From the NCBI GenBank assembly GCA_017453205.1, contig JAFTKO010000006.1:1-59790 (forward strand): DNA of 59,790 nt, in the 5' to 3' direction. The notes beneath the pieces were generated by a model. That model searched no databases and was not told the DNA's origin. It worked only from the letters and a program-made list of their open reading frames with translations. Positions 1-59,790 of the stretch are shown piece by piece. This DNA is from Clostridia bacterium. GTDB lineage: Bacteria; Bacillota; Clostridia; Oscillospirales; CAG-272. How positions within the stretch are numbered: the first letter of the stretch is position 1; each line of letters opens with the position of its first letter. Both the position numbers and the translations under genes were made by a program.

Positions 1-1
1 C

Positions 2-655
2 TATGATCTCTTTATCCAAAAATTCAAGCCCAATCAAAAAAAGCGCCTCTTTTTCCGATTTGTAAAAAGAAGCTTTGATATTTTGAGTTCGCTTTTGGGG
101 TTGATTCTTTTGTCCCCGATTATGTTGGTCATTGCAATTGCCATCAAATGCGACTCCAAGGGTCCGATCATCTTCAAACAACAACGTGTTGGCAAAGGAG
201 GGGAACCGTTCAACTGCTATAAATTCCGTTCCATGAAAACGACTGCTCCAAAAAACTGTGCGACTTCGGTTTTGGGGGATCCTACCCAATATTTGACGCG
301 CGTGGGACGTATTCTTCGGAAACTGAGCTTGGATGAACTTCCGCAACTGTTTTGTTGTTTGATTGGAACCATGTCGGTGATCGGATACCGCCCTTTGATT
401 TTAAAGGAGGAAAACTGCAACAATATGAGAGAGCAGCTTGGTGTTTTTGCGATGCGTCCGGGCATTTCGGGTTATGCGCAGGTCCTTGGCAGAGACGATG
501 TCTATTATAAAAACAAAGCCATTTTGGATGCCGAATATGTAAAAAACGCGTCTATTTTGTTCGATTTGAAATTGATGGTAAAAACCGTTTTGGTGGTTAT
601 CAAGAGAGAAGGAAATGATTCCGAAAAAATTGACAAAAATGTTGCAAAGGATTGA
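2..655 (+). CDS. Initiating undecaprenyl-phosphate sugar-phosphate transferase (bacterial sugar transferase family), 5' end cut by window
   Basis: The frame is open from the first base of the window, so the true start lies upstream or within the first codons. A TTG at position 83 is an internal codon of the KRSFDILSSLLG segment and is unlikely to be the start. What is visible matches the minimal catalytic module of the WcaJ/RfbP family (PF02397): a membrane hairpin (LLGLILLSPIMLVIAIAI), then FKQQRVGKGGEPFNCYKFRS and the conserved LRKLSLDELPQLFCCLIGT and RPGISGYAQVLGR segments. The family transfers a sugar 1-phosphate from a UDP-sugar to undecaprenyl phosphate on the inner membrane face, the first step of Wzy-type polysaccharide assembly. 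The next gene begins 6 bases after the stop. The sugar donor cannot be told from the sequence. The locus probably continues to the left of the window. Confidence 0.9.
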   Translation, partial: YDLFIQKFKPNQKKRLFFRFVKRSFDILSSLLGLILLSPIMLVIAIAIKCDSKGPIIFKQQRVGKGGEPFNCYKFRSMKTTAPKNCATSVLGDPTQYLTRVGRILRKLSLDELPQLFCCLIGTMSVIGYRPLILKEENCNNMREQLGVFAMRPGISGYAQVLGRDDVYYKNKAILDAEYVKNASILFDLKLMVKTVLVVIKREGNDSEKIDKNVAKD

Positions 656-661
656 TGTAAT

Positions 662-1447
662 ATGATTTTGCAAGAAAAAGTAAAAGAAACCGTATCAACA
701 GACTATGGTTTGGTTTCAATTATCATGCCCAATTACAATGGTGCCAAGTACCTAAAAGATACCATTGATAGTGTAATTGCGCAAACTTACAGTAATTGGG
801 AACTATTATTTGTCGATGATTGTTCCAAAGATGAATCAATGGAGATTATTCGCTCTTATAAAGACAGCAGAATTAGGCTTTTGCAAAACGAAACAAACAG
901 TGGGGCTGCCGTTTCCCGCAACCATGCTTTAAAAGAAGCTCGTGGAAAATGGATTGCTTTTTTGGACAGCGATGATTTATGGAAAAAAGATAAGTTATTG
1001 CTACATCTCCAATTTTTGATAGAAAATCAAATTTCATTTTCCTTTACAAGTTACTCTGTGTTAAATAGTGATAATGATGTTGTTGCCGAATTTACACCTA
1101 AAAAAGATACTTATGATTACAACACGATTTTAAAGCACTGTTATATTGGTTGCTCTACCGTTATTTATGATAGTGAGAAATTTGGAAAAGTATATATGCC
1201 AACCGATGCGATCAAAAGAGAGGATTTTGCATGTTGGTTAAAAATATTAAAGATGGGCGAGACCGCAACCTGCTTTCATGAAAACTTGACTACATATCGA
1301 GTACATAACAACTCGGTTTCCTCAAACAAGTTTAAAATTATTAAATATCAATGGAATGTCTACCGTAATATCGAGCGTCTATCGTTATTAAAATCATTTT
1401 TTTTAATGTTTCACTGGGCAGTGAAAGGATTTTTCAAATACAAATAA
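662..1447 (+). CDS. Family 2 (GT-A) glycosyltransferase
   Basis: This is a 261-residue protein. The N-terminal GT-A fold is clear: SIIMPNYNGAKYLKDTIDSV (about residues 19-38), the nucleotide-binding VDDCSKDES (about 52-60) and the DXD-type metal site FLDSDD (about 98-103), followed by an acceptor-side half carrying REDFACWLK. It presumably adds one sugar to the lipid-linked repeat unit at the inner membrane face. It sits 6 bases after the initiating transferase and in the same operon. The coding sequence is strongly AT-rich compared with the dcw genes further right, as are the next five genes, which suggests acquisition by transfer. Donor and linkage are unknown. Confidence 0.88.
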   Translation: MILQEKVKETVSTDYGLVSIIMPNYNGAKYLKDTIDSVIAQTYSNWELLFVDDCSKDESMEIIRSYKDSRIRLLQNETNSGAAVSRNHALKEARGKWIAFLDSDDLWKKDKLLLHLQFLIENQISFSFTSYSVLNSDNDVVAEFTPKKDTYDYNTILKHCYIGCSTVIYDSEKFGKVYMPTDAIKREDFACWLKILKMGETATCFHENLTTYRVHNNSVSSNKFKIIKYQWNVYRNIERLSLLKSFFLMFHWAVKGFFKYK

Positions 1448-1466
1448 TATAAGGTATGGTCATAAG

Positions 1467-2282
1467 ATGGAAGATTTAAAAGTTAAACTGGTAGAAATGT
1501 TTCAATGGTTTCATGATTTTTGTCAAGAAAATGATTTGCGTTATTATGCGCTTGGTGGAACAATGTTAGGTGCCGCTAGACATCAAGGATTTATTCCATG
1601 GGATGATGATATTGATGTTGGAATGCCGCGCTCGGATTATGAAAAATTGAAGTTATTATTGGCCAATCAAGACAATCAACATTATGTTTTGGAAACACCC
1701 GATTTAAACACAAAAAATTATTACTACCCCTTTTCAAAATTATATGATACAACCACTACATTGATTGAAAATACTCGATTTAAAATTAAACGCGGAATCT
1801 ATTTGGATATATTCCCGTTGGATGGCATTGGCAATACGCTTGAAGAAAGTCGAACAAATTTTTCTAAGGTGAAAAAGCAATATAATCTTTTACTAACACG
1901 GGTAACCGGCATTAGAAAAGGCAGAAAATGGTATAAAAATTTAGCTGTTATTTTGGTAAGAATGATTCCCAACTTTATTTTAAACAATAAAAAAATATTA
2001 AAAAAGCTTGTAGAGTCCGGTAAAAAATATTCCTTTGACGATTGTGAATGGTGCGGTAATTTATTTGGTGCATGGGGATTTAGAGAAGTTATGCCAAAAG
2101 AAATTATGGGAGAACCGAAACTCTATCAATTTGAGAACATAATGATTTTTGGCGTGGCTGATGCAGACAAATATTTGAGCAATCTGTATGGTGATTGGAC
2201 AAAACTCCCTCCGGAAGAAAAACGCGTAACACATCATGATTATATTTTGTGTGACTTATCTAAGTCATATTTAGATAAGTAG
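1467..2282 (+). CDS. LicD family phosphotransferase
   Basis: This 271-residue protein carries the LicD nucleotidyltransferase-fold signature at residues 29-53: LGGTMLGAARHQGF followed by IPWDDDIDVGM, with the aspartates that bind metal. LicD-family proteins move a phosphorylated alcohol, classically phosphocholine, from a CDP-activated donor onto a glycan. No choline uptake or activation gene is visible here, but the next gene is TagD, which makes CDP-glycerol. I infer that this LicD adds glycerol phosphate, or a related group, to the surface polysaccharide. The gene is AT-rich like its neighbours and follows the upstream glycosyltransferase by 19 bases. Confidence 0.9.
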   Translation: MEDLKVKLVEMFQWFHDFCQENDLRYYALGGTMLGAARHQGFIPWDDDIDVGMPRSDYEKLKLLLANQDNQHYVLETPDLNTKNYYYPFSKLYDTTTTLIENTRFKIKRGIYLDIFPLDGIGNTLEESRTNFSKVKKQYNLLLTRVTGIRKGRKWYKNLAVILVRMIPNFILNNKKILKKLVESGKKYSFDDCEWCGNLFGAWGFREVMPKEIMGEPKLYQFENIMIFGVADADKYLSNLYGDWTKLPPEEKRVTHHDYILCDLSKSYLDK

Positions 2283-2379
2283 ATTGTTCAAAAAACTTTA
2301 AGCGAAATGGCAAAAATGTCTTGTAATTATAAAAGTTTTGAAAAAACAATAGCTCAAAGATGACAAGGAGAAAATAACA

Positions 2380-2778
2380 GTGAAAAGAATAATTACATAT
2401 GGAACATTTGATTTGCTTCATTACGGACATATTAATCTATTACAACGTGCAAAAGCTTTGGGTGATTATTTAATTGTATGTCTTTCAAGCGACGAATTTA
2501 ATTCCTTAAAAGGAAAGAAAAGTTATTTTAATTATGAGCAAAGAAAAAAATTGTTAGAAGCTATTCGTTATGTGGATCTCGTCATTCCGGAAACTTGTTG
2601 GGAACAAAAAAAGAGTGATATGCATGAATATCATATTGATATATTTGTGATGGGGGACGATTGGAAAGGACGCTTTGATGATTTAAGAGACGAAGGCGTG
2701 GAAGTTATATATCTTTCCAGGACACCTGAAATTAGTACAACTCAAATTAAAGAAACATTACACAATACAAAAAAATGA
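2380..2778 (+). CDS. tagD: Glycerol-3-phosphate cytidylyltransferase
   Basis: This 132-residue protein is close to the usual 129-132 of TagD/GCT enzymes. It contains the HxGH motif HYGH at residues 14-17 after TYGTFDLL, and the second catalytic motif RTPEISTT at residues 114-121. The family makes CDP-glycerol from CTP and glycerol 3-phosphate in the cytoplasm. A GTG start follows the Shine-Dalgarno AAGGAG at 2365-2370 with nine bases between. There is no TagB/TagF-type glycerophosphotransferase in the window, so the CDP-glycerol is probably used by the adjacent LicD protein for polysaccharide decoration rather than for a poly(glycerol-phosphate) chain. A wall teichoic acid role elsewhere in the genome is not excluded. 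Confidence 0.93.
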   Translation: MKRIITYGTFDLLHYGHINLLQRAKALGDYLIVCLSSDEFNSLKGKKSYFNYEQRKKLLEAIRYVDLVIPETCWEQKKSDMHEYHIDIFVMGDDWKGRFDDLRDEGVEVIYLSRTPEISTTQIKETLHNTKK

Positions 2779-2874
2779 GGCTTACATTATCACATTAGTT
2801 TTAATAACAGGAACAAGTACTCAATTAAGAGCTGCGATTTCAAAATAAACGATTCTATATAGGGAGGTAGTATA

Positions 2875-3654
2875 TTGGATATTCAAGTATTAGTTGCCAC
2901 CATGCATCAGACAGATCATTCGTTACTTGAAAAAATGAATATTAAAACAGATGCAATCATTGGCAATCAATGTGATCATATTGCCATTGAAGCTTTTGAA
3001 TGGAATGGTAATAATATCACCTATTTAAATTTTGCCGAACGCGGTGTTGGTTTAAATCGAAATAATGCATTAATGAGAGCATCTGCTGAGATCTGTCTTT
3101 TTGCTGATGATGATGTAGTATATTACGATAACTATGCAGAAATCATTGAAAAAGAGTTTATTGAGAATCCAAAAGCAGATGTTATTGTGTTTAATATGAA
3201 ATGGTCCCGAAACGGTGTTGATTTACGTGATTGTGTTCATAAAAAAGGATTTATAGGCAGAAAAAAAGCAAGCTCCTATGGCACCTATCTAATAGGATTT
3301 CGTTCTGCACGCATTAAAGCGAAAAACATTGTGTTTCATAGAATGTTTGGCGGTGGAACTGAGTATAGTTGCGGTGAGGATACAATTTTTTTACAGGATT
3401 GTATAAAAAAAGGACTTAAAGTATATAGAACAACTTCAACGATCGGCATCGTTTATCATGGCGAATCCACATGGTTTAAAGGTTATACCGATAAGTTTTT
3501 TTATGATAAAGGGGTGCTTTATAAATATATATATCCTTTATTGGCTAAACCGCTTTCTCTTTATCACGTTATAAAACACAGAAAAATGTATTCAAATTTT
3601 GGTATAAAAAAGGCATTCATTCAAATGTGGAAAGGAACAAAAGTTAAATTTTAA
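2875..3654 (+). CDS. GT-A glycosyltransferase, family 2-like
   Basis: This 259-residue protein has the GT-A features GVGLNRNNALMRA (about residues 58-70) and the metal-binding ICLFADDDVVYY (about 73-84), followed by a GGGTEYSCGEDTIFL segment typical of the acceptor half. The start is TTG at 2875. It is chosen because GGGAGGT at 2862-2868 lies six bases upstream and no ATG is suitably placed. The likely role is addition of a sugar to the growing repeat unit. The C-terminal 60 residues are basic and hydrophobic and could contact the membrane. The gene is AT-rich and belongs to the same block as LicD and TagD. Confidence 0.82.
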   Translation: MDIQVLVATMHQTDHSLLEKMNIKTDAIIGNQCDHIAIEAFEWNGNNITYLNFAERGVGLNRNNALMRASAEICLFADDDVVYYDNYAEIIEKEFIENPKADVIVFNMKWSRNGVDLRDCVHKKGFIGRKKASSYGTYLIGFRSARIKAKNIVFHRMFGGGTEYSCGEDTIFLQDCIKKGLKVYRTTSTIGIVYHGESTWFKGYTDKFFYDKGVLYKYIYPLLAKPLSLYHVIKHRKMYSNFGIKKAFIQMWKGTKVKF

Positions 3655-3697
3655 GTTACGGCATGTTTTATTTTGTGGGCATATAGGAGATTAAACT

Positions 3698-4747
3698 TTG
3701 CAGACATATATCATTTATATTGGGTTACTTATCTCAATTTGGTTACTTGCTAAAATTGCTGATAAAAAAAACAAAAAAGCTTTTTTAATATTAGCAATTA
3801 TCATTTTATCTTTTGTAGCAGGATTTCGAGCATATTCCGTTGGAATAGATACGATAAACTACGATAATAAGTTTTCTTTGATAGCCAATGGAGACTTGGA
3901 ATATGCCTATGGTCTTGAAGAGGGCTTTAAATATTTGTGTTTAGTTCTATTAAAGATATGTAATAGTAGTACTTTTTTATTTGTTATTTTTGCTACGATT
4001 ACCAATGCATGCGTTTTATTACGTATGTGGGATTTTAGGCACATGTCATCTCTTGGCTGTATGGTTGTTTGTTACTATATCGGCTTTTACTTTATGACAA
4101 TGAATGTAATGCGTCAGTTTTGTGCCATTGCCATTTTATTTTATTTTACAAGATTATTGTCGCAAGGAAAATATTTTAAATATTGTGCTGTAATTGCTAT
4201 TACCACATTGTGTTTTCACCAATCAGCTTTAATTGGTCTTGCTTTTTTAGTACTTGAAATATTTAATTGGAAAACCTTGTCACGTAAGCAAAAAAGAATA
4301 CTTATTTTTGGACTTTTTTTGATACCCTTTGCAAGCGTGATTGTATTTTCAACTTTTGAAGAATATCAACATTATTTTTCATCAATGGATTTAGATGTTG
4401 GTTTTATGTTGCCGTTGAAAATAATATTCTTTATGGTAACCGTTATCCTATCCGGTGCAAAGAACAAGTTTAAAAATAATAACAATGAAACCCTTAGCGT
4501 AAGTTTATACTATTTATTGGGATTATTGATAACATGTCTCGGTTACGCATTTACTTTTATGGATAGAATAGGTTGGTATTTTTATATTTTTGAGGGCGTT
4601 TATATGGGAATCGTTTTGCGTAACGCTTCTAAATCCAACAAAATATTCTACAGTTTTTGTTTGTTATTTCTGATGGGTTATTCTTTTGTGAATATTTTGA
4701 TGAATGGGTCACAAGGTGTAATTCCTTATTCATTTATTTGGAATTAA
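3698..4747 (+). CDS. EpsG/Wzy-like polysaccharide polymerase, polytopic membrane protein
   Basis: This 349-residue protein has about ten hydrophobic segments. Residues 40-56 carry FVAGFRAYSVGIDTINY, the hallmark of the EpsG family (PF14897), which is grouped with the O-antigen polymerases. By position among glycosyltransferases and a flippase it is the best candidate for the polymerase joining lipid-linked repeat units on the outer membrane face. The TTG start is supported by AGGAGA at 3685-3690 with seven bases between. Codon use is extremely AT-rich. Individual Wzy-type proteins are too divergent to predict the linkage formed. Confidence 0.85.
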   Translation: MQTYIIYIGLLISIWLLAKIADKKNKKAFLILAIIILSFVAGFRAYSVGIDTINYDNKFSLIANGDLEYAYGLEEGFKYLCLVLLKICNSSTFLFVIFATITNACVLLRMWDFRHMSSLGCMVVCYYIGFYFMTMNVMRQFCAIAILFYFTRLLSQGKYFKYCAVIAITTLCFHQSALIGLAFLVLEIFNWKTLSRKQKRILIFGLFLIPFASVIVFSTFEEYQHYFSSMDLDVGFMLPLKIIFFMVTVILSGAKNKFKNNNNETLSVSLYYLLGLLITCLGYAFTFMDRIGWYFYIFEGVYMGIVLRNASKSNKIFYSFCLLFLMGYSFVNILMNGSQGVIPYSFIWN

Positions 4748-4783
4748 GATTTTATCAAAATTGAGGAAAGGTATTATGTAAGT

Positions 4784-5761
4784 ATGGATGATGTTAAAGT
4801 TTCAATCAGTTGTTTAACGTATAATCATGAAAAATATATAAGAAAATGTTTGGATGGGTTGGTATCCCAAAAAACAAATTTTAAGTACGAGATTCTAATT
4901 CACGATGATGCTTCAACCGATCAGACAGCTGCAATCATTCAAGAATATGAAAAAAAGTATCCTGAAATTATTAAACCTATTTATCAAGTAGAAAATCAAT
5001 ATTCCAAAGGAGTACGAATCGGTAGAACTTATCAATATCCGAGAGTACGCGGAGAATATATTGCTTTTTGTGAGGGTGATGATTATTGGTGTGATGAAAA
5101 CAAATTACAAAAGCAATTTGATGCTATGCAAAGTGACTGTAGTTGTACTTTGTGCGTCCATTCTGTACAGAAAGTAACAAATTGTGGTGAATTGTTAGAT
5201 ACTTATATAAAACCATCTACATTATCATATGGAATCATTTTAGGAGATCAATTTTTATATAATTATTTGACTGGAAAAGAGTCATACCCCTTTCAAACAA
5301 GTAGTTATTTTATAAAAAAAGATATTTTATTGAATATGCCTAATTTTCGTTATCAATTTAAAGTTGGTGATGTTCCGATGCTTTTATGGTCAGCCGCAAA
5401 AGGAAATATCTTATATATTGAGGGGGTATATTCTTGTTACAGAATTGGTGTTCCTGGAAGTTATAATGCAAAATTGAATGATAAAAAATATGTTATAAAG
5501 CAAATAAAAGCTAATATTGATGGATATTTAGCTTTTAATGAGGATACCAATCATAAATATTGGGATTTTATGAAACACAAAGTATTATATTCTCAAATTC
5601 AATATTCTTTTGCCATTAAAGAAAAAATTAGTAAAGAACAGAAAAAAGAAATAAAAAAAGAATTATCGATCAGAGAATTATTTACAGCAAAAATAAAATT
5701 TACATGGTTAGGAAATTTATTAAGAAAGATTAGACATAGATGGATAAGACGGTTTAGTTAA
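4784..5761 (+). CDS. Family 2 glycosyltransferase
   Basis: This 325-residue GT-A protein has SISCLTYNHEKYIRKCLDGL (residues 7-26), ILIHDDASTDQT (38-49) and the metal site FCEGDDYWCDE (about 89-99). Closely similar domain patterns occur in capsule loci, where these enzymes add hexoses or amino sugars to the repeat unit. The ATG at 4784 is preceded by GAGGAAAGG at 4763-4771. Between them, at 4776-4781, lies an ATG directly followed by TAA in another frame, a start-stop codon pair that could slow initiation. The C-terminus is strongly basic, with many Lys and Arg residues, suggesting membrane association. The gene is AT-rich, and the compositional change comes just after it. Confidence 0.86.
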   Translation: MDDVKVSISCLTYNHEKYIRKCLDGLVSQKTNFKYEILIHDDASTDQTAAIIQEYEKKYPEIIKPIYQVENQYSKGVRIGRTYQYPRVRGEYIAFCEGDDYWCDENKLQKQFDAMQSDCSCTLCVHSVQKVTNCGELLDTYIKPSTLSYGIILGDQFLYNYLTGKESYPFQTSSYFIKKDILLNMPNFRYQFKVGDVPMLLWSAAKGNILYIEGVYSCYRIGVPGSYNAKLNDKKYVIKQIKANIDGYLAFNEDTNHKYWDFMKHKVLYSQIQYSFAIKEKISKEQKKEIKKELSIRELFTAKIKFTWLGNLLRKIRHRWIRRFS

Positions 5762-5796
5762 ATCAACTATGTAACAAATTGGAAGAAGGCTTTTTA

Positions 5797-7251
5797 GTGA
5801 GTAAAAATTCAATTTCAAAAGGGTTCATATGGAAACTCCTCGAACGCTTTGGCGTATCGGGAATCCAATTCATATTACAAATCATACTGGCGAGGTTGCT
5901 CGATCCCGCGCATTACGGTGTTTTATCGATTATGGTCATTTTTACCACGCTCGCCAATGTATTTATACAAAACGGCTTTAATACCGCACTCATCCAAAAC
6001 AAAGATGTCGATGAGGATGATTACTCATCTGTCTTTTGGGTATCGCTTGGAATTGCAGGTGCGTTGTATGCGCTGATCTTCTTTGCGGCACCTTTGATCG
6101 GCTCGTTCTATGAAATGCCGGATATTGTTGCCCCGTTGCGTGTGCTTGCCTTGATGTTATTCCCGGGCGCACTGAACTCGGTACAGCTTGCAAAGGTCAG
6201 CCGAGAAATGGACTTCCGTAAGGTGTTTTATTCCAATATTGGCGCTGTAATTGTATCCGGTAGTGTTGGAATTGCCATAGCCTTGCTTGGCGGCGGTCTT
6301 TGGGCGCTTGTTGCGCAAAGCATGTTGAATGTATTTGTTGCTTGCATTGTGATGCGCTTTACGGTCAAACTGAAGCTGCGGTTAAAATGTAACTTTCATC
6401 GTGTTAAAATTCTGTTTGCTTTTGGTTGGAAATTACTTGTTTCAAGTCTGATCGATACATTATATCAAGATTTACGCAGTCTTGTGATAGGAAAAAAGTA
6501 CGATTCATCTACGCTTGGATATTACAATCGCGGAAAGCAATTTCCGCAATTTATGGTAAATGCTATCAACGGAGCCGTACAAAGCGTGATGTTACCTGCG
6601 ATGTCGGCAAAGCAGGATGACAAAGCACAGGTAAAGGCGATGATGCGAAACTCTATTACTATGAGTGCATATGTGATCTTTCCGATGATGGCAGGGCTTG
6701 CCGGGGTGGCTACTCCGTTGGTACAATTGCTGTTGACGGACAAGTGGTTGCCGTGTGTTCCGTTTTTGCAGATCTACTGTTTTTCTTTTGCGTTCTATCC
6801 GGTACATTCCTGCAATCTGCAAGCGATCAACGCAGTCGGACGCAGCGATGTGTTCCTAAAATTGGAGATCATTAAAAAAAGCTATGGATTGATCGCATTG
6901 ATCATTGCAGTTTTCTGCTTTGATTCACCGATTGCCATTGCGATGACAGGTATTTTTACCACGGTAATCAGTTGTTTTGTAAATTCTTATCCCAACAAAA
7001 AGCTGATCAACTACTCATATTTTGAACAGATGCGGGATATCCTGCCTTCCTTTGCGGCATCCTTGGTGATGTTTGGAGTGGTGTTGGCAGTAGGAATGCT
7101 TCCGCTGAGTCCGATTTTGTTGTTGCTTTTGCAGATCATAACAGGCATTGCGGTCTATGTGGCAATTTCTGCTATTACTAAAATGAAACCGTATTTGACA
7201 GTATTGACGATGTTAAAAACTATGCTGAGAAGAAAAAAGGGGTTATCATAA
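5797..7251 (+). CDS. Polysaccharide flippase of the MOP superfamily (Wzx/RfbX-like)
   Basis: This membrane protein of about 484 residues has roughly 12-14 hydrophobic segments. The N-terminal pattern (GFIWKLLERFGVSGIQFILQ, then ILARLLDPAHYGVLSIM) is typical of MOP-family exporters such as Wzx and TuaB. The family flips undecaprenyl-linked repeat units across the membrane. I prefer the GTG at 5797 over the TTG at 5779, because GGAAGAAGG at 5781-5789 is then a ribosome-binding site at normal spacing, and the family usually begins close to this point. Base composition is clearly less AT-rich than in the preceding six genes. The stop overlaps the next start by one base, so translation may be coupled. 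Confidence 0.92.
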   Translation: MSKNSISKGFIWKLLERFGVSGIQFILQIILARLLDPAHYGVLSIMVIFTTLANVFIQNGFNTALIQNKDVDEDDYSSVFWVSLGIAGALYALIFFAAPLIGSFYEMPDIVAPLRVLALMLFPGALNSVQLAKVSREMDFRKVFYSNIGAVIVSGSVGIAIALLGGGLWALVAQSMLNVFVACIVMRFTVKLKLRLKCNFHRVKILFAFGWKLLVSSLIDTLYQDLRSLVIGKKYDSSTLGYYNRGKQFPQFMVNAINGAVQSVMLPAMSAKQDDKAQVKAMMRNSITMSAYVIFPMMAGLAGVATPLVQLLLTDKWLPCVPFLQIYCFSFAFYPVHSCNLQAINAVGRSDVFLKLEIIKKSYGLIALIIAVFCFDSPIAIAMTGIFTTVISCFVNSYPNKKLINYSYFEQMRDILPSFAASLVMFGVVLAVGMLPLSPILLLLLQIITGIAVYVAISAITKMKPYLTVLTMLKTMLRRKKGLS

Positions 7252-8453
7252 TGCAATCGAAAAAGAAAATACTATTGCTCGGCGGTTCCGCGCAGCAGGT
7301 GATTGCCATTGATAAGGCAAAGGAATTGGGTTATTACACGATTCTTTGTGACTTTTTGTCTGACAATCCGGGGCAGTATCATGCAGACAAGTTTTATCTT
7401 GTAAGCACGACCGATAAAGAAGCTATTTTAAAGGTTGCGGAAGAAGAAAAAATAGACGGCATTCTTGCTTACGCATCGGATCCTGCAGCTCCGACTGCGG
7501 CATATGTGGCTGAAAAGTTGGGACTTCCCGGCAATCCTTCTGAGTCTGTTGAGGTTTTATGTAATAAAGATCGGTTTCGTGAGTTCCTTTTCCAAAATGG
7601 ATTTCATGCGCCGATTGCTTGCGGATATACTTCCATTGAGCATGCATTGAAAGAAACGGACAAGTTTCGGTTACCTGTTATCGTAAAGCCCGTAGATTCT
7701 TCCGGAAGCAAGGGTGCCACAGTTCTTCATGATTGGGGCGGTTTGGAAAACGCATTGGAGTTTGCTTTCTCCTTTTCGAGAGGGCACAGGGTTATTATTG
7801 AAGAATTTATTGAAAAAAAACACCCGTACTTAATTGGTGGAGATATTTTCGTCATTGATGGTAGGATCGTTTTGTGGGGATTGTTAAATTGCCATAGAGA
7901 TCAAAATGTAAATCCTCTTGTTCCTGTTGGAAAGAGTTATCCGTTAGCTTTAGATGATTGCGATGTTCAATTGGTACATCAAACACTTCAAAAAATGGTG
8001 GATAAATTGCAGATTCGATCCGGTGCCATGAATGTGGAGTTGATCGTCGACAAGAACGATCGCGTATGGCCGATTGACGTAGGTCCTCGGAATGGCGGAA
8101 ATATGATTCCGGATCTGCTGGGAATGATATTCGACGTGGATGTGGTTGAAATGTCTGTAAAGGTGGCCATGGGTGAGAAGATCACATCAAATGTTTGTGT
8201 TGGAAAGCCTTTTTATGCGACGCATAATTTACACAGCAGTCAAAATGGAGCATTTGAGAAAATAGTATTTTCGGATGAAATTGAACAACACATTTTGAAG
8301 AAATGTATTTATAAAAAGCCCGGAGATAAGGTGGAATATTTTGACAATGCAGCAAAGGCGCTTGGGATTATTTTCTTGAAATTTGATAACAAACAAAAAA
8401 TGTTGAGTCATCTCGAACGCATTACAGATGAAATTCAAGTAATTTTGAAATAA
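7251..8453 (+). CDS. ATP-grasp ligase of unknown substrate (first of two)
   Basis: This is a 400-residue protein. It has a pre-ATP-grasp Rossmann-like domain (KILLLGGSAQQVIAIDKA), the lid segment VIVKPVDSSGSKG at 143-155 and the metal-binding end of the fold, MNVELIVD at 260-267 with IDVGPRNGG at 275-283 (E263, D277 and N281 as likely ligands). The ATP-grasp family joins a carboxylate, via an acyl phosphate, to an amine or thiol. Within a polysaccharide locus, next to a PLP-fold protein and a GNAT, I infer that it links an amino acid or other acid to a sugar amine or carboxylate. It is distinct from the ATP-grasp at 9962, not a tandem duplicate. The substrate is not predictable from the sequence. 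Confidence 0.88.
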   Translation: MQSKKKILLLGGSAQQVIAIDKAKELGYYTILCDFLSDNPGQYHADKFYLVSTTDKEAILKVAEEEKIDGILAYASDPAAPTAAYVAEKLGLPGNPSESVEVLCNKDRFREFLFQNGFHAPIACGYTSIEHALKETDKFRLPVIVKPVDSSGSKGATVLHDWGGLENALEFAFSFSRGHRVIIEEFIEKKHPYLIGGDIFVIDGRIVLWGLLNCHRDQNVNPLVPVGKSYPLALDDCDVQLVHQTLQKMVDKLQIRSGAMNVELIVDKNDRVWPIDVGPRNGGNMIPDLLGMIFDVDVVEMSVKVAMGEKITSNVCVGKPFYATHNLHSSQNGAFEKIVFSDEIEQHILKKCIYKKPGDKVEYFDNAAKALGIIFLKFDNKQKMLSHLERITDEIQVILK

Positions 8454-8467
8454 GGACACGCCTTTTT

Positions 8468-9415
8468 ATGAAAGAAATTGGTGGATATTTTGGCTTTGAA
8501 CAATTGATTAGCAACGAATATTACCCCGACTTGATTGCCGTAAATAATGCAAGAAACGCGTTGCTGTATTTGCTGAAAGCCAAGAAGATTAAAAAATTAT
8601 ACATTCCTTACTTTCTCTGTGATTCGGTTTCAAAGCTTTGTGACAGAGAGGGATATCGGTATGAATACTATCATATCGGAGAAGATTTTTTGCCGATTTT
8701 TGAAAAGTCTCTTTCCAAGGATGAGTATCTGTATATTGTCAATTTTTACGGTCAAATCAGCAATCAAAAAATATTGGATTTGAAAAAAATATATGGCAAT
8801 ATCATTTTTGATAATGTACAAGCCTTTTTTCAAAGACCGGTGCAGGGAATAGATACGATCTATTCCTGCCGTAAATTTTTCGGTGTGCCGGATGGCGGAT
8901 ATATTTCAACGACGGCAATTTTAGAAAAAGAGTTGCCGGTGGATATTTCCAAAGATCGTATGAAGCATATTTTAGGTCGCTTTGAGGGTGAGGCTTCGGA
9001 GTATTACGAGGATTTCAAATCAAATGATCGTGCTTTTGTAGAATTGGAGCTTCGACAAATGTCGGCACTTACGCATAACATTCTTGGTGCGATTGACTAT
9101 GATTTTGTTTGTGAAAGACGGAATAAAAATTATGCAATTTTAGAAAAGCATCTCGGAGAAAAAAACAAGCTTCATTTAGTTGTACCGACAGGTCCCTATT
9201 GTTATCCGTTTTATTGCGAGAACGGAATGGAGATAAAGAAACGGCTTGCAAAAGAAAAAATTTTTGTGGCAACGCTTTGGCCCAATGTATTGGATATGAA
9301 GGATTCATTGGAAAAGGATTATGCGGAAAATATTTTGCCGCTACCTTGTGATCAAAGATATCATGCCGACGATATGATACATATTGTGGAGGAGGTTGTG
9401 AAATGTATAAATTGA
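8468..9415 (+). CDS. Divergent PLP-dependent fold-type I protein, DegT/DnrJ-like, small
   Basis: This 315-residue protein is shorter than the usual 360-400 of sugar aminotransferases. It retains a recognisable fold-type I layout: AVNNARNALLYLL (about residues 24-36), an aspartate in IIFDNVQAF (D115) of the kind that pairs with the pyridine nitrogen, and SCRKFFGVPDGGY, in which K136 is the expected Schiff-base lysine. The C-terminal small domain is present but abbreviated. DegT-family members aminate keto-sugars. The low similarity, and the location between an ATP-grasp and a GNAT rather than beside rfbAB, leave open another PLP reaction or a non-sugar substrate. Its end overlaps the GNAT start by 13 bases. 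Confidence 0.72.
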   Translation: MKEIGGYFGFEQLISNEYYPDLIAVNNARNALLYLLKAKKIKKLYIPYFLCDSVSKLCDREGYRYEYYHIGEDFLPIFEKSLSKDEYLYIVNFYGQISNQKILDLKKIYGNIIFDNVQAFFQRPVQGIDTIYSCRKFFGVPDGGYISTTAILEKELPVDISKDRMKHILGRFEGEASEYYEDFKSNDRAFVELELRQMSALTHNILGAIDYDFVCERRNKNYAILEKHLGEKNKLHLVVPTGPYCYPFYCENGMEIKKRLAKEKIFVATLWPNVLDMKDSLEKDYAENILPLPCDQRYHADDMIHIVEEVVKCIN

Positions 9416-9948
9416 GAGAGCTCGAACGTGAGGATTTGAAAAAAATCAACAAGTGGAGAAATGATCCCAATTTGATTGCTTGTTTGGGAGCTCCGTATCG
9501 ATACATCAATGAAGACGTGGATCAAGAATGGTATGACAAGTATTTACATGCTAGAAGCAATTCGGTTAGATGTGCGATTGTTGACGAAGAAAAAGAAAAT
9601 GAGGTATTGGGTTTAATCAGTTTGTTGAACATCAACTATATCAACCGTACCGGTGAGTTACACATTATGATTGGCGGTTCCGAAAATCGCGGCAAAGGGA
9701 TAGGTACTTTTGCAGTTCGCGCCATGATTGCACATGCGTTTAACAACTTAAACTTGCATCGAATTGAACTTGGTGTTTTGGAAACCAATGCGGCAGCGCT
9801 TCGCTTATATGAAAAAACAGGTTTTGTAAGAGAAGGCGTAAAACGTAAATCGAATTACAAAAATGGAAAATATATTAACATGATTTTTATGGGATTGCTT
9901 AAGGAAGAATGTTCTATGGAAGCTTCTTTTAAATATGAAGAAATGTAA
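9403..9948 (+). CDS. GNAT family N-acetyltransferase (RimJ/RimL or WecD/PseH-like)
   Basis: This 181-residue protein has an N-terminal LRELEREDLKKINKWRND, the core strand GELHIMIGGSENRGKGIGT with the acetyl-CoA pyrophosphate-binding R96-G97-K98-G99-I100-G101, and the terminal LYEKTGFVREG of the RimJ/RimL-type branch. GNAT enzymes of this size in surface-polysaccharide loci (WecD, PseH) acetylate the amino group of a nucleotide-linked 4-amino sugar. With the dTDP-sugar aminotransferase nearby, acetylation or other acylation of a 4-amino-4,6-dideoxyhexose is the favoured role, by inference. The start lies inside the preceding gene, implying coupled translation of the module. Confidence 0.88.
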   Translation: MYKLRELEREDLKKINKWRNDPNLIACLGAPYRYINEDVDQEWYDKYLHARSNSVRCAIVDEEKENEVLGLISLLNINYINRTGELHIMIGGSENRGKGIGTFAVRAMIAHAFNNLNLHRIELGVLETNAAALRLYEKTGFVREGVKRKSNYKNGKYINMIFMGLLKEECSMEASFKYEEM

Positions 9949-9961
9949 GAGGGATGAGGGA

Positions 9962-11251
9962 ATGTTTGAACATTTGAAAGGAAAAAGATTATTATTTTTA
10001 GGAGCTATTCGTGCTCTTTGTGAACCGGTAAAGATAGCAAAAGAGATGGGGATATATACAATTGTCATTGATTACCTCCCTAATTCTCCGGCAAAGAAAG
10101 TTGCAGATAAATCATATTTGATTAGTACAACAGATATAGATGCGGTAGTTGAATTATGTAAAAATGAAAAAGTGGACGGAATTTTTACTGCTTTTATTGA
10201 TTCTATGTTACCATACGCAAGGGAAATTTGTGATCGTTTGGGGTTGCCGTTTTATGCATCTAAAGAACAAATTCAATTGTCTCTTGATAAAAACTTCTTT
10301 AAAGCGACTTGCCGCAAATTTGGCGTTCCTGTACCAAATGATTATACGGAAATGATTGCTCAAAATGGTTTTCATAGTAATAATATTGTTTTTCCTGTGA
10401 TTGTAAAACCAATTGACAGTAGTGGTGGCAGAGGAATTCGGATTTGCAACAATGCCGAAGAACTTCAAAGTGCGTATGAATACGCGCTTTCCATTTCTCC
10501 GAGTAAGAATGTACTGGTCGAAGAATATGTAGTTGGAGACGAAGTAACAGCTACATATACGATGAAAGATGGGGAAATTTCGCTTTCTTGTTTTAAAGAT
10601 AAACTTTTATCACATGACCATGAAAATATAACCTCGCAATCCGATGTTTTATTTTGCCCGTCATGCTATTTACCACTGTATATGAGTAATGTCAATGAAG
10701 TTGTTATTGATATGTTAAAAGGTATGCATGCAACAGATGGTAGTGTGTTCTTTCAAGGTATAGCCACTAAAGAAAGAATTGTATTGTTTGAATGCGGCTA
10801 TCGTCCTAATGGGGCTCATGATTATAGACATATATCTTATATTAATGGGATAAATTATTTAAAAATGATGATTGCCCATGCTTTAACGGGGAGAATGGAA
10901 GGATATGATTTGACTCAAGATTCCCCTAATTTTTCGGAATATATTTTGACGTATAATCTTTGGGCGCATGGTGGCGTTATAAATTCTCTTTCCGGACTAG
11001 ATGATGTATTAAAATTGGACAATGTAGTTTTGGCTGAATACGTACATGATGTTGGAGATGAAATTATTGATAATAATACACTATCCCAACGAGTTTTCCG
11101 CGCAGTCATTAAAGAAAAAGATATAAATAAAATTAGAGATACAGTGAATCAAATACAATCAACTGTAAAAGTAATAAATCAGTACGGAGAAAATATGTTA
11201 TATACTCCATTTGATGCAAATCGATTAATAGAAAGGTATATCTCAAAATGA
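9962..11251 (+). CDS. ATP-grasp ligase of unknown substrate (second of two)
   Basis: This protein of about 429 residues has GKRLLFLGAIRALCEPVKIA at the N-terminus, a SYLISTTDIDAVVEL pre-grasp segment and the lid motif VIVKPIDSSGGRG near 146-158. The ATG at 9962 is preferred over one at 9935, because AAGAGGG at 9947-9953 precedes it by eight bases and the earlier start would add a short non-conserved tail. A reduced FECGYRPNGAHDYRH segment replaces the canonical E/N metal-binding end, so the catalytic geometry may differ from the first ATP-grasp. The gene is more AT-rich than its 5' neighbours. It overlaps the following permease by four bases (ATGA), so the two products are probably made together. 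Confidence 0.85.
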   Translation: MFEHLKGKRLLFLGAIRALCEPVKIAKEMGIYTIVIDYLPNSPAKKVADKSYLISTTDIDAVVELCKNEKVDGIFTAFIDSMLPYAREICDRLGLPFYASKEQIQLSLDKNFFKATCRKFGVPVPNDYTEMIAQNGFHSNNIVFPVIVKPIDSSGGRGIRICNNAEELQSAYEYALSISPSKNVLVEEYVVGDEVTATYTMKDGEISLSCFKDKLLSHDHENITSQSDVLFCPSCYLPLYMSNVNEVVIDMLKGMHATDGSVFFQGIATKERIVLFECGYRPNGAHDYRHISYINGINYLKMMIAHALTGRMEGYDLTQDSPNFSEYILTYNLWAHGGVINSLSGLDDVLKLDNVVLAEYVHDVGDEIIDNNTLSQRVFRAVIKEKDINKIRDTVNQIQSTVKVINQYGENMLYTPFDANRLIERYISK

Positions 11252-12531
11252 CTCCCGCAATAATTAGTTTAATTATTTTAGTTGTATGTATAGTATTATT
11301 TATTACAAGGATTATACCCAATGCGGTTACAGCTTGCTTGGGATGTTTACTTTTTGCGCTTACAGGAGTATGCTCATTAGACAAGGCTTTTTCCGGTTTT
11401 TCCAACTCCACTGTTTTGTTGATGTTTGGTATGATGGTGGTTGGAATAGCTATGATGGATACCGGAGTTGCAAAGATAATCGGAAAATATGTTTCTAAAG
11501 TGGCTGCCGGTAATGAAAAGATGTTTATTTTGCTTGCAGGATTAGCCTCTGCAATCCTATCTACATTTTTGTCTAACACTGCGGTAATTTCAATTTTTCT
11601 TCCAATTATTGCTAGTGTAGCTCAATCCAATAGTAATATGAACCGTAAAAATCTCACACTTCCTGTTACCATGGGGGCTATGTTTGGTGGCGTGTGTACT
11701 TTGGTAGGCTCTACACCACAATTAACTGCAAACGGTATATTGTCCGAAATGACAGGAAAAGAATTGAAAATGTTTGATTTTTTATTGCCCGGCATTGTTT
11801 TTTGCGCTGTTTATTTGATTTATGCAGTTACAATTGGTCATAAAATGGGAAATCATGTTTGGGGAAATAAAGTTGTAGAGACTTTACAAGAAACGGAAGA
11901 TAACAATACAGCTGTTGCCCAAGAATTTACTATAAACAAGCCTAAAGTAGTTTTAATGATAGTTATTTTTTTAGTGACGATTATCATGTTTATAGGCGGC
12001 TGGATATCGACGGCAATGACGGCCATTATAGCTGCGTTATTGTGCATTATAACCGGGTGTACAAGCTATAAAAGTGTTCTTAAGAATATGGATTGGTCAG
12101 TTGTATTTATTCTTGCAGGATGTCTTGGAATTGCTGCCGGACTCACAAGTGGTGGGGCTGGAGAATTGATGTCTGAAGTTCTGTCCACTATTCTTAGTCC
12201 TAATATTCCTCCTATAATAATTTTTGCGATTTTTATTCTTGCGACCATGGTTATAAGTAATTTTATAACCAATTCTACTGCTGTTGTAATTGTTTTGCCG
12301 ATTGCACTTGCCTTTTGTAGCTCTCTTGCTCTCAATCCAATCACTTTTGCGTTAGGAATTGTTTATGCAGCAAATCTTACTTTTAGTACGCCTTTGGCAA
12401 ACGCACAAACTGCAATGACTTTGGTAGCAGGATATAAATTTTCAGATTACATTCGTTATACATGGTTATTGGATATTCTTGTTTTTGTTGCAATAGTTGT
12501 ATCGGTACCATTATTCTTTCCGCTTGTATAA
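11248..12531 (+). CDS. SLC13/DASS-type anion (dicarboxylate) transporter
   Basis: This is a 427-residue polytopic membrane protein with roughly 10-12 hydrophobic segments. Two SNT-type signatures are visible: LSTFLSNTAVISIFLP in the N-terminal half and SNFITNSTAVVIVLPIAL in the C-terminal half. These are the hairpin motifs that bind sodium and carboxylate in SLC13/DASS and related ion-transporter proteins. The family imports di- or tricarboxylates or sulfate. A transporter of this type inside a polysaccharide locus, translationally coupled to an ATP-grasp ligase through an ATGA overlap, suggests that it supplies or removes the acid handled by the ligase. That link is inference, and the true substrate is unknown. 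Confidence 0.87.
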   Translation: MTPAIISLIILVVCIVLFITRIIPNAVTACLGCLLFALTGVCSLDKAFSGFSNSTVLLMFGMMVVGIAMMDTGVAKIIGKYVSKVAAGNEKMFILLAGLASAILSTFLSNTAVISIFLPIIASVAQSNSNMNRKNLTLPVTMGAMFGGVCTLVGSTPQLTANGILSEMTGKELKMFDFLLPGIVFCAVYLIYAVTIGHKMGNHVWGNKVVETLQETEDNNTAVAQEFTINKPKVVLMIVIFLVTIIMFIGGWISTAMTAIIAALLCIITGCTSYKSVLKNMDWSVVFILAGCLGIAAGLTSGGAGELMSEVLSTILSPNIPPIIIFAIFILATMVISNFITNSTAVVIVLPIALAFCSSLALNPITFALGIVYAANLTFSTPLANAQTAMTLVAGYKFSDYIRYTWLLDILVFVAIVVSVPLFFPLV

Positions 12532-12553
12532 TTTTGAAATGGAGATGTGAACA

Positions 12554-13654
12554 ATGTTAATCAACGTCACCCGCTCCTCAATGCCCACATACGAGGAATT
12601 TTGCGAGGAAATTAAAGAATTGTGGGACAGCCACTGGCTTACCAACATGGGAGCCAAGCACAAGCAGTTGGAGGCGGCGCTCAAGGAGTATTTACATACC
12701 CCAAACGTCACGCTTTATACCAACGGACATTTGGCACTGGAAAATGTTCTTGCTTCGATGAATCTTCCCAAAGGCGGGGAGGTTATCACCACACCGTTTA
12801 CCTTTGCTTCCACCACTCATGCCATCGTTCGCAACAGCTTGGTTCCCGTTTTCTGCGATGTCAATGATGTGGACTACACGATGGATGTAACCAAAATCGA
12901 AGCACTGATCACGGATAAGACCTGTGCGATTGTACCGGTTCATGTATACGGAAATATGTGTGATGTGGATGAGATCCAACGCATTGCGGACAAGCATGCT
13001 TTGAAAGTCATCTATGATGCCGCACATGCTTTCGGTGTTACATACAGAGGTGTCAGCTCTGCAAATTTTGGTGATGCCTCGATGTTCAGCTTCCATGCCA
13101 CCAAGGTATTTAACACGATCGAGGGCGGTGCCGTTTGCTATCCCGATGAGACCTTAGTACAGGTCCTCAATGATATGAAGAACTTTGGTATTCGCGGTCC
13201 CGAAGCCTGTGCTTATGTTGGCGGAAACGCGAAAATGAATGAGTTCCAAGCCGCAATGGGGCTTTGCAATTTGCGTCATTTGGACGAGGAATTGGCAAAA
13301 CGGAAAACCGTCGTTGAACATTACCGTAAAAGACTTTCCGGTGTGAAAGGAATCAAGCTTTGTACCGATCAAAAAGATGTCAAGTCGAATTACGCATATT
13401 TCCCGGTTGTGTTTGACGGATATCGGTATACACGTGATGAAATATACGGAATTTTGCGTGAGCAGAATATTATTGCGAGAAAGTATTTTTATCCCTTGAC
13501 AAACAGCTTTGAATGTTACCAAAATCTCGAAACTGCGGGTGCTGAAAAAACACCTGTGGCTCAATATCTTGCCGACCGTGTGTTGACATTACCTCTCTAT
13601 GCCGATTTGAGTGCAGAGGATATTGACCGTATTTGCGATATCATTTTAAATTAA
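12554..13654 (+). CDS. dTDP-4-keto-6-deoxyhexose aminotransferase, DegT/DnrJ/EryC1/StrS family
   Basis: This 366-residue protein is full length for the family. It shows LYTNGHLALENVL, TTPFTFASTTHAI, the PLP-pairing aspartate D155 in VIYDAAHAFG and the Schiff-base lysine K184 in FSFHATKVFNTIEGG. The overall pattern resembles VioA/FdtB-type enzymes, which use glutamate to aminate dTDP-4-keto or 3-keto-6-deoxyhexoses in the cytoplasm. rfbA and rfbB follow directly and would supply the keto-sugar; no rfbC or rfbD is visible. The product would be a dTDP-amino-dideoxyhexose such as viosamine or a 3-amino isomer; the position cannot be fixed from the sequence. Composition is close to the genome average here, unlike the AT-rich permease before it. 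Confidence 0.88.
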   Translation: MLINVTRSSMPTYEEFCEEIKELWDSHWLTNMGAKHKQLEAALKEYLHTPNVTLYTNGHLALENVLASMNLPKGGEVITTPFTFASTTHAIVRNSLVPVFCDVNDVDYTMDVTKIEALITDKTCAIVPVHVYGNMCDVDEIQRIADKHALKVIYDAAHAFGVTYRGVSSANFGDASMFSFHATKVFNTIEGGAVCYPDETLVQVLNDMKNFGIRGPEACAYVGGNAKMNEFQAAMGLCNLRHLDEELAKRKTVVEHYRKRLSGVKGIKLCTDQKDVKSNYAYFPVVFDGYRYTRDEIYGILREQNIIARKYFYPLTNSFECYQNLETAGAEKTPVAQYLADRVLTLPLYADLSAEDIDRICDIILN

Positions 13655-13684
13655 ACTTTTTTAATTTTTTGGAGGACTGAGCCC

Positions 13685-14572
13685 ATGAAAGGTATCATAC
13701 TCGCCGGTGGAGCCGGCACACGGCTATACCCCTTGACAATGGTAACATCAAAGCAGTTGTTACCGATCTATGACAAACCGATGATCTACTATCCGCTGTC
13801 TACGCTGATGCTGGCGGGCATCAAGGATATCTTGATCATCTCCACACCGACCGATCTCCCAAACTTTGAAAGATTGCTGGGTGACGGCTCGCAGTATGGT
13901 GTCAGTCTCTCTTACAAGGTCCAACCCTCCCCAGACGGGCTCGCTCAAGCGTTTATTCTCGGTGAGGAGTTTATCGGTAATGACGCTTGTGCAATGGTTC
14001 TCGGTGACAACATCTTCTATGGCAACGGCTTCGGAAAAACACTCCGTGCCGCTACCGAGAATGCCGAGAAAAACGGTCGTGCTACCGTGTTTGGCTACTA
14101 TGTCAATGATCCCGAGCGCTTCGGCATTGTGGAATTTGACTCTAACGGCAAAGCGATTTCCCTTGAAGAAAAACCGCAAAATCCGAAAAGCAATTATGCG
14201 GTCACAGGTCTGTATTTCTATCCCGCAGGTGTCAGCGCCAAAGCCAATCAAGTAAAGCCCTCAGCGAGAGGAGAACTTGAGATTACGACACTGAACGAGA
14301 TGTATTTGAATGAAGATATCCTTGATGTTCAGCTCCTCGGCAGAGGGTTCGCTTGGCTCGACACCGGCACGATGGACAGCCTTGCCGAAGCAACCGATTT
14401 TGTTCGTATGATTCAGAATCGTCAAGGCATTCAAATCTCTGCACCCGAAGAGATCGCATACAAAAACGGGTGGATCAATTGTGAAGAACTTTTGAAGTCG
14501 GCTGAGAAGTACGGAAAATCTCCCTATGGAGTACATCTTAAGAACGTCGCTGACGGCAAATTGCAGTATTAA
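13685..14572 (+). CDS. rfbA: Glucose-1-phosphate thymidylyltransferase
   Basis: This 295-residue protein is the standard length for RmlA. The nucleotide-binding signature [20 protein letters not shown] lies at residues 5-24, and [28 protein letters not shown] and [12 protein letters not shown] match conserved segments of the family. It makes dTDP-glucose from dTTP and glucose 1-phosphate. The ATG is preceded by GGAGGAC at 13672-13678. It lies between the DegT aminotransferase and rfbB in one operon, which points to a dTDP-6-deoxy-amino-sugar pathway for the polysaccharide. Confidence 0.96.
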
Positions 14573-14582
14573 GGAGGACATC

Positions 14583-15602
14583 ATGACTATCATTGTAACC
14601 GGAGGAGCCGGATTTATCGGCTCGAACTTTGTATATCACATGCTCGGGAAATATCCCGACTACCGCATTGTCTGCCTTGACTGCTTGACCTATGCGGGGA
14701 ATCTCTCCACCTTGGGGGAGGCTTTAAAGAACCCCAACTTCCGTTTTTGTAAGACCAATATCTGTGACAGAGAGGAAGTCTATCAGATTTTTGAAGAGGA
14801 AAATCCCGATATCGTTGTCAACTTTGCGGCGGAGAGCCATGTGGACCGTTCTATCGAAAATCCCGAGGTCTTTTTGCAGACCAATATTCTTGGAACTCAG
14901 GTCATGATGGACGCGTGCCGCAAGTATGGGAATATCCGCTACCATCAAGTATCCACCGATGAGGTTTACGGAGATCTGCCGCTTGATCGTCCCGATCTGT
15001 TCTTTACCGAGACGACACCCATCCATACAAGCAGCCCGTATTCGTCCTCGAAAGCAGGTGCCGACCTCTTGGTACAAGCTTACCACCGCACGTTCGGTTT
15101 GCCCGTGACCATCAGCCGTTGCTCGAATAACTATGGACCGTATCACTTCCCCGAGAAGTTGATTCCCTTAATGATTGCAAATGCGCTCAACGACAAGCCT
15201 CTGCCTGTGTACGGTAAGGGAGAGAATGTGCGCGATTGGCTGTATGTGGAGGATCATTGCAAGGCAATCGATTTGATCATTCACAACGGACGCATCGGAG
15301 AGGTCTACAATGTAGGCGGACACAATGAGATGGCGAATATCGACATCGTAAAGCTGATCTGCCAAAAGCTTGGGAAACCCGAGAGTCTGATCACTTATGT
15401 GGCAGACCGCAAGGGACATGACATGCGTTATGCGATTGATCCGACCAAGATCCACACCGAGCTCGGATGGTTGCCCGAGACCAAGTTCGCCGATGGTATT
15501 GACAAGACCATCGATTGGTACTTAACGCACAAGGATTGGTGGGAGACCATTATTTCCGGCGAGTACCGTAATTATTATCAGAAAATGTATGGGAATAGAT
15601 AA
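14583..15602 (+). CDS. rfbB: dTDP-glucose 4,6-dehydratase
   Basis: This is a 339-residue short-chain-dehydrogenase-type protein. The NAD-binding VTGGAGFIGSNF is at residues 5-16, the catalytic triad region HQVSTDEVYG contains T125-D126-E127, and the active-site YSSSK is at 153-157. It converts dTDP-glucose to dTDP-4-keto-6-deoxyglucose. The ATG at 14583 is chosen because AAGGAGGA lies just upstream at 14572-14579, and the protein then begins with the expected first beta strand. It follows rfbA by ten bases. A short hairpin, possibly a weak terminator, follows at 15613-15635. Confidence 0.96.
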   Translation: MTIIVTGGAGFIGSNFVYHMLGKYPDYRIVCLDCLTYAGNLSTLGEALKNPNFRFCKTNICDREEVYQIFEEENPDIVVNFAAESHVDRSIENPEVFLQTNILGTQVMMDACRKYGNIRYHQVSTDEVYGDLPLDRPDLFFTETTPIHTSSPYSSSKAGADLLVQAYHRTFGLPVTISRCSNNYGPYHFPEKLIPLMIANALNDKPLPVYGKGENVRDWLYVEDHCKAIDLIIHNGRIGEVYNVGGHNEMANIDIVKLICQKLGKPESLITYVADRKGHDMRYAIDPTKIHTELGWLPETKFADGIDKTIDWYLTHKDWWETIISGEYRNYYQKMYGNR

Positions 15603-15612
15603 CAACATTTCA

Positions 15613-15639
15613 CAGGCGGCCCAAAAGGTCGCCTGTTTT
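15613..15639 (+). terminator. Weak hairpin terminator or attenuator after rfbB
   Basis: A 9-bp stem (15613-15621 with 15627-15635, one G-U pair) closes a 5-base loop and is followed by only four T residues. It sits between rfbB and the next gene on the same strand, so it probably reduces rather than stops transcription. Confidence 0.5.
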
Positions 15640-15653
15640 GGAAGGAGCAGAAA

Positions 15654-16820
15654 ATGAACGAACAAGTCATCCATACATTGTTTGCGTTGGTCCGCAAGGT
15701 CATCTGTGACACGGAATTGTCGGAAGAGGTCAAGACCCAACTGACACCCGAAATGCTACCGCAGCTATATGCCATTTCCAAAGCACATGACATGGCGCAT
15801 ATCGTCGCCCAAGCCCTCGGTGATCTCGGATTGCTTGGCGATGATGAGATATCCGCAAAGCTCCAAAAGCAGCAGATGCTGGCGGTCTATCGATATCAGA
15901 AGATCAACTATGAATTGCAGCAGATCTGCCGGACATTGGAGGAAGCAAAAATTCCGTTCATTCCTCTCAAGGGCTCTGTAATCCGTCAATACTATCCCGC
16001 GCCTTGGATGAGAACAAGCTGTGATATCGACGTGCTGGTGCATGAGGAAGTGTTAGAAAAAACTGCCGATATATTAACTCAAAAATTAGCATATAAAAAC
16101 GAGGGAAAAAGCTCTCATGATATATCATTGTTTTCTCAAAGCGGTATTCATGTGGAGCTTCACTATGACACAGTTGAAGATGGTCGTGCGAGTAATGCCA
16201 ATCGTGTATTATCCAACCTGTGGAAATATACCATCCCTCAAAACGACGGTGGTGTACACCGGCTTCTAATTGATGAAATGTTCTATTTCTATCACATCGC
16301 GCACATGGCAAAACATTTTGAAGATGGCGGTTGCGGGATCCGTCCGTTCCTTGACCTTTGGATCTTGGAGCATCGCGTAGAGCATGATAAAACGGCGCGT
16401 GACGCGCTTTTAGAGAAAGGTGGGCTTCTTACCTTTGCCAATGCTTGCCGCAGTCTCTCGGCGGTTTGGTTCGATGCTACAGAATGCAACAAAATGACTG
16501 AGCAGATGCAAGCTTATATTCTAACCGGTGGTGTATACGGAAATTTGGACAACCGTGTGGCGGTTCATCAAAATAAAAAGGGCGGAAAAATTCGTTATGC
16601 GTTATCAAGAATTTTTCTCCCTTATGATACGATTAAATTTCATTATCCCATCCTCCAAAAGCACAAATGGCTGACACCGGTTATGGAGGTTCGACGCTGG
16701 TTTAAATTGCTGTTCAAAGGTAAGGTAAAGAGCTCTTTACATGAGCTGAATGTCAACAAATCGATGTCCGAGGAGCAAATAGAGAATACCGCCGATTTGC
16801 TTCAAAAATTGGGGTTATGA
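15654..16820 (+). CDS. Nucleotidyltransferase-fold protein of unknown function (PF14907-like)
   Basis: This 388-residue protein has a nucleotidyltransferase-fold signature around residues 104-126: PLKGSVIRQYYP followed by RTSCDIDVLV, then HDISLFSQSGIHVELHYDTV. This is the pattern of the uncharacterised nucleotidyltransferase family often found at the ends of surface-polysaccharide and lantibiotic-like loci. The transferred group and acceptor are unknown. It may be expressed from the rfb operon at reduced level because of the hairpin just upstream. GGAAGGAGC at 15640-15648 supports the ATG start. A strong bidirectional terminator follows, marking the end of the polysaccharide locus. Confidence 0.8.
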   Translation: MNEQVIHTLFALVRKVICDTELSEEVKTQLTPEMLPQLYAISKAHDMAHIVAQALGDLGLLGDDEISAKLQKQQMLAVYRYQKINYELQQICRTLEEAKIPFIPLKGSVIRQYYPAPWMRTSCDIDVLVHEEVLEKTADILTQKLAYKNEGKSSHDISLFSQSGIHVELHYDTVEDGRASNANRVLSNLWKYTIPQNDGGVHRLLIDEMFYFYHIAHMAKHFEDGGCGIRPFLDLWILEHRVEHDKTARDALLEKGGLLTFANACRSLSAVWFDATECNKMTEQMQAYILTGGVYGNLDNRVAVHQNKKGGKIRYALSRIFLPYDTIKFHYPILQKHKWLTPVMEVRRWFKLLFKGKVKSSLHELNVNKSMSEEQIENTADLLQKLGL

Positions 16821-16877
16821 GGTTGGAAATTCGCATTTAAATTTAATTTCCTTTGAGAGAGGCTCAAAAAAGGAAAC

Positions 16878-16914
16878 CCCCCGACATATGATAAAGGATT
16901 TCATATGTTGGGGG
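16878..16914. terminator. Bidirectional terminator between convergent genes
   Basis: A 14-bp stem (16878-16891 with 16901-16914, one G-U pair) is followed by A5T5 on the + side and by a T-rich run (TTTCCTTTTTT) when read on the - strand. It would end the polysaccharide operon and the DUF6514-like gene that converges on it. Confidence 0.85.
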
Positions 16915-16922
16915 AAAAATTT

Positions 16923-17159
16923 TTAGGCGGTCACCAAAAAGTCTTGGATGACCTCATGCAGATGAATAGGGGATAACTCAAGAGTGTTGCAGAGGTCGGC
17001 TAGTTGTTGAACCTTTACTTGGTTTGCGCAAAGATTGGGGATTGTTTCCAAAATGGTTATGAAGCCGTTTTCCTCCTCTGTGAGGGCAATTCCATATGTT
17101 ACATATGTGGAACCGTTTTGTGCGTACTCGCTTCGTACTGTGGCATAACTTGTCTTCAT
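16923..17159 (-). CDS. Small DUF6514-like protein
   Basis: This 78-residue protein has a TYVTYGIALTEEE segment near residues 18-30 and the C-terminal ADLCNTLELSPIHLHEVIQD. I recall that pattern, with LC, ELSPIHL and the following VI-DFL, from DUF6514 proteins of Clostridia; I cannot check it here. The function is unknown. No signal peptide or membrane segment is visible. A ribosome-binding site AAAGGA lies about 11 bases upstream. The gene directly follows the interrupted XRE regulator on the same strand, so the two were probably an operon. Confidence 0.7.
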   Translation of the reverse strand: MKTSYATVRSEYAQNGSTYVTYGIALTEEENGFITILETIPNLCANQVKVQQLADLCNTLELSPIHLHEVIQDFLVTA

Positions 17160-17189
17160 AAGTAATAAAATCCTTTCTGTCGTTGTTTT

Positions 17190-17411
17190 TTACTCGATAT
17201 CGAGCATACAGTCATCGAGTATACTGGCGCTTAAGCCCAAAACGCGAATAACTTTTAAAGCGGTTTACAACCTTGGGTTTGAGTCGCCAAGCTCTATTTT
17301 CTCGTATCCTTTCGTACTCATATTACATAGTTCGCTAACTTTTTGCAAACTCCACCCCAACTCTTCACGGCGATTTCTTAAAATTCGACCGAAGTGTTTG
17401 CTTTTCATCAT
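17190..17411 (-). pseudogene. XRE-family HTH regulator interrupted by an in-frame stop codon
   Basis: Read on the - strand from an ATGATG at 17411-17406, with GGAGGT six bases upstream, the product starts MMKSKHFGRILRNRREELGW and continues SLQKVSELCNMSTKGYEKIE, a clear XRE-type helix-turn-helix. After NPRL a TAA at 17267-17265 stops the frame at 48 residues. The same frame then resumes with TALKVIRVLGLSASILDDC and ends at 17192-17190. The downstream part is the expected fourth and fifth helices of the same fold, so one substitution has probably made a stop out of a sense codon. A truncated HTH peptide could still be made. The neighbour downstream is the DUF6514-like gene. Confidence 0.8.
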
Positions 17412-17520
17412 AATATCACCTCCTTTCTACTAATATTTTAGGAGGAAATATCATTTTTTGAAAGGTACTAAAGTTCCATATTGTGGATAATTTGTTAAAA
17501 TTTAGTCTTTTTTATGGTTT

Positions 17521-17557
17521 GAGGAGTTATTTTGGAAGAAATAACCCCTCTTTTTTT
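17521..17557 (+). terminator. Orphan rho-independent terminator pointing right
   Basis: A 12-bp stem (17521-17532 with 17539-17550, one mismatch) is followed by seven T residues on the + strand. No + strand gene lies between the XRE gene and this site, and the flanking genes are on the - strand. Position 17412-17520 otherwise shows only the XRE leader. Confidence 0.7.
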
Positions 17558-17618
17558 GAGGAACAAATTTTTTTATGAATTATTTTTGATTAATTTGAAC
17601 GAGATCAGTTAAACCGTT

Positions 17619-18059
17619 TTATCCGTATGTATATTCGATCTTATGAGAAGTAACATCGTCATCACCGGCGGTGCCCGAGAATGTCAGTTCAAACACGGCG
17701 CGGTAGGTTCCGGTGTCCTCCAATTGTGTGGAATGATAGAAAAAGTACATATCCTCTGTGGTGACATCTACCCAAACATTGTCTTCTACCCCAATGTCAA
17801 CCTTTTTCCAAAAGATTCCCAAGACGCGTTTTTGAATATAGATTTCGCTTCGCACCTGTGTAGTGACACCTGTTATTCCTGTAAAGGATACCTGTGCAGA
17901 AGCAAGTCCTGTTTCTGAAATTCCAAATGCCATTGTGCACTCAGAGCCATTTGACCAACAGGGCATAATTCCTTCATCGGTGGATTCTGCTTGAATGCCA
18001 ACCGTAGAACAAGAGACCAGCATGATAATACTTAAGAAACATAAAATAAATTTTTTCAT
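17619..18059 (-). CDS. Small secreted or lipid-anchored protein of unknown function
   Basis: This protein of 146 residues starts at the ATG at 18059, chosen because AAGGAGAAAAA precedes it directly. The N-terminus MKKFILCFLSIIMLVSC is a signal sequence. LVSC fits a lipobox, and an alternative signal-peptidase I site follows GIQA. The mature part has two short beta-rich stretches (ASAQVSFTGITGVTTQVRSE and TGTYRAVFELTFSGTAGDDD), reminiscent of small secreted clostridial proteins, but I recognise no family. It is separated from the sigma/anti-sigma operon by a strong terminator, so it has its own promoter, which I could not assign. Its function is unknown. Confidence 0.7.
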   Translation of the reverse strand: MKKFILCFLSIIMLVSCSTVGIQAESTDEGIMPCWSNGSECTMAFGISETGLASAQVSFTGITGVTTQVRSEIYIQKRVLGIFWKKVDIGVEDNVWVDVTTEDMYFFYHSTQLEDTGTYRAVFELTFSGTAGDDDVTSHKIEYTYG

Positions 18060-18156
18060 TTTTTCTCCTTTTTGTTTTTTGTTCCTCATACTATAATACC
18101 TAATAATTTTCCAAAATTGTTCAAAAAAATATTTTTTCTCTGAAATCTAACAAAAA

Positions 18157-18200
18157 AATCAAACGGCATATAGATGTATTTGTCTATATGCCGTTTGATT
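18157..18200 (-). terminator. Strong terminator of the sigma/anti-sigma operon
   Basis: A perfect 18-bp stem (18157-18174 with 18183-18200) has an 8-base loop and is followed by seven T residues on the - strand, just after the stop codon at 18205. Confidence 0.92.
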
Positions 18201-18204
18201 GAGC

Positions 18205-18891
18205 TTATTTTTGAATTTGGATATTTTCAATGATTTTTATCGCTTCATCTTCTGAAAGTGTTTTTGGCACTACAAGTTTATAAACATATGTGTGATTGGT
18301 CCAAATATATCCATCAGAAGTTTCCCATTCTCGGTAATAAACTTGCATACTGTTGATTTCTGCCATAAACGAGTATCCTTGTTCTATATCATGATAATAT
18401 TTAGCATTATAATTATTTTGCTCAAATTTTATTTTTTCATCACTTTGATTTTTCCAAATTTTAATTGTTTCAAATGCCGTGCTTTCTGTATATAGCTCAT
18501 ATCCCTCAGGGATATATGTTAACACGCACTGATCTTCTTCCGGAATGGCATATGCAATATTGTCGGCAGGTTCATCAACTGCCACAACCGCATGATCTCC
18601 AAACTTTTCTTCGATAAAATTGCCGATCTTGTCGCGGTAGACATAGAGGGTACAACCTACCAGTGCTGCAAGCAGAGCCGCAATCAGTACGGCAAGGAGA
18701 CGCTTTTTATAATTCCGTTTGGGAGTTGCAAGCTGTTGGATGAATTGATCCATTTTTTCACGTTGATCGGGGGAGGGAAGTACATCATCGGGGCAGCTTT
18801 GCAAAGTGGCTTCCAACGTCCGTTGGCGCGCTTCTGCCAAGGCTTGCTTAAACAACTCGCGGTCTGTTCTGTTTACAGTGTATTTATCCAT
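18205..18891 (-). CDS. Probable membrane anti-sigma factor with DUF4367-like domain
   Basis: This 228-residue protein has a cytoplasmic N-terminus of about 63 residues, one membrane segment (LLAVLIAALLAALVGCTLYV, about 64-84) and an extracellular C-terminal domain. That domain contains LTYIPEGYELYTES and a repeated beta pattern ending with VVPKTLSEDEAIKIIENI, which resembles DUF4367. The arrangement, three bases after an ECF sigma gene, suggests that the N-terminus binds the sigma factor and the outer domain senses an envelope signal. No zinc-binding ZAS motif is visible. The signal is unknown. Confidence 0.8.
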   Translation of the reverse strand: MDKYTVNRTDRELFKQALAEARQRTLEATLQSCPDDVLPSPDQREKMDQFIQQLATPKRNYKKRLLAVLIAALLAALVGCTLYVYRDKIGNFIEEKFGDHAVVAVDEPADNIAYAIPEEDQCVLTYIPEGYELYTESTAFETIKIWKNQSDEKIKFEQNNYNAKYYHDIEQGYSFMAEINSMQVYYREWETSDGYIWTNHTYVYKLVVPKTLSEDEAIKIIENIQIQK

Positions 18892-18894
18892 TTC

Positions 18895-19464
18895 TTAAAA
18901 ATCTCCTCTCTCCTTTAAATTTTGTATCAGTTGTGCTTTCCCACGGCGCAAGGTGGTATAAACGGTGTTGCGGGAAATATGAAGCTCGTTTGAAATTTTA
19001 GTGGGAGACCATTCCTCCAAATATTTCATTTCCAACACGATCCGATAAGCGGCGGGGAGCTTTGTCATTTCCTCTACTACCATCTCATAACGGCATCGAA
19101 TACGGAACTGTTCAAAAAAATCCTGCTCGGTGTATTGGGCTTCGTACTCACTGATATCCTCCAGTGCTTCACAAAAGATTTTTTTATTGCTAAAATCGTA
19201 AAAGACATTTCTTGCAATTCCCAAGACGTAGTATTTTTGTTCCTTGTCGCTTTTTTCGGCATTAAATTTTTTAATGTACAAGGAAAGTCGGTAATAGGTT
19301 TCTTGCGCAATATCATTGGCATCAAACGAGGGATCTCTGTAAGCTTTATTCTCCATGAGTAATTTAGAGGCGAATTTAAAGCAATCCACATAAAATTGAT
19401 GGTATAAGCGTTCAATTAGTGGGATGTCGCATGCCTCTACAAGAAGTAATAGAAAAGCCAGCAT
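18895..19464 (-). CDS. ECF-type RNA polymerase sigma factor
   Basis: This 189-residue protein has a region 2 core (FDANDIAQETYYRLSLYIKK, about residues 47-66) and a region 4 helix-turn-helix (LPAAYRIVLEMKYLEEWSPT, then SNELHISRNTVYTTLRRGK), the size and layout of group 4 sigma factors. It would direct polymerase to a small set of envelope or stress genes when released by the product of the next gene. A sigma-A type promoter is visible at 19501-19529 and AAAGGAAG lies upstream of the ATG. I see no obvious ECF-type AAC/CGT promoter here, so basal expression is probably constitutive. Confidence 0.88.
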   Translation of the reverse strand: MLAFLLLLVEACDIPLIERLYHQFYVDCFKFASKLLMENKAYRDPSFDANDIAQETYYRLSLYIKKFNAEKSDKEQKYYVLGIARNVFYDFSNKKIFCEALEDISEYEAQYTEQDFFEQFRIRCRYEMVVEEMTKLPAAYRIVLEMKYLEEWSPTKISNELHISRNTVYTTLRRGKAQLIQNLKERGDF

Positions 19465-19500
19465 TTTTTGTTCTTCCTTTCAAGGTTCTTTTTTAGTAAT

Positions 19501-19529
19501 ATTATACCATATTCGACAAAATATATCAA
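19501..19529 (-). promoter_or_regulatory. Sigma-A promoter of the sigma/anti-sigma operon
   Basis: On the - strand TTGATA (19529-19524) and TATAAT (19506-19501) are separated by 17 bases, with a TGG just upstream of the -10 that adds an extended -10 element. Confidence 0.8.
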
Positions 19530-19717
19530 TAGCATTTTGAATTTAAAACACAATTAAGCTATTCTAAAATCGGAACTTGAACCGATGAAAAAAGGCTTGT
19601 CGCTTTTACGGACGCCGTTCTTTGGGATTTTTCCGATGTTTCTCGAAGCATAGAAAAAACAATGTAATGATATCCCTTTGAATTTGAGCCTTGATATCAA
19701 GGCAATCGATGGAAAAA
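19530..19717. other. Non-coding gap between the sigma operon promoter and the feoAB terminator
   Basis: No convincing gene is seen. The only notable structure is a perfect 16-bp palindrome at 19688-19703 (GCCTTGATATCAAGGC), with a short stem around 19569-19586 resembling a T-arm but with no tRNA around it. Confidence 0.5.
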
Positions 19718-19762
19718 GGGGCTGCTCCCAAATGCAATTCGTACGCATTTGAGGGTAGCCCC
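19718..19762 (-). terminator. Terminator of feoAB
   Basis: An 18-position stem (19718-19735 with 19745-19762, two G-U pairs and one mismatch) is followed on the - strand by five T residues, ten bases after the feoB stop. Confidence 0.85.
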
Positions 19763-19771
19763 GACAACTTT

Positions 19772-21931
19772 TTAAAACGCTATGATTTTGACGATTGCCG
19801 TAAAAAGAATGCAAAGTACAATGCCAAGCAGGGTTGGAATCAGCGCGGCGAGTGCGGTCCATTTGAGACTGCCCGTTTCCTTTTTGACGGTAAGGAGTGT
19901 AGTGGAACAGGGCCAATGGAACAGGAAAAAGATGAGGACGCATACGGCGGTTGCCCAAGTCCAGCCGTTTGCAACAAGGATATCCTTTGTTGCGGCAAGT
20001 GACGATAGATCGGTCAGTGTCCCGTTCGAGAGATAAGCCATGAGCATGATGGGGATGACGATCTCGTTTGCGGGGAACCCCAAAATGAACGCCAATAAGA
20101 TCACGCCGTCCAATCCCATCAGCCGCGCAAAGGGATCGAGAAATGCGGCGGTGTGGGAAAGAAGTGTCATGTCTCCGACCGTCACATTGGCAAGGAGCCA
20201 TATGACCAATCCGGCGGGCGCGGCGACCGCGACCGAACGTCCGAGAACAAACAGCGTGCGGTCAAAGATCGAGCGTACCAAAACTTTTCCGACCTGCGGT
20301 CTCCGATAGGACGGCAGCTCCAAAGTAAAGGACGACGCCTCACCGCGCAGAAGTGTGACCGAAAGCAGCTTTGTGACGGCAAAGGTGGCAAGGATGCCAA
20401 AGAGGATGATCGCAGTCAACAGCAGTGCTGCCGTGACCGAGCCGATAAACCCGCCCGAAAAACCAATAAAAAACATGGTCAACACTGCGATGAGCGCCGG
20501 AAAGCGTCCATTGCAAGGCACAAAGCTGTTTGTCAAGATCGCCAACAGACGCTCGCGCGGCGAGTCGATGATGCGGCACCCTACGATCCCCGCCGCATTG
20601 CATCCAAAGCCCATGCACATGGTCAGCGCTTGTTTGCCGCAAGCGTTACAGCGATGGAACGGTCGATCGAGGTTGTAGGCGACGCGCGGCAGATATCCGG
20701 CGTCCTCAAGGAGCGTAAAGAGCGGGAAGAAGATCGCCATGGGAGGGAGCATGACCGACACCACCCAAACCAGCACCCGCAACACGCCGTCCACCAAAAC
20801 CCCTTCGAGCCATGGTGGTGCGCCGATGGCGTACAGCCCCTCCGAGAGGCGCTCCAACATCCAAAATCCGACGTCCGAGAGCCACCCCGACGGGATGTTG
20901 GACACGGTGACGGTCAGCCAAAAGATCAGTACCAACAACAACAGCATCACGGGGTAGGCGGTGACCTTACCCGTCAAAATTTTGTCCAAACGGCGGTCAA
21001 GGGCACTGTATTGTGTCGGCGTTCCGTAAACCACCGCGCCGCGGCAGAGCTTTTCGGCATGGCAGACCGCCGCCTCGGCAAGCAGATCCTTGAGGGCTTC
21101 GCTGTCAATGCCGTTCTCCGCAAGCACCTCCCATGCCTCATCGACCGCCTTGCAAAGCTCCTCATCTCTGAGAAATTCGGTTCCGAGATAGGTACTCAGC
21201 TCTCGCGTCAGTGCCTTGTCACAGTCAAGCAAACGCAGGCTCAGCCAACGGCTTTCCAACCGACCGAGATTGCCTCTCTCCAAAACCGCCTCGGGGAGTG
21301 CGAGCGCGCGCTCGACGGCGTCGGGATAGGGGATGTGCATCGGCTCGCGCCTTTGCGGCGTGTCGATCGTTTGGTCAAGTGCGGCAACAAGCTCTTTTAG
21401 GGTACGCTTCTTTTTTGCCACCGTACCGACCACCGGAACACCAAGACGCTGTGATAGGAGGGTAAGATCGACCGAGATCTTTTTGCGCTTTGCCTCGTCC
21501 ATGAGATTGACGCATACTACGACGCGCGCGCCACTCTCCATGATCTGCAATACGAGATTGAGGTTGCGCTCGATACAGCTTGCGTCACAGACAACGATTA
21601 CCGCGTCGGCGTCGCCAAAGCAGATAAAATTACGAGCGACCTCCTCCTCGGCGGAGTGCGCAAAGAGCGAATAGGTACCCGGGATATCTACCAAAACGTA
21701 GCCGTGTTGGTTGGTTTTACAATACCCCTGTGCGTTTGTTACGGTTTTGCCGGGCCAGTTGCCTGTGTGCTGATTCATCCCCGTGAGGGCGTTGAACACC
21801 GTGCTTTTGCCCACGTTGGGGTTGCCCGCAAGCGCCACCACACGGTCATCGGGGGAGCGGCGGCGAATTTCAAGCCCCGTGTCGACTGCGTTCTTACCCA
21901 CCGAGCCTTTTGTCAGTCCCATTGCCGTCAC
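19772..21931 (-). CDS. feoB: Ferrous iron transporter FeoB
   Basis: This 719-residue protein is normal for FeoB. The N-terminal G domain has GNPNVGKST at 36-44 (G1), VDIPGTYSL near 81-89 (G3) and VNLMDEAKR (G4), followed by a helical regulatory domain. The membrane part contains the two gate regions, including CMGFGCNAAGIVGCRI, which carries the cysteines seen in many FeoBs. It imports Fe(II) across the cytoplasmic membrane. The start is a GTG overlapping the feoA stop by four bases (GTGA); an ATG three codons downstream is possible. The coding sequence is clearly GC-rich compared with the flanking sigma operon. Confidence 0.96.
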   Translation of the reverse strand: MTAMGLTKGSVGKNAVDTGLEIRRRSPDDRVVALAGNPNVGKSTVFNALTGMNQHTGNWPGKTVTNAQGYCKTNQHGYVLVDIPGTYSLFAHSAEEEVARNFICFGDADAVIVVCDASCIERNLNLVLQIMESGARVVVCVNLMDEAKRKKISVDLTLLSQRLGVPVVGTVAKKKRTLKELVAALDQTIDTPQRREPMHIPYPDAVERALALPEAVLERGNLGRLESRWLSLRLLDCDKALTRELSTYLGTEFLRDEELCKAVDEAWEVLAENGIDSEALKDLLAEAAVCHAEKLCRGAVVYGTPTQYSALDRRLDKILTGKVTAYPVMLLLLVLIFWLTVTVSNIPSGWLSDVGFWMLERLSEGLYAIGAPPWLEGVLVDGVLRVLVWVVSVMLPPMAIFFPLFTLLEDAGYLPRVAYNLDRPFHRCNACGKQALTMCMGFGCNAAGIVGCRIIDSPRERLLAILTNSFVPCNGRFPALIAVLTMFFIGFSGGFIGSVTAALLLTAIILFGILATFAVTKLLSVTLLRGEASSFTLELPSYRRPQVGKVLVRSIFDRTLFVLGRSVAVAAPAGLVIWLLANVTVGDMTLLSHTAAFLDPFARLMGLDGVILLAFILGFPANEIVIPIMLMAYLSNGTLTDLSSLAATKDILVANGWTWATAVCVLIFFLFHWPCSTTLLTVKKETGSLKWTALAALIPTLLGIVLCILFTAIVKIIAF

Positions 21932-22176
21932 CCGTCCTTCTCGAGCGGTGTGACGAGAATGTGATTGCCGTCCTCGTCGCGTACCGCGATCACAGCACCA
22001 CGGATGAGATAGGCTCCCAGCCCACCGCCGGGGCTTTTACCGATACATTCCACCACCGTGTTCTCGATCAGACCGAGATCCTGCAATCGCCGCCGCATCG
22101 TTCCCGCGTTTTGCAAGTGGTATACTGCGGCACAGTCGCCTACCGAAAGCTCGCAAATCTTGATTGGTTCTTTCAT
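21928..22176 (-). CDS. feoA: Ferrous iron transport protein FeoA
   Basis: This 82-residue SH3-like protein has SVGDCAAVYHLQNAGTMRRR near residues 10-29 and LGLIENTVVECIGKSPGGG near 34-52, the usual FeoA core. It acts in the cytoplasm as a partner or regulator of FeoB. It is translationally coupled to feoB. A ribosome-binding site AAAGGA lies about 10 bases upstream of the ATG. I could not identify a Fur-type operator or a convincing promoter in the 150 bases upstream. Confidence 0.92.
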   Translation of the reverse strand: MKEPIKICELSVGDCAAVYHLQNAGTMRRRLQDLGLIENTVVECIGKSPGGGLGAYLIRGAVIAVRDEDGNHILVTPLEKDG

Positions 22177-22328
22177 CGCATCACAAATCCTTTCAAGCGT
22201 AAGGTTTCCGCTATCAGCTTATGAGGCTTTTCGACAAAAGGTTACATCAAACGTACAGTTCGTTTTTTATATTTCCGCTCCACTTGAACTCTGTTTTTGC
22301 CTTTTTTGGATAACTTTTCACCACCCTA

Positions 22329-22357
22329 TTGACAGGTAATTTTCACCGTGTTATAAT
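22329..22357 (+). promoter_or_regulatory. Consensus sigma-A promoter of the repeat lipoprotein gene
   Basis: TTGACA (22329-22334) and TATAAT (22352-22357) are both perfect and separated by exactly 17 bases. Transcription would start about 30 bases before the TTG start codon. Confidence 0.9.
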
Positions 22358-22394
22358 AAAATTACAAAAGTAAGTTTTTTAGGGAGGTTTTGAA

Positions 22395-24605
22395 TTGAAG
22401 AGGATTTTTGCAATGATCTTATGCGGTCTGTTACTGTGCGGAACCGCATCTTGCAAATTAAAAGATACAGGTTTGGAAAACGAAAGCTTGCATGAAAGTA
22501 CCGCATTGGAAATAGAAGAAAGCACTGCGCCGTCGGACGATGAGAACGGAGAAAAGATCATCATAGCGTCCACGGAGCATTATCTGGTGTCCTATGCAGG
22601 CTTTACGTATGATTATGAAATATACGATAAGGACGGGAATACGGTCCGTGCGGAGCAGACAACACGACCGCTTTCTATCGATATGCTTGATGAGGATACG
22701 GTGGATATTCAAATCGGATACGGAACAGGTATTCAATGTCACACCTATTACAGCGTCAGCAAGAACCTTTTTTCGGAGGAATATTCCTACGTGGTTGCCG
22801 CGTCGGGGTCACTGGTTGCTTATATAGACGGTTCTATGCAGGATCGCAAGCTGATAGTACGTCACATATTTGAAAAGGAGGAATTTTATAAGGAATTTGC
22901 TTTGGACTTTTCCGACAAAACAGACACACCGATCAAAAGCGCAACCTTTTTCAGTGATGAAAAAACATTGCAGACCACCTATTTGGCAAGAGATCAGCAA
23001 ACCGAAGTCACCGTAATCCTGCCAATCCGTTTCAGCGGGGAGGAGACCTCGCAACATCGGTTTTTATATTGGTCAAACGGTGACGGGACCTGCGCTGTCA
23101 GTGCGCTTGGCGATCAGATGACCGTAGCCGATATTCCTTCTTTGTCTCCGCGCGGAGATCTTGTGACCGAGGTTTTGCCGATGGCGTTTTCCGATTGCAA
23201 AAGCTTGAGTCAAGTGAGGCTTCCCGACACGATCAAGGAGATCGGCGGCTCGGCTTTTGCGGGGTGTGATCGGTTAAAAAGCGTGACCTTTGGAGGAAGT
23301 GAAAGTCAATGGAAAGCGATCAACGGTGTGAGTGATATGGAGCTTTCGGTTGAGGTCTGTTTTGAAAAACGCGCCGATTTCACAAGCTACGATTCCATTA
23401 TCAATCTGTACCGTGAGATCGTGGCTTTTTGCACCACCTATGATGATTACAAAAAATACGATGTACTGTTCGATTTTGCCAATGATACGGAACGCGATTG
23501 GTTTCACCGTGTATTTTCGTCAACCTATCTGCTTTATTCCGGGCGAGGAACCGAGGATCATCACTCTCCTCATTATCAATTATCTTGCGGCTACGCACGG
23601 AAGGATCTGAACGGTGACGGAACGGACGAGCTGATCCTGTTGCGTGATGATTACGTCATTCTTGCAATTTTTTCCATGTCCGATGGAAAGCCCGTATTGC
23701 TTGACAACTTTTGGGAGAGGAAGTCCTGTTGGATTGATGAAAACGGAGTGCTTTATGTCAACGGTAGCGGCGGTACCGATGTCAGCACTATGGCAATTTA
23801 CCAAATCAACGATCATGGGCAACCTGTTTTGATCGCGGAATTTGGCAGGGACGGTCACGAGTGGGTAGGAGATACGGCAGTAGAGTTGTATTACAAAATC
23901 GAAAACGGCGAGAAGGTCCGTATTTCCAAAGAAGAGTTTGCGCTTTTATACGATCAATATGATCCCCGTACAGGACAAGAAAAGGGGACGGAAGTGACGG
24001 AGAAAAGGGCGGGGCTTACCTTTGTTCCGTTATTTGAATTGTCAAAAAAAGAAATGGTTGTCGAGTTGTTTTCCGCAGTTTTGAAAAATGAGACAAGGGT
24101 GGTTGAGTACCACAACGATGCCGAAGGTGAATACAAATATTTAAAGGATTGCAAAATGCCCTATTCGATGGAACGCTTGGAGGACATAAAAGAGCATTTG
24201 CAGTATGCACTTGTCGATATGGACGGAGACGGTATCGACGAGCTTGTTGTGAGCGGCGGGGATACCTTGATCTTGCGATATTATGAGGGAAAGATCTACT
24301 GTTACAGCTACATATTCAGAAATATGTATGACATCAAGCAGGATGGTTCCTTCTCTTGGAATCATAACGGCATTGATTTTGAATACGGGGAAAACAAACT
24401 GCGCTTTGAAGGTGTTCAGCCAAAAGGGGAAGTGCTTTGGCGTATCGTCAATGACGGAGAACCCAACGCCGAATATTATATTGCAGGTCAACAGGTCACC
24501 GAAACCGAGATTCAAGAATATTTTAAAAATAACCCAAAAACCAATATCGAATATTCTCGGCTCGATCCGAGCACTTTTGCGACAAACTCGGAGGGAAAAG
24601 GCTGA
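22395..24605 (+). CDS. Large surface lipoprotein with leucine-rich-repeat and EF-hand-like calcium motifs
   Basis: This 736-residue protein starts at a TTG supported by GGGAGGT at 22382-22388. The signal peptide ends at TASC (residues 17-20), so C20 is a probable lipid-anchored cysteine. Residues about 255-302 form two BspA-like leucine-rich repeats (VLPMAFSDCKSLSQVRLPDT and the AFAGCDRLKSVTF unit). Two FG-GAP/EF-hand-type loops, DLNGDGTDEL at 404-413 and DMDGDGIDEL at 608-617, likely bind calcium. It is probably exposed on the outer face of the membrane. The function is unknown. The gene is monocistronic, with its own consensus promoter and terminator. Confidence 0.8.
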   Translation: MKRIFAMILCGLLLCGTASCKLKDTGLENESLHESTALEIEESTAPSDDENGEKIIIASTEHYLVSYAGFTYDYEIYDKDGNTVRAEQTTRPLSIDMLDEDTVDIQIGYGTGIQCHTYYSVSKNLFSEEYSYVVAASGSLVAYIDGSMQDRKLIVRHIFEKEEFYKEFALDFSDKTDTPIKSATFFSDEKTLQTTYLARDQQTEVTVILPIRFSGEETSQHRFLYWSNGDGTCAVSALGDQMTVADIPSLSPRGDLVTEVLPMAFSDCKSLSQVRLPDTIKEIGGSAFAGCDRLKSVTFGGSESQWKAINGVSDMELSVEVCFEKRADFTSYDSIINLYREIVAFCTTYDDYKKYDVLFDFANDTERDWFHRVFSSTYLLYSGRGTEDHHSPHYQLSCGYARKDLNGDGTDELILLRDDYVILAIFSMSDGKPVLLDNFWERKSCWIDENGVLYVNGSGGTDVSTMAIYQINDHGQPVLIAEFGRDGHEWVGDTAVELYYKIENGEKVRISKEEFALLYDQYDPRTGQEKGTEVTEKRAGLTFVPLFELSKKEMVVELFSAVLKNETRVVEYHNDAEGEYKYLKDCKMPYSMERLEDIKEHLQYALVDMDGDGIDELVVSGGDTLILRYYEGKIYCYSYIFRNMYDIKQDGSFSWNHNGIDFEYGENKLRFEGVQPKGEVLWRIVNDGEPNAEYYIAGQQVTETEIQEYFKNNPKTNIEYSRLDPSTFATNSEGKG

Positions 24606-24645
24606 GCCGCGATGATCACTGTTGTCATTCAGCTTGTATTTTTTG

Positions 24646-24696
24646 CCCCTGTTAAGAAACCCGCTTGGAGTTCTTAACAGGGGTATTCTATTTTTT
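24646..24696 (+). terminator. Terminator after the repeat lipoprotein gene
   Basis: A perfect 13-bp stem (24646-24658 with 24671-24683) and 12-base loop are followed by a T-rich run (TATTCTATTTTTT). Confidence 0.88.
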
Positions 24697-24742
24697 GAAT
24701 CTCAAGCTAACAAAAATTAAAAGCTCATTTACAGAGAATTTC

Positions 24743-24771
24743 TTGACAAAAAAATGCAGATACTGTATAAT
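24743..24771 (+). promoter_or_regulatory. Consensus sigma-A promoter of the MBOAT operon
   Basis: TTGACA (24743-24748) and TATAAT (24766-24771) are perfect hexamers separated by 17 bases, about 37 bases before the MBOAT start codon. Confidence 0.9.
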
Positions 24772-24807
24772 ATAAGTTAACGAATGAATTTGCAAAGGAA
24801 ATGAAGT

Positions 24808-26217
24808 ATGGTCTTTTCCTCTCTCATCTTTTTATTTGCCTATCTGCCCTTGACGCTGTTGTGTTACTACCTTGTTCCAAGGCGTTGGCGCAACGTGGTG
24901 CTGTTCCTTGTCAGCCTGTTTTTTTACGGCTGGGGAGAGCCGGTTTATGTCATTTTGATGGTGATCTCGATCACCACGGCGTATCTGTTTGGGTTCCTCA
25001 TCGAAAAACATCGTCACAGCGCGCCCAAAAAAGCAAAGACGGCAATGATCGCGTCGCTTGTCATTAATCTGTCATTCCTGTTCTTCTTTAAATACTACAA
25101 CTTTTTTGCAACCAACCTGTCACTGTTGCCGTTTGTGAGGATCCCCGTCATCGAGGGCTTGGAGCTTCCGATCGGTATTTCCTTTTACACCTTTCAAATC
25201 ATGTCCTACACCATCGATGTGTACCGCAGAGATTGCGAGGTACAAAGGAATTATATCTCGTTCGGTACCTACGTCACACTCTTTCCGCAACTCATTGCGG
25301 GACCTATCGTGCGATACCGCGACATTGACACACAGCTTTCCGAGCGTCATGAGACGGTGGACGGCTTTGCCGCAGGTGTGGCGCGCTTTTCGTGCGGTCT
25401 TGCCAAAAAGGTGTTGGTGGGAGATATGCTTGCCGCGGGGTATGAGTATTTCAAGAATATGGCGGTGTTTGAAAACACCACGCTCGGCGCTTGGCTGACC
25501 ATCATTCTTTACACCCTGCATCTGTACTACGATTTTTCGGGATACTCGGATATGGCAATCGGACTTGGCAAAATGTTCGGATTTCATTTCCCCGAGAACT
25601 TCAACTATCCCTATATTTCCAAAAGCATCACCGAGTTTTGGCGGCGTTGGCATATTTCGCTTTCCACGTGGTTCCGTGAGTATGTCTATATCCCGCTCGG
25701 GGGTAACCGCAAGGGCAAGCTCCGCCAATATTTTAACCTTGCCGTGGTTTGGCTCCTTACGGGCTTTTGGCACGGTGCCAACTGGAATTTTGTGCTGTGG
25801 GGCATCTATTTTTTAGTCATCTTGATTGCCGAAAAAGCCTTTTTGCTCAAGGTGTTGGATAAGCTCCCCGCCCTCTTTCGGCACATTTATGCCATGTTGC
25901 TTGTCACGGTGGGATTTTTGATTTTTTCCTATACCGATGCCGCCGCAGGATGGACCTGTTTTCGCGCGCTGTTCGGCATTGGCAGTGCAGGATTTTCGAG
26001 TGCGACAGCCACTTATCAATTCCTGCGTCTGTTGCCGCTCATTCTGATCGCCGCCGTGGGGGCAACGCCTCTGCCGCGCAAGCTTTACGGAAAGGTGACC
26101 GACCGTTTTGCATGGACAAAAGCCTTGGTGCCCGTTCTATGCGCCGCCGTCGTGATTCTTTGCACCGCGTATTTGGTGGACTCGACCTTCAGCCCGTTCG
26201 CCTACACGCAATTTTGA
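24808..26217 (+). CDS. MBOAT family membrane O-acyltransferase (AlgI/DltB-like)
   Basis: This 469-residue membrane protein has about ten hydrophobic segments. The family core is obvious: LPIGISFYTFQIMSYTIDVY (about 120-139), LYYDFSGYSDMAIG (about 239-252), EFWRRWHISLSTWFREYVYI (about 276-295) and FWHGANWNFVLWG, in which H322 is the expected catalytic histidine. The family moves acyl groups from a carrier to extracellular polysaccharides or teichoic acids. The ATG at 24808 is preferred to 24801 because AAAGGAA ends seven bases before it. The DHHW protein gene follows 15 bases later, the usual partner for acetylation outside the membrane. Confidence 0.93.
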   Translation: MVFSSLIFLFAYLPLTLLCYYLVPRRWRNVVLFLVSLFFYGWGEPVYVILMVISITTAYLFGFLIEKHRHSAPKKAKTAMIASLVINLSFLFFFKYYNFFATNLSLLPFVRIPVIEGLELPIGISFYTFQIMSYTIDVYRRDCEVQRNYISFGTYVTLFPQLIAGPIVRYRDIDTQLSERHETVDGFAAGVARFSCGLAKKVLVGDMLAAGYEYFKNMAVFENTTLGAWLTIILYTLHLYYDFSGYSDMAIGLGKMFGFHFPENFNYPYISKSITEFWRRWHISLSTWFREYVYIPLGGNRKGKLRQYFNLAVVWLLTGFWHGANWNFVLWGIYFLVILIAEKAFLLKVLDKLPALFRHIYAMLLVTVGFLIFSYTDAAAGWTCFRALFGIGSAGFSSATATYQFLRLLPLILIAAVGATPLPRKLYGKVTDRFAWTKALVPVLCAAVVILCTAYLVDSTFSPFAYTQF

Positions 26218-26232
26218 GGGGAGGGAAGAGAG

Positions 26233-27408
26233 ATGCAACGAAAAATCAATTTGGTGACTGTCATCGGCTTTGCCGTTCTGATCTTCGGCTTTGCACTGGC
26301 GTTTTTGATCCTCCCCGACAATTCCTTTTCGGAACAGGAGAACCGCAGTCTGCGTACCTTTCCGTCGTTCAGCCTTGAAAAGCTTGCGTCGGGCGAATTT
26401 TCCGACGAGATCAATGATTATTTTGCCGACCAGTTTCCCATGCGTGACACGCTTGTAGGGCTCAAGGGGGTGACCGAGATCGCGCTCGGTAAGGGCGAGA
26501 ATAACGGTATCTTGCTTGGTGACGACGGACAGTTGGCGGAGCGTTTGTTTGCGGTTTACGGTATGGAAAGCTCCTCAGGAACCGATCTTGATGCTTTTGA
26601 TGTCGATCATATCCGTGCATCGGCAGAGGGGCTTAACCGCGTGACCGACAGTCTGAATGTGCCGTTTACGGTGCTTTTGACAGGCAGAACGGTCGATATT
26701 GCCGCGTCGGTGTTCGATTATCCCGCCGATGTCAGCAATGCCTTGCAACAGACCGTGAAGGATGCGTTAAATCAGAATGTTTCCTACGTGGAAACCATCC
26801 CGATGCTACGCGAAAAATATGACAGCGGGGAATACGTTTACTACAAAACCGACCATCACTGGACCGCGTTGGGCGCGTATTACGCCTATGTCGAGGTGAT
26901 GAAGTCCTTTGGGATGGAGGCGGATATTTTACCTGCCGAGGCCTTTGAAAAAGAGACCGTTGCCACCGCATTTTACGGAACCGCGTGGTCGGCGGGAGGT
27001 ATGAAGTTTGTCCCGCCCGACAGCATGGAGTTTTGGCTGTACGGCAACGAGGACACGTTTACCGTCACGGCAGACGGCAGAGAGCTTGACGGCTTTTACA
27101 GCAGAAGCTATCTTGAAAAAAAGGATAAATATTCGGCGTTTCTCGATGGTACGCACGATGTGGTGACGGTGACCAAAAACACGGGGGAGGAACGTCCCAC
27201 GCTGTTGCTCTTCAAGGACAGCTTTGCAAACGCGTTGGCTCCGTTTTTGGCACAGCATTTTGATTTGGTTCTGTTAAATCTTTCGTCCGCGCGCACCGAT
27301 TACACCGATGTCACGTCCTATACCGCACAGTACGGCGCTGACCGTGTTTTGCTGGTTTACACGCTCGAAAATGTGATCACCGCGGACAAGCTCACACGGT
27401 TTCGATAA
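26233..27408 (+). CDS. DHHW family protein, probable MBOAT partner in glycan O-acylation
   Basis: This 391-residue protein has one N-terminal membrane anchor (about residues 7-27) followed by an extracytoplasmic domain. It contains the DHHW motif itself, KTDHHWTALGAYY, with D207-H208-H209-W210. It also has ENRSLRTFPSFSLEKL near 36-51 and LLLFKDSFANALAPFL near the C-terminus, typical of the AlgX/AlgJ/DHHW group of SGNH-like proteins. These act outside the membrane, handing acetyl groups from the MBOAT to the glycan. It shares the MBOAT promoter. Which glycan is modified is not shown by the sequence. Confidence 0.9.
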   Translation: MQRKINLVTVIGFAVLIFGFALAFLILPDNSFSEQENRSLRTFPSFSLEKLASGEFSDEINDYFADQFPMRDTLVGLKGVTEIALGKGENNGILLGDDGQLAERLFAVYGMESSSGTDLDAFDVDHIRASAEGLNRVTDSLNVPFTVLLTGRTVDIAASVFDYPADVSNALQQTVKDALNQNVSYVETIPMLREKYDSGEYVYYKTDHHWTALGAYYAYVEVMKSFGMEADILPAEAFEKETVATAFYGTAWSAGGMKFVPPDSMEFWLYGNEDTFTVTADGRELDGFYSRSYLEKKDKYSAFLDGTHDVVTVTKNTGEERPTLLLFKDSFANALAPFLAQHFDLVLLNLSSARTDYTDVTSYTAQYGADRVLLVYTLENVITADKLTRFR

Positions 27409-27428
27409 AAGAGCAAAGGAGATTGTAT

Positions 27429-28310
27429 ATGCAAAAAAGACTGAAAAAAGCGGCGATCGTTGTTGGGATCGTTGCGGGAGCATTGATTTTGATTGCCGTG
27501 GTCGTGGGCGTGCTCAACGCACTGGTCGCGGACGGAAAATGGAATTTGGGTTGGAACGATTATCGCTATGACGAAAGCGGCTATGAGATCGGAGAGGGGA
27601 GCATTCCAAGTGAGACGATCACGCGCATCGAGCTGGATTGGATTGACGGTGAAGTGGAGATCATTTCTTGCCAAGACACCTTTATTTCGATCTCGGAGAG
27701 CGCCGAGAATGAACTGCCCGAATCGGCAAAGGTGCGATGGAAAGTGGGGACCGACGGGACGTTGAGCATCAAATACCGCAAATCCTCGTGGTTCTTCGGT
27801 GTCGGCTCGGGCAACCGTAACAAAAAGCTGATCCTGCGTATTCCCGCAAGCTATTTTGAACAACTGACCGCCATTGACGTGGATGTCGAGTCCGCCAATG
27901 TGGTGGTATATGACATTTTTGCAACGGATTTTGAGTTCGAGTCCTCGTCGGGGTCTCTTGGCGTCAAGGACTGTGTGTTTCTGCGTTTTTCTGCCGATAC
28001 GGTCAGCGGAAAGCTGTTGGCAGACGGGTTGACCTCCAATACGGTCGAGGCGGAGAGTGTAAGCGGAAGTGTGGATATGAAGTTTCCCGTTTCTCCCAAC
28101 GGTTTGGATATTTCCACGACGAGCGGCAAGGTCACATTGCGTTTGCCGAGTGATGCGTCTTTTGTGATGGATTGGGAGACGGTGTCGGGCAGTCTTGCTT
28201 ACGATTTGCCGCTGACACAGACGGGGAACCGCTATACCTGTGGCGGCGGGGCAAATGCTTTTGATATCGAAACCGTCAGCGGAGACTTGACCTTGATCAC
28301 CGAAGAATAA
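27429..28310 (+). CDS. Membrane-anchored DUF4097 beta-repeat protein
   Basis: This 293-residue protein begins at the ATG at 27429, since AGGAG at 27417-27421 gives normal spacing; a TTG six bases earlier is less likely. A single N-terminal membrane segment (about residues 8-31) is followed by a beta-helix-like series of DUF4097 repeats. These show as alternating ...VSGKL..., ...VSGSVDM..., ...TSGKVTL..., ...VSGSLAY... and ...VSGDLTL... segments between residues about 190 and 290. The function of DUF4097 proteins is unknown; many are linked to envelope stress regulators. It is the last gene of the MBOAT/DHHW operon. Confidence 0.85.
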   Translation: MQKRLKKAAIVVGIVAGALILIAVVVGVLNALVADGKWNLGWNDYRYDESGYEIGEGSIPSETITRIELDWIDGEVEIISCQDTFISISESAENELPESAKVRWKVGTDGTLSIKYRKSSWFFGVGSGNRNKKLILRIPASYFEQLTAIDVDVESANVVVYDIFATDFEFESSSGSLGVKDCVFLRFSADTVSGKLLADGLTSNTVEAESVSGSVDMKFPVSPNGLDISTTSGKVTLRLPSDASFVMDWETVSGSLAYDLPLTQTGNRYTCGGGANAFDIETVSGDLTLITEE

Positions 28311-28377
28311 AAGAACATTTGTCCCCGGTTGGAGAGGGGCATTGTCCGCATCTCTGTCTTTCAAAGTGAAAAAGAAA

Positions 28378-28420
28378 AAAATCATCATTTCGGCTGATGC
28401 CGATATGATGATTTTTTTTA
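28378..28420. terminator. Bidirectional terminator between DUF4097 and araC-type genes
   Basis: A 17-bp stem (28378-28394 with 28399-28415, one mismatch) has a 4-base loop and carries A-runs and T-runs on both sides, so it can terminate the two convergent genes. Confidence 0.88.
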
Positions 28421-28434
28421 TGGTTATGAAGAAC

Positions 28435-29196
28435 TCAGTATTCACTCGGTGCTTTTCCGGTCCGCTTTTTAAAAAATGCCGAAAAGTAATGGATGGACGA
28501 AAACCCGCACATCTCTGCCACATCTCCCACCTTGTAGACGTGCAATGCCAACAAATGCTTTGCGCTCTCCAGCCGCTTGTCAAGCAGATCATCGATCGGG
28601 CTTTTGCCGAAAAACGCAGTGTAAAGTGCGCAAAAACGGCTGACCGAATAGCTTGACAGCTTTGCCATTTTTGCAAGCGTCCATTCCTCTCCGCAACGGT
28701 TGAGAATATGGACACGCAGCTCTTTAAACGCGGCGTAAACCGTGTTATCGTCGTTTTTTGGCTCATTGTCCGACCTTTTTAAGAGCGTGAGCAACCGAAA
28801 GATCGCATCCGAGATCAAGCGCGGGCTGTAGCTGTCGCGGCGCACGCTTTCCTCGCCGATTTGAATGATCAAACGATCAAACAAAGCGGGATCGGGAATG
28901 GAAATGATGGTATCGAGAGGTAAAAATTGCAAAATTTCGGCATCTTCCTCCTCGGCGGAAAAATAGATCCAATCATTGATAAACATTTCATTTTCGGAGA
29001 TCGGACCATGTGTCACCGGTGTTTTCGGCGCGTGTAAAAGACAGTCTCCGGCGTTTCCCTCTATGCGTTTTCCGTCAATCTCATAAAAAAACGGTGTTTG
29101 AAAGCACATCAAAAGATAGTTGGGGATTGCCTTTGATTGAAACACAAAACCGTGACGGTGTTTGGTGTTCACTCCGCAAAGTCGGTTCCGAAACAT
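28435..29196 (-). CDS. AraC family transcriptional regulator
   Basis: This protein of 253 residues starts at the ATG at 29196, where AAGGAGAAG lies four bases upstream; an earlier ATG at 29229 would add 11 residues without a binding site. The N-terminal cupin-like sensor domain (AIPNYLLMCFQTPFFYEIDG, GNAGDCLLHAPKTPVTHG) is followed by the two HTH motifs: WTLAKMAKLSSYSVSRFCAL and KVGDVAEMCGFSSIHYFSAF, ending with FKKRTGKAPSEY. It probably controls the divergent lyxose isomerase/ketose epimerase operon in response to a sugar. The effector is unknown. Confidence 0.9.
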   Translation of the reverse strand: MFRNRLCGVNTKHRHGFVFQSKAIPNYLLMCFQTPFFYEIDGKRIEGNAGDCLLHAPKTPVTHGPISENEMFINDWIYFSAEEEDAEILQFLPLDTIISIPDPALFDRLIIQIGEESVRRDSYSPRLISDAIFRLLTLLKRSDNEPKNDDNTVYAAFKELRVHILNRCGEEWTLAKMAKLSSYSVSRFCALYTAFFGKSPIDDLLDKRLESAKHLLALHVYKVGDVAEMCGFSSIHYFSAFFKKRTGKAPSEY

Positions 29197-29231
29197 TTTT
29201 CTTCTCCTTATGTCAGTAAGATATTGCAAAT

Positions 29232-29259
29232 TTTATAAAAATATAATAACATATTTCAA
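29232..29259 (-). promoter_or_regulatory. Possible promoter of the AraC-type regulator
   Basis: On the - strand TTGAAA (29259-29254) and TATAAA (29237-29232) are separated by 16 bases. It overlaps the -35 region of the divergent + strand promoter by one base, so a bound regulator could affect both. Confidence 0.5.
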
Positions 29260-29287
29260 AGACAAAGTCAAGAGGTTGTTTTATAAT
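29259..29287 (+). promoter_or_regulatory. Possible promoter of the D-lyxose isomerase operon
   Basis: AAGACA (29259-29264) and a perfect TATAAT (29282-29287) are separated by 17 bases. The weak -35 fits dependence on an activator such as the divergent AraC protein. Confidence 0.6.
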
Positions 29288-29356
29288 GAATGGGTAAGAA
29301 AGCACTTTTGGAAAAAAGAACAACCAATTTTTGATTTTTGAAAGGACAGTGAAAAA

Positions 29357-30043
29357 ATGAAACGATCACAAATCAACAGCGCCATTCAATGGGCGGAAGG
29401 TCTTTGCAAAAAATATTGCATCACATTGCCCATGTTTGCTCGTTTTGCGCCCGACCGCTCCGAGTTTGCCGATCCCGTGCGCCAAAATATCGCAAAAACC
29501 ATGCTCGGTTGGGATGTGACCGACTTCGGTTCGGACGATTTTACACATTGCGGAGCCGTACTGTTTACGGTGCGTAACGGCAGTGTTTATGATGACAAGG
29601 TCGGCACACCTTATGCGGAAAAATACATCTTCCTCAAGGACGGCTGTGCACAGGAGATCCCCATGCACTACCACATCCACAAGACCGAGGACATTATCAA
29701 CCGTGCGGGCGGCGTACTTTGCGTGCAGGTCTATGCCAACGGCGCGGATGGTAAGCCCGATCCCAAACGGCGTGTTACCCTCTACCGTGACGGCGTGCGT
29801 TACGAGGCGTCGGCGGGGGAAATCATCGAGATCGAAAACGGAAACAGCATTACGCTTACACCCTACATCTACCACCGCTTTTTTGCCAAAACGGGTTGCG
29901 GCGATCTTGTCATTGGCGAGGTGTCCAAAATCAACGATGACAACATTGACAATGTATTTGCAAATCCGAGCGACCGTTTTTGCCAAGTGATCGAGGACGA
30001 ACCGATCTACCGCTTGCTGGTCAACGAATACACACAGAACTGA
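29357..30043 (+). CDS. D-lyxose ketol-isomerase (D-lyxose/D-mannose isomerase, cupin type)
   Basis: This 228-residue cupin protein has the metal-binding set H104, H106, E111 in IPMHYHIHKTEDIINRAGG and H173 in TPYIYHRFF, the layout of characterised bacterial D-lyxose isomerases (EC 5.3.1.15). It interconverts D-lyxose and D-xylulose, and many members also act on D-mannose/D-fructose. It forms a two-gene operon with the ketose 3-epimerase 13 bases downstream. No kinase or sugar transporter is nearby. GAAAGGAC lies upstream of the ATG. Confidence 0.9.
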   Translation: MKRSQINSAIQWAEGLCKKYCITLPMFARFAPDRSEFADPVRQNIAKTMLGWDVTDFGSDDFTHCGAVLFTVRNGSVYDDKVGTPYAEKYIFLKDGCAQEIPMHYHIHKTEDIINRAGGVLCVQVYANGADGKPDPKRRVTLYRDGVRYEASAGEIIEIENGNSITLTPYIYHRFFAKTGCGDLVIGEVSKINDDNIDNVFANPSDRFCQVIEDEPIYRLLVNEYTQN

Positions 30044-30056
30044 AAGGAGAACGAAC

Positions 30057-30920
30057 ATGGCAAACAAGCTTGGAATATTTGTCAACTTTTGGGAAAATAC
30101 TTGGAAGGTTGACTTGAAAAAATATATCGCAAAAGCCGCAAAGATCGGCTATGACGTGTTGGAGTTTCAAGCACAGGCACTGCTGGATATGAGTGACACT
30201 GCGCTTGCTGAGATCAAAGCGGCGGCAACCGACGCGGGACTTGAACTGACCTACAGCCTCGGGTTGGATCCCGCTTATGATATCTCGTCCCCCGACATTG
30301 CGGTACGTGAGGGCGGCATTCGTTACTTGACCGATATTATGAAACAGATCGGCAAAATGGAGGGCAGACTTCTATCGGGTGTCAGCTACGCGGGGTGGGG
30401 CGTTCCTGCAGACGGTGACAAAGCAAAGCGGCTTGCGCACAGTATCAACTCCATGAAGATCCTTTCCAAAACTGCGGGAGAGCTTGGCATTACCTACGGC
30501 ATCGAGGCGGTCAACCGTTTTGAGGGGATCCTCATCAATACCGCCGCCGAGGCGCGCGCTTATGTGGAGGCGGTTGGCAGTCCGCATGTCGGCATTTTGT
30601 TGGATACCTATCATATGAACATTGAGGAGGGAAGCATCGGTGATGCTATCCGCACGGCGGGGGACCTTTTGGTCGGTTTCCATGTGGGGGAAAACAACCG
30701 CACCTGTCCCGGACGCGGGCACCTTGATTGGGATGAGATTTTTGGAGCGCTGAAAGAGATCGGATATCGCGGACGCATTGTCGCCGAGCCTTTTCTTATG
30801 ACAGGCGGGGAGGTCGGAAAAGACATTTACGTTTGGCGCGATCTCATTGACAACAAGAGTGAAGCCGCGCTTGACAACGAGGCGGCATACATGCTTTCGT
30901 TTATGAAAAAGTATTTTTAA
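30057..30920 (+). CDS. Ketose 3-epimerase (D-allulose/D-tagatose 3-epimerase family)
   Basis: This 287-residue TIM-barrel protein is near the usual 290. The metal-binding quartet of the family is in place: E150 (GIEAVNRFE), D183 (LLDTYHMNIEE), H209 (VGFHVGENNR) and E244 (VAEPFL). R215 also matches a conserved substrate-binding arginine. Members epimerise C3 of ketoses such as D-fructose/D-allulose or D-xylulose/D-ribulose. Behind a lyxose isomerase the likely use is a lyxose-xylulose-ribulose or mannose-fructose-allulose shunt, by inference. AAAGGAGA precedes the ATG. Confidence 0.93.
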   Translation: MANKLGIFVNFWENTWKVDLKKYIAKAAKIGYDVLEFQAQALLDMSDTALAEIKAAATDAGLELTYSLGLDPAYDISSPDIAVREGGIRYLTDIMKQIGKMEGRLLSGVSYAGWGVPADGDKAKRLAHSINSMKILSKTAGELGITYGIEAVNRFEGILINTAAEARAYVEAVGSPHVGILLDTYHMNIEEGSIGDAIRTAGDLLVGFHVGENNRTCPGRGHLDWDEIFGALKEIGYRGRIVAEPFLMTGGEVGKDIYVWRDLIDNKSEAALDNEAAYMLSFMKKYF

Positions 30921-30938
30921 AGCAAATGAATATCAAAA

Positions 30939-30975
30939 CAGAGCGTTGCGCAATTGCGTAACGCTCTGTTTTGTA
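30939..30975 (+). terminator. Terminator after the ketose epimerase gene
   Basis: An almost perfect stem (30939-30953 with 30956-30970, one G-U pair) is followed by TTTTG. It lies 18 bases after the stop codon. Confidence 0.8.
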
Positions 30976-31076
30976 GAGTAAAGGACGATACAGAAAATGG
31001 TCTTTGCCATGCACAAATAAAACGGGAACTGCTTTGTTAGCAGCTTTCTACAAGGGGAGATATTACCCAATTCGGT

Positions 31077-31130
31077 GAAAGTTTTTGAAAGGGGTATGGG
31101 GAAAACTTTTTTCAAAAAGTTTTCCCCATA
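31077..31130. repeat. Intergenic hairpin repeat element, short form
   Basis: A perfect 17-bp inverted repeat (31095-31111 with 31114-31130, spacer TC) is preceded by GAAAGTTTTTGAAAGGGG. The same flank followed by a GGGG-containing stem recurs at 49524-49610 with extra hairpins inserted, so both look like copies of one dispersed element. It lies nine bases beyond the helicase stop codon and could help end that transcript, though no T-run follows it. Confidence 0.7.
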
Positions 31131-31139
31131 AGACCTTGT

Positions 31140-34100
31140 TTAAAGACTGTCTACCAAAGAGCAGATGTTGTTGATCTCGGTTTCGGGATCGCGCCACCAG
31201 TCCATGCTCCAAATGCGCTTGATGCGCCAACCGCGGGACTCGAGGTATTTCTGACGGTGGTAGTCACGCTCACGGGCGGAGGCGGCGGTGCTGTAAAGCT
31301 TGCCGTCACACTCGATGCCGAGGACGTATTTACCGTTCTTACGCACGGCGATGTCAATACGGTAGCCGCCGATACCGACTTGGGTATCGATCTCATAGCC
31401 GCGTGCACGCAGAGCGTCGGCGACCTTTTGCGCGTATTCGGTCTCGATGGCGGCGGGAACGATGCCAAAGGTCTCGCCAAAGGAACGCAAAATGCGTTCG
31501 GCGTCCTCTTTGTCGCCGTTGCTGATGGCAAAGGCGTATTCGAGGTAGAGCTTGAGGATCTTCGGTCCTTCGTTCTTGGCGTCGTCAATGTCGAGCTCGG
31601 AGGGACGGAACGAGGTCACAATGTGGATTTTTTGTTTTGCACGGCTGATAGCAACATTGAGTCGGTTTTCGCCGCCCTTTTGGTTGAGCCAACCAAAGTT
31701 GTGCATCAAGCGTCCGCTTGCGTTCTTGGCGTAACCGATCGAGAACATGATTACGTCGCGTTCATCACCCTGTACGCTTTCAATGTTCTTGATAAAGAGA
31801 CCGGTGTCCTCGCCATTGTCCTTGCGTGACATTTCGGCGCGTACTTGAAGGGCAAAATCATGATCTTTGATTGACTCTTCGTCGATGACATCGTAGATCA
31901 TATCGCGTTGCGATGCGTTGAACGCGATCACACCGATGGTCTCGTTGTTCTGTCTGGTCTTGAAGAACTCCTTAATGAGAGCGACGATCTTTTCCGCCTC
32001 CTTGCGGTTGGCGCGACCCTGCCATACGGCATCGTTGACAAGATGCACCTCGATCGGCGGCTTTTCGGGCGCGTCGGTGTTGGGAGCGACAAACAAGCGT
32101 CCCTTATAGAAAGCGTAGTTGGAGAAGTCGATCAGCTCCTCATACTTGGAGCGGTAGTGGGTGTTGAGCAGAATGTCGGGGTAGCGGAAACGTGCGAGGT
32201 CAAGCAGGCTTTCTTCCTCGAGGGCGGCGGAGATCTCCGCATCCTCGTCCAACAAAGCATCGTCCAATTCAAAGCGACCGTCACCGAGACTGGAGGGACG
32301 GAGCTGCTTGTGGTCGCCCGCGATGACGACCTTTTTTGCACGGATGATCGAGGGGATACTCTTTTCGACGTAGAGCTGGGATGCCTCGTCAAAGATCAAC
32401 AGATCAAACAGATCGTTCTGCTGGGGAAGTACCTCGGATACCGCATCGGGCGTCATGAGCCAAATCTTAATGGCTTTAAAGAGCTCAAAGTCAAATTTCT
32501 TAACGAACTTCGCAACGCTCGAACGGCGGCGGCTCTCGATGGCGCGGTTGATCTCGCCCTTGCGCTTGGAGCCGGTAATGTACTTGACATCCTCCGCCAG
32601 TACCTTGGTAACACGCTGTTTTGCAAGCGATTGCTTTTCTCCGATGGCGCGCTCGATGGAGGAGATGATCTTTTCAAACGACGCAACCTTGGGCATCAGC
32701 GTGCGGTTGTCCATTTCAAAGCGCTGAATGTGCTCAAAGAGAATGGTGTTGTAAAGCTCATGGTTCCATTCGATTACGGTGCCGCCGCAGATCTTATGGA
32801 TCTTGCGCAGTGCGGTGAGGTAGAGGTTTTCGTTGTCGGTCAGACCGTTGACAACGGGCTTGAGGTTGGCATAGCCCGCGGTAAATTCTTTCAAGCTTTG
32901 CTTCACGGCTTCTGGCTGTTCCATGATCAAGCGGACGATATAGTTGCTTGCGGTCTTGTCAAAATAGTCCTTGGTGGCTTGCGTGATGTCGCGCGCAAGA
33001 CGGTTCTTGGCGGTCTGACGCTTTAAGAACGGCAGGTTGCGCCATTCGTCTACCTTTAGTATCAGCTCGTCGATCGAATCCGAAAAGAGGATGAGATCGT
33101 AGTTGGAGAGCGTGTCTTTCATCTTGAGGAACCACGGGTATCTCTCGATGGTCAGCTGATAGTGGTCAAGGCTGTCGGTGAGCTGACCGTTGGCAAACTT
33201 TTTGTGAATTGCCGAGACCTCGTCGTACTTGAGGTTCAACAGCTCCTCGGTGATCATGGTACGGATGGTCTTGTAGGTCTTGATCTGCTCATGATTTTGC
33301 AGATTGATGCGGCGGTTTTCCATGTAGAGCAGATAGGGCTCCACACCAAACTCACCGGGGGTAAACAGCTTGTCCGCAATCACCTCAAGCGTTGCCACAT
33401 CGGTGTCGATCTCGCCCGAAAGCGCGGTCAGATCGGGGGCTTGCAGAGGGGCGTTGCCGTCACTGCTGTAAAGCAGTCTTTCGAGCTGAGAATAGAAGAG
33501 ATTCTTGTTGTTGGCGTCATCCATCATCATCGCGTAGCGCGAGAGCGTGCCGAGACGCGAGTAAACGACATCCAGCGCGGTCTTTTTCTCGGAGACCATC
33601 AACACCGTTTTGCCCTCGTTGACAAATTGGGTGATCAAGCTGGTAATGGTTTGCGATTTACCGGTACCGGGAGGACCCTCGACCACCAATTCGTCCAGCG
33701 TTTCCGCAGCGTGAAGAACAGCCTCCTGTGCGCTGTTGAGCGCGTTGATATAGACCAGTGAGTTTTCGCTGATGCTTTGCTGTTTTTTGTCGGGATGGTT
33801 GAGCTCGAGGTCGGTGTTGGTGTGATCGGAGTAAAAGTCGGTCTCGCCGTACTCGGAAACCAGGTCGGAGACCAGCTTGTTGATCAATCCCTTGTCAAGG
33901 ATCTCGTCAAAATCGCGTTGGATCGAGTTGGAGTAGGCGGGGAATTTTCCGATGACGATGTTGTGCACCAGCTTGAGCGTGCCACGCGCGTAGTGCGGGA
34001 AGGATTCGCCGGGGTATTCCTTAAACTTTTTCAGCTCGTCGCTCTCATACTCGATGCGAATGTCGTTGGCGGCGTAAAAATCCAACAGCCCTTGCAGGAA

Positions 34101-34916
34101 CGTGTCGGGATTGGCCTCCTCCAGTGTGCAATCGGGGAGCGGCGTGGTGATGCTGTTGAACTTGTCATGCGCCAAGATCAAGGTGCCGTTGTAGATGATG
34201 TCACGCGTGGGATCGGCGGAAACCGTGATGTTTGCCGTCGAGCGGTCGAGCGTGACGGGGAAGAGGCAAAGAGGTGCGCGAATGCCGAACTCACCGTTCA
34301 CCAAATTTCCCTGTACAAAGGGGTAACCGATATAAAGATCGTTTTGACCCTTGTCACGCAGATCGCGCACGGTCTCACGGATGAGTCCCACCAAATTGCG
34401 GTAGCGCTCACGTGCGGGATCGGTGCGGGGAAGATCCTGTGAGGATACGTCGGCAATCGTCACGGGACCCTCGGCTTCAAATAAGATCTGCAAGGGATTA
34501 TAGCTGCCCGACGCGTCAAAGAGGTCGACGGCGTATTTGGAGGACAGCTTGGGCATGAACAGCATGCGGTTGTTGCGGTTGATGTTGATCAGCTTTTTGG
34601 AGAGCTCGCGCAGGGTGCTCTCCACGTTTTTTGTCACGGGAATTTCGGAGGTCTCCTCCTTGCCGTTGTAATCGTTCATCACGTCAAGAAACGCTTGTGC
34701 GTAGTTCTCGACAAAGGCGGGACCGATGCCCGTGATGCTGAGAAAATCGGAGGGCTTGCGGGGGCAAAGACGGATCATCTCGCGGATCGATTCGTCACTG
34801 CATACCGCGGGGGTGCGTCCCGTCGCTTTTTTCTCGCGGTCTTTCAGCTTTTGGCGCAGCTCGAACAGCTCCTCGGTGAGCTCTTCGTTGGCAATGTTTT
34901 TTGGGGTTTGTTCCAT
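31140..34916 (-). CDS. HRDC-SF1 helicase (DUF4011-like) with C-terminal PD-(D/E)XK-type nuclease domain
   Basis: This protein has 1258 residues. Order of domains: an HRDC-like module near 12-81 (LTEELFELRQKLKDREKK to SITGIGPAFVENYAQAF), a DUF4011-like region near 98-400 (STLRELSKKLININRNNR), an SF1 helicase core and a Vsr/MTES_1575-like nuclease end. Core motifs are GPPGTGKSQT at 414-423, FDEASQ near 842-847, GDHKQLRP at 867-874, NTHYRS at 918-923 and NVAISRAK near 1087-1094. The nuclease shows GGYRIDIAV and LGIECDGK, with D1188 and E1202 as likely metal ligands. The promoter at 34984-35012 rules out a start upstream of 34916. Proteins of this type occur in defence and repair contexts; no partner gene is adjacent. 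The role is unproven. Confidence 0.88.
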   Translation of the reverse strand: MEQTPKNIANEELTEELFELRQKLKDREKKATGRTPAVCSDESIREMIRLCPRKPSDFLSITGIGPAFVENYAQAFLDVMNDYNGKEETSEIPVTKNVESTLRELSKKLININRNNRMLFMPKLSSKYAVDLFDASGSYNPLQILFEAEGPVTIADVSSQDLPRTDPARERYRNLVGLIRETVRDLRDKGQNDLYIGYPFVQGNLVNGEFGIRAPLCLFPVTLDRSTANITVSADPTRDIIYNGTLILAHDKFNSITTPLPDCTLEEANPDTFLQGLLDFYAANDIRIEYESDELKKFKEYPGESFPHYARGTLKLVHNIVIGKFPAYSNSIQRDFDEILDKGLINKLVSDLVSEYGETDFYSDHTNTDLELNHPDKKQQSISENSLVYINALNSAQEAVLHAAETLDELVVEGPPGTGKSQTITSLITQFVNEGKTVLMVSEKKTALDVVYSRLGTLSRYAMMMDDANNKNLFYSQLERLLYSSDGNAPLQAPDLTALSGEIDTDVATLEVIADKLFTPGEFGVEPYLLYMENRRINLQNHEQIKTYKTIRTMITEELLNLKYDEVSAIHKKFANGQLTDSLDHYQLTIERYPWFLKMKDTLSNYDLILFSDSIDELILKVDEWRNLPFLKRQTAKNRLARDITQATKDYFDKTASNYIVRLIMEQPEAVKQSLKEFTAGYANLKPVVNGLTDNENLYLTALRKIHKICGGTVIEWNHELYNTILFEHIQRFEMDNRTLMPKVASFEKIISSIERAIGEKQSLAKQRVTKVLAEDVKYITGSKRKGEINRAIESRRRSSVAKFVKKFDFELFKAIKIWLMTPDAVSEVLPQQNDLFDLLIFDEASQLYVEKSIPSIIRAKKVVIAGDHKQLRPSSLGDGRFELDDALLDEDAEISAALEEESLLDLARFRYPDILLNTHYRSKYEELIDFSNYAFYKGRLFVAPNTDAPEKPPIEVHLVNDAVWQGRANRKEAEKIVALIKEFFKTRQNNETIGVIAFNASQRDMIYDVIDEESIKDHDFALQVRAEMSRKDNGEDTGLFIKNIESVQGDERDVIMFSIGYAKNASGRLMHNFGWLNQKGGENRLNVAISRAKQKIHIVTSFRPSELDIDDAKNEGPKILKLYLEYAFAISNGDKEDAERILRSFGETFGIVPAAIETEYAQKVADALRARGYEIDTQVGIGGYRIDIAVRKNGKYVLGIECDGKLYSTAASARERDYHRQKYLESRGWRIKRIWSMDWWRDPETEINNICSLVDSL

Positions 34917-34983
34917 TTTTGTCCATATATCCTTTCTAAAAGGTTCACACAGAGCATTTACGGCTCTGAATAGCTCTATATAA

Positions 34984-35012
34984 AGTATAGCATATTTTGG
35001 GATGCTCGTCAA
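34984..35012 (-). promoter_or_regulatory. Sigma-A promoter of the helicase-nuclease gene
   Basis: On the - strand TTGACG (35012-35007) and TATACT (34989-34984) are separated by 17 bases, about 60 bases before the chosen ATG at 34916. Confidence 0.8.
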
Positions 35013-35166
35013 GCGGTTTTTGTCAACTTCCCGTGAGAAAAGTTTTTTACTGTTTCATCGCCTGTTTTGGTAAAATTATACTATTTATTCCATTTTTTTC
35101 CACAATCGGTTCCGATTTTGGTGCGGCGTGTTTTTTTGGGGGACAAAAAATCGAAAAAAAGAAAAA

Positions 35167-35190
35167 TTTTTTCAAAAAAATTTGAAAAAA
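35167..35190 (+). promoter_or_regulatory. A/T inverted repeat abutting the mraZ promoter
   Basis: A perfect 10-bp inverted repeat of T and A runs (35167-35176 with 35181-35190) ends four bases before the mraZ -35. Its position and composition would suit an UP element. Confidence 0.4.
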
Positions 35191-35193
35191 CTA

Positions 35194-35222
35194 TTGCACA
35201 TTTTTGATTTATATTGTATAAT
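35194..35222 (+). promoter_or_regulatory. Sigma-A promoter of the dcw cluster
   Basis: TTGCAC (35194-35199) and TATAAT (35217-35222) are separated by 17 bases. The MraZ boxes begin 11 bases downstream of the -10. Confidence 0.85.
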
Positions 35223-35232
35223 ATAATCATCG

Positions 35233-35288
35233 GTGGTGCAAAGTGGCGCACAGTGTTTCAAAATGGAGCAATAGTGGAGCCGATGGAG
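35233..35288 (+). promoter_or_regulatory. MraZ operator: six direct repeats at helical spacing
   Basis: GTGGTG (35233), GTGGCG (35243), a degenerate GTGTTT (35253), ATGGAG (35263), GTGGAG (35274) and ATGGAG (35283) start 10, 10, 10, 11 and 9 bases apart. MraZ is known to bind direct G-rich repeats of this kind about one helical turn apart in its own leader, repressing the dcw operon. The array lies between the promoter and the mraZ ribosome-binding site. Confidence 0.85.
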
Positions 35289-35320
35289 CCAACCGAAAAT
35301 CAGCAAGGAGGACGAACGCA

Positions 35321-35743
35321 ATGCTTGGCGGCGAGTACAGACATAATCTCGATCCGAAAAACCGAATATTCATTCCCGCAAAGCTGCGTGAAGAACTCGG
35401 CACCACCTTTGTGGTTGCAAAAGACATTCGCGAAAAGTGCCTCAAGGTTTATTCGCTTGAGGGCTGGGAAACATATATTACGCCTTTGCGCGAGCAAAAG
35501 AGAAAGCTTTCCGAAAAGATTCTGCGTTTCTTGCACGCGTCACTGGCACAGGTCACGCCCGACTCACAGGGGCGCATCGTTCTCCCACAGGAGCTGGTAC
35601 AGCATGCCGAGATCGATAAGAACGTGGTCATCGTCGGTTGTTGCGATTACGCCGAAATTTGGTCGGAAAGCATTTACGAGGCGATGAAGGAAGAAGAGGA
35701 TATTTCCGAGATCCTTGCCGAGCTTGAAGAATTGGGACTGTAA
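35321..35743 (+). CDS. mraZ: Transcriptional regulator MraZ
   Basis: This 140-residue protein is the standard MraZ size with two AbrB-like half-domains. The first contains YRHNLDPKNRIFIPAKLRE (residues 6-24) and the second VTPDSQGRIVLPQEL, each with the D-x-x-x-R signature. The ATG at 35321 is chosen because AAGGAGGA at 35305-35312 precedes it by eight bases; an upstream ATG at 35243 lies inside the operator. MraZ forms ring-shaped oligomers that bind the repeats at 35233-35288 and represses its own operon. It is the first gene of the division and cell wall cluster. Confidence 0.95.
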   Translation: MLGGEYRHNLDPKNRIFIPAKLREELGTTFVVAKDIREKCLKVYSLEGWETYITPLREQKRKLSEKILRFLHASLAQVTPDSQGRIVLPQELVQHAEIDKNVVIVGCCDYAEIWSESIYEAMKEEEDISEILAELEELGL

Positions 35744-35764
35744 AAAAGCAAGAAGGAGCAAAGC

Positions 35765-36712
35765 ATGAGCGATACGATCAACTTCTCTCATAAACCGGTG
35801 CTGCTCGAGGCATGCCTTGATGGCTTGAAGCTCCGAACGGACGGAACCTATGTGGACGGTACCGCGGGAGGCGCGGGGCACAGCTCTGCCATTGCCGCGG
35901 CTTTGGGCGAGGGAGGCAGACTGATCGCGCTCGATCAGGACGAGACCGCGGTTGCGGTGGCGACCGAGCGGCTTTCGGTGTTTGGCGCCCGTGCACAGGT
36001 CGTGCGCAGTAACTTTTGCGAGGTCGAAGCCGTTTGTAAAAGTCTCGGTATCGAAAGCATCGATGGGATGCTGATGGACCTCGGCGTTTCCTCCTACCAA
36101 CTGGATACCGCCGAGCGTGGGTTTTCCTACCGCGCCGACGCACCCTTGGATATGCGCATGGATGTGCGCAATCCGCTGACCGCGAGAATGGTCGTCAATG
36201 AATACAGCGAGGATCGGTTGCGTAAGATCCTCTTTGAATACGGGGAAGAGCGATTTTCTTCCCGCATTGCATCAAATATTATCCGCGAAAGGGAAAAGGC
36301 ACCGATCGAAACCACAGGGGAACTGGTGGAGATCATCAAACGCTCGATCCCTGCCGCAAACAGAGACGGCGGACATCATCCGGCAAAGCGTTCGTTTCAA
36401 GCCTTGCGCATCGAGGTGAATGCCGAGCTGGATGTGATCGCACCGGCGATCCGTTCCGCCGTTCGTCTGCTGGCACGCGGAGGGAGATTGGCGATCATTA
36501 CTTTTCATTCCTTAGAGGACCGTATCGTCAAGCAGACCTTTGCGGAGCTTGCACAGGGGTGTACCTGCCCCAAAGATTTTCCCGTTTGTGTTTGCGGCAA
36601 AAAGCCCAAGCTGAAGATCATCACAAGAAAACCGATCTTACCCGACGCCGAGGAGCTGGAGATCAACCCGCGCTCACACAGCGCAAAGCTCCGCGTGGCG
36701 GAAAAGCTGTAA
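35765..36712 (+). CDS. rsmH: 16S rRNA (cytosine(1402)-N4)-methyltransferase
   Basis: This 315-residue protein has the SAM-binding region HKPVLLEACLDGLKLRTDGT, then YVDGTAGGAGHSSAIA, and MLMDLGVSSYQLDTAERGFS with the conserved YRADAPLDMRMD, all characteristic of MraW/RsmH. It methylates N4 of C1402 in the decoding centre of 16S rRNA. It follows mraZ by 21 bases with AAGGAGC upstream, the usual dcw order. The C-terminus carries the RKPILPDAEELEINPRSHSA signature of the family. Confidence 0.97.
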   Translation: MSDTINFSHKPVLLEACLDGLKLRTDGTYVDGTAGGAGHSSAIAAALGEGGRLIALDQDETAVAVATERLSVFGARAQVVRSNFCEVEAVCKSLGIESIDGMLMDLGVSSYQLDTAERGFSYRADAPLDMRMDVRNPLTARMVVNEYSEDRLRKILFEYGEERFSSRIASNIIREREKAPIETTGELVEIIKRSIPAANRDGGHHPAKRSFQALRIEVNAELDVIAPAIRSAVRLLARGGRLAIITFHSLEDRIVKQTFAELAQGCTCPKDFPVCVCGKKPKLKIITRKPILPDAEELEINPRSHSAKLRVAEKL

Positions 36713-36755
36713 ATATCTTGTATATATAAAATATAATGAAAGGAACACGGAAAGC

Positions 36756-37628
36756 ATGGATACGCCCGAGATCAGAGAGATCACACCGCCCGCCGAACAG
36801 GGACTTCAACCGTCGGCGGAGCCTTATATTGCCGCGCTTTCCGCACAGTATGCCTCGCGCGGGCTTTCCAAAGCGGTGCTTGACAGTGCCGCCGAGCAGA
36901 TCAAACGCGAGGAAGAAACGCGCGCGCTCGCACCCGATGCGTACCGACTTTCGCTTTATACCGACGCGGCGGTTAATGGACATTACCGACGCGGTAAGGA
37001 CAGTATGTCGTCCGAGGACCTGTTGCGTTATTTCCGCGAGACGCGCGTTGATCGGATCCGTAATGCCGATTTTTCGGGCAACACGGGAATGGACGAGTGT
37101 CCCGGCGAAAATGCCAAGGACGAGAGCCGTGCGGTGACGGTAGCAAGCAAAAAGAGCTTGCCTGCAACACTGTCGACACGTGTTTGTTCACTGCCAGCAA
37201 CCGTCGGCGAAAGGATCAAAACGGCAATGCCCACATGGTTCAACTCCGCCGCGCCCGACTCCTCAAAGGAGAACAAACGCTATCCGTTTTCCGCCTTTGC
37301 GGCGATCTTGGCAGTTGCCGCGTCTCTGATGCTGATTGTGGCAAGCTCGGTATTGCTGACCCGCGCCGAGAGCAACATCAGCAGTCTCAAACGGCAAATT
37401 TCGGCGACCTCGAATGAGGTGGCGGAATTGAAGTCGGATTTTGAAGTGCGAAACGACCTTTTGGAGATCCGACGCATCGCCATAGAGGAATACGGCATGG
37501 TGGAAGAGGATTACGTCAAAATGGAATATATTTCACTTTCCACCGACGACTCCGTGGAGGTTTACGAGGAGGAACGTGAAAAATCGGTCGGACTTTCGGC
37601 GATCTTGAGTGCGATCGGCATCAAATAG
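36756..37628 (+). CDS. ftsL: FtsL-like division protein with a long N-terminal cytoplasmic domain
   Basis: This 290-residue protein has one membrane segment (about 178-202), a coiled coil (SNISSLKRQISATSNEVAEL, about 206-235) and a LEIRRIAIEEYGMVEEDYV motif, which matches the end of FtsL/DivIC proteins. FtsL is a bitopic protein that recruits the septal synthase. Location between rsmH and the class B PBP supports the assignment. The odd point is size: usual FtsL is about 100-130 residues, and here about 175 charged, low-similarity residues precede the membrane segment. Sequence similarity alone would not name it. Confidence 0.72.
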   Translation: MDTPEIREITPPAEQGLQPSAEPYIAALSAQYASRGLSKAVLDSAAEQIKREEETRALAPDAYRLSLYTDAAVNGHYRRGKDSMSSEDLLRYFRETRVDRIRNADFSGNTGMDECPGENAKDESRAVTVASKKSLPATLSTRVCSLPATVGERIKTAMPTWFNSAAPDSSKENKRYPFSAFAAILAVAASLMLIVASSVLLTRAESNISSLKRQISATSNEVAELKSDFEVRNDLLEIRRIAIEEYGMVEEDYVKMEYISLSTDDSVEVYEEEREKSVGLSAILSAIGIK

Positions 37629-37734
37629 TCATAAGATCGGCTTTTTGTCCATACAATAAATAGCGGGGTGTGCGGGGGAGTTCCTTCGCCTTTCCATGAC
37701 AGAACATTCGAGGAAAGGAGAATAATCATTATTT

Positions 37735-40059
37735 ATGAAGGAAATTCGACCGAGCGCACCGCGGGAAGAGCCCCAAACCGTTCATCCAAAGGTCAAACAT
37801 CGCGCATCCGCACTGTTTGTGATCGCGGTGTGTCTGTTTGGCATCCTCTTGGTTCGCATCCTCCTGTTGCAAACGGTAAATTACGACCATTATCAGCAAA
37901 AGGTCATCGAGCAAATGACCACACAGTCACAGGTCGCGGCGGCACGGGGCAACATTTACGATGCAAACGGTGTTTTGCTTGCCACCAATGTGACTACCTA
38001 CCGTGTCTTTCTTTCGCCGTCCTCGATTGCGACGGCACAAAGCGAGAGTGCGCAAACGGGGGACAATGTTCGGTTTGATACCTTGATCGCCGAGCGGCTT
38101 TCCGACATTTTGGATGTCGAATATGATTTTGTTCTCAAGCAAACCACCTATACCAAATACCTCGACCGCACCATCAAAAAGGAAGTGGATGAGGCGACCG
38201 CCGATCGTGTGCGCGAATTTATCAGTGAATACGGTCTGCAAAGAATGATCTATCTCGAAACCACCAACACCCGTTATTATCCCTATTCCGCGTTGGCGTC
38301 TCATGTCCTCGGCTTTACGGGGAGCGACGGAACGGGGCTTTACGGGTTGGAATACTATTATAATGAAATGCTTGCCGGTACCAACGGCAAATACATCACC
38401 GCCCGTGATGCACAGGGCAACGAAATGCCGTATTCCCACAAGGAGTACATCGAGGCACAGGACGGCTACAATGTCAACACCACCATTGATGTTTACGTAC
38501 AGTCGGCGCTTGAGGAACAGCTCGAAACGGCTTATACCGAGTCAAGCGGGCAAAACCGCGCGGCGGGCATTGTGATGAACGTCAATACGGGGGCGATCCT
38601 CGGCATGGCGACCTATCCCGATTTTGACCTCAACGATCCTTGGACGCTCGATTACCAATCGACTTTAAAGCTTGCCGAAAGCAACTACGAAAGCGGAAGC
38701 GACGCATACAGCTTGCTCAAGCAAGAGCTGCTTTTGAGTATGTGGTCCAACAAGGCGATTACCGAGTCTTATATCCCCGGCTCCACCTTTAAGGTCATCA
38801 CCGCATCCATGGCGCTTGAGGAGGCGGTGGTCACACTGAACGAGAGCTTTACCTGTGGCGGTTCTTTGACGGTTCTCGGACACAAGATCCACTGCCATAA
38901 AACACAGGGTCACGGCTCGCTTACCTTTGTGCAGGGCATTCAGCAATCCTGCAACCCCGTTCTGATGACCATGGGACTCAGACTGGGGACCGATACCTTT
39001 TACACCTATCTCCGTTCGTTCGGTTATCTCGAAAAAACGGGCATTGACCTACCGGGCGAGGGCACAAGCCTCTTTGCCACAGAGGAGGCGTTTACCGACC
39101 TTGACCTTGCCATTTACGCATTCGGTCAAAACTTTAACGTCACACTCATTCAGCAGATCACCGCCGTTTCTACGGTTGCCAACGGAGGATATCTGGTCAA
39201 ACCGCATCTGGTTTCCTCCATTACCGATCAAGACGGTAACATCATCAAGTCTTACGGCACCACGGTACTGCGCCAAGTCGTCAGCAGTGAGGTTTGCAAA
39301 ACCGTTTCCGAGATCCTCGAGGGCGGTGTTTCGGGCAACGGCGGTGCCAAAAACGCCTATGTGGCGGGTTATCGCGTTGCCGCAAAAACCGGTACGTCCG
39401 AAAAAAAGAACGCGGGGAGCATCGGCCGTTATGTTTGTTCGACCGTAGCTTACGCACCTGCGGACAATCCGCAATATGCCGTCATTATCATCGTCGACGA
39501 GCCGACCTCGGGTGTGCTCTACGGAAGCACCGTTGCCGCTCCCTATGTCGGAAATGTAATGGAGACCATTCTCCCATATCTTGGCGTGGAGGCAGTTTAC
39601 ACCGAGCAAGAGCTTAAAAACATGACCGTGACCATCCCGAAATGTATCAACCAAAGCGGCTCTTATGCAAAGAGCGTGTGCGAGGGGAGCAAATACGGGC
39701 TTACCGTAGAGTTTGTGGGCGATCCCGCAGGCGTTGTGATCAAGCAGTATCCCGAGGCGGGAACGATCGTGGAGCAGAGCGGCGGCAGAATTATACTTTA
39801 TACCGACCGTGAAGCCGAGGTCGAGACCGTCAAGGTTCCCAACGTGACCGGTATGAGCGCGGTCGCCGCCAACCAAACACTGATCAACGCGGGTCTGAAC
39901 ATCCGCATCTTAGGAACCAAAAACTATCTCTCCGGCACAGGTGCCACCGTCATTGCACAAAGTATCGAGTACGGCGCCGAGGTCGCCAAGGGGACTGTCA
40001 TCGAGGTCACCTTCCGTTACCTCGGAGACGAGGATTATATCGATAACGATATCAATTAA
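37735..40059 (+). CDS. Class B penicillin-binding protein (transpeptidase) with two PASTA domains, SpoVD/FtsI-like
   Basis: This 774-residue protein has an N-terminal membrane anchor (about residues 25-46), the dimerisation domain beginning AARGNIYDANGVLLATNVT, and a transpeptidase domain. The active site has S350-T351-F352-K353 (STFK), S405-C406-N407 (SxN) and K551-T552-G553 (KTGT). Two PASTA domains follow, roughly 630-700 and 704-770. It crosslinks septal peptidoglycan outside the membrane together with the SEDS protein FtsW. PASTA-tailed class B enzymes at this position are PBP2x/PbpB or SpoVD types; the sequence does not decide between vegetative and sporulation use. The ATG lies about 14 bases after AGGAG, slightly long spacing. 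Confidence 0.93.
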   Translation: MKEIRPSAPREEPQTVHPKVKHRASALFVIAVCLFGILLVRILLLQTVNYDHYQQKVIEQMTTQSQVAAARGNIYDANGVLLATNVTTYRVFLSPSSIATAQSESAQTGDNVRFDTLIAERLSDILDVEYDFVLKQTTYTKYLDRTIKKEVDEATADRVREFISEYGLQRMIYLETTNTRYYPYSALASHVLGFTGSDGTGLYGLEYYYNEMLAGTNGKYITARDAQGNEMPYSHKEYIEAQDGYNVNTTIDVYVQSALEEQLETAYTESSGQNRAAGIVMNVNTGAILGMATYPDFDLNDPWTLDYQSTLKLAESNYESGSDAYSLLKQELLLSMWSNKAITESYIPGSTFKVITASMALEEAVVTLNESFTCGGSLTVLGHKIHCHKTQGHGSLTFVQGIQQSCNPVLMTMGLRLGTDTFYTYLRSFGYLEKTGIDLPGEGTSLFATEEAFTDLDLAIYAFGQNFNVTLIQQITAVSTVANGGYLVKPHLVSSITDQDGNIIKSYGTTVLRQVVSSEVCKTVSEILEGGVSGNGGAKNAYVAGYRVAAKTGTSEKKNAGSIGRYVCSTVAYAPADNPQYAVIIIVDEPTSGVLYGSTVAAPYVGNVMETILPYLGVEAVYTEQELKNMTVTIPKCINQSGSYAKSVCEGSKYGLTVEFVGDPAGVVIKQYPEAGTIVEQSGGRIILYTDREAEVETVKVPNVTGMSAVAANQTLINAGLNIRILGTKNYLSGTGATVIAQSIEYGAEVAKGTVIEVTFRYLGDEDYIDNDIN

Positions 40060-40126
40060 TATAGAGACAGTTTTTCTGTCGGGAAGTTGAAAGCGCAAAC
40101 GCATCAATTTTTCGGGAGGGAATACT

Positions 40127-41653
40127 GTGAAGCTCAAAGAATTATGTCAAGGTGCGGGCATTGTGTGCCCGAACGGTTGCGGGGCGACCGACATCACGTC
40201 GATCGCCATGGATTCGCAAGCGGTGCGCACGGGAGGTATGTTCATCTGCATTCGCGGCTTGCATACCGATGGGCATACTTATATTGCCGAGGCGGTGGCG
40301 GCGGGCGCGTGCTGTATCGTCACCGAACAGGGTGCAAGCTATCAAAAAATTGACGGCATCATTTTTTTGGAGGCGGTAAACACCCGCCGCGCATCGGCGC
40401 TTTTGTATCACGCATGGTACGGCTTTCCCGCAAAAAAGCTGAAAATGATCGGCGTGACGGGAACCAACGGCAAAACCAGCGTGACACACATGCTCCGTGC
40501 GGTGCTCGAAGCTTCGTTTTGCAAATGCGGACTCATCGGTACGGTGGGGTGCGAATCGGCGGGACGGCATCTCGAAAACCGCGGACACGACGCGCTTGCC
40601 AATATGACGACCCCCGATCCGCCCGAGCTTTACCGCATGCTTGCCGAAATGGTGAGCGACGGCGTGGAATACGTGCTGATGGAGGTCACCTCCCACGCAC
40701 TCTCCCTCGGCAAGCTCGAGCCGCTGACCTTTGAGGCGGCGGTCTTTACCAACCTTACTCCCGAGCATCTTGATTTTCACGGGACGATGGAAAATTACGC
40801 CGACGCAAAAGCCGAGCTGTTTCAAAAAAGCAAGCTGTCGGTCATCAATATCGACGATCCTTATGCCAACCGCATGATCGCACGGGCGTCGGGACGCGTG
40901 GTGACCTGCGGTATTGACGGTAACGCGGATTATACCGCTGCGCCCATTGCCGACACGGGAACCGACGGCGTCATCTATCATCTTCATTCGGAGCGCGCCG
41001 TGATCCGTGTGGTTTGTCCCATTCCCGGTAAATTTACCGTGATGAACTCTATGCAAGCGGCGGTTGTCGCGCTGGAGCTCGGCTTTGGTACCCGCGCGGT
41101 CAAGGATGCGCTTGCATCGCTTTCGGGTGTACGGGGACGTATGGAGCGTGTCAAGCTCGGTCCGGGTGCCGATTTTACGGTGCTCATTGATTACGCGCAC
41201 ACGCCCGATGCCTTGGAGAATTTACTGCGTACCGCACTGCCGCTCAAAAAAAGAGGCGGACGCATAGTTCTTCTTTTCGGTTGCGGCGGCGACCGCGACC
41301 GTACCAAGCGCCCCGTGATGGGACGCATTGCATCACTCAACGCAGACTATGTGATCGTCACCTCGGACAACAGCCGAGGAGAGGATCCCAACAATATCAT
41401 TTGCGAGATCCTTGCGGGTATTGATCCGCAAAAGCCTCATGCCGCAATCCCCGACCGTGCCGAAGCCATTCGGCAAGCAATCATGGAGGCGCGGCGGGGC
41501 GATGTGCTCCTGCTTGCCGGGAAAGGGCATGAGGAATACGAGATCGACCGCACGGGACGCAAGCCTTTTTTGGAAAGAGAGATCGTTCGTTCGGCGTTTG
41601 CCGAGCGGCGCAGACAGGAAAATTACACCGACAGTACGGAGACGGGATTATGA
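40127..41653 (+). CDS. murE: UDP-MurNAc-tripeptide synthetase MurE
   Basis: This 508-residue cytoplasmic ligase has the ATP-binding GTNGKTS at 111-117, the MTTPDPPELYRMLAEM segment and NLTPEHLDFHGTMENYADAK typical of MurE. It adds the third residue to UDP-MurNAc-L-Ala-D-Glu. The specificity loop reads SDNSRGEDP, so residues 414-417 are DNSR where the meso-diaminopimelate enzymes usually have DNPR. The arginine that contacts DAP is kept, so DAP is still the best guess. The start is a GTG preceded by GGGAGGG. It overlaps murF by four bases (ATGA). Confidence 0.95.
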   Translation: MKLKELCQGAGIVCPNGCGATDITSIAMDSQAVRTGGMFICIRGLHTDGHTYIAEAVAAGACCIVTEQGASYQKIDGIIFLEAVNTRRASALLYHAWYGFPAKKLKMIGVTGTNGKTSVTHMLRAVLEASFCKCGLIGTVGCESAGRHLENRGHDALANMTTPDPPELYRMLAEMVSDGVEYVLMEVTSHALSLGKLEPLTFEAAVFTNLTPEHLDFHGTMENYADAKAELFQKSKLSVINIDDPYANRMIARASGRVVTCGIDGNADYTAAPIADTGTDGVIYHLHSERAVIRVVCPIPGKFTVMNSMQAAVVALELGFGTRAVKDALASLSGVRGRMERVKLGPGADFTVLIDYAHTPDALENLLRTALPLKKRGGRIVLLFGCGGDRDRTKRPVMGRIASLNADYVIVTSDNSRGEDPNNIICEILAGIDPQKPHAAIPDRAEAIRQAIMEARRGDVLLLAGKGHEEYEIDRTGRKPFLEREIVRSAFAERRRQENYTDSTETGL

Positions 41654-43071
41654 AAGTACATTTCAGCATCAATCAAATCAGCTTCGGCACACTGGCACGT
41701 CTGTGCGGCGGTGAGCTGCACCAAGGCGCACTCGGTGAGGTCTCTGTGCGTGATATCTGTACCGATTCCCGTGAGGCGGACGCGGAAACGGCGTTTGTTG
41801 CCCTGCGCGGCGAGCGCGTGGACGGACACGACTACATCGGCGCGGCGCTCAAAAACGGATGCCGTTGCGTCATTTGCGAGCACCGTACCGAGGAGCTTGA
41901 AAGCTCCGAGGCGACCGCCATCGTTGTCAATGACAGCGAGCTCGCGCTCTCAAAGCTTGCAAACAGCTACCGCCAATATTTGCGGTGTAAGACCGTTGCC
42001 GTGACGGGCAGTGTGGGTAAGACCACCACCAAGGATCTGATCGCCTCGGTGCTCTCCACGGGAACCAAGACCTCGAAAACGGCGGGCAACCACAACAGCA
42101 TTGTGGGAATGCCGCTTTCCATGCTCTCTCTCCCAACCGACAGCGAGTGGTCGGTGCTTGAGATGGGCATGAGTAATTTCGGTGAGATCGAACGTCTTTC
42201 GATCACCGCCGAGCCCGATATCGCCGTGATCACCAATATCGGTTCCTCGCATATGGAAATGCTTGGCTCCAGAGAAAACATCTGCCGTGCCAAGCTTGAG
42301 ATCCTTTCGGGACTTAAGAAAAACGGCATTTTGATCCTCAGCGGCGACGAGCCTTTGCTCGAAAATGTCCGTGGAAGAAGTTACCGCACGGTTTATGTTT
42401 CGCTTTTTTGCGAGAAAGCCGACTTTTTTGCAAAGAATATCAGAGTGGAGACCGACCGTACCGTGTTTGATGTGGTGTACAGCGGCGGCGAGGTCAAGGA
42501 TCTTGCGGTCCGCATCCTCGGCAAGCACAACGTGTACGCCGCGCTTTACGCCTTTGCGGTCGCGGTGCACGCGGGTATCGGAGAGTCGCGCATCCGTGAA
42601 GGTCTTTGGAATTACACGCCCGACGGCATGCGTCAGCACATTTATCCGATGGGGAAGATCACCGTTATCGAGGATTGCTACAATGCCTCGCCCGAGTCGA
42701 TGATCTGCGCCGTGGATGTGCTGGAGGAATACAGCCACAGTACGGGACGCCGCAGTGTGGCGGTGCTCGGAGATATGCTGGAGCTGGGGACCGACAGTCC
42801 CGCGCTTCACCGTTCGGTGGGGGTGTACCTCGCCGAGAAAAAAATCGACCGACTCTTTACGGTCGGTAGCGGCGGCAATCAGATCGCCGTGGGCGCGCGA
42901 CAGCGCGGAATGCCCAAAAACAGCATCGTGCAAAACCCCGATGCAGAAAATCTTGACGCTACCGCCGAGGCGCTCCTCGGGAGCCTTTGCGACGGTGACG
43001 TGGTACTGTTCAAGGCAAGTCGCTCGGTCGGAGCGGAGAGGATCATCGCATACCTTCGCGACCGACTTTGA
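41650..43071 (+). CDS. murF: UDP-MurNAc-tripeptide D-alanyl-D-alanine ligase
   Basis: This 473-residue ligase has TVAVTGSVGKTTTKDLIASV near residues 116-135 for ATP binding, NHNSIVGMPLSML, LEMGMSNFGEIERLS and NITNIGSSHMEML-type segments, and the C-terminal EDCYNASPESM and AVLGDMLELG motifs of MurF. It completes the pentapeptide by adding D-Ala-D-Ala. It is translationally coupled to murE. The protein is full length and I see nothing unusual in it. Confidence 0.96.
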   Translation: MKVHFSINQISFGTLARLCGGELHQGALGEVSVRDICTDSREADAETAFVALRGERVDGHDYIGAALKNGCRCVICEHRTEELESSEATAIVVNDSELALSKLANSYRQYLRCKTVAVTGSVGKTTTKDLIASVLSTGTKTSKTAGNHNSIVGMPLSMLSLPTDSEWSVLEMGMSNFGEIERLSITAEPDIAVITNIGSSHMEMLGSRENICRAKLEILSGLKKNGILILSGDEPLLENVRGRSYRTVYVSLFCEKADFFAKNIRVETDRTVFDVVYSGGEVKDLAVRILGKHNVYAALYAFAVAVHAGIGESRIREGLWNYTPDGMRQHIYPMGKITVIEDCYNASPESMICAVDVLEEYSHSTGRRSVAVLGDMLELGTDSPALHRSVGVYLAEKKIDRLFTVGSGGNQIAVGARQRGMPKNSIVQNPDAENLDATAEALLGSLCDGDVVLFKASRSVGAERIIAYLRDRL

Positions 43072-43103
43072 CGCGGTTGCCAAGGGAAAGGAAGCAAATC
43101 CGA

Positions 43104-44111
43104 ATGGATCCGTTTACCATCGTTTTTACCGTTGCCGCGCTTTCGGTCTTTCTGTTGACCGTGCTCGCGGAATACAAGCTGATCCCGGTCCTGCGCTCCC
43201 ACAAGGCAGGGCAGAGGATCCTCGACATCGGTCCCCGTTGGCATAAGTCCAAGGAGGGGACACCCACCATGGGCGGCATCGGCTTTATCCTTGCCGCAAT
43301 GCTGGTGATGGGGGCGTTCTTTGTTTGGCAAGCCGCAGTCGGGAGCCCCGCCGACTATATCCCGCTTGCCCTAACCCTTGCTTATGCGGTCGCCAACGGT
43401 GCCATCGGCTTTGTGGATGACTACTGCAAGCTGATCAAAAAACAGAACGAGGGGCTGACTTGGAAACAGAAACTGTTTTTACAGCTTTTTATCGCCGCGG
43501 CGTATGTTTGCGTCATGGCGTATACAGGCAATATGGACACGGCGGTCGCACTGCCGTTTCGTGACACCCCGTTAGAGCTTGGGTGGTTCTACTATCCCTT
43601 GGCGGTCCTTGTCCTCGCAGGCGTGGTCAACGGCGGCAATATTACCGACGGCATCGACGGGCTTGCAAGTGCGGTGACCTTTGTCATTGGCGGCTTCTTT
43701 GCCGTTTGGGCGTTTACAACCCGCGATGAACAGCTCTCCATGGTGAGCGCGGTCCTGCTTGGCACCACGCTCGGCTTTCTCATTTATAATTTTCACCCCG
43801 CAAAGGTCTTTATGGGGGATACGGGCTCGCTCTTTCTCGGCGCGCTCGTCATTGCCACGGCATTTCAGACCGACGCGGAGCTGGTCGGGCTGATCGTTGC
43901 CATGGTATTCATTCTCGAAATGCTTTCCAGCTTTTTGCAGACATTGGTCTTTAAGATTACCAAAAAGCTCACGGGGGAGGGAAAACGGCTGTTCCGCATG
44001 GCGCCTCTCCATCACCATTTTGAAAAATGCGGTTGGAGCGAAACTCGCGTAGTCGCTGTTTTTTCGCTTGTGGAAGTGTTGTTTTGCATCATCGCATGGC
44101 TCGTACTGTAA
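43104..44111 (+). CDS. mraY: Phospho-N-acetylmuramoyl-pentapeptide transferase
   Basis: This 335-residue protein has about ten membrane segments. The hallmark GTPTMGGIGFILAAMLVMG, the DDYCKLIKKQNEGLTWKQKL segment with the paired aspartates, and NITDGIDGLASAV all match MraY. It makes lipid I from UDP-MurNAc-pentapeptide and undecaprenyl phosphate. The ATG at 43104 is chosen because AAAGGAAG at 43087-43094 precedes it by nine bases and the protein then begins just before its first membrane helix. MurD would often follow here but does not. Confidence 0.96.
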   Translation: MDPFTIVFTVAALSVFLLTVLAEYKLIPVLRSHKAGQRILDIGPRWHKSKEGTPTMGGIGFILAAMLVMGAFFVWQAAVGSPADYIPLALTLAYAVANGAIGFVDDYCKLIKKQNEGLTWKQKLFLQLFIAAAYVCVMAYTGNMDTAVALPFRDTPLELGWFYYPLAVLVLAGVVNGGNITDGIDGLASAVTFVIGGFFAVWAFTTRDEQLSMVSAVLLGTTLGFLIYNFHPAKVFMGDTGSLFLGALVIATAFQTDAELVGLIVAMVFILEMLSSFLQTLVFKITKKLTGEGKRLFRMAPLHHHFEKCGWSETRVVAVFSLVEVLFCIIAWLVL

Positions 44112-44145
44112 TTCGATAAAAATCCGATAGAAAGGTCGCTCACAC

Positions 44146-45405
44146 ATGAATCAGGAAAAACAGCCCTCCGCATCGCCGAACCGACGGGTGTTTTCATTCG
44201 GCAAAGCACGTGAAGAGAAGCGCGACGCGATCTATCGGGGAGAAACGATCCACGAGCTGTCCGAGGAGAGGGCACTGCCCGCCAAGGGGATTGCGGATGT
44301 CCCGTTTCTTTTGATCACTGCGGCACTCGTGCTGTTCGGCTGTGTCATGGTATACAGTGCCTCCTCGGTCTACGCGGAGCAATACCATGACGACAATACT
44401 TATTTTATCGCACGTCACCTTGTTTTCCTCTTGATGGCGGTTGCTTTTACGGCGATCGCGGTCAAGTTTTGCACCCCAAGCTTTTGGAAGGATTTCAGCT
44501 ATGTCCTTTATGGCGTTTCGGTGGTGCTCCTGCTTTTGGTGCTGGTCATCGGTGACGATTTAGACAGCGGCGCCAAGCGATGGCTCAACTTTGGTTTTAT
44601 CACGGTACAGCCGTCCGAAATTGCCAAAATCGCCTTGGTGCTTACCATGGCGCGGTTTATGGCAACGCATGAAAAACAGATTCTGTCCGAGCACCGCTTT
44701 GGCGGAAACTTCCGCTACGGCGTGCTGTATCCCGGATGTATGATCGGTGTTTTTGTACTGCTGGTCGCGGCGGAACGGCATATTTCGGGTATTATGATCC
44801 TCGGCATGATCGGCATTGCGGTCATGTTTCTCGGGGGCACACGTCTGCGTTGGATCGTTGGCATTGGGGCGGTGATCGCATGTGCGGGCTGTCTTTTGAT
44901 CTTGGTCTCGGAATACGCACAGGCGCGTGTCGATACCTGGATCAATATTGACGATGCCGATCCGTTGGGTGCTGCATGGCAGACGCTCCAAGGGCTGATG
45001 GCGATCGGTTCTGGAGGCGTTTTTGGTACGGGACTGGGGAACAGCCGACAAAAATTCGGCTTTGTTTCACAACCGCAAAATGACTTTATCTTCACCATTG
45101 TGTGTGAGGAGCTCGGCTTTGTGGGCGCATTCTTGGTCGTTGCACTGTTTGTTGCCTATGTTTGGCGCGGCTTTCATATTGCGCGTCACGCCCCCGATAA
45201 ATTCAGCGCTCTGACGGTGTACGGTCTGACCTTCAAGGTCGCCTTGCAGGTCATTCTCAACATCGCCGTGGTCACAAATTCGATGCCAAACACGGGTATC
45301 GCGCTCCCGTTCTTCAGCTACGGCGGAACGGCGCTGATGCTGCAGATCTTTGAGGTGGGTATCATCCTCTCGATCTCGCGTTACGCATCGCACAAGAAAA
45401 TTTAA
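44146..45405 (+). CDS. ftsW: SEDS septal peptidoglycan polymerase FtsW
   Basis: This 419-residue protein has a cytoplasmic N-terminal extension of about 50 residues and ten membrane segments. The SEDS signatures are AKRWLNFGFITVQPSEIAK near 145-163, GLGNSRQKFGFVSQPQNDFI near 293-312 and PNTGIALPFFSYGGTALM near 386-403. It polymerises septal glycan strands with the class B PBP encoded upstream. It follows mraY by 34 bases. No murD lies between them, which is unusual for a dcw cluster. Confidence 0.95.
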   Translation: MNQEKQPSASPNRRVFSFGKAREEKRDAIYRGETIHELSEERALPAKGIADVPFLLITAALVLFGCVMVYSASSVYAEQYHDDNTYFIARHLVFLLMAVAFTAIAVKFCTPSFWKDFSYVLYGVSVVLLLLVLVIGDDLDSGAKRWLNFGFITVQPSEIAKIALVLTMARFMATHEKQILSEHRFGGNFRYGVLYPGCMIGVFVLLVAAERHISGIMILGMIGIAVMFLGGTRLRWIVGIGAVIACAGCLLILVSEYAQARVDTWINIDDADPLGAAWQTLQGLMAIGSGGVFGTGLGNSRQKFGFVSQPQNDFIFTIVCEELGFVGAFLVVALFVAYVWRGFHIARHAPDKFSALTVYGLTFKVALQVILNIAVVTNSMPNTGIALPFFSYGGTALMLQIFEVGIILSISRYASHKKI

Positions 45406-45438
45406 AAAACACTACATAGCGAAAGGAGAAGGTCGAAT

Positions 45439-45744
45439 ATGCAAAAACGCAGAACCCATCATTTTAAACTCACATTACTCTCGGTCAGTGCCGCGTCGGC
45501 GCTGTTCCTTGCTTGGTTTATCCTGTTTGGCAGAGGTCTTGCCGAAACGCATTTTCATGGCGTTGCCGATGCGGTATTTGCGGTGATGGCAATGGCGGCG
45601 GGGAGCTTTCTCGCGTTCAGCTTTTTGCCGTATTTCCGCGGTGACAAGCGTTGGTATTCGATCTCGGCACTCCTCACCGCCGTCTTTTTCGTGGGCATCG
45701 GCATGTTGTTCACCGTTCCCGTTCCGGGAGGCGTGCTCGTATGA
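45439..45744 (+). CDS. Small three-helix membrane protein between ftsW and murG
   Basis: This 101-residue protein has three hydrophobic segments (about residues 10-30, 42-62 and 75-95) with short polar loops and a charged start MQKRRTHHFKL. I recognise no family. It is in the middle of the division operon, has AAGGAGAAGG upstream and overlaps murG by four bases (ATGA), so it is probably a real and expressed gene. A role in lipid II synthesis or septation is guessed from position only. Confidence 0.72.
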   Translation: MQKRRTHHFKLTLLSVSAASALFLAWFILFGRGLAETHFHGVADAVFAVMAMAAGSFLAFSFLPYFRGDKRWYSISALLTAVFFVGIGMLFTVPVPGGVLV

Positions 45745-46862
45745 AGGTGCTTTTGACCGGCGGCGGCACGGCAGGGCATATCAATCCCGCGCTTGCCATT
45801 GCCGAAACGGTAAAACAAAACGATCCCAAAGCCGAGATCGAGTTTGTCGGCATTCGCAACGGCAAGGAAGCCGATCTGATCCCGCGGGAGGGCTACAAGC
45901 TCCACTATGTCGAGTCGATGGGCATTCGACGCTCGCTCTCTCCCCAAAATATCAAAGCGGTATGGATGGCGCTGACTTCGCCGCGTGCCAGATCCACGCA
46001 AAAAATTCTCGATGATTTTGCGCCCGATATCGTCATCGGTACGGGCGGGTACGCCTCATGGCCCATTATGAAAGCCGCCACATTGCGCGGCATTCCCACC
46101 GCGGTGCATGAGTCCAACGCACTCCCCGGGCTGACGGTGCGCCGCTTGCAAAAGCAGGTCGACCGTATTTGGATCAATTTCAGCCGCACGGCAGAACTTT
46201 TAAAGGTCAAGGATCCAAGCAAGGTCATACAGGTCGGCAACCCGTTGCGCAGCGGCTTTGGCGCGATCTCACGCGAAGAGGCAAGACGCAAGCTGGGGAT
46301 TTGTGATGACCGCTTGGTGGTGCTTTCGTTTGGAGGCAGTCTCGGTGCCGAGGAAGTCAACTGCGCCGTTATCCGCATGATGGAGGCGTATACCTCACAG
46401 CATCCCGAAATTTTGCATATTCACGCTGCGGGAAAACGCGATTTTGAAGCAACGGTGTCGGAATTTCGGCAAAAGGGCTTGCAAAAATACGAAAACTGCA
46501 TTCTTGTGGATTATATCTACGACATGCCGCTCCGCATGGCGGCGGCAGACCTTGTGATCTCCCGCGCGGGTGCCATGACGCTCTCGGAGCTGGCACTGAT
46601 GAAGAAAGCCGCCGTTTTGATCCCGTCCCCCTATGTGGCAGACAACCACCAGTATCTCAATGCCAAAACGCTTGCCGATGCAGGCGCCGCGGCACTCATC
46701 GAGGAACACACATTGCCCCAAAATACGCTCACCGAAGCCGTCAAGGAGCTGCTTTCCGATACGCAAAAACGTCACGCAATGGAGAAAAACGTATCCGCGT
46801 TTGCCAACCGTGATGCCAATCGCCGTATTTGGGAGGACATTTTGCAATTGACGGAAAAATAA
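45741..46862 (+). CDS. murG: UDP-GlcNAc--lipid I GlcNAc transferase MurG
   Basis: This 373-residue peripheral membrane GT-B protein has the N-terminal LLTGGGTAGHINPALAIA near residues 4-21, GTGGYASWPIMKAA and the C-terminal-domain LSFGGSLGAEEVN and VISRAGAMTLSELALMKKAA with the UDP-GlcNAc binding site. It converts lipid I to lipid II. The ATG at 45741 overlaps the stop of the small membrane protein gene. Longer in-frame starts upstream are inside that gene and are not supported by the family alignment. Confidence 0.96.
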   Translation: MKVLLTGGGTAGHINPALAIAETVKQNDPKAEIEFVGIRNGKEADLIPREGYKLHYVESMGIRRSLSPQNIKAVWMALTSPRARSTQKILDDFAPDIVIGTGGYASWPIMKAATLRGIPTAVHESNALPGLTVRRLQKQVDRIWINFSRTAELLKVKDPSKVIQVGNPLRSGFGAISREEARRKLGICDDRLVVLSFGGSLGAEEVNCAVIRMMEAYTSQHPEILHIHAAGKRDFEATVSEFRQKGLQKYENCILVDYIYDMPLRMAAADLVISRAGAMTLSELALMKKAAVLIPSPYVADNHQYLNAKTLADAGAAALIEEHTLPQNTLTEAVKELLSDTQKRHAMEKNVSAFANRDANRRIWEDILQLTEK

Positions 46863-46900
46863 AAAACAAGGAATTATCAAAGAAAGGCACGGAACCCACC

Positions 46901-47752
46901 ATGAACCAACAAACCATCGCAAGCACCAACCCCCGCGTTCGCCGCGAAATGCCGAGCAACGACAACCCCATGAACCGTAAAAAGCCCGATCCCGCCCTTT
47001 TGCGCCTGTTGCGCGGTGTGATCCTCATTGTCAGCGGTGCCATCGCGCTTGTCGGTCTGCTTCTTTTGATCCTCCCCATGTTCCGCGTCAAGGAGATCAA
47101 GGTGGAGGGGAACAGCTACTACACATCACAACAGATCATTGAGGCGTCAGGGCTCAAGGTCGGTCAAGAGGTGCTCGCACTGGATACCGAGACCGGCATT
47201 GACAGCATTTATGAGAACTGCAAATATGTCAAGAGCGCAAGAATTTTGCGCACGCCCTTTTCGGTACGTATCGAGGTGACCGAGTTTGACAATGTGATGT
47301 ACACCGAGTTCAACGGAAAATATTACTCGCTCAGCCGTGATTTTCGCGTATTGCAGGAGAGTGCCGATGCCGCCGCGTTTGCCGATTTTTTGTCCGTGGA
47401 GCTACCCGAGATCGCGGCGCTTGCCGTGGGTGCGGAGCTTCGGTTTTCCAATCCCGATGCGGATCTTTCCTACATCAACGAGTTGATCGACGTGCTCGAA
47501 AAAAACGGGACGCTGGCATCGGTCACTTCTCTTGACGTGTCGCAAAAATACAGCGTTTCCTATGTGATGGACAACACCTGCCGCGTAGAGTTCGGCAAGG
47601 TGGGGGACACCGCAGTTAAGCTCTCCCTCATCGGTGAGATCCTTTCGCGTAAGGGCGGCATCGGTGAGACGCTTGCGGTGATCGACGTCAGCGATCCCCA
47701 AAAGCCCACCTACCGTCCCTTGGGCTCGACAGAGGTCCTGCTCGGGAACTGA
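46901..47752 (+). CDS. ftsQ: Cell division protein FtsQ/DivIB
   Basis: This protein of 283 residues starts at the ATG at 46901. A short basic cytoplasmic tail is followed by one membrane segment (about residues 36-60), then a POTRA domain beginning FRVKEIKVEGNSYYTSQQII and ending with the family-type VRIEVTEF strand. FtsQ/DivIB connects early and late division proteins outside the membrane and binds FtsL and DivIC/FtsB. It is the last gene before the inverted repeat and the separate ftsZ promoter. Confidence 0.9.
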   Translation: MNQQTIASTNPRVRREMPSNDNPMNRKKPDPALLRLLRGVILIVSGAIALVGLLLLILPMFRVKEIKVEGNSYYTSQQIIEASGLKVGQEVLALDTETGIDSIYENCKYVKSARILRTPFSVRIEVTEFDNVMYTEFNGKYYSLSRDFRVLQESADAAAFADFLSVELPEIAALAVGAELRFSNPDADLSYINELIDVLEKNGTLASVTSLDVSQKYSVSYVMDNTCRVEFGKVGDTAVKLSLIGEILSRKGGIGETLAVIDVSDPQKPTYRPLGSTEVLLGN

Positions 47753-47821
47753 TTCCGCTTGCCGAAAAAGTCCATTTTGCAATGTAAAATACATCACTTT
47801 TTGCCGTCGGAGAAATATTTC

Positions 47822-47860
47822 ATGCCAATGTCAACAACCGCGCGTTGTTGACATTGGCAT
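47822..47860 (+). other. Perfect 17-bp inverted repeat between ftsQ and ftsZ
   Basis: The arms 47822-47838 and 47844-47860 are perfectly complementary with a 5-base loop. No T-run follows immediately; six T residues appear only about ten bases later. It could be a terminator for the dcw operon, a protein-binding site, or both. Confidence 0.7.
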
Positions 47861-47960
47861 ATTCGGTCGTTTTTTGCCTTTAAAATCGGCGAAAAAAGCT
47901 CTCAAAATCGATATTTTTAAAAATAAATGTGAATTTATTCAAAAAAATTCAAAAAACATC

Positions 47961-47989
47961 TTGCAAAATCCGAAAAAAAATAGTATTAT
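47961..47989 (+). promoter_or_regulatory. Sigma-A promoter of ftsZ
   Basis: TTGCAA (47961-47966) and TATTAT (47984-47989) are separated by 17 bases, about 65 bases before the ftsZ start, inside a strongly A-rich tract. Confidence 0.7.
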
Positions 47990-48055
47990 ATTATATGAGT
48001 AAATTTAAAATGCCCCAAATTGGGCGTAATTGTAAAGTTCGGGAGGATGAAAACC

Positions 48056-49267
48056 ATGACATTTGAACACGACGATACCATTGAATGTGGCGTCAATATT
48101 AAGGTCATCGGCGTCGGAGGCGGAGGAAACAACGCAGTCAACCGCATGATCGTAACCAATATCCGCGGGGTGGACTTTGTTTCTATCAACACAGACCGTC
48201 AGGCTCTGCGCAAATCCGAAGCACCCAACCAGCTCGTCATCGGCGAAAAGATTACCAGAGGCTTTGGTGCCGGTGCAAATCCGCAAATCGGCGCACGCGC
48301 AGCCGAGGAATCCATTGACGATATCCGCACGATGCTTGAGGGTACCGATATGGTGTTTATCACCTCGGGTATGGGCGGCGGTACCGGAACCGGTGCGGCT
48401 CCCGTGGTTGCACGTGTGGCACGTGAGCTCGATATCCTCACCGTAGGTATCGTGACCAAGCCCTTTGCTTTTGAGGGCAAGAGAAGAATGGATCAAGCAG
48501 AGGCGGGTATTGCCGAGCTTGCACAGTATGTCGACTCTTTGATCGTCATTCCGAACGAAAGACTGAAAGAGGTCTCCAACGCAAAGATCACCTTGGTCAA
48601 TGCATTTACCATCGCCGACGATGTTTTGCGCCGCGGTGTACAGAGTATCTCCGACCTCATCAACTATACCGGTTTGATCAACCTTGACTTTGCCGACGTC
48701 ACCAGTGTCATGGCAAATGCGGGCTATGCGCACATGGGCGTGGGCTCTGCAACCGGCAAGGACAAGGCAGAGCAGGCGGCAAAGGAGGCAATCTCCAGTC
48801 CGCTGCTTGAGACTTCCATCAAGGGTGCAAAGGGCATTCTGATGAATATCACCGTCTCTCCCGACGTGGCTCTCGACGACGCGGAGCTGGCTTCCACCAT
48901 CATCGCACAGGAGGCTCACGAGGACGCAAACGTCATTTGGGGTGTTACGCTCGATCCCGAGCTTGAGGATGAGATGAAGATTACCATCATTGCCACCGGC
49001 TTTGAAAAGAAGCCCGATGATGACAAGCGTGAGATCAATACTTCCCGCAACAACAAGAACCAAAATTCTCCCTTTAACAAGACCAGCGGCGCGGTCAACC
49101 GTCCCGCAGTCAATAATGAGGCTCCCAAAGCGGCGGCTCCCGCACAGCCCAAGCCTCAGCCCGTTCAACCCAAGCCCCAGCCGAAGCCTCAGCCCACACG
49201 CAAGCCTCCGGTCAAGGACGAGGATGACGATTTCGACGATCTGTTCGATATGATCAGAAAGAAATAA
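48056..49267 (+). CDS. ftsZ: Cell division protein FtsZ
   Basis: This 403-residue tubulin homologue starts at the ATG at 48056, which gives GGGAGG at 48041-48046 correct spacing. The GTPase signature is TSGMGGGTGTGAAPVVA and the N-terminal phosphate loop is VIGVGGGGNNAVNRM. The T7 region and C-terminal beta sheet are normal. The linker holds a run of PKPQP-type repeats (residues about 365-385). The conserved C-terminal peptide is DDDFDDLFDMIRKK. It forms the division ring. Neither ftsA nor sepF is next to it. Confidence 0.98.
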   Translation: MTFEHDDTIECGVNIKVIGVGGGGNNAVNRMIVTNIRGVDFVSINTDRQALRKSEAPNQLVIGEKITRGFGAGANPQIGARAAEESIDDIRTMLEGTDMVFITSGMGGGTGTGAAPVVARVARELDILTVGIVTKPFAFEGKRRMDQAEAGIAELAQYVDSLIVIPNERLKEVSNAKITLVNAFTIADDVLRRGVQSISDLINYTGLINLDFADVTSVMANAGYAHMGVGSATGKDKAEQAAKEAISSPLLETSIKGAKGILMNITVSPDVALDDAELASTIIAQEAHEDANVIWGVTLDPELEDEMKITIIATGFEKKPDDDKREINTSRNNKNQNSPFNKTSGAVNRPAVNNEAPKAAAPAQPKPQPVQPKPQPKPQPTRKPPVKDEDDDFDDLFDMIRKK

Positions 49268-49276
49268 TTTGAACCA

Positions 49277-49307
49277 CAGCAACGGCTCACCATCGGTGGG
49301 TCGTTGC
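49277..49307 (+). terminator. Probable weak terminator after ftsZ
   Basis: A 14-bp stem (49277-49290 with 49294-49307, two G-U pairs) has a 3-base loop and is followed by TGTTTGTGTG, a poor T-run. Confidence 0.55.
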
Positions 49308-49379
49308 TGTTTGTGTGATATGGAAACGGTGTTAAGTATAAGATTGGAATTAAATGTAACCTTGTGGACCATTTTGGGT

Positions 49380-49610
49380 GGTGGTAACCGCCTTCTCCAA
49401 CGGAGAAGGTGTAATGGTTTGCGGGAGCTATTGTTTAGAATGGCGAATAAACATTCCCATACCGTCAGAAAGCTACCGAAAGAGGTACAGACTTTCCCGT
49501 AATACCAAATAAAAAATTGCGTTGAAAGTTTTGAGGGGTGTGGGGGACGAAGCGGCTTTGCCGCTTACAACGTGGCTTGCCACGTTTACTTTTCTCAAAA
49601 GTCCCCCACA
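49380..49610. repeat. Intergenic hairpin repeat element, long form
   Basis: A first hairpin is a perfect 8-bp stem at 49391-49398 with 49402-49409. From 49524 the sequence GAAAGTTTTGAGGGG repeats the flank of the element near 31.1 kb. A 10-bp stem follows (49539-49548 with 49601-49610), and inside it are two short perfect hairpins at 49550-49566 (7 bp) and 49569-49586 (8 bp). No gene is visible in 49268-49659. Confidence 0.75.
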
Positions 49611-49659
49611 AAAAAATCTAAAAGTAAATGCCGTTACTGTATAGAAATCAGACATTCTC

Positions 49660-49688
49660 TTGACAAACACGGCAAAATAGTGTATAAT
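49660..49688 (+). promoter_or_regulatory. Consensus sigma-A promoter of the nucleotidyltransferase gene
   Basis: TTGACA (49660-49665) and TATAAT (49683-49688) are perfect and separated by 17 bases, 33 bases before the start codon. Confidence 0.9.
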
Positions 49689-49721
49689 GTAAGAACAAAA
49701 CGACAGAAAGGAACTATTCAA

Positions 49722-50615
49722 ATGAAAGATACGACATTGGTCATCCTTGCGGCGGGTTTGGGAAGCCGCTTTGGCGGAAACAAGCAGATATCCCAAGTGG
49801 GACCTCACGGCGAGATCTTGATGGAATACTCGATCTACGACGCGATTGACGCGGGCTTTACACAGATCGTCTTTATTTTGAAGGCTGAAATGGTGGATAC
49901 CGTGCGCGAGAGCATCGGAAAACGCCTCGAGGGGCGCGTGCGCGTTGATTACGCCGTGCAGGACACTTCTTCGCTCCCGTCATGGTACACCGTCCCCGCC
50001 GAGCGTACCAAGCCTTTTGGAACAGTCCATGCCGTCCTCTGTGCCAAGGATGTCATTCGCGGTCCCTTTGCCACGGTCAATGCCGACGATTACTACGGCA
50101 AGGAGGCGTTCGTCATTATGTATGACATGCTCCGAAATCTGGCGGATAAGCACGACGCGGGCATGGTGCCGTATATTCTCGGCAATACCATGAGCGAGAA
50201 CGGCGGCGTGACACGCGGTGTCTGCGATATCCAACGCGGCTATCTCCAAAAGGTGGACGAAACGCATGATATTCATTATGAAGAAGATCACCGCATCGTC
50301 GGCGAATACGGCGGGCTTGATCCTCAAGAGGTCGTTTCCATGAATATTTGGGGCTTCCATCCCGAGCTGTTGCCCGTGATGAACACTTACTTTGAGGACT
50401 TTTTGAAAGCCATTAAGCCCGAGGACATCAAAGCCGAGTGTCTGTTGCCCATTATGGTCAATGACTTCCTCGGTCAAAACCTCATCGCCGTGCGTGCCAA
50501 GTCGTCGCCCGACCGCTGGTTCGGCATCACCTACCAAGCCGACCGCGACACGGTTGCCGCCGAGCTTGCGCTGCTCCATAAAAAAGGCGTCTATCCAGAT
50601 AGCCTGTATGAATGA
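49722..50615 (+). CDS. NTP-transferase-domain nucleotidyltransferase of unknown substrate
   Basis: This 297-residue protein has LVILAAGLGSRFGGNKQ at residues 6-22, the glycine-rich signature of sugar or alcohol nucleotidyltransferases, plus ATVNADDYYG, where the aspartates bind metal, and a C-terminal DRWFGITYQADRD segment. It should transfer a nucleotide from an NTP to a phosphorylated sugar or alcohol. It does not carry the full pattern of GalU, GlmU or RfbA. The gene has its own promoter and terminator and no functionally related neighbour, so its pathway cannot be inferred. AAAGGAA precedes the ATG. Confidence 0.85.
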   Translation: MKDTTLVILAAGLGSRFGGNKQISQVGPHGEILMEYSIYDAIDAGFTQIVFILKAEMVDTVRESIGKRLEGRVRVDYAVQDTSSLPSWYTVPAERTKPFGTVHAVLCAKDVIRGPFATVNADDYYGKEAFVIMYDMLRNLADKHDAGMVPYILGNTMSENGGVTRGVCDIQRGYLQKVDETHDIHYEEDHRIVGEYGGLDPQEVVSMNIWGFHPELLPVMNTYFEDFLKAIKPEDIKAECLLPIMVNDFLGQNLIAVRAKSSPDRWFGITYQADRDTVAAELALLHKKGVYPDSLYE

Positions 50616-50647
50616 TCAGAGCAAGAAGCGCTTATTTGAGCTGATAT

Positions 50648-50694
50648 AAAAAAGCCGATCTTTTCCTTTCCAAACGGAATAGATCGGCTTTTTT
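50648..50694. terminator. Bidirectional terminator after the nucleotidyltransferase gene
   Basis: A perfect 14-bp stem (50648-50661 with 50681-50694) begins with six A and ends with six T residues, so it works from either side. It may also end the - strand RNA that comes from the right. Confidence 0.88.
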
Positions 50695-50700
50695 CTGTCT

Positions 50701-50820
50701 AAAATAAAAATTGCACACCTTGACCGCTTGAGCGCAGGGATGCCATGAGATTGGCATTTCGCAAAAACAGAATGTTGGTGTGCAAAAAAGGGGAACCTGA
50801 CAGACGATTGCCCGTCAGCA
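50701..50820 (-). ncRNA. Candidate structured small RNA, about 120 bases
   Basis: A sigma-A type promoter on the - strand (50855-50827) would start an RNA near 50820. The RNA begins with a CTGAC/GTCAG hairpin and then has a 9-bp closing stem (TTGCACACC pairing with GGTGTGCAA, 50783-50775 with 50719-50711). An inner 6-bp hairpin (ATGCCA with TGGCAT) lies inside it. On the - strand the closing stem is followed by TTTTTATTTT, like a terminator. There is no reading frame of note inside it. I could not match it to 6S RNA, SRP RNA or another named family from memory. Confidence 0.55.
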
Positions 50821-50826
50821 CATAAT

Positions 50827-50855
50827 ATTATACCTCAAAACTTGCGATTTGTAAA
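50827..50855 (-). promoter_or_regulatory. Promoter of the candidate small RNA
   Basis: On the - strand TTTACA (50855-50850) and TATAAT (50832-50827) are separated by 17 bases. No protein gene follows on that strand before the 50.65 kb terminator. Confidence 0.7.
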
Positions 50856-51031
50856 TATTCAATTGTGACGAAAATCGGCAAAAATTTTTGTGAAAAAGGT
50901 ATGAAATAGAAATTTGCTATTGTTTGGATTAAAATTTTGTGATATTTTACGATGGACATACATGTCGCACATTCATCGGGAAGTGCCGAAGGATGCGAAT
51001 GAAATTTTTTTTGAAAAAATGAAAAAAACTC

Positions 51032-51060
51032 TTGACAAACGGGAAAAGATGGTGTATAAT
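51032..51060 (+). promoter_or_regulatory. Consensus sigma-A promoter of infC-rpmI-rplT
   Basis: TTGACA (51032-51037) and TATAAT (51055-51060) are perfect and separated by 17 bases. The leader before infC is about 158 bases long. Confidence 0.92.
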
Positions 51061-51066
51061 ATTCGA

Positions 51067-51224
51067 GTAAAACAAAGCAGAGCGCTCCGCTCTCACCCAT
51101 ACACCGGTTGTGATATGGGTTGATATCTTTCTTTTCCCTCGCTCAGTTTATGTCGAGGAAAGGGTAGCCGTGCGGAGATCTATGTCTTTGTACGGTATTT
51201 TTTTTCGCTTGGAGGTGTTGAACT
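51067..51224 (+). promoter_or_regulatory. Structured leader of infC-rpmI-rplT with terminator-like end
   Basis: Four hairpins are visible in order: 51079-51093 (6 bp), 51095-51120 (7 bp), 51131-51163 (10 pairs with a bulge) and 51168-51195 (6 pairs with one G-U), the last followed by TATTTTTTTT. This resembles the attenuating L20 or L13-type leaders found upstream of infC in Firmicutes. Which ribosomal protein or signal acts on it is not shown by the sequence. Confidence 0.65.
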
Positions 51225-51749
51225 ATTAGCGCGAAAGACAAAGAAAACCTGCTCAATGAGGAGATCAACGTAAAAGAAGTACGCCTAATCGGTGCCGACG
51301 GCGAGACTCTTGGCATCATGAGTTCCGCAAAGGCATTGGAAATGGCATATGACCGCGGCTTGGATCTGGTCATGATGGCGGCACAGGCAACTCCGCCCGT
51401 GTGCAAGATCATGGACTACGGCAAATTCCGTTTTGAACGCGATAAGCGCGAGAAGGAAGCCAAAAAGAAACAGCAGACCGTGGAGCTCAAGGAAATTCAG
51501 CTTTCCTGCCGCATCGACACGCATGACTTTGAGACTAAGGTCAAGCACGCGTTGCGCTTTTTGTCCGAAGGAAACAAGGTTCGTGTCGTTATGAGATTTA
51601 AAGGACGTGAAATGAGCCATATGCACATCGGCCGCGAGGTCCTCGAAAAGTTTGAGAACGCTTGCGCGGAGTTCGGAACCGTTGATAAAAAGCCGGTATT
51701 GGACGGCAGATTCATGAGTATGGTGATTTCACCTGTCAAAGCCAAATAA
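51225..51749 (+). CDS. infC: Translation initiation factor IF-3, AUU start codon
   Basis: This 174-residue protein matches the usual IF-3 length. The start is ATT at 51225: GGAGG at 51211-51215 precedes it by nine bases, the frame from here carries LLNEEINVKEVRLIGADGE, and the first ATG in frame (51318) would remove the first 31 residues of the N-terminal domain. AUU starts in infC are a known autoregulatory device, since IF-3 itself rejects them. The C-terminal part has the family segments ELKEIQLSCRIDTHDFETK and RFKGREMSHMHIGREVL. It controls start-codon fidelity on the 30S subunit. Confidence 0.95.
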   Translation: MSAKDKENLLNEEINVKEVRLIGADGETLGIMSSAKALEMAYDRGLDLVMMAAQATPPVCKIMDYGKFRFERDKREKEAKKKQQTVELKEIQLSCRIDTHDFETKVKHALRFLSEGNKVRVVMRFKGREMSHMHIGREVLEKFENACAEFGTVDKKPVLDGRFMSMVISPVKAK

Positions 51750-51848
51750 TTCGGCACGCGAAACGTGCGGTCATCCACAAGGGAGAATCGCAAAACAAGA
51801 TCTTCGGCAACATCCAAATGCCGAAAAATGAGAAAAGGAGTTTTTAAA

Positions 51849-52040
51849 ATGGGAAAGATCAAGACACATAAGGCGTCCGCCAAAAGATTTTCCGTTACCG
51901 CCAACGGTAAGGTAAAAATGTTCCACAGCTCTCACCGTCATAAGACCGGTAACAAGAGCGCAAAGAGACTCAGACATCTGCGTTCCAGCACCATGGTGCA
52001 GGGTAAGATGGCAGAGAACCTGAAGACGTTGGTTCATTGA
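51849..52040 (+). CDS. rpmI: 50S ribosomal protein L35
   Basis: This 63-residue protein begins MGKIKTHKASAKRFSVTANG and ends KTLVH, the usual L35 sequence, very basic with RRL-like motifs. AAAAGGAG precedes the ATG at normal spacing. An upstream ATG in the same frame at 51765 is not expected in this family. It lies between infC and rplT in the standard order. Confidence 0.97.
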   Translation: MGKIKTHKASAKRFSVTANGKVKMFHSSHRHKTGNKSAKRLRHLRSSTMVQGKMAENLKTLVH

Positions 52041-52066
52041 TTTAAGAGAAACGGAGGATATGAAAA

Positions 52067-52420
52067 ATGGCAAGAGTTAAGGGCGCAATGATGACGCGCA
52101 AGAGAAGAAAGTCGATGCTCAAGGCAGCCAAGGGCTACTGGGGCGCAAAATCCAAGCATTTCAAGATGGCGAAAGAAGCCGTCATGAAGAGCGGCAACTA
52201 TGCTTTCGCCGGCAGAAAGATGAAGAAGAGAGACTTCCGTTCTCTCTGGATCACCAGAATTTCCGCACAGGCAAAGGTCAACGGTATGAACTATTCTACG
52301 TTCATGCACGGACTCAAGAAGGCGGGTATCAACCTCAACCGCAAGATGCTGGCTGAGTTGGCTGTTTCCGATAAGGAAGCCTTTGCTGCACTCTGCGCAC
52401 AGGCGAAAGCGGCTCTTTGA
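52067..52420 (+). CDS. rplT: 50S ribosomal protein L20
   Basis: This 117-residue protein contains [20 protein letters not shown] and [20 protein letters not shown], the L20 signature. It is the last gene of the infC operon. L20 proteins bind 23S rRNA early in assembly and in some species repress their own operon through a leader structure, which the structured leader at 51067-51224 would allow here. Confidence 0.98.
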
Positions 52421-52432
52421 TCCGAACAATCG

Positions 52433-52459
52433 AAAACCCGATGGTTTCATCGGGTTTTT
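52433..52459 (+). terminator. Terminator after rplT
   Basis: A perfect 11-bp stem (52433-52443 with 52448-52458) and GTTT loop end in a T-run, 12 bases after the stop codon. Confidence 0.88.
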
Positions 52460-52527
52460 GTCATAGATAGAGATGTTTGAAAGTGGCTTAAAAAGCCCGA
52501 AAATCGACAAAAAGGAGGGCGTTTTTG

Positions 52528-53379
52528 ATGGATGCAAACTGTGAGATCATCCGTTCGAGACAGAACCGAACCGTGGTGGAGCTGTGTAAGCTCTCCGACA
52601 AAAAGGCGCGTGAAGCAACGAAAGCTTTCCGCTTTGACGGGATCAAGCTGTTTGAGGAAGCTGTCCGAAAGCACCTCGAGGTCACGCTGGTCGCGCTGCG
52701 CGAATCGAATGCCGCGCGTTTGACCGAACAGCTTTCCCAAAAACTCGGAAGAGCAGCTTTTGACGGTGTCGGACGGGTTTTGGTGCTCTCCGACGAGCTT
52801 TTTGATAAAATTTCTGAAGAAAAATCGCCCGAAGGCATCATCAGTATCGCAAAATATATTGACAAATTCCAAAAAAATGTTACAATATATAATAGCGCGG
52901 AATTTTTTGAGATGAAAAACGAGCGCATCGTTCTTTTGGAATCTGTGCGCGATCCCGTCAACATCGGCGCGATCATCCGCAGTGCCGCTGCCATCGGTGC
53001 GGACCGTTTGATCATCAGTGCCGACTGTGCCGACATTTACAATCCCCGCGCGGTGCGTGCGTCGATGGGAACGCTGTTTGACCAACGCATCGACCGTGTC
53101 AACGATCTCCCCGCTGCCATCCGAGGCTTGCGCGAGAGCGGGCGCCGTGTATTTGCGGCGGCGCTGAACGATAAGGCGGAGCGCTTGGGGAGCTTTCCCC
53201 TGCGGGACGGTGACTGTGTGGTCATCGGCAACGAGGGGCACGGACTCTCTGACGAGACGGTTGCGGCTTGTGACGGCAGTGTCATCATTCCGATGACCGA
53301 CCGCGCCGAGTCCTTCAATGCTGCAGTGGCGGCGTCGATTTTGATGTGGGAGTTTATCGGGCAAAAACGAACTTTTTAA
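52528..53379 (+). CDS. SpoU/TrmH family RNA 2'-O-methyltransferase
   Basis: This protein of about 283 residues has an N-terminal RNA-binding domain (residues 1-105) and a SPOUT catalytic domain. The knotted-fold motifs are VNIGAIIRSAAAIGAD, VVIGNEGHGLSDE and IPMTDRAESFNAAVAASIL. It should methylate 2'-OH of a tRNA or rRNA nucleotide; the target is unknown, since RlmB, TrmH and YsgA types share this pattern. The ATG at 52528 follows AAGGAGGGC. Location behind infC-rpmI-rplT is common in Firmicutes. Confidence 0.88.
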   Translation: MDANCEIIRSRQNRTVVELCKLSDKKAREATKAFRFDGIKLFEEAVRKHLEVTLVALRESNAARLTEQLSQKLGRAAFDGVGRVLVLSDELFDKISEEKSPEGIISIAKYIDKFQKNVTIYNSAEFFEMKNERIVLLESVRDPVNIGAIIRSAAAIGADRLIISADCADIYNPRAVRASMGTLFDQRIDRVNDLPAAIRGLRESGRRVFAAALNDKAERLGSFPLRDGDCVVIGNEGHGLSDETVAACDGSVIIPMTDRAESFNAAVAASILMWEFIGQKRTF

Positions 53380-53415
53380 AATTCGATCAAGGTTTATTCG
53401 GAAAGGAGCGACAAC

Positions 53416-54738
53416 ATGAAACAGAAAGAGATGCTGTTTTGGATATGGCTTTCGGAAAAGCTGGGCGCGGCAAACCGCGATTTTTCCAAACTCATCAAGC
53501 TTTACGACAATCCTTACGAGCTGTTTCACGCGGAGGACGCCGAGCTCGAGCGGATCGAGGGCATCACACCGCGTACCGTTTCGGTCCTATCGGATAAAAG
53601 CTTGGAGCATGCCACCGCGATACTTGACGAGTGCGAGCGCCTTGGCATCGGCATCCTCCCGTATCACGATGCGCTTTATCCGCGCGCTTTGCGTGAGCTC
53701 TGTCAGCCGCCCTCGGTGCTGTATTACCTCGGAGATCCGACCATGCTGAACACATCGCTTTGCATCGGTATGGTGGGAACGCGCCGCATGAGTGAATACG
53801 GGCTTCGGCGTGCGTATAAACTATCCTATGAGCTTGCCTCGGTCGGGGCGGTCGTCGTCAGCGGAATGGCGTCCGGCATCGACGGTGTCTCTGCGGCTGC
53901 CGCAATTGCCGCGGGGGGCAAGACGGCGGCGGTGCTCGGTTGCGGTCTTGATGTGGTTTACCCCAAGCATCACAAGGGCTTGATGCATGAGATCGGCAAA
54001 AAGGGACTGTTGCTTTCCGAATACCCGCCCGGGACGCGTCCCAATCATTATCATTTTCCCATCCGCAACCGTATCATCAGCGGGCTCGCACAGGGCACCG
54101 TGGTGGTCGAGGCGGGGATGGGGAGCGGGTCTTTGATCACGGCAAAGGACGCGATCCTGCAAGGCAAGGATGTGTTCACCGTGCCCGCCAACGTCGGTAC
54201 TCCCGGCGCCGAGGGGACAAACGGGCTCTTGCGCGACGGTGCGCATCCCGTGTTGCAGACCGGGGATATCCTTACCCATTACCGCTATCTCTACGCGGAT
54301 ATGCTGGATATGAAAAAGCTGTCCGACGCCGAACAAAAGTCGATGGCGGATCTGCGCTACTTGGCAAGACTCGGCGTGATCGAGCTGACCGAACGCACAG
54401 AGCCGAGACCGACCGAGCAACCCGCGGCGGGTTCCAAGCCCCGGCGTGCGACAAGAAACAAGCCTTCCTCCCGAGAGACGGCGGAAGACACGCGGGAGCA
54501 CGCGCCAAGTGCACCCGCGACAGAGAACAGACATGAGCAGACGCCCGATGAGATCCTTCGGTCCTTGTCACCGATCCAACTGGCGATCCTGCAAGCGATC
54601 CCCGATGACCGCGCGGTCACGGCGGACGCACTCAGCGGCATGGGATACCCTTACGGGGATCTGATCGCCGCACTGACGATGCTTGAGATCCTGGGGCTGA
54701 TCCAAAAGCTCCCGGGTGCATTATATACGAAATCCTGA
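53416..54738 (+). CDS. dprA: DNA processing protein DprA
   Basis: This 440-residue protein has an N-terminal helical region (ELERIEGITPRTVSVL), the Rossmann core with GMVGTRRMSEYG, VVSGMASGIDGVSAAAAIA and EAGMGSGSLITAKDA, a low-complexity linker (about 345-380), and a C-terminal winged-helix domain (LSPIQLAILQAIPDD). DprA loads RecA on incoming single strands during transformation and is widespread also in non-competent species. It stands alone with a SpoU methyltransferase before it and topA after it, a common Firmicutes order. Confidence 0.95.
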   Translation: MKQKEMLFWIWLSEKLGAANRDFSKLIKLYDNPYELFHAEDAELERIEGITPRTVSVLSDKSLEHATAILDECERLGIGILPYHDALYPRALRELCQPPSVLYYLGDPTMLNTSLCIGMVGTRRMSEYGLRRAYKLSYELASVGAVVVSGMASGIDGVSAAAAIAAGGKTAAVLGCGLDVVYPKHHKGLMHEIGKKGLLLSEYPPGTRPNHYHFPIRNRIISGLAQGTVVVEAGMGSGSLITAKDAILQGKDVFTVPANVGTPGAEGTNGLLRDGAHPVLQTGDILTHYRYLYADMLDMKKLSDAEQKSMADLRYLARLGVIELTERTEPRPTEQPAAGSKPRRATRNKPSSRETAEDTREHAPSAPATENRHEQTPDEILRSLSPIQLAILQAIPDDRAVTADALSGMGYPYGDLIAALTMLEILGLIQKLPGALYTKS

Positions 54739-54758
54739 TTTGAAGAAAGGAATTGCAA

Positions 54759-57080
54759 ATGGCACACAATCTGGTGATACTCGAGTCTCCCTCCAAGGCG
54801 TTGACCGTAAAGGGATATCTCGGAACCAACTACAAGGTGATCGCTTCTTTCGGCCACGTCCGCGACCTTCCCAAAAGCTCGCTCGGTGTGGACATCGAAA
54901 ACGATTTTGAGGCGCACTATATCAATATTCGAGGCAAAGGCGATCTGATCAAGGAGATCCGCAAGGAGGCAAAGGCGGCGGGCAAGATCTATCTTGCGAC
55001 CGACCCCGACCGCGAGGGAGAAGCCATCGCATGGCATCTCTCCGCGGCTCTCGGGATCCCGCTGGAAAAAACACAGCGTATCTGCTTTAACGAGGTGACC
55101 AAGACCGCCGTCAAAGCCGCGATCAAAAATCCGCGTCAGATCGACATGAACCTGGTCAATTCTCAGCAAACGCGCCGTATCCTCGACCGTATCCTCGGCT
55201 ACAAGCTCAGCCCTCTGCTTTGGAAGAATGTCAAGAGCGGGCTCAGCGCGGGGCGTGTACAGTCGGTGGCGACGCGCATCATCGTCGAGCGCGAGGAAAA
55301 GATCCGCGCCTTTGTTCCCGTGGAATACTGGTCGATCGACTCGATGCTCTACGGCCCCGAGGGGAAGCGCTTCGTCGTTCACTTTTGGGGTGACAAAAAC
55401 GGAAAAATGCGCCTAAACAACGAGGGCGAGGCACAAGCGGTGGCAAACGCCGTCAACGGCAAGGAATACACCGTGCAGGCCGTCAAAAAGGCGGCAAGAC
55501 ACAAAACCCCCGCGGCGCCCTTTACCACATCGTCGCTCCAACAGGAGGCGTTCCGCAAGCTGGGCTTCCAATCGCAACGCACCATGAAAGTGGCGCAGGA
55601 GCTGTACGAAGGTGTCAACCTCGGCTCCGAGTTTGGCGGTGTGCAAGGTTTGATCACCTACATGCGTACCGACTCGGTTCGTATCTCCACCGACGCACAG
55701 GAGAGCGCGCGTGAGTTCATCAAGCAAAAGTACGGCGAGGAGTATTGTCCCGAGGTGCCGCGTAACTTTAAGACCAAGGCGGGCGCGCAGGACGCACACG
55801 AAGCCATCCGTCCCGCACGCGTCGATCTCGAGCCGCAACGCATTCGCAAGCAACTGACAAACGATCAGTTCAAACTTTATAAATTGATCTGGGAGTGCTT
55901 TATCGCCAGCCAAATGGAGTCCGCCGTGCTCGATACCATTACCATTGATTTCGTTTGCGCGGGCTATGTGTTCCGCACCAGCGGTTATTCGGTTCATTTC
56001 CCGGGCTATATGGCGGTCTACGAGCAGAGCGAGGAGGAGTCGAGCAAGAGCGCCGACGACCCCGCCGAGGTCAAGGACATCCGTTTGCCCGAGCTTTCGC
56101 AAGGACAGTCGCTCAAGGCCGATGACGCCAACTTGATGCAACACTTTACCGAGCCCCCCGTGCGCTACAACGACGCGTCGCTGATCCAAATGCTGAAGGA
56201 TCTGGACATCGGGCGTCCGAGTACCTACGTTGCCATCATTTCCACCATCCTCTCACGCAACTACGTCAAGCGCGAGGGCAAGGCGTTTGTTCCCACTCCC
56301 TTGGGGGAGGTCACAAACAAGCTGATGTTGGAGAATTTCTCAGGCATCGTCGATTACGGCTTTACCGCCGAGATGGAAAACGACCTTGATAAGATCGAGG
56401 AGGGCGACGCCACGATGCTCGAGGTGCTCAAGGACTTTTGGAAGGACTTTTCGGTACAGCTCGAGAAAGCCGAAAAGACCATTGGCGAGAATACCATTGA
56501 GGTACCGCCCGAGGAGACCGACATCATTTGCGATAAGTGCGGCAGCCGCATGGTGGTCCGCAACGGGCGCTTCGGCAAATTTGCCGCATGCCCCAACTAT
56601 CCCACCTGCCGCAATACCAAGCCTCTGACTGCCGCTGCAAGCACCGAAACCAACGGGGAGGGCGACAAGGAGGACGAGAGCAAAAAGGCACCTGTCATCG
56701 CTGATTTCAAATGCGAAAAATGCGGCTCCGATATGGTGCTCCGTAGCGGTAAATTCGGCAGCTTTTACGCTTGCAGTCAGTATCCCAAGTGCAAGTTTAC
56801 CAAGGCACGCGTGCGTGAGACGGGCGTGAATTGCCCCAAGTGCGGTTCCAAGATCGTTACCAAGTTCGGGCGCAACCACACCGTGTTTTACAGCTGTGAA
56901 AAATACCCCGAGTGCGATTTTTCCTCATGGGATATGCCCACTGTCGAAACTTGCCCCGACTGCGGCAAGATGCTCTTCCGCAAAAAGGGAAAGAACCTGC
57001 TTGTCTGCCATGAAAGCGACTGTGGGTATTCGCGGGAGTTCAAGGATACCGAGAATACAACCGCTCCCGAGGAGCTGTAA
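54759..57080 (+). CDS. topA: DNA topoisomerase I (type IA)
   Basis: This 773-residue protein has the TOPRIM metal site LATDPDREGEAIAWHL near 79-94 and the active-site tyrosine Y301 in GLITYMRTDSVRIS. The C-terminus carries four zinc-ribbon-like cysteine quartets, from CDKCGSRMVV through CEKCGSDMVL and CPKCGSKIVT to CPDCGKMLFR, between residues about 590 and 760. It relaxes negative supercoils. ATG 54759 is preferred to the TTG two codons before. trmFO begins six bases after the stop. Confidence 0.97.
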   Translation: MAHNLVILESPSKALTVKGYLGTNYKVIASFGHVRDLPKSSLGVDIENDFEAHYINIRGKGDLIKEIRKEAKAAGKIYLATDPDREGEAIAWHLSAALGIPLEKTQRICFNEVTKTAVKAAIKNPRQIDMNLVNSQQTRRILDRILGYKLSPLLWKNVKSGLSAGRVQSVATRIIVEREEKIRAFVPVEYWSIDSMLYGPEGKRFVVHFWGDKNGKMRLNNEGEAQAVANAVNGKEYTVQAVKKAARHKTPAAPFTTSSLQQEAFRKLGFQSQRTMKVAQELYEGVNLGSEFGGVQGLITYMRTDSVRISTDAQESAREFIKQKYGEEYCPEVPRNFKTKAGAQDAHEAIRPARVDLEPQRIRKQLTNDQFKLYKLIWECFIASQMESAVLDTITIDFVCAGYVFRTSGYSVHFPGYMAVYEQSEEESSKSADDPAEVKDIRLPELSQGQSLKADDANLMQHFTEPPVRYNDASLIQMLKDLDIGRPSTYVAIISTILSRNYVKREGKAFVPTPLGEVTNKLMLENFSGIVDYGFTAEMENDLDKIEEGDATMLEVLKDFWKDFSVQLEKAEKTIGENTIEVPPEETDIICDKCGSRMVVRNGRFGKFAACPNYPTCRNTKPLTAAASTETNGEGDKEDESKKAPVIADFKCEKCGSDMVLRSGKFGSFYACSQYPKCKFTKARVRETGVNCPKCGSKIVTKFGRNHTVFYSCEKYPECDFSSWDMPTVETCPDCGKMLFRKKGKNLLVCHESDCGYSREFKDTENTTAPEEL

Positions 57081-57086
57081 GTCGAT

Positions 57087-58418
57087 ATGAGCGCAACGAT
57101 CGATATTTACGGCGCGGGACTTGCGGGCTGTGAGGCGGCTTGGCAAGCGGTAAAGCTTGGCGTCAAGGTTCGTCTTTTTGAGATGAAGCCGCAAAAATAT
57201 ACGCCAGCGCATCACAATCCCGCCTTTGCCGAGTTGGTTTGCTCCAACTCCCTGCGCTCGGACAGCACCTCCAACGCCGTGGGACTCTTAAAAGAGGAGA
57301 TGCGCCGCATGGGCTCCCTGATCATGGAGGCGGCAGACGCCACCCGCGTGCCCGCAGGCTCTGCCTTGGCGGTCGACCGCGTGCTGTTCTCACAGTATAT
57401 CACCGACCGCATCGTGTCCTGTCCCGACATCGAGGTGATTTCCGCCGAGAGAGACCGTGTGGATGCCGATACCGTTACGGTGATCGCCACAGGCCCCTTG
57501 ACCTCGGATCCGATGGCAACCTATATTTCCGAGACCTTGGGGTGCGGAAATCTGCACTTTTTTGACGCGGCGGCACCGATTGTGGATTTTTCCTCGATCA
57601 ACATGGATATCGCTTACTTTGCGTCGCGCTACGATAAGGGCGATGCCGACTATATCAACTGTCCCATGACCGAGGAGCAGTACGATGCCTTTTACAAGGC
57701 GCTGATCTCTGCCGAGGAGGCAACACTGAAGGACTTTGACCGCGAGAGCCAAAAATCGCTCAAGGTCTTTGAGGGCTGTATGCCCGTGGAGGTCATGGCA
57801 AAGCGCGGATATGACACACTGCGTTACGGACCGATGAAGCCTGTCGGTCTGATCGATCCGCGCGTGGGCAAGGAAGCCTACGCCGTGGTACAGCTCCGCA
57901 AGGAGAACCGCGAGGGCACCATGTTCAATTTGGTCGGCTTCCAAACGCACTTGACCTTTCCCGAACAGCGGCGTGTGTTCCGCATGATCCCCGGGCTCGA
58001 GAACGCCGAGTTTTTGCGCTACGGCGTCATGCACCGCAACACCTATCTCAATTCTCCCGACCTGCTGTCTCCCACCTACGCCATGCGCGAGCGTCCCAAC
58101 ATCTTTTTTGCGGGGCAGATGACCGGTGTGGAGGGCTACGTCGAGTCGGCGGGCAGCGGATTGGTCGCGGGACTGAACGCGGCGAGACGCGCCTTGGGCA
58201 AGGGAGAGTTGATCCTGCCCGAGGAAACCATGCTGGGTGCGATGGCGGCGTATGTCAGCCGCGGCGGCGTGGGTGCGTTTGCGCCGATGAACGCCAATTT
58301 CGGCATTGTTCCTCCGCTGGGCTACCGTGTAAAAGGCGGCAAAGCCGCAAAGAACGAAAAGCTCGCCGAGCGGGCGCTGGACGCAATCAAGGATTTTGGG
58401 ACAGGTTTTGAAAAATAA
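57087..58418 (+). CDS. trmFO: Folate-dependent tRNA (uracil-54-C5)-methyltransferase TrmFO
   Basis: This 443-residue flavoprotein has the FAD-binding IYGAGLAGCEAAWQAVKLG near residues 5-23 and the conserved HNPAFAELVCSNSLRSD, YGPMKPVGLIDPR and MTGVEGYVESAGSGLVAG segments. It methylates U54 of tRNA with methylenetetrahydrofolate. It is normal in length and content. GAGGAG inside the topA end serves as ribosome-binding site, with six bases between the genes. Confidence 0.97.
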   Translation: MSATIDIYGAGLAGCEAAWQAVKLGVKVRLFEMKPQKYTPAHHNPAFAELVCSNSLRSDSTSNAVGLLKEEMRRMGSLIMEAADATRVPAGSALAVDRVLFSQYITDRIVSCPDIEVISAERDRVDADTVTVIATGPLTSDPMATYISETLGCGNLHFFDAAAPIVDFSSINMDIAYFASRYDKGDADYINCPMTEEQYDAFYKALISAEEATLKDFDRESQKSLKVFEGCMPVEVMAKRGYDTLRYGPMKPVGLIDPRVGKEAYAVVQLRKENREGTMFNLVGFQTHLTFPEQRRVFRMIPGLENAEFLRYGVMHRNTYLNSPDLLSPTYAMRERPNIFFAGQMTGVEGYVESAGSGLVAGLNAARRALGKGELILPEETMLGAMAAYVSRGGVGAFAPMNANFGIVPPLGYRVKGGKAAKNEKLAERALDAIKDFGTGFEK

Positions 58419-58432
58419 CGCTGTCTCTACCG

Positions 58433-58471
58433 CTCCCTCTCAGCGTATCTTCGGGGCTTGTTGAGGGGGAG
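58433..58471 (+). promoter_or_regulatory. Hairpin that covers the plsX ribosome-binding site
   Basis: A 10-bp stem (58433-58442 with 58462-58471, one G-U pair) has a 19-base loop. Its 3' arm contains most of GGGGGAGGA (58465-58473), the strong Shine-Dalgarno for the ATG at 58480, so the stem would hide it. Confidence 0.6.
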
Positions 58472-58520
58472 GACATCAAATGTCCTTCAGAAATCACCGA
58501 TATCAAAAACAGTCAAAGGA

Positions 58521-58536
58521 CCGACGGTTCCGTCGG
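58521..58536 (+). promoter_or_regulatory. Short perfect hairpin in the plsX start region
   Basis: CCGACGG and CCGTCGG form a 7-bp stem with a TT loop between AAAGGA (58515-58520) and the ATG at 58546. Folding it would bring AAAGGA to an effective distance of about nine bases from that ATG. Confidence 0.5.
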
Positions 58537-58545
58537 AATTTACAT

Positions 58546-59589
58546 ATGAAAATTATAGTTGACGTCATGGGCGGCGACAACGCCCCCGAGGAGACCGTAA
58601 AGGGTGTCATTCAAGCGGCAGGCGAGCAGAATGCGGAGTTCGTTCTGGTCGGTAACCGAAACGACATCGAGCGGATCGCCAAGGAAAACGAATTTGATTT
58701 GAAAAATACCGAGATCGTCCATACCGAGGACGTGGTGTACATGGAGGACGATCCGATCTCCGTGGTGCGCACCAAGCCGAACTCGTCGATGGCGGTGGGA
58801 CTCAAAATGCTTGCCGAAGGAAAAGGCGATGCTTTTGTCAGCACGGGCAACACGGGCGCGCTCTTTACGGGCGCCACGCTCATCGTGCGCAAGGCAAAGG
58901 GAGTGCAACGCGCGGGCATCGGAACGGTGCTCCCGTGCAAAAATCCCGTTCTTCTGCTCGACACGGGTGCCAACGTCACCGTGACCGAGGAGAATTTGGA
59001 GCAATTTGCCATTATGGGATCGGCGTATATACACAAGATGTACGGCATCGAGCGTCCCCGTGTGGGACTTCTCAACAACGGTGCCGAGGAATGCAAGGGA
59101 ACCGAGCTCCAACGTGCGGCTTACAAGCGTTTGTCCGAGAACAAGGATATCAACTTTGTCGGAAACATCGAGGGCAGTGTGTTGCCGTTTGACGTTTGCG
59201 ACGTGCTTGTGACCGACGGCTTTACGGGCAATATTCTGCTCAAGAGCATCGAGGGAGTGGGCAAGCTGATGATGGGCATGCTCAAGGAAGCCTTTACCGC
59301 CTCTGCCGCTACCAAGCTTTCGTACCTGTTGGTCAAACCGCAGCTGCGCTCGATGAAAAAGGCGCTCGATCCCGCGGAGCACGGCGGCGCACCGATCCTC
59401 GGAATTGCAAAGCCGGTCATCAAGGCGCACGGCTCGTCCAACGCCAAGGCGTTTAAGAACGCCATCCGCCAAGCCATCGAGTTTGCGGGCTCGGGCGCGG
59501 TGGAAGAGCTGGAAAGAGCCGCACAGGCATTTGCCGAGCGCAAAAAAGCCGAACGCGAGGCAGCCAAGCAGGCGGCAAGCGAGGCTTGA
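58546..59589 (+). CDS. plsX: Phosphate acyltransferase PlsX
   Basis: This protein of 347 residues, from the ATG at 58546, begins MKIIVDVMGGDNAPEETVKG, exactly where the family usually starts. Internal segments NTGALFTGATLIVRKAKGVQ and LNNGAEECKGTELQRAAYKR match PlsX. It makes acyl phosphate from acyl-ACP for phosphatidic acid synthesis, at the membrane surface. The start is uncertain: an in-frame ATG at 58480 has a far stronger Shine-Dalgarno and would add 22 basic residues. A hairpin at 58433-58471 covers that site. The C-terminal tail of about 35 residues is Ala/Lys/Glu-rich. fabK- or acpP-type partners are not in view. Confidence 0.95.
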   Translation: MKIIVDVMGGDNAPEETVKGVIQAAGEQNAEFVLVGNRNDIERIAKENEFDLKNTEIVHTEDVVYMEDDPISVVRTKPNSSMAVGLKMLAEGKGDAFVSTGNTGALFTGATLIVRKAKGVQRAGIGTVLPCKNPVLLLDTGANVTVTEENLEQFAIMGSAYIHKMYGIERPRVGLLNNGAEECKGTELQRAAYKRLSENKDINFVGNIEGSVLPFDVCDVLVTDGFTGNILLKSIEGVGKLMMGMLKEAFTASAATKLSYLLVKPQLRSMKKALDPAEHGGAPILGIAKPVIKAHGSSNAKAFKNAIRQAIEFAGSGAVEELERAAQAFAERKKAEREAAKQAASEA

Positions 59590-59677
59590 GACGAGCACAC
59601 CACACAGAGTTGTAGATCAAAGGTAAAAAAATGTCAAATTGTACAAAGTCTTTAGTCGCTTTTTCTTTGACCATATA

Positions 59678-59787
59678 GGCGCAAATGAAAAAAGGCTACG
59701 CAAGCTCCGCCGCAATCGCAAGCGATTGCAAGCTTGCAAAGAAGAAAAGGTCGCAAGCGACCGATGCCCACAAGTGGGCACAGCGCC
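59678..59787. repeat. Multi-hairpin element at the right edge of the window
   Basis: A GGCGC/GCGCC closing stem (59678-59682 with 59783-59787) encloses three arms. The first is 59700-59737 (6-bp outer and 8-bp inner stem). The other two are 59749-59762 (6 bp) and 59765-59780 (7 bp). All three apical loops are AA within the same C-AA-G centre. No gene is visible from 59590 to the window end. Confidence 0.7.
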
Positions 59788-59790
59788 GAA

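Follow-up and report, generated by a model that had tools for sequence, protein, structure and literature searches.

The window analysed here is the whole stretch of contig JAFTKO010000006.1 from a Clostridia bacterium, 59,790 nucleotides long. The following genes lie side by side near its start:

5779..7251, + strand, Wzx-type flippase, directly 5' of AG1 (PF13440, 9.2e-94)
7251..8453, + strand, AG1, ATP-grasp ligase (PF02786 above cut-off; upstream-slot clade)
8468..9415, + strand, PLP protein of an unnamed family, predicted DegT-like sugar-aminotransferase fold
9403..9948, + strand, GNAT (PF13302)
9935..11251, + strand, AG2, second ATP-grasp (PF02786 above cut-off; downstream-slot clade)
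11248..12531, + strand, SLC13/DASS permease (PF03600, 1.7e-56)
12554..13654, + strand, DegT sugar 4-aminotransferase, DesI/VioA-like (PF01041, 2.6e-99)
13685..14572, + strand, RmlA, glucose-1-phosphate thymidylyltransferase (TIGR01207, 465.6 bits, above cut-off)
14526..15602, + strand, RmlB, dTDP-glucose 4,6-dehydratase (TIGR01181, 486.5 bits, above cut-off)

The five genes from AG1 to SLC13 had been predicted to be consecutive and tightly coupled, and they are. All five reading frames are intact, and three of the four junctions overlap, by 13 (PLP/GNAT), 14 (GNAT/AG2) and 4 bases (AG2/SLC13). The gap between AG1 and the PLP gene is 14 bases, while the wzx reading frame ends on the first base of AG1. 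The gene classes first assigned also agree with Pfam, which gives ATP-grasp for both ligases, GNAT, and CitMHS/Na_sulph_symp for the permease. The functional unit is wider than five genes, as DegT, rmlA and rmlB directly downstream (12554-15602) belong to it. A single further species of the genus shares the order AG1-PLP-GNAT-AG2-SLC13-DegT-RmlA-RmlB (L002; L121 of G024 and L092 are the same contig and were counted once). In locus L026 this order lacks AG1 and is interrupted by an additional ATPgrasp_ST gene. The full five-gene set was found only in the window and in that one species. Elsewhere the genes occur apart, the PLP gene being seen with AG1, with AG2, with a WbqC-like protein (PF08889) or with none of these. 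A single five-gene module, as proposed in the original prediction, is therefore rejected; the genes recombine across loci. The core is RmlA-RmlB-DegT with one ligase and the PLP protein, and the five genes are not a fixed unit.

The DegT protein matches PF01041 and adjoins rmlA and rmlB, as a DesI/VioA-type aminotransferase would. Its best NCBIfam match is TIGR04427 (DesI; 6e-85), which it hits with 285.7 bits where the cut-off is 650, and its best match in the PDB is 2po3, titled DesI. Judged from these sequence families, RmlA, RmlB and DegT should make dTDP-4-amino-4,6-dideoxy-D-glucose (Qui4N, viosamine).

AG1 and AG2 are both ATP-grasp proteins by PF02786 and by conserved positions, which we take to be the ATP-binding and Mg-binding residues. 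These are K106, K146, E184 and R280 in AG1 (28 of 28 proteins), and K119, K158, E196 and R290 (22 of 22) with E286 (21 of 22) in AG2. The two share 33% identity over 220 residues, and a tree of 53 rows places them in different clades, which rules out a simple duplication, as had been predicted. L-amino-acid ligases and PylC have the same fold and form amides with amino acids at the expense of ATP, as AG1 and AG2 would, but their curated cut-offs are missed: AG1 scores 22.3 bits against 29.4 for the LAL C-terminal domain 2 (PF18603, LAL_C2), and AG2 falls short of PylC TIGR03909. Unlike L-amino-acid ligases and PylC, AG1 and AG2 are set among genes for nucleotide-sugar synthesis. The product of the genes might instead be a small molecule or dipeptide in free form and not a glycan substituent, with SLC13 exporting or importing it. 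The faint likeness of AG1 to L-amino-acid ligases, with PDB 3vot among its matches, points that way, and pairs of ATP-grasp and PLP enzymes occur in peptide antibiotic clusters. We consider this very unlikely, since nucleotide-sugar, glycosyltransferase and wzx genes often adjoin, and the same PLP family is present in E. coli O-antigen clusters and in a Proteus cluster that is of this kind by its gene content.

The PLP protein was called divergent in the original prediction, and it has no Pfam family at E 0.001 and no NCBIfam match. At E 0.001 its homologue L088 likewise matches no Pfam family, so that PF01041 is missed by both. Homologues L031 and L082 have no Pfam match even at E 1, and the one match of L051 at E 1 is a zinc finger at chance level (E 0.1). 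Searches against PDB sequences at E 1, by phmmer and with a 58-row profile, returned nothing credible. The structural model, in contrast, has the sugar-aminotransferase fold of the DegT/DnrJ/EryC1/StrS family. Residues K136 and D115 are kept in 81 of 81 proteins, the patterns used to find the homologues having covered D115 and not K136. From the family pattern, we take these to be the Schiff-base lysine and the pyridine-binding aspartate, so the sequence appears to hold both residues expected of this family. The fold and the PLP lysine are thus shared with ArnB, DesI, DesV and WecE. The protein differs from them in identity (12–18% among the structural alignments listed), in escaping Pfam and in an N-terminal motif of its own, IGGY; it is also about 50 residues shorter than the DegT of the window.

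We counted neighbours within 7 kb in 80 loci with a PLP homologue (the best 80 of 90), scoring as AG1 any ATP-grasp of more than 100 bits upstream of the PLP gene. AG1 was present in 27 of the 80 and WbqC in 36, both in none and neither in 17. By ligase set, AG1 alone occurred in 14 loci, AG1 with AG2 in 13, AG2 alone in 8, WbqC in 36, and none of the three in 9. Four loci were at first labelled as AG1 with WbqC through ATP-grasp matches of 23–32 bits, under the 100-bit limit. A distant upstream ATP-grasp in L069 was assigned by hand as AG2, and a very divergent downstream one in L007 was ignored in these counts, yet is among the 22 downstream ATP-grasp rows. DegT was found within 7 kb of the PLP gene in 61 of the same 80 loci and a homologue of the window's Wzx in 23, some loci ending at contig edges. 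Association with wzx, one of the questions raised by the original prediction for wzx/wzy, is therefore frequent and not constant.

In a tree of the PLP proteins, AG1 and WbqC changed at least eight times. Counting well-supported branches only, there were at least five changes for the WbqC label and at least six for AG1 (the short fragments L042 and L081 were left out, and the bootstrap had not settled). For example, Clostridium magnum, with AG1, groups with two clostridia that have WbqC (support 99/90). The mutual exclusion of AG1 and WbqC is rested on this tree count because a Fisher test treats related loci as independent. Next to the PLP protein and DegT, WbqC occupies the position that AG1 has elsewhere and, unlike AG1, is not detectably an ATP-grasp. 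One WbqC protein gave no match to PDB sequences at E 1, a 31-row profile gave only poor ones (best E 0.087), and Foldseek with a WbqC model gave no confident match in the PDB (best E 0.098). A likeness of its start, MQPYxxPYxGY, to pantothenate synthetase was considered and found no support. Excerpts of the literature term WbqC-domain proteins functionally uncharacterized (PMC5532660), and others describe WbqC as uncharacterised or as having a possible part in O-antigen production, or name it next to a DegT gene.

Some loci have neither protein. Aminoacyl transferases are included in the FemAB-type family, and a gene of a FemAB-type cluster (one member tested with Pfam) is carried by 5 of the 17 loci with neither ligase, a point in favour of aminoacylation. 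Several findings count against the kit favoured below. L003 and L026, close relatives of the window by their PLP protein, have AG2 but lack both AG1 and WbqC in their surroundings. Nor is WbqC tied to the PLP protein across 398 sampled Bacillota genomes: of 15 stretches with WbqC, most of them taken with 1.5 kb on either side, 7 gave a DegT match and none a PLP match. Four sampled relatives of AG1 besides the window had DegT in three cases and a PLP match in two, one of them weak. In genome G302, AG1 and WbqC are about 15 kb apart, with no PLP match in the stretches covered. In favour of the kit, AG1 also adjoins DegT where no PLP match is seen, as WbqC does in E. coli O121 (below). This adjacency bears on another explanation, in which AG1 or AG2 amidates a uronic acid of the repeat unit and does not acylate Qui4N. 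Amides of uronic acids with amino acids are known in bacterial glycans, as described in part of PMC10609480. The part of the locus in the window, which meets the contig edge at the left, has by eye no gene for making a uronic acid, and AG1 keeps to DegT even without the PLP gene; we therefore think a uronic-acid amide quite unlikely. From the exchange of neighbours, AG1 probably takes the slot held by WbqC in other loci, and with the E. coli anchors below, either protein probably joins an amino acid to Qui4N.

Two E. coli O-antigens provide structural anchors. The first cluster, assigned to the O123/O186 type from the annotated wzx name, has the genes DegT-WbqC-[PLP homologue]-GNAT-MaoC, and its wbqC-PLP-GNAT stretch is present in 10 of 5426 E. 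coli genomes. We reached it through the neighbouring DegT-GT2 DNA of Proteus mirabilis; DNA searches with P. mirabilis wbqC-PLP and with the window module against E. coli gave no match. The P. mirabilis H63 serotype was sought as a further structural anchor and none was found. Like the window, the O123/O186 cluster combines rmlB-rmlA, wzx, DegT, a ligase candidate, the PLP family and GNAT. It differs in having WbqC for AG1, and MaoC (the cap being 3-hydroxybutyryl) for AG2 and SLC13, and in belonging to a Gram-negative O-antigen. The O123 O-antigen, with a structure reportedly related to Salmonella O58, carries N-[(S)-3-hydroxybutyryl]-D-alanyl on Qui4N according to an excerpt of PMC10609480. 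The second cluster, of E. coli O121 (O121/Shigella dysenteriae 7 O-antigen), has DegT-WbqC-GNAT and follows the same rmlB-rmlA-DegT-ligase-GNAT logic towards an N-acylated aminoacyl-Qui4N. It is unlike the window in three respects: there is no PLP match in the 28.6 kb covered, the residue is glycine, and WbqC is in the ligase slot. N-acetylglycyl-Qui4N is cited to the O121 structure in a portion of PMC3210612.

The PLP enzyme is probably needed for (D-)alanine, by analogy, because the O123 type, with the PLP gene, carries D-alanyl and O121, without it, carries glycyl. The D-alanine assignment comes from one cluster type (O123/O186) and the glycine contrast from one (O121). Qui4N can also bear L-alanyl, for which the same portion of PMC3210612 cites Hafnia alvei 1205, so that alanine need not mean D-alanine.

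The PLP protein could also be a second sugar aminotransferase that acts at a different carbon, either of the same nucleotide sugar or of a different one, with the ATP-grasps acylating a diamino sugar. The predicted fold, shared with ArnB, DesV, WecE and other sugar aminotransferases, and the frequency of DegT near the PLP gene are compatible with this. Against it, no 3,4-ketoisomerase is seen by eye among the window reading frames of at least 120 residues, in a locus inside which the contig starts. The listing in the excerpt of PMC10609480 gives only Qui4N, GlcNAc and L-QuiNAc as amino sugars of the O123 repeat, and QuiNAc is made via fnlA-qnlAB-type genes (PMC5560731, in part). Other annotated O123 genes can account for all three, which leaves the D-alanyl group without an enzyme, and we regard a second sugar aminotransferase as unlikely.

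We therefore favour, with a probability of roughly 0.7, a kit that N-aminoacylates Qui4N at the nucleotide-sugar stage, ahead of its incorporation into a surface polysaccharide of the Wzx/Wzy type. RmlA, RmlB and DegT would make dTDP-Qui4N, a step established for these families. AG1, with ATP, would then attach an alanyl-type residue to the 4-amino group of dTDP-Qui4N through an amide bond, as WbqC would elsewhere; this step is drawn from the E. coli anchors and the ligase exchange, and we propose an amino acid or its keto-acid precursor as the substrate. The PLP enzyme would supply or finish the alanyl residue, its likeliest role being that of an aminotransferase that yields D-alanine, and would be missing where the residue is glycine. 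D-Alanine is already in cells for peptidoglycan, so a dedicated enzyme is not obviously needed, and this counts against the proposal.

The GNAT probably caps the attached amino acid by N-acylation (acetylation) of its free alpha-amino group. It comes after WbqC in O121 and after WbqC-PLP in the O123/O186 type, and scores 87.3 bits against the PseH type (TIGR03585), short of its cut-off of 93.1. AG2 and SLC13 look like an optional second acylation, with a capping acid or a second amino acid. The downstream ATP-grasps form subclades that follow their accessory genes. SLC13 accompanies 3 of 22, the window included, and the same three have GNAT and this AG2 subclade; it was not found within 7 kb of the other 19. 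The permease belongs to DASS/SLC13 by PF03600 (CitMHS, 192.2 bits) and lies below the cut-off of TIGR00785 dass (149.7 bits against 198.6). We propose that it brings in the acid used by AG2, which may add this acid or amino acid to give a short peptide-like side chain; this is the weakest step. The predicted amino-acid or peptide-like decoration of a glycan was thus largely right, through the linkage to dTDP-Qui4N and the O123/O186 cluster, while the single module behind it was not.

A bolder and rather unlikely version makes the PLP family a new aminotransferase that acts on an acyl group already bound to the sugar. Pyruvate, or a different keto acid, would be joined to dTDP-Qui4N by a ligase of the WbqC, ATP-grasp or FemAB type, and amination by the PLP enzyme would then turn it into D-alanyl in place, so that the amino acid is built on the sugar. 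WbqC would then be an unrecognised family of amide ligases, and the nucleotide sugar would receive a peptide side chain of two residues from AG1 and AG2.

Amino acids on viosamine and similar sugars are already known from O-antigen structures. Among the open-access papers matched, in some cases the top-ranked entries listed, none was seen to identify the enzymes responsible for attaching them, and there was no account of WbqC function, of viosamine with an ATP-grasp, or of D-alanyl or glycyl transfer to Qui4N. The kit ties WbqC, the unnamed PLP family and AG1-type ATP-grasps, which are unassigned or generic families, to aminoacyl-sugar chemistry. It predicts from gene content that a ligase without the PLP gene gives a glycine-like residue and a ligase with it an alanine-like one, and that the cap is set by GNAT, MaoC, OCD or AG2. 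Such rules would help to predict serotype chemistry, and the proteins would offer enzymes for making aminoacyl sugars. The PLP family also reaches into other surroundings, which counts against the kit: in six Planococcus-group loci the gene stands without DegT, AG or WbqC nearby, and seven Lachnospiraceae/Erysipelotrichaceae loci have it in a different setting.

The window comprises the entire contig (C41) of genome G000, which is 73% complete. The polysaccharide locus occupies its left 17 kb and is cut by the left contig end. Pfam or NCBIfam matches give the order LicD, cytidylyltransferase, Wzx, AG1, GNAT, AG2, SLC13, DegT, RmlA, RmlB, and NTP_transf_5, with the PLP protein gene placed after AG1. 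A sugar transferase, three GT2-like glycosyltransferases, and an EpsG/Wzy-like membrane protein were recognized by eye in the same 17 kb. The central genes are:

7251-8453, AG1, the upstream ATP-grasp ligase
8468-9415, the PLP protein, outside Pfam and NCBIfam families, with a predicted sugar-aminotransferase-like fold
9403-9948, a GNAT
9935-11251, AG2, the second ATP-grasp
11248-12531, SLC13, a DASS permease
12554-15602, DegT, RmlA, and RmlB

The first five, which formed the original prediction, are all intact at these positions. Their tight coupling was also borne out: three of the four junctions overlap, by 13, 14, and 4 bases. Their G+C content is 34-41%, against 45-49% for DegT-RmlA-RmlB and 52% at 18000-59790, which fits a variable, imported locus. 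At 1467-2778, LicD adjoins the TagD-like cytidylyltransferase; this pair points to a phosphopolyol or phosphocholine-type group as a further substituent of the polysaccharide. Directly after rmlB (15654-16820) lies NTP_transf_5 (PF14907), an uncharacterised nucleotidyltransferase with homologues in loci L003 and L026.

The locus most likely works as follows. RmlA, RmlB, and DesI/VioA-type enzymes have established family-level activity, and RmlA, RmlB, and DegT would produce dTDP-Qui4N (Qui4N is 4-amino-4,6-dideoxy-D-glucose). AG1, standing in for WbqC (PF08889), would use ATP to form an amide between the Qui4N amine and an alanyl-type residue. The PLP enzyme would provide or complete this residue, with transamination to D-alanine as the simplest route. 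The GNAT would cap the α-amino group of the attached residue, and AG2 would add a second acyl group from an acid imported by SLC13. Every catalytic step of this scheme is inferred.

The PLP protein was matched in four of the 98 genomes searched: the window's own, G024 of the same genus (67% identity, on the same contig as locus L002), and two others (31% and 26%). Its neighbors within 7 kb were analyzed in the best 80 of 90 loci, using profiles built from the PLP loci themselves. Within these 80, a DegT sugar aminotransferase is present in 61, and the PLP gene is accompanied, mostly just upstream, by an AG1-type ATP-grasp in 27 and by a WbqC-family protein in 36 (one protein tested, 241.8 bits against PF08889). 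None of the 80 has both and 17 have neither; eight of the 17 carry a downstream ATP-grasp only, five a member of a FemAB-type cluster (that of L034 was tested, PF02388), and four none of these. L003 and L026, near relatives of the window's PLP protein, have neither AG1 nor WbqC nearby. Mapping AG1 and WbqC as labels onto an 83-protein PLP tree takes at least eight changes, so the two ligases have replaced each other repeatedly; well-supported branches alone force five changes for WbqC and six for AG1. Gene linkage, predicted fold, conservation, and the ligase swap are observed.

O-antigen loci offer clues to the attached residue. A Proteus mirabilis O-antigen-type locus (L082) contains a VioA-like DegT, GT2, WbqC, PLP, and an epimerase. 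(The 4.08-Mb P. mirabilis record NZ_OL790811.1 is labeled ‘plasmid’ but evidently represents a chromosome, given how large it is and which genes the stretch read contains.) Searching E. coli with the DegT-GT2 DNA of L082 gave two useful clusters. That of O121 has the order rmlB-rmlA-DegT-WbqC-GNAT-wzx, with no PLP match in the 28.6 kb read; 13 of the 5426 E. coli genomes carry its wbqC. The O121 structure is cited for Qui4N with N-acetylglycyl (PMC3210612), and N-acetylglycyl-Qui4N is listed for Shigella dysenteriae D7 (PMC10609480). The second cluster is rmlB-rmlA-wzx-DegT-WbqC-[hypothetical protein]-GNAT-MaoC, typed O123/O186 by its annotated wzx family (wzy is marked frameshifted in the record). 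The hypothetical protein scores 325 bits against the PLP profile, and the wbqC-PLP-GNAT stretch occurs in 10 of 5426 E. coli genomes. The O123 and O186 clusters are reported as 98-99.9% identical (PMC4732683), and the O123 O-antigen is listed with Qui4N bearing N-[(S)-3-hydroxybutyryl]-D-alanyl, GlcNAc, L-QuiNAc, and GlcNAc3OAc (PMC10609480). The rest of that cluster could account for Qui4N, L-QuiNAc, and, through GNAT plus MaoC, the hydroxybutyryl cap, so by elimination WbqC and the PLP protein would be responsible for the D-alanine. This D-alanine assignment draws on the one anchor; L-alanyl on Qui4N is also known, from Hafnia alvei 1205 (cited in PMC3210612). WbqC also adjoins DegT in published gene lists for a flagellar island of Dickeya (PMC9650423) and for Bacteroides thetaiotaomicron (PMC10434189). 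Both E. coli O39-type records viewed (L089, L090) have vioA annotated as frameshifted.

AG1 also lies beside DegT without a PLP match in Bacteroides finegoldii (L096), G302, and G244. Together with O121 (WbqC, no PLP match), these cases show that either ligase can occur apart from the PLP protein, which suits an enzyme also accepting glycine-like residues. In a sample of 398 Bacillota genomes, AG1 has four relatives at E 1e-60 besides the window's, three with DegT nearby and two with a PLP match, one of merely 113 bits. In G302, some 15 kb separate AG1 from WbqC, and PLP had no match in the stretches read; the mutual exclusion therefore holds for PLP loci, not whole genomes. WbqC occurs in 14 of the 398. 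The PLP protein had no match in the 15 WbqC stretches from these (mostly 1.5 kb flanks), nor in longer stretches from seven of the same genomes, and 7 of the 15 have a DegT match, so WbqC has wider uses. In a plasmid glycan cluster of Brachyspira hyodysenteriae (L095), an AG1 relative (6069-7268, 43% identity) is accompanied by a DegT and by three annotated ATP-grasp fold amidoligases.

Upstream and downstream ATP-grasps form two sides of a 53-row tree, with L069_U and L007_D as exceptions. Among the 22 downstream genes, SLC13 and this GNAT go with a single subclade (window, L002, L026), and an ornithine-cyclodeaminase-type gene with a single other one (L004, L008, L017). This match of subclade and accessory gene suggests that the acid used by AG2 is set by the adjoining gene.

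Glycans decorated with amino-acid-bearing Qui4N are already known. What appears to be a new form is the version with an ATP-grasp, together with the unnamed PLP family and the exchange of ligases. These functions were not found assigned in the literature searched, which covered few subscription journals, and earlier assignments may exist.

The PLP gene also occurs in other settings. Near six Planococcus-group genes (L013, L015, L019, L020, L025, L028) no DegT, ATP-grasp, or WbqC was found, and four of the six stretches hold an RmlA-like match (48-65 bits); the gene may have a different use there, or its partners may lie elsewhere. Five of these (L013, L015, L019, L020, L028; Planococcus/Planomicrobium) share a conserved chromosomal setting with an alanine-dehydrogenase-type gene nearby and, in three, adjoining FemAB-type genes. 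In seven Lachnospiraceae/Erysipelotrichaceae loci (L027, L031, L032, L036, L037, L041, L045) the PLP gene accompanies a GT2 gene, with an AG2-like ATP-grasp in six and small membrane proteins in four; the GT2 is ArnC-like and the small proteins ArnE/ArnF-like by eye, a likeness that suggests modification on a lipid-linked sugar. A PLP homologue (41% identity) lies at 3532-4476 of MT838042.1, a 5.8-kb record labeled Bacteriophage sp., perhaps mislabeled bacterial DNA or a carried gene. Plasmid pLAU-OXA3 of E. coli (L086, 4525-13399) carries epimerase-rmlB-rmlA-wzx-DegT-GNAT-PALP-type PLP enzyme-ATP-grasp-GT, which is the same logic with a different PLP family; its ATP-grasp gene occurs in four E. 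coli plasmids in all, and the gene set given is that of pLAU-OXA3.
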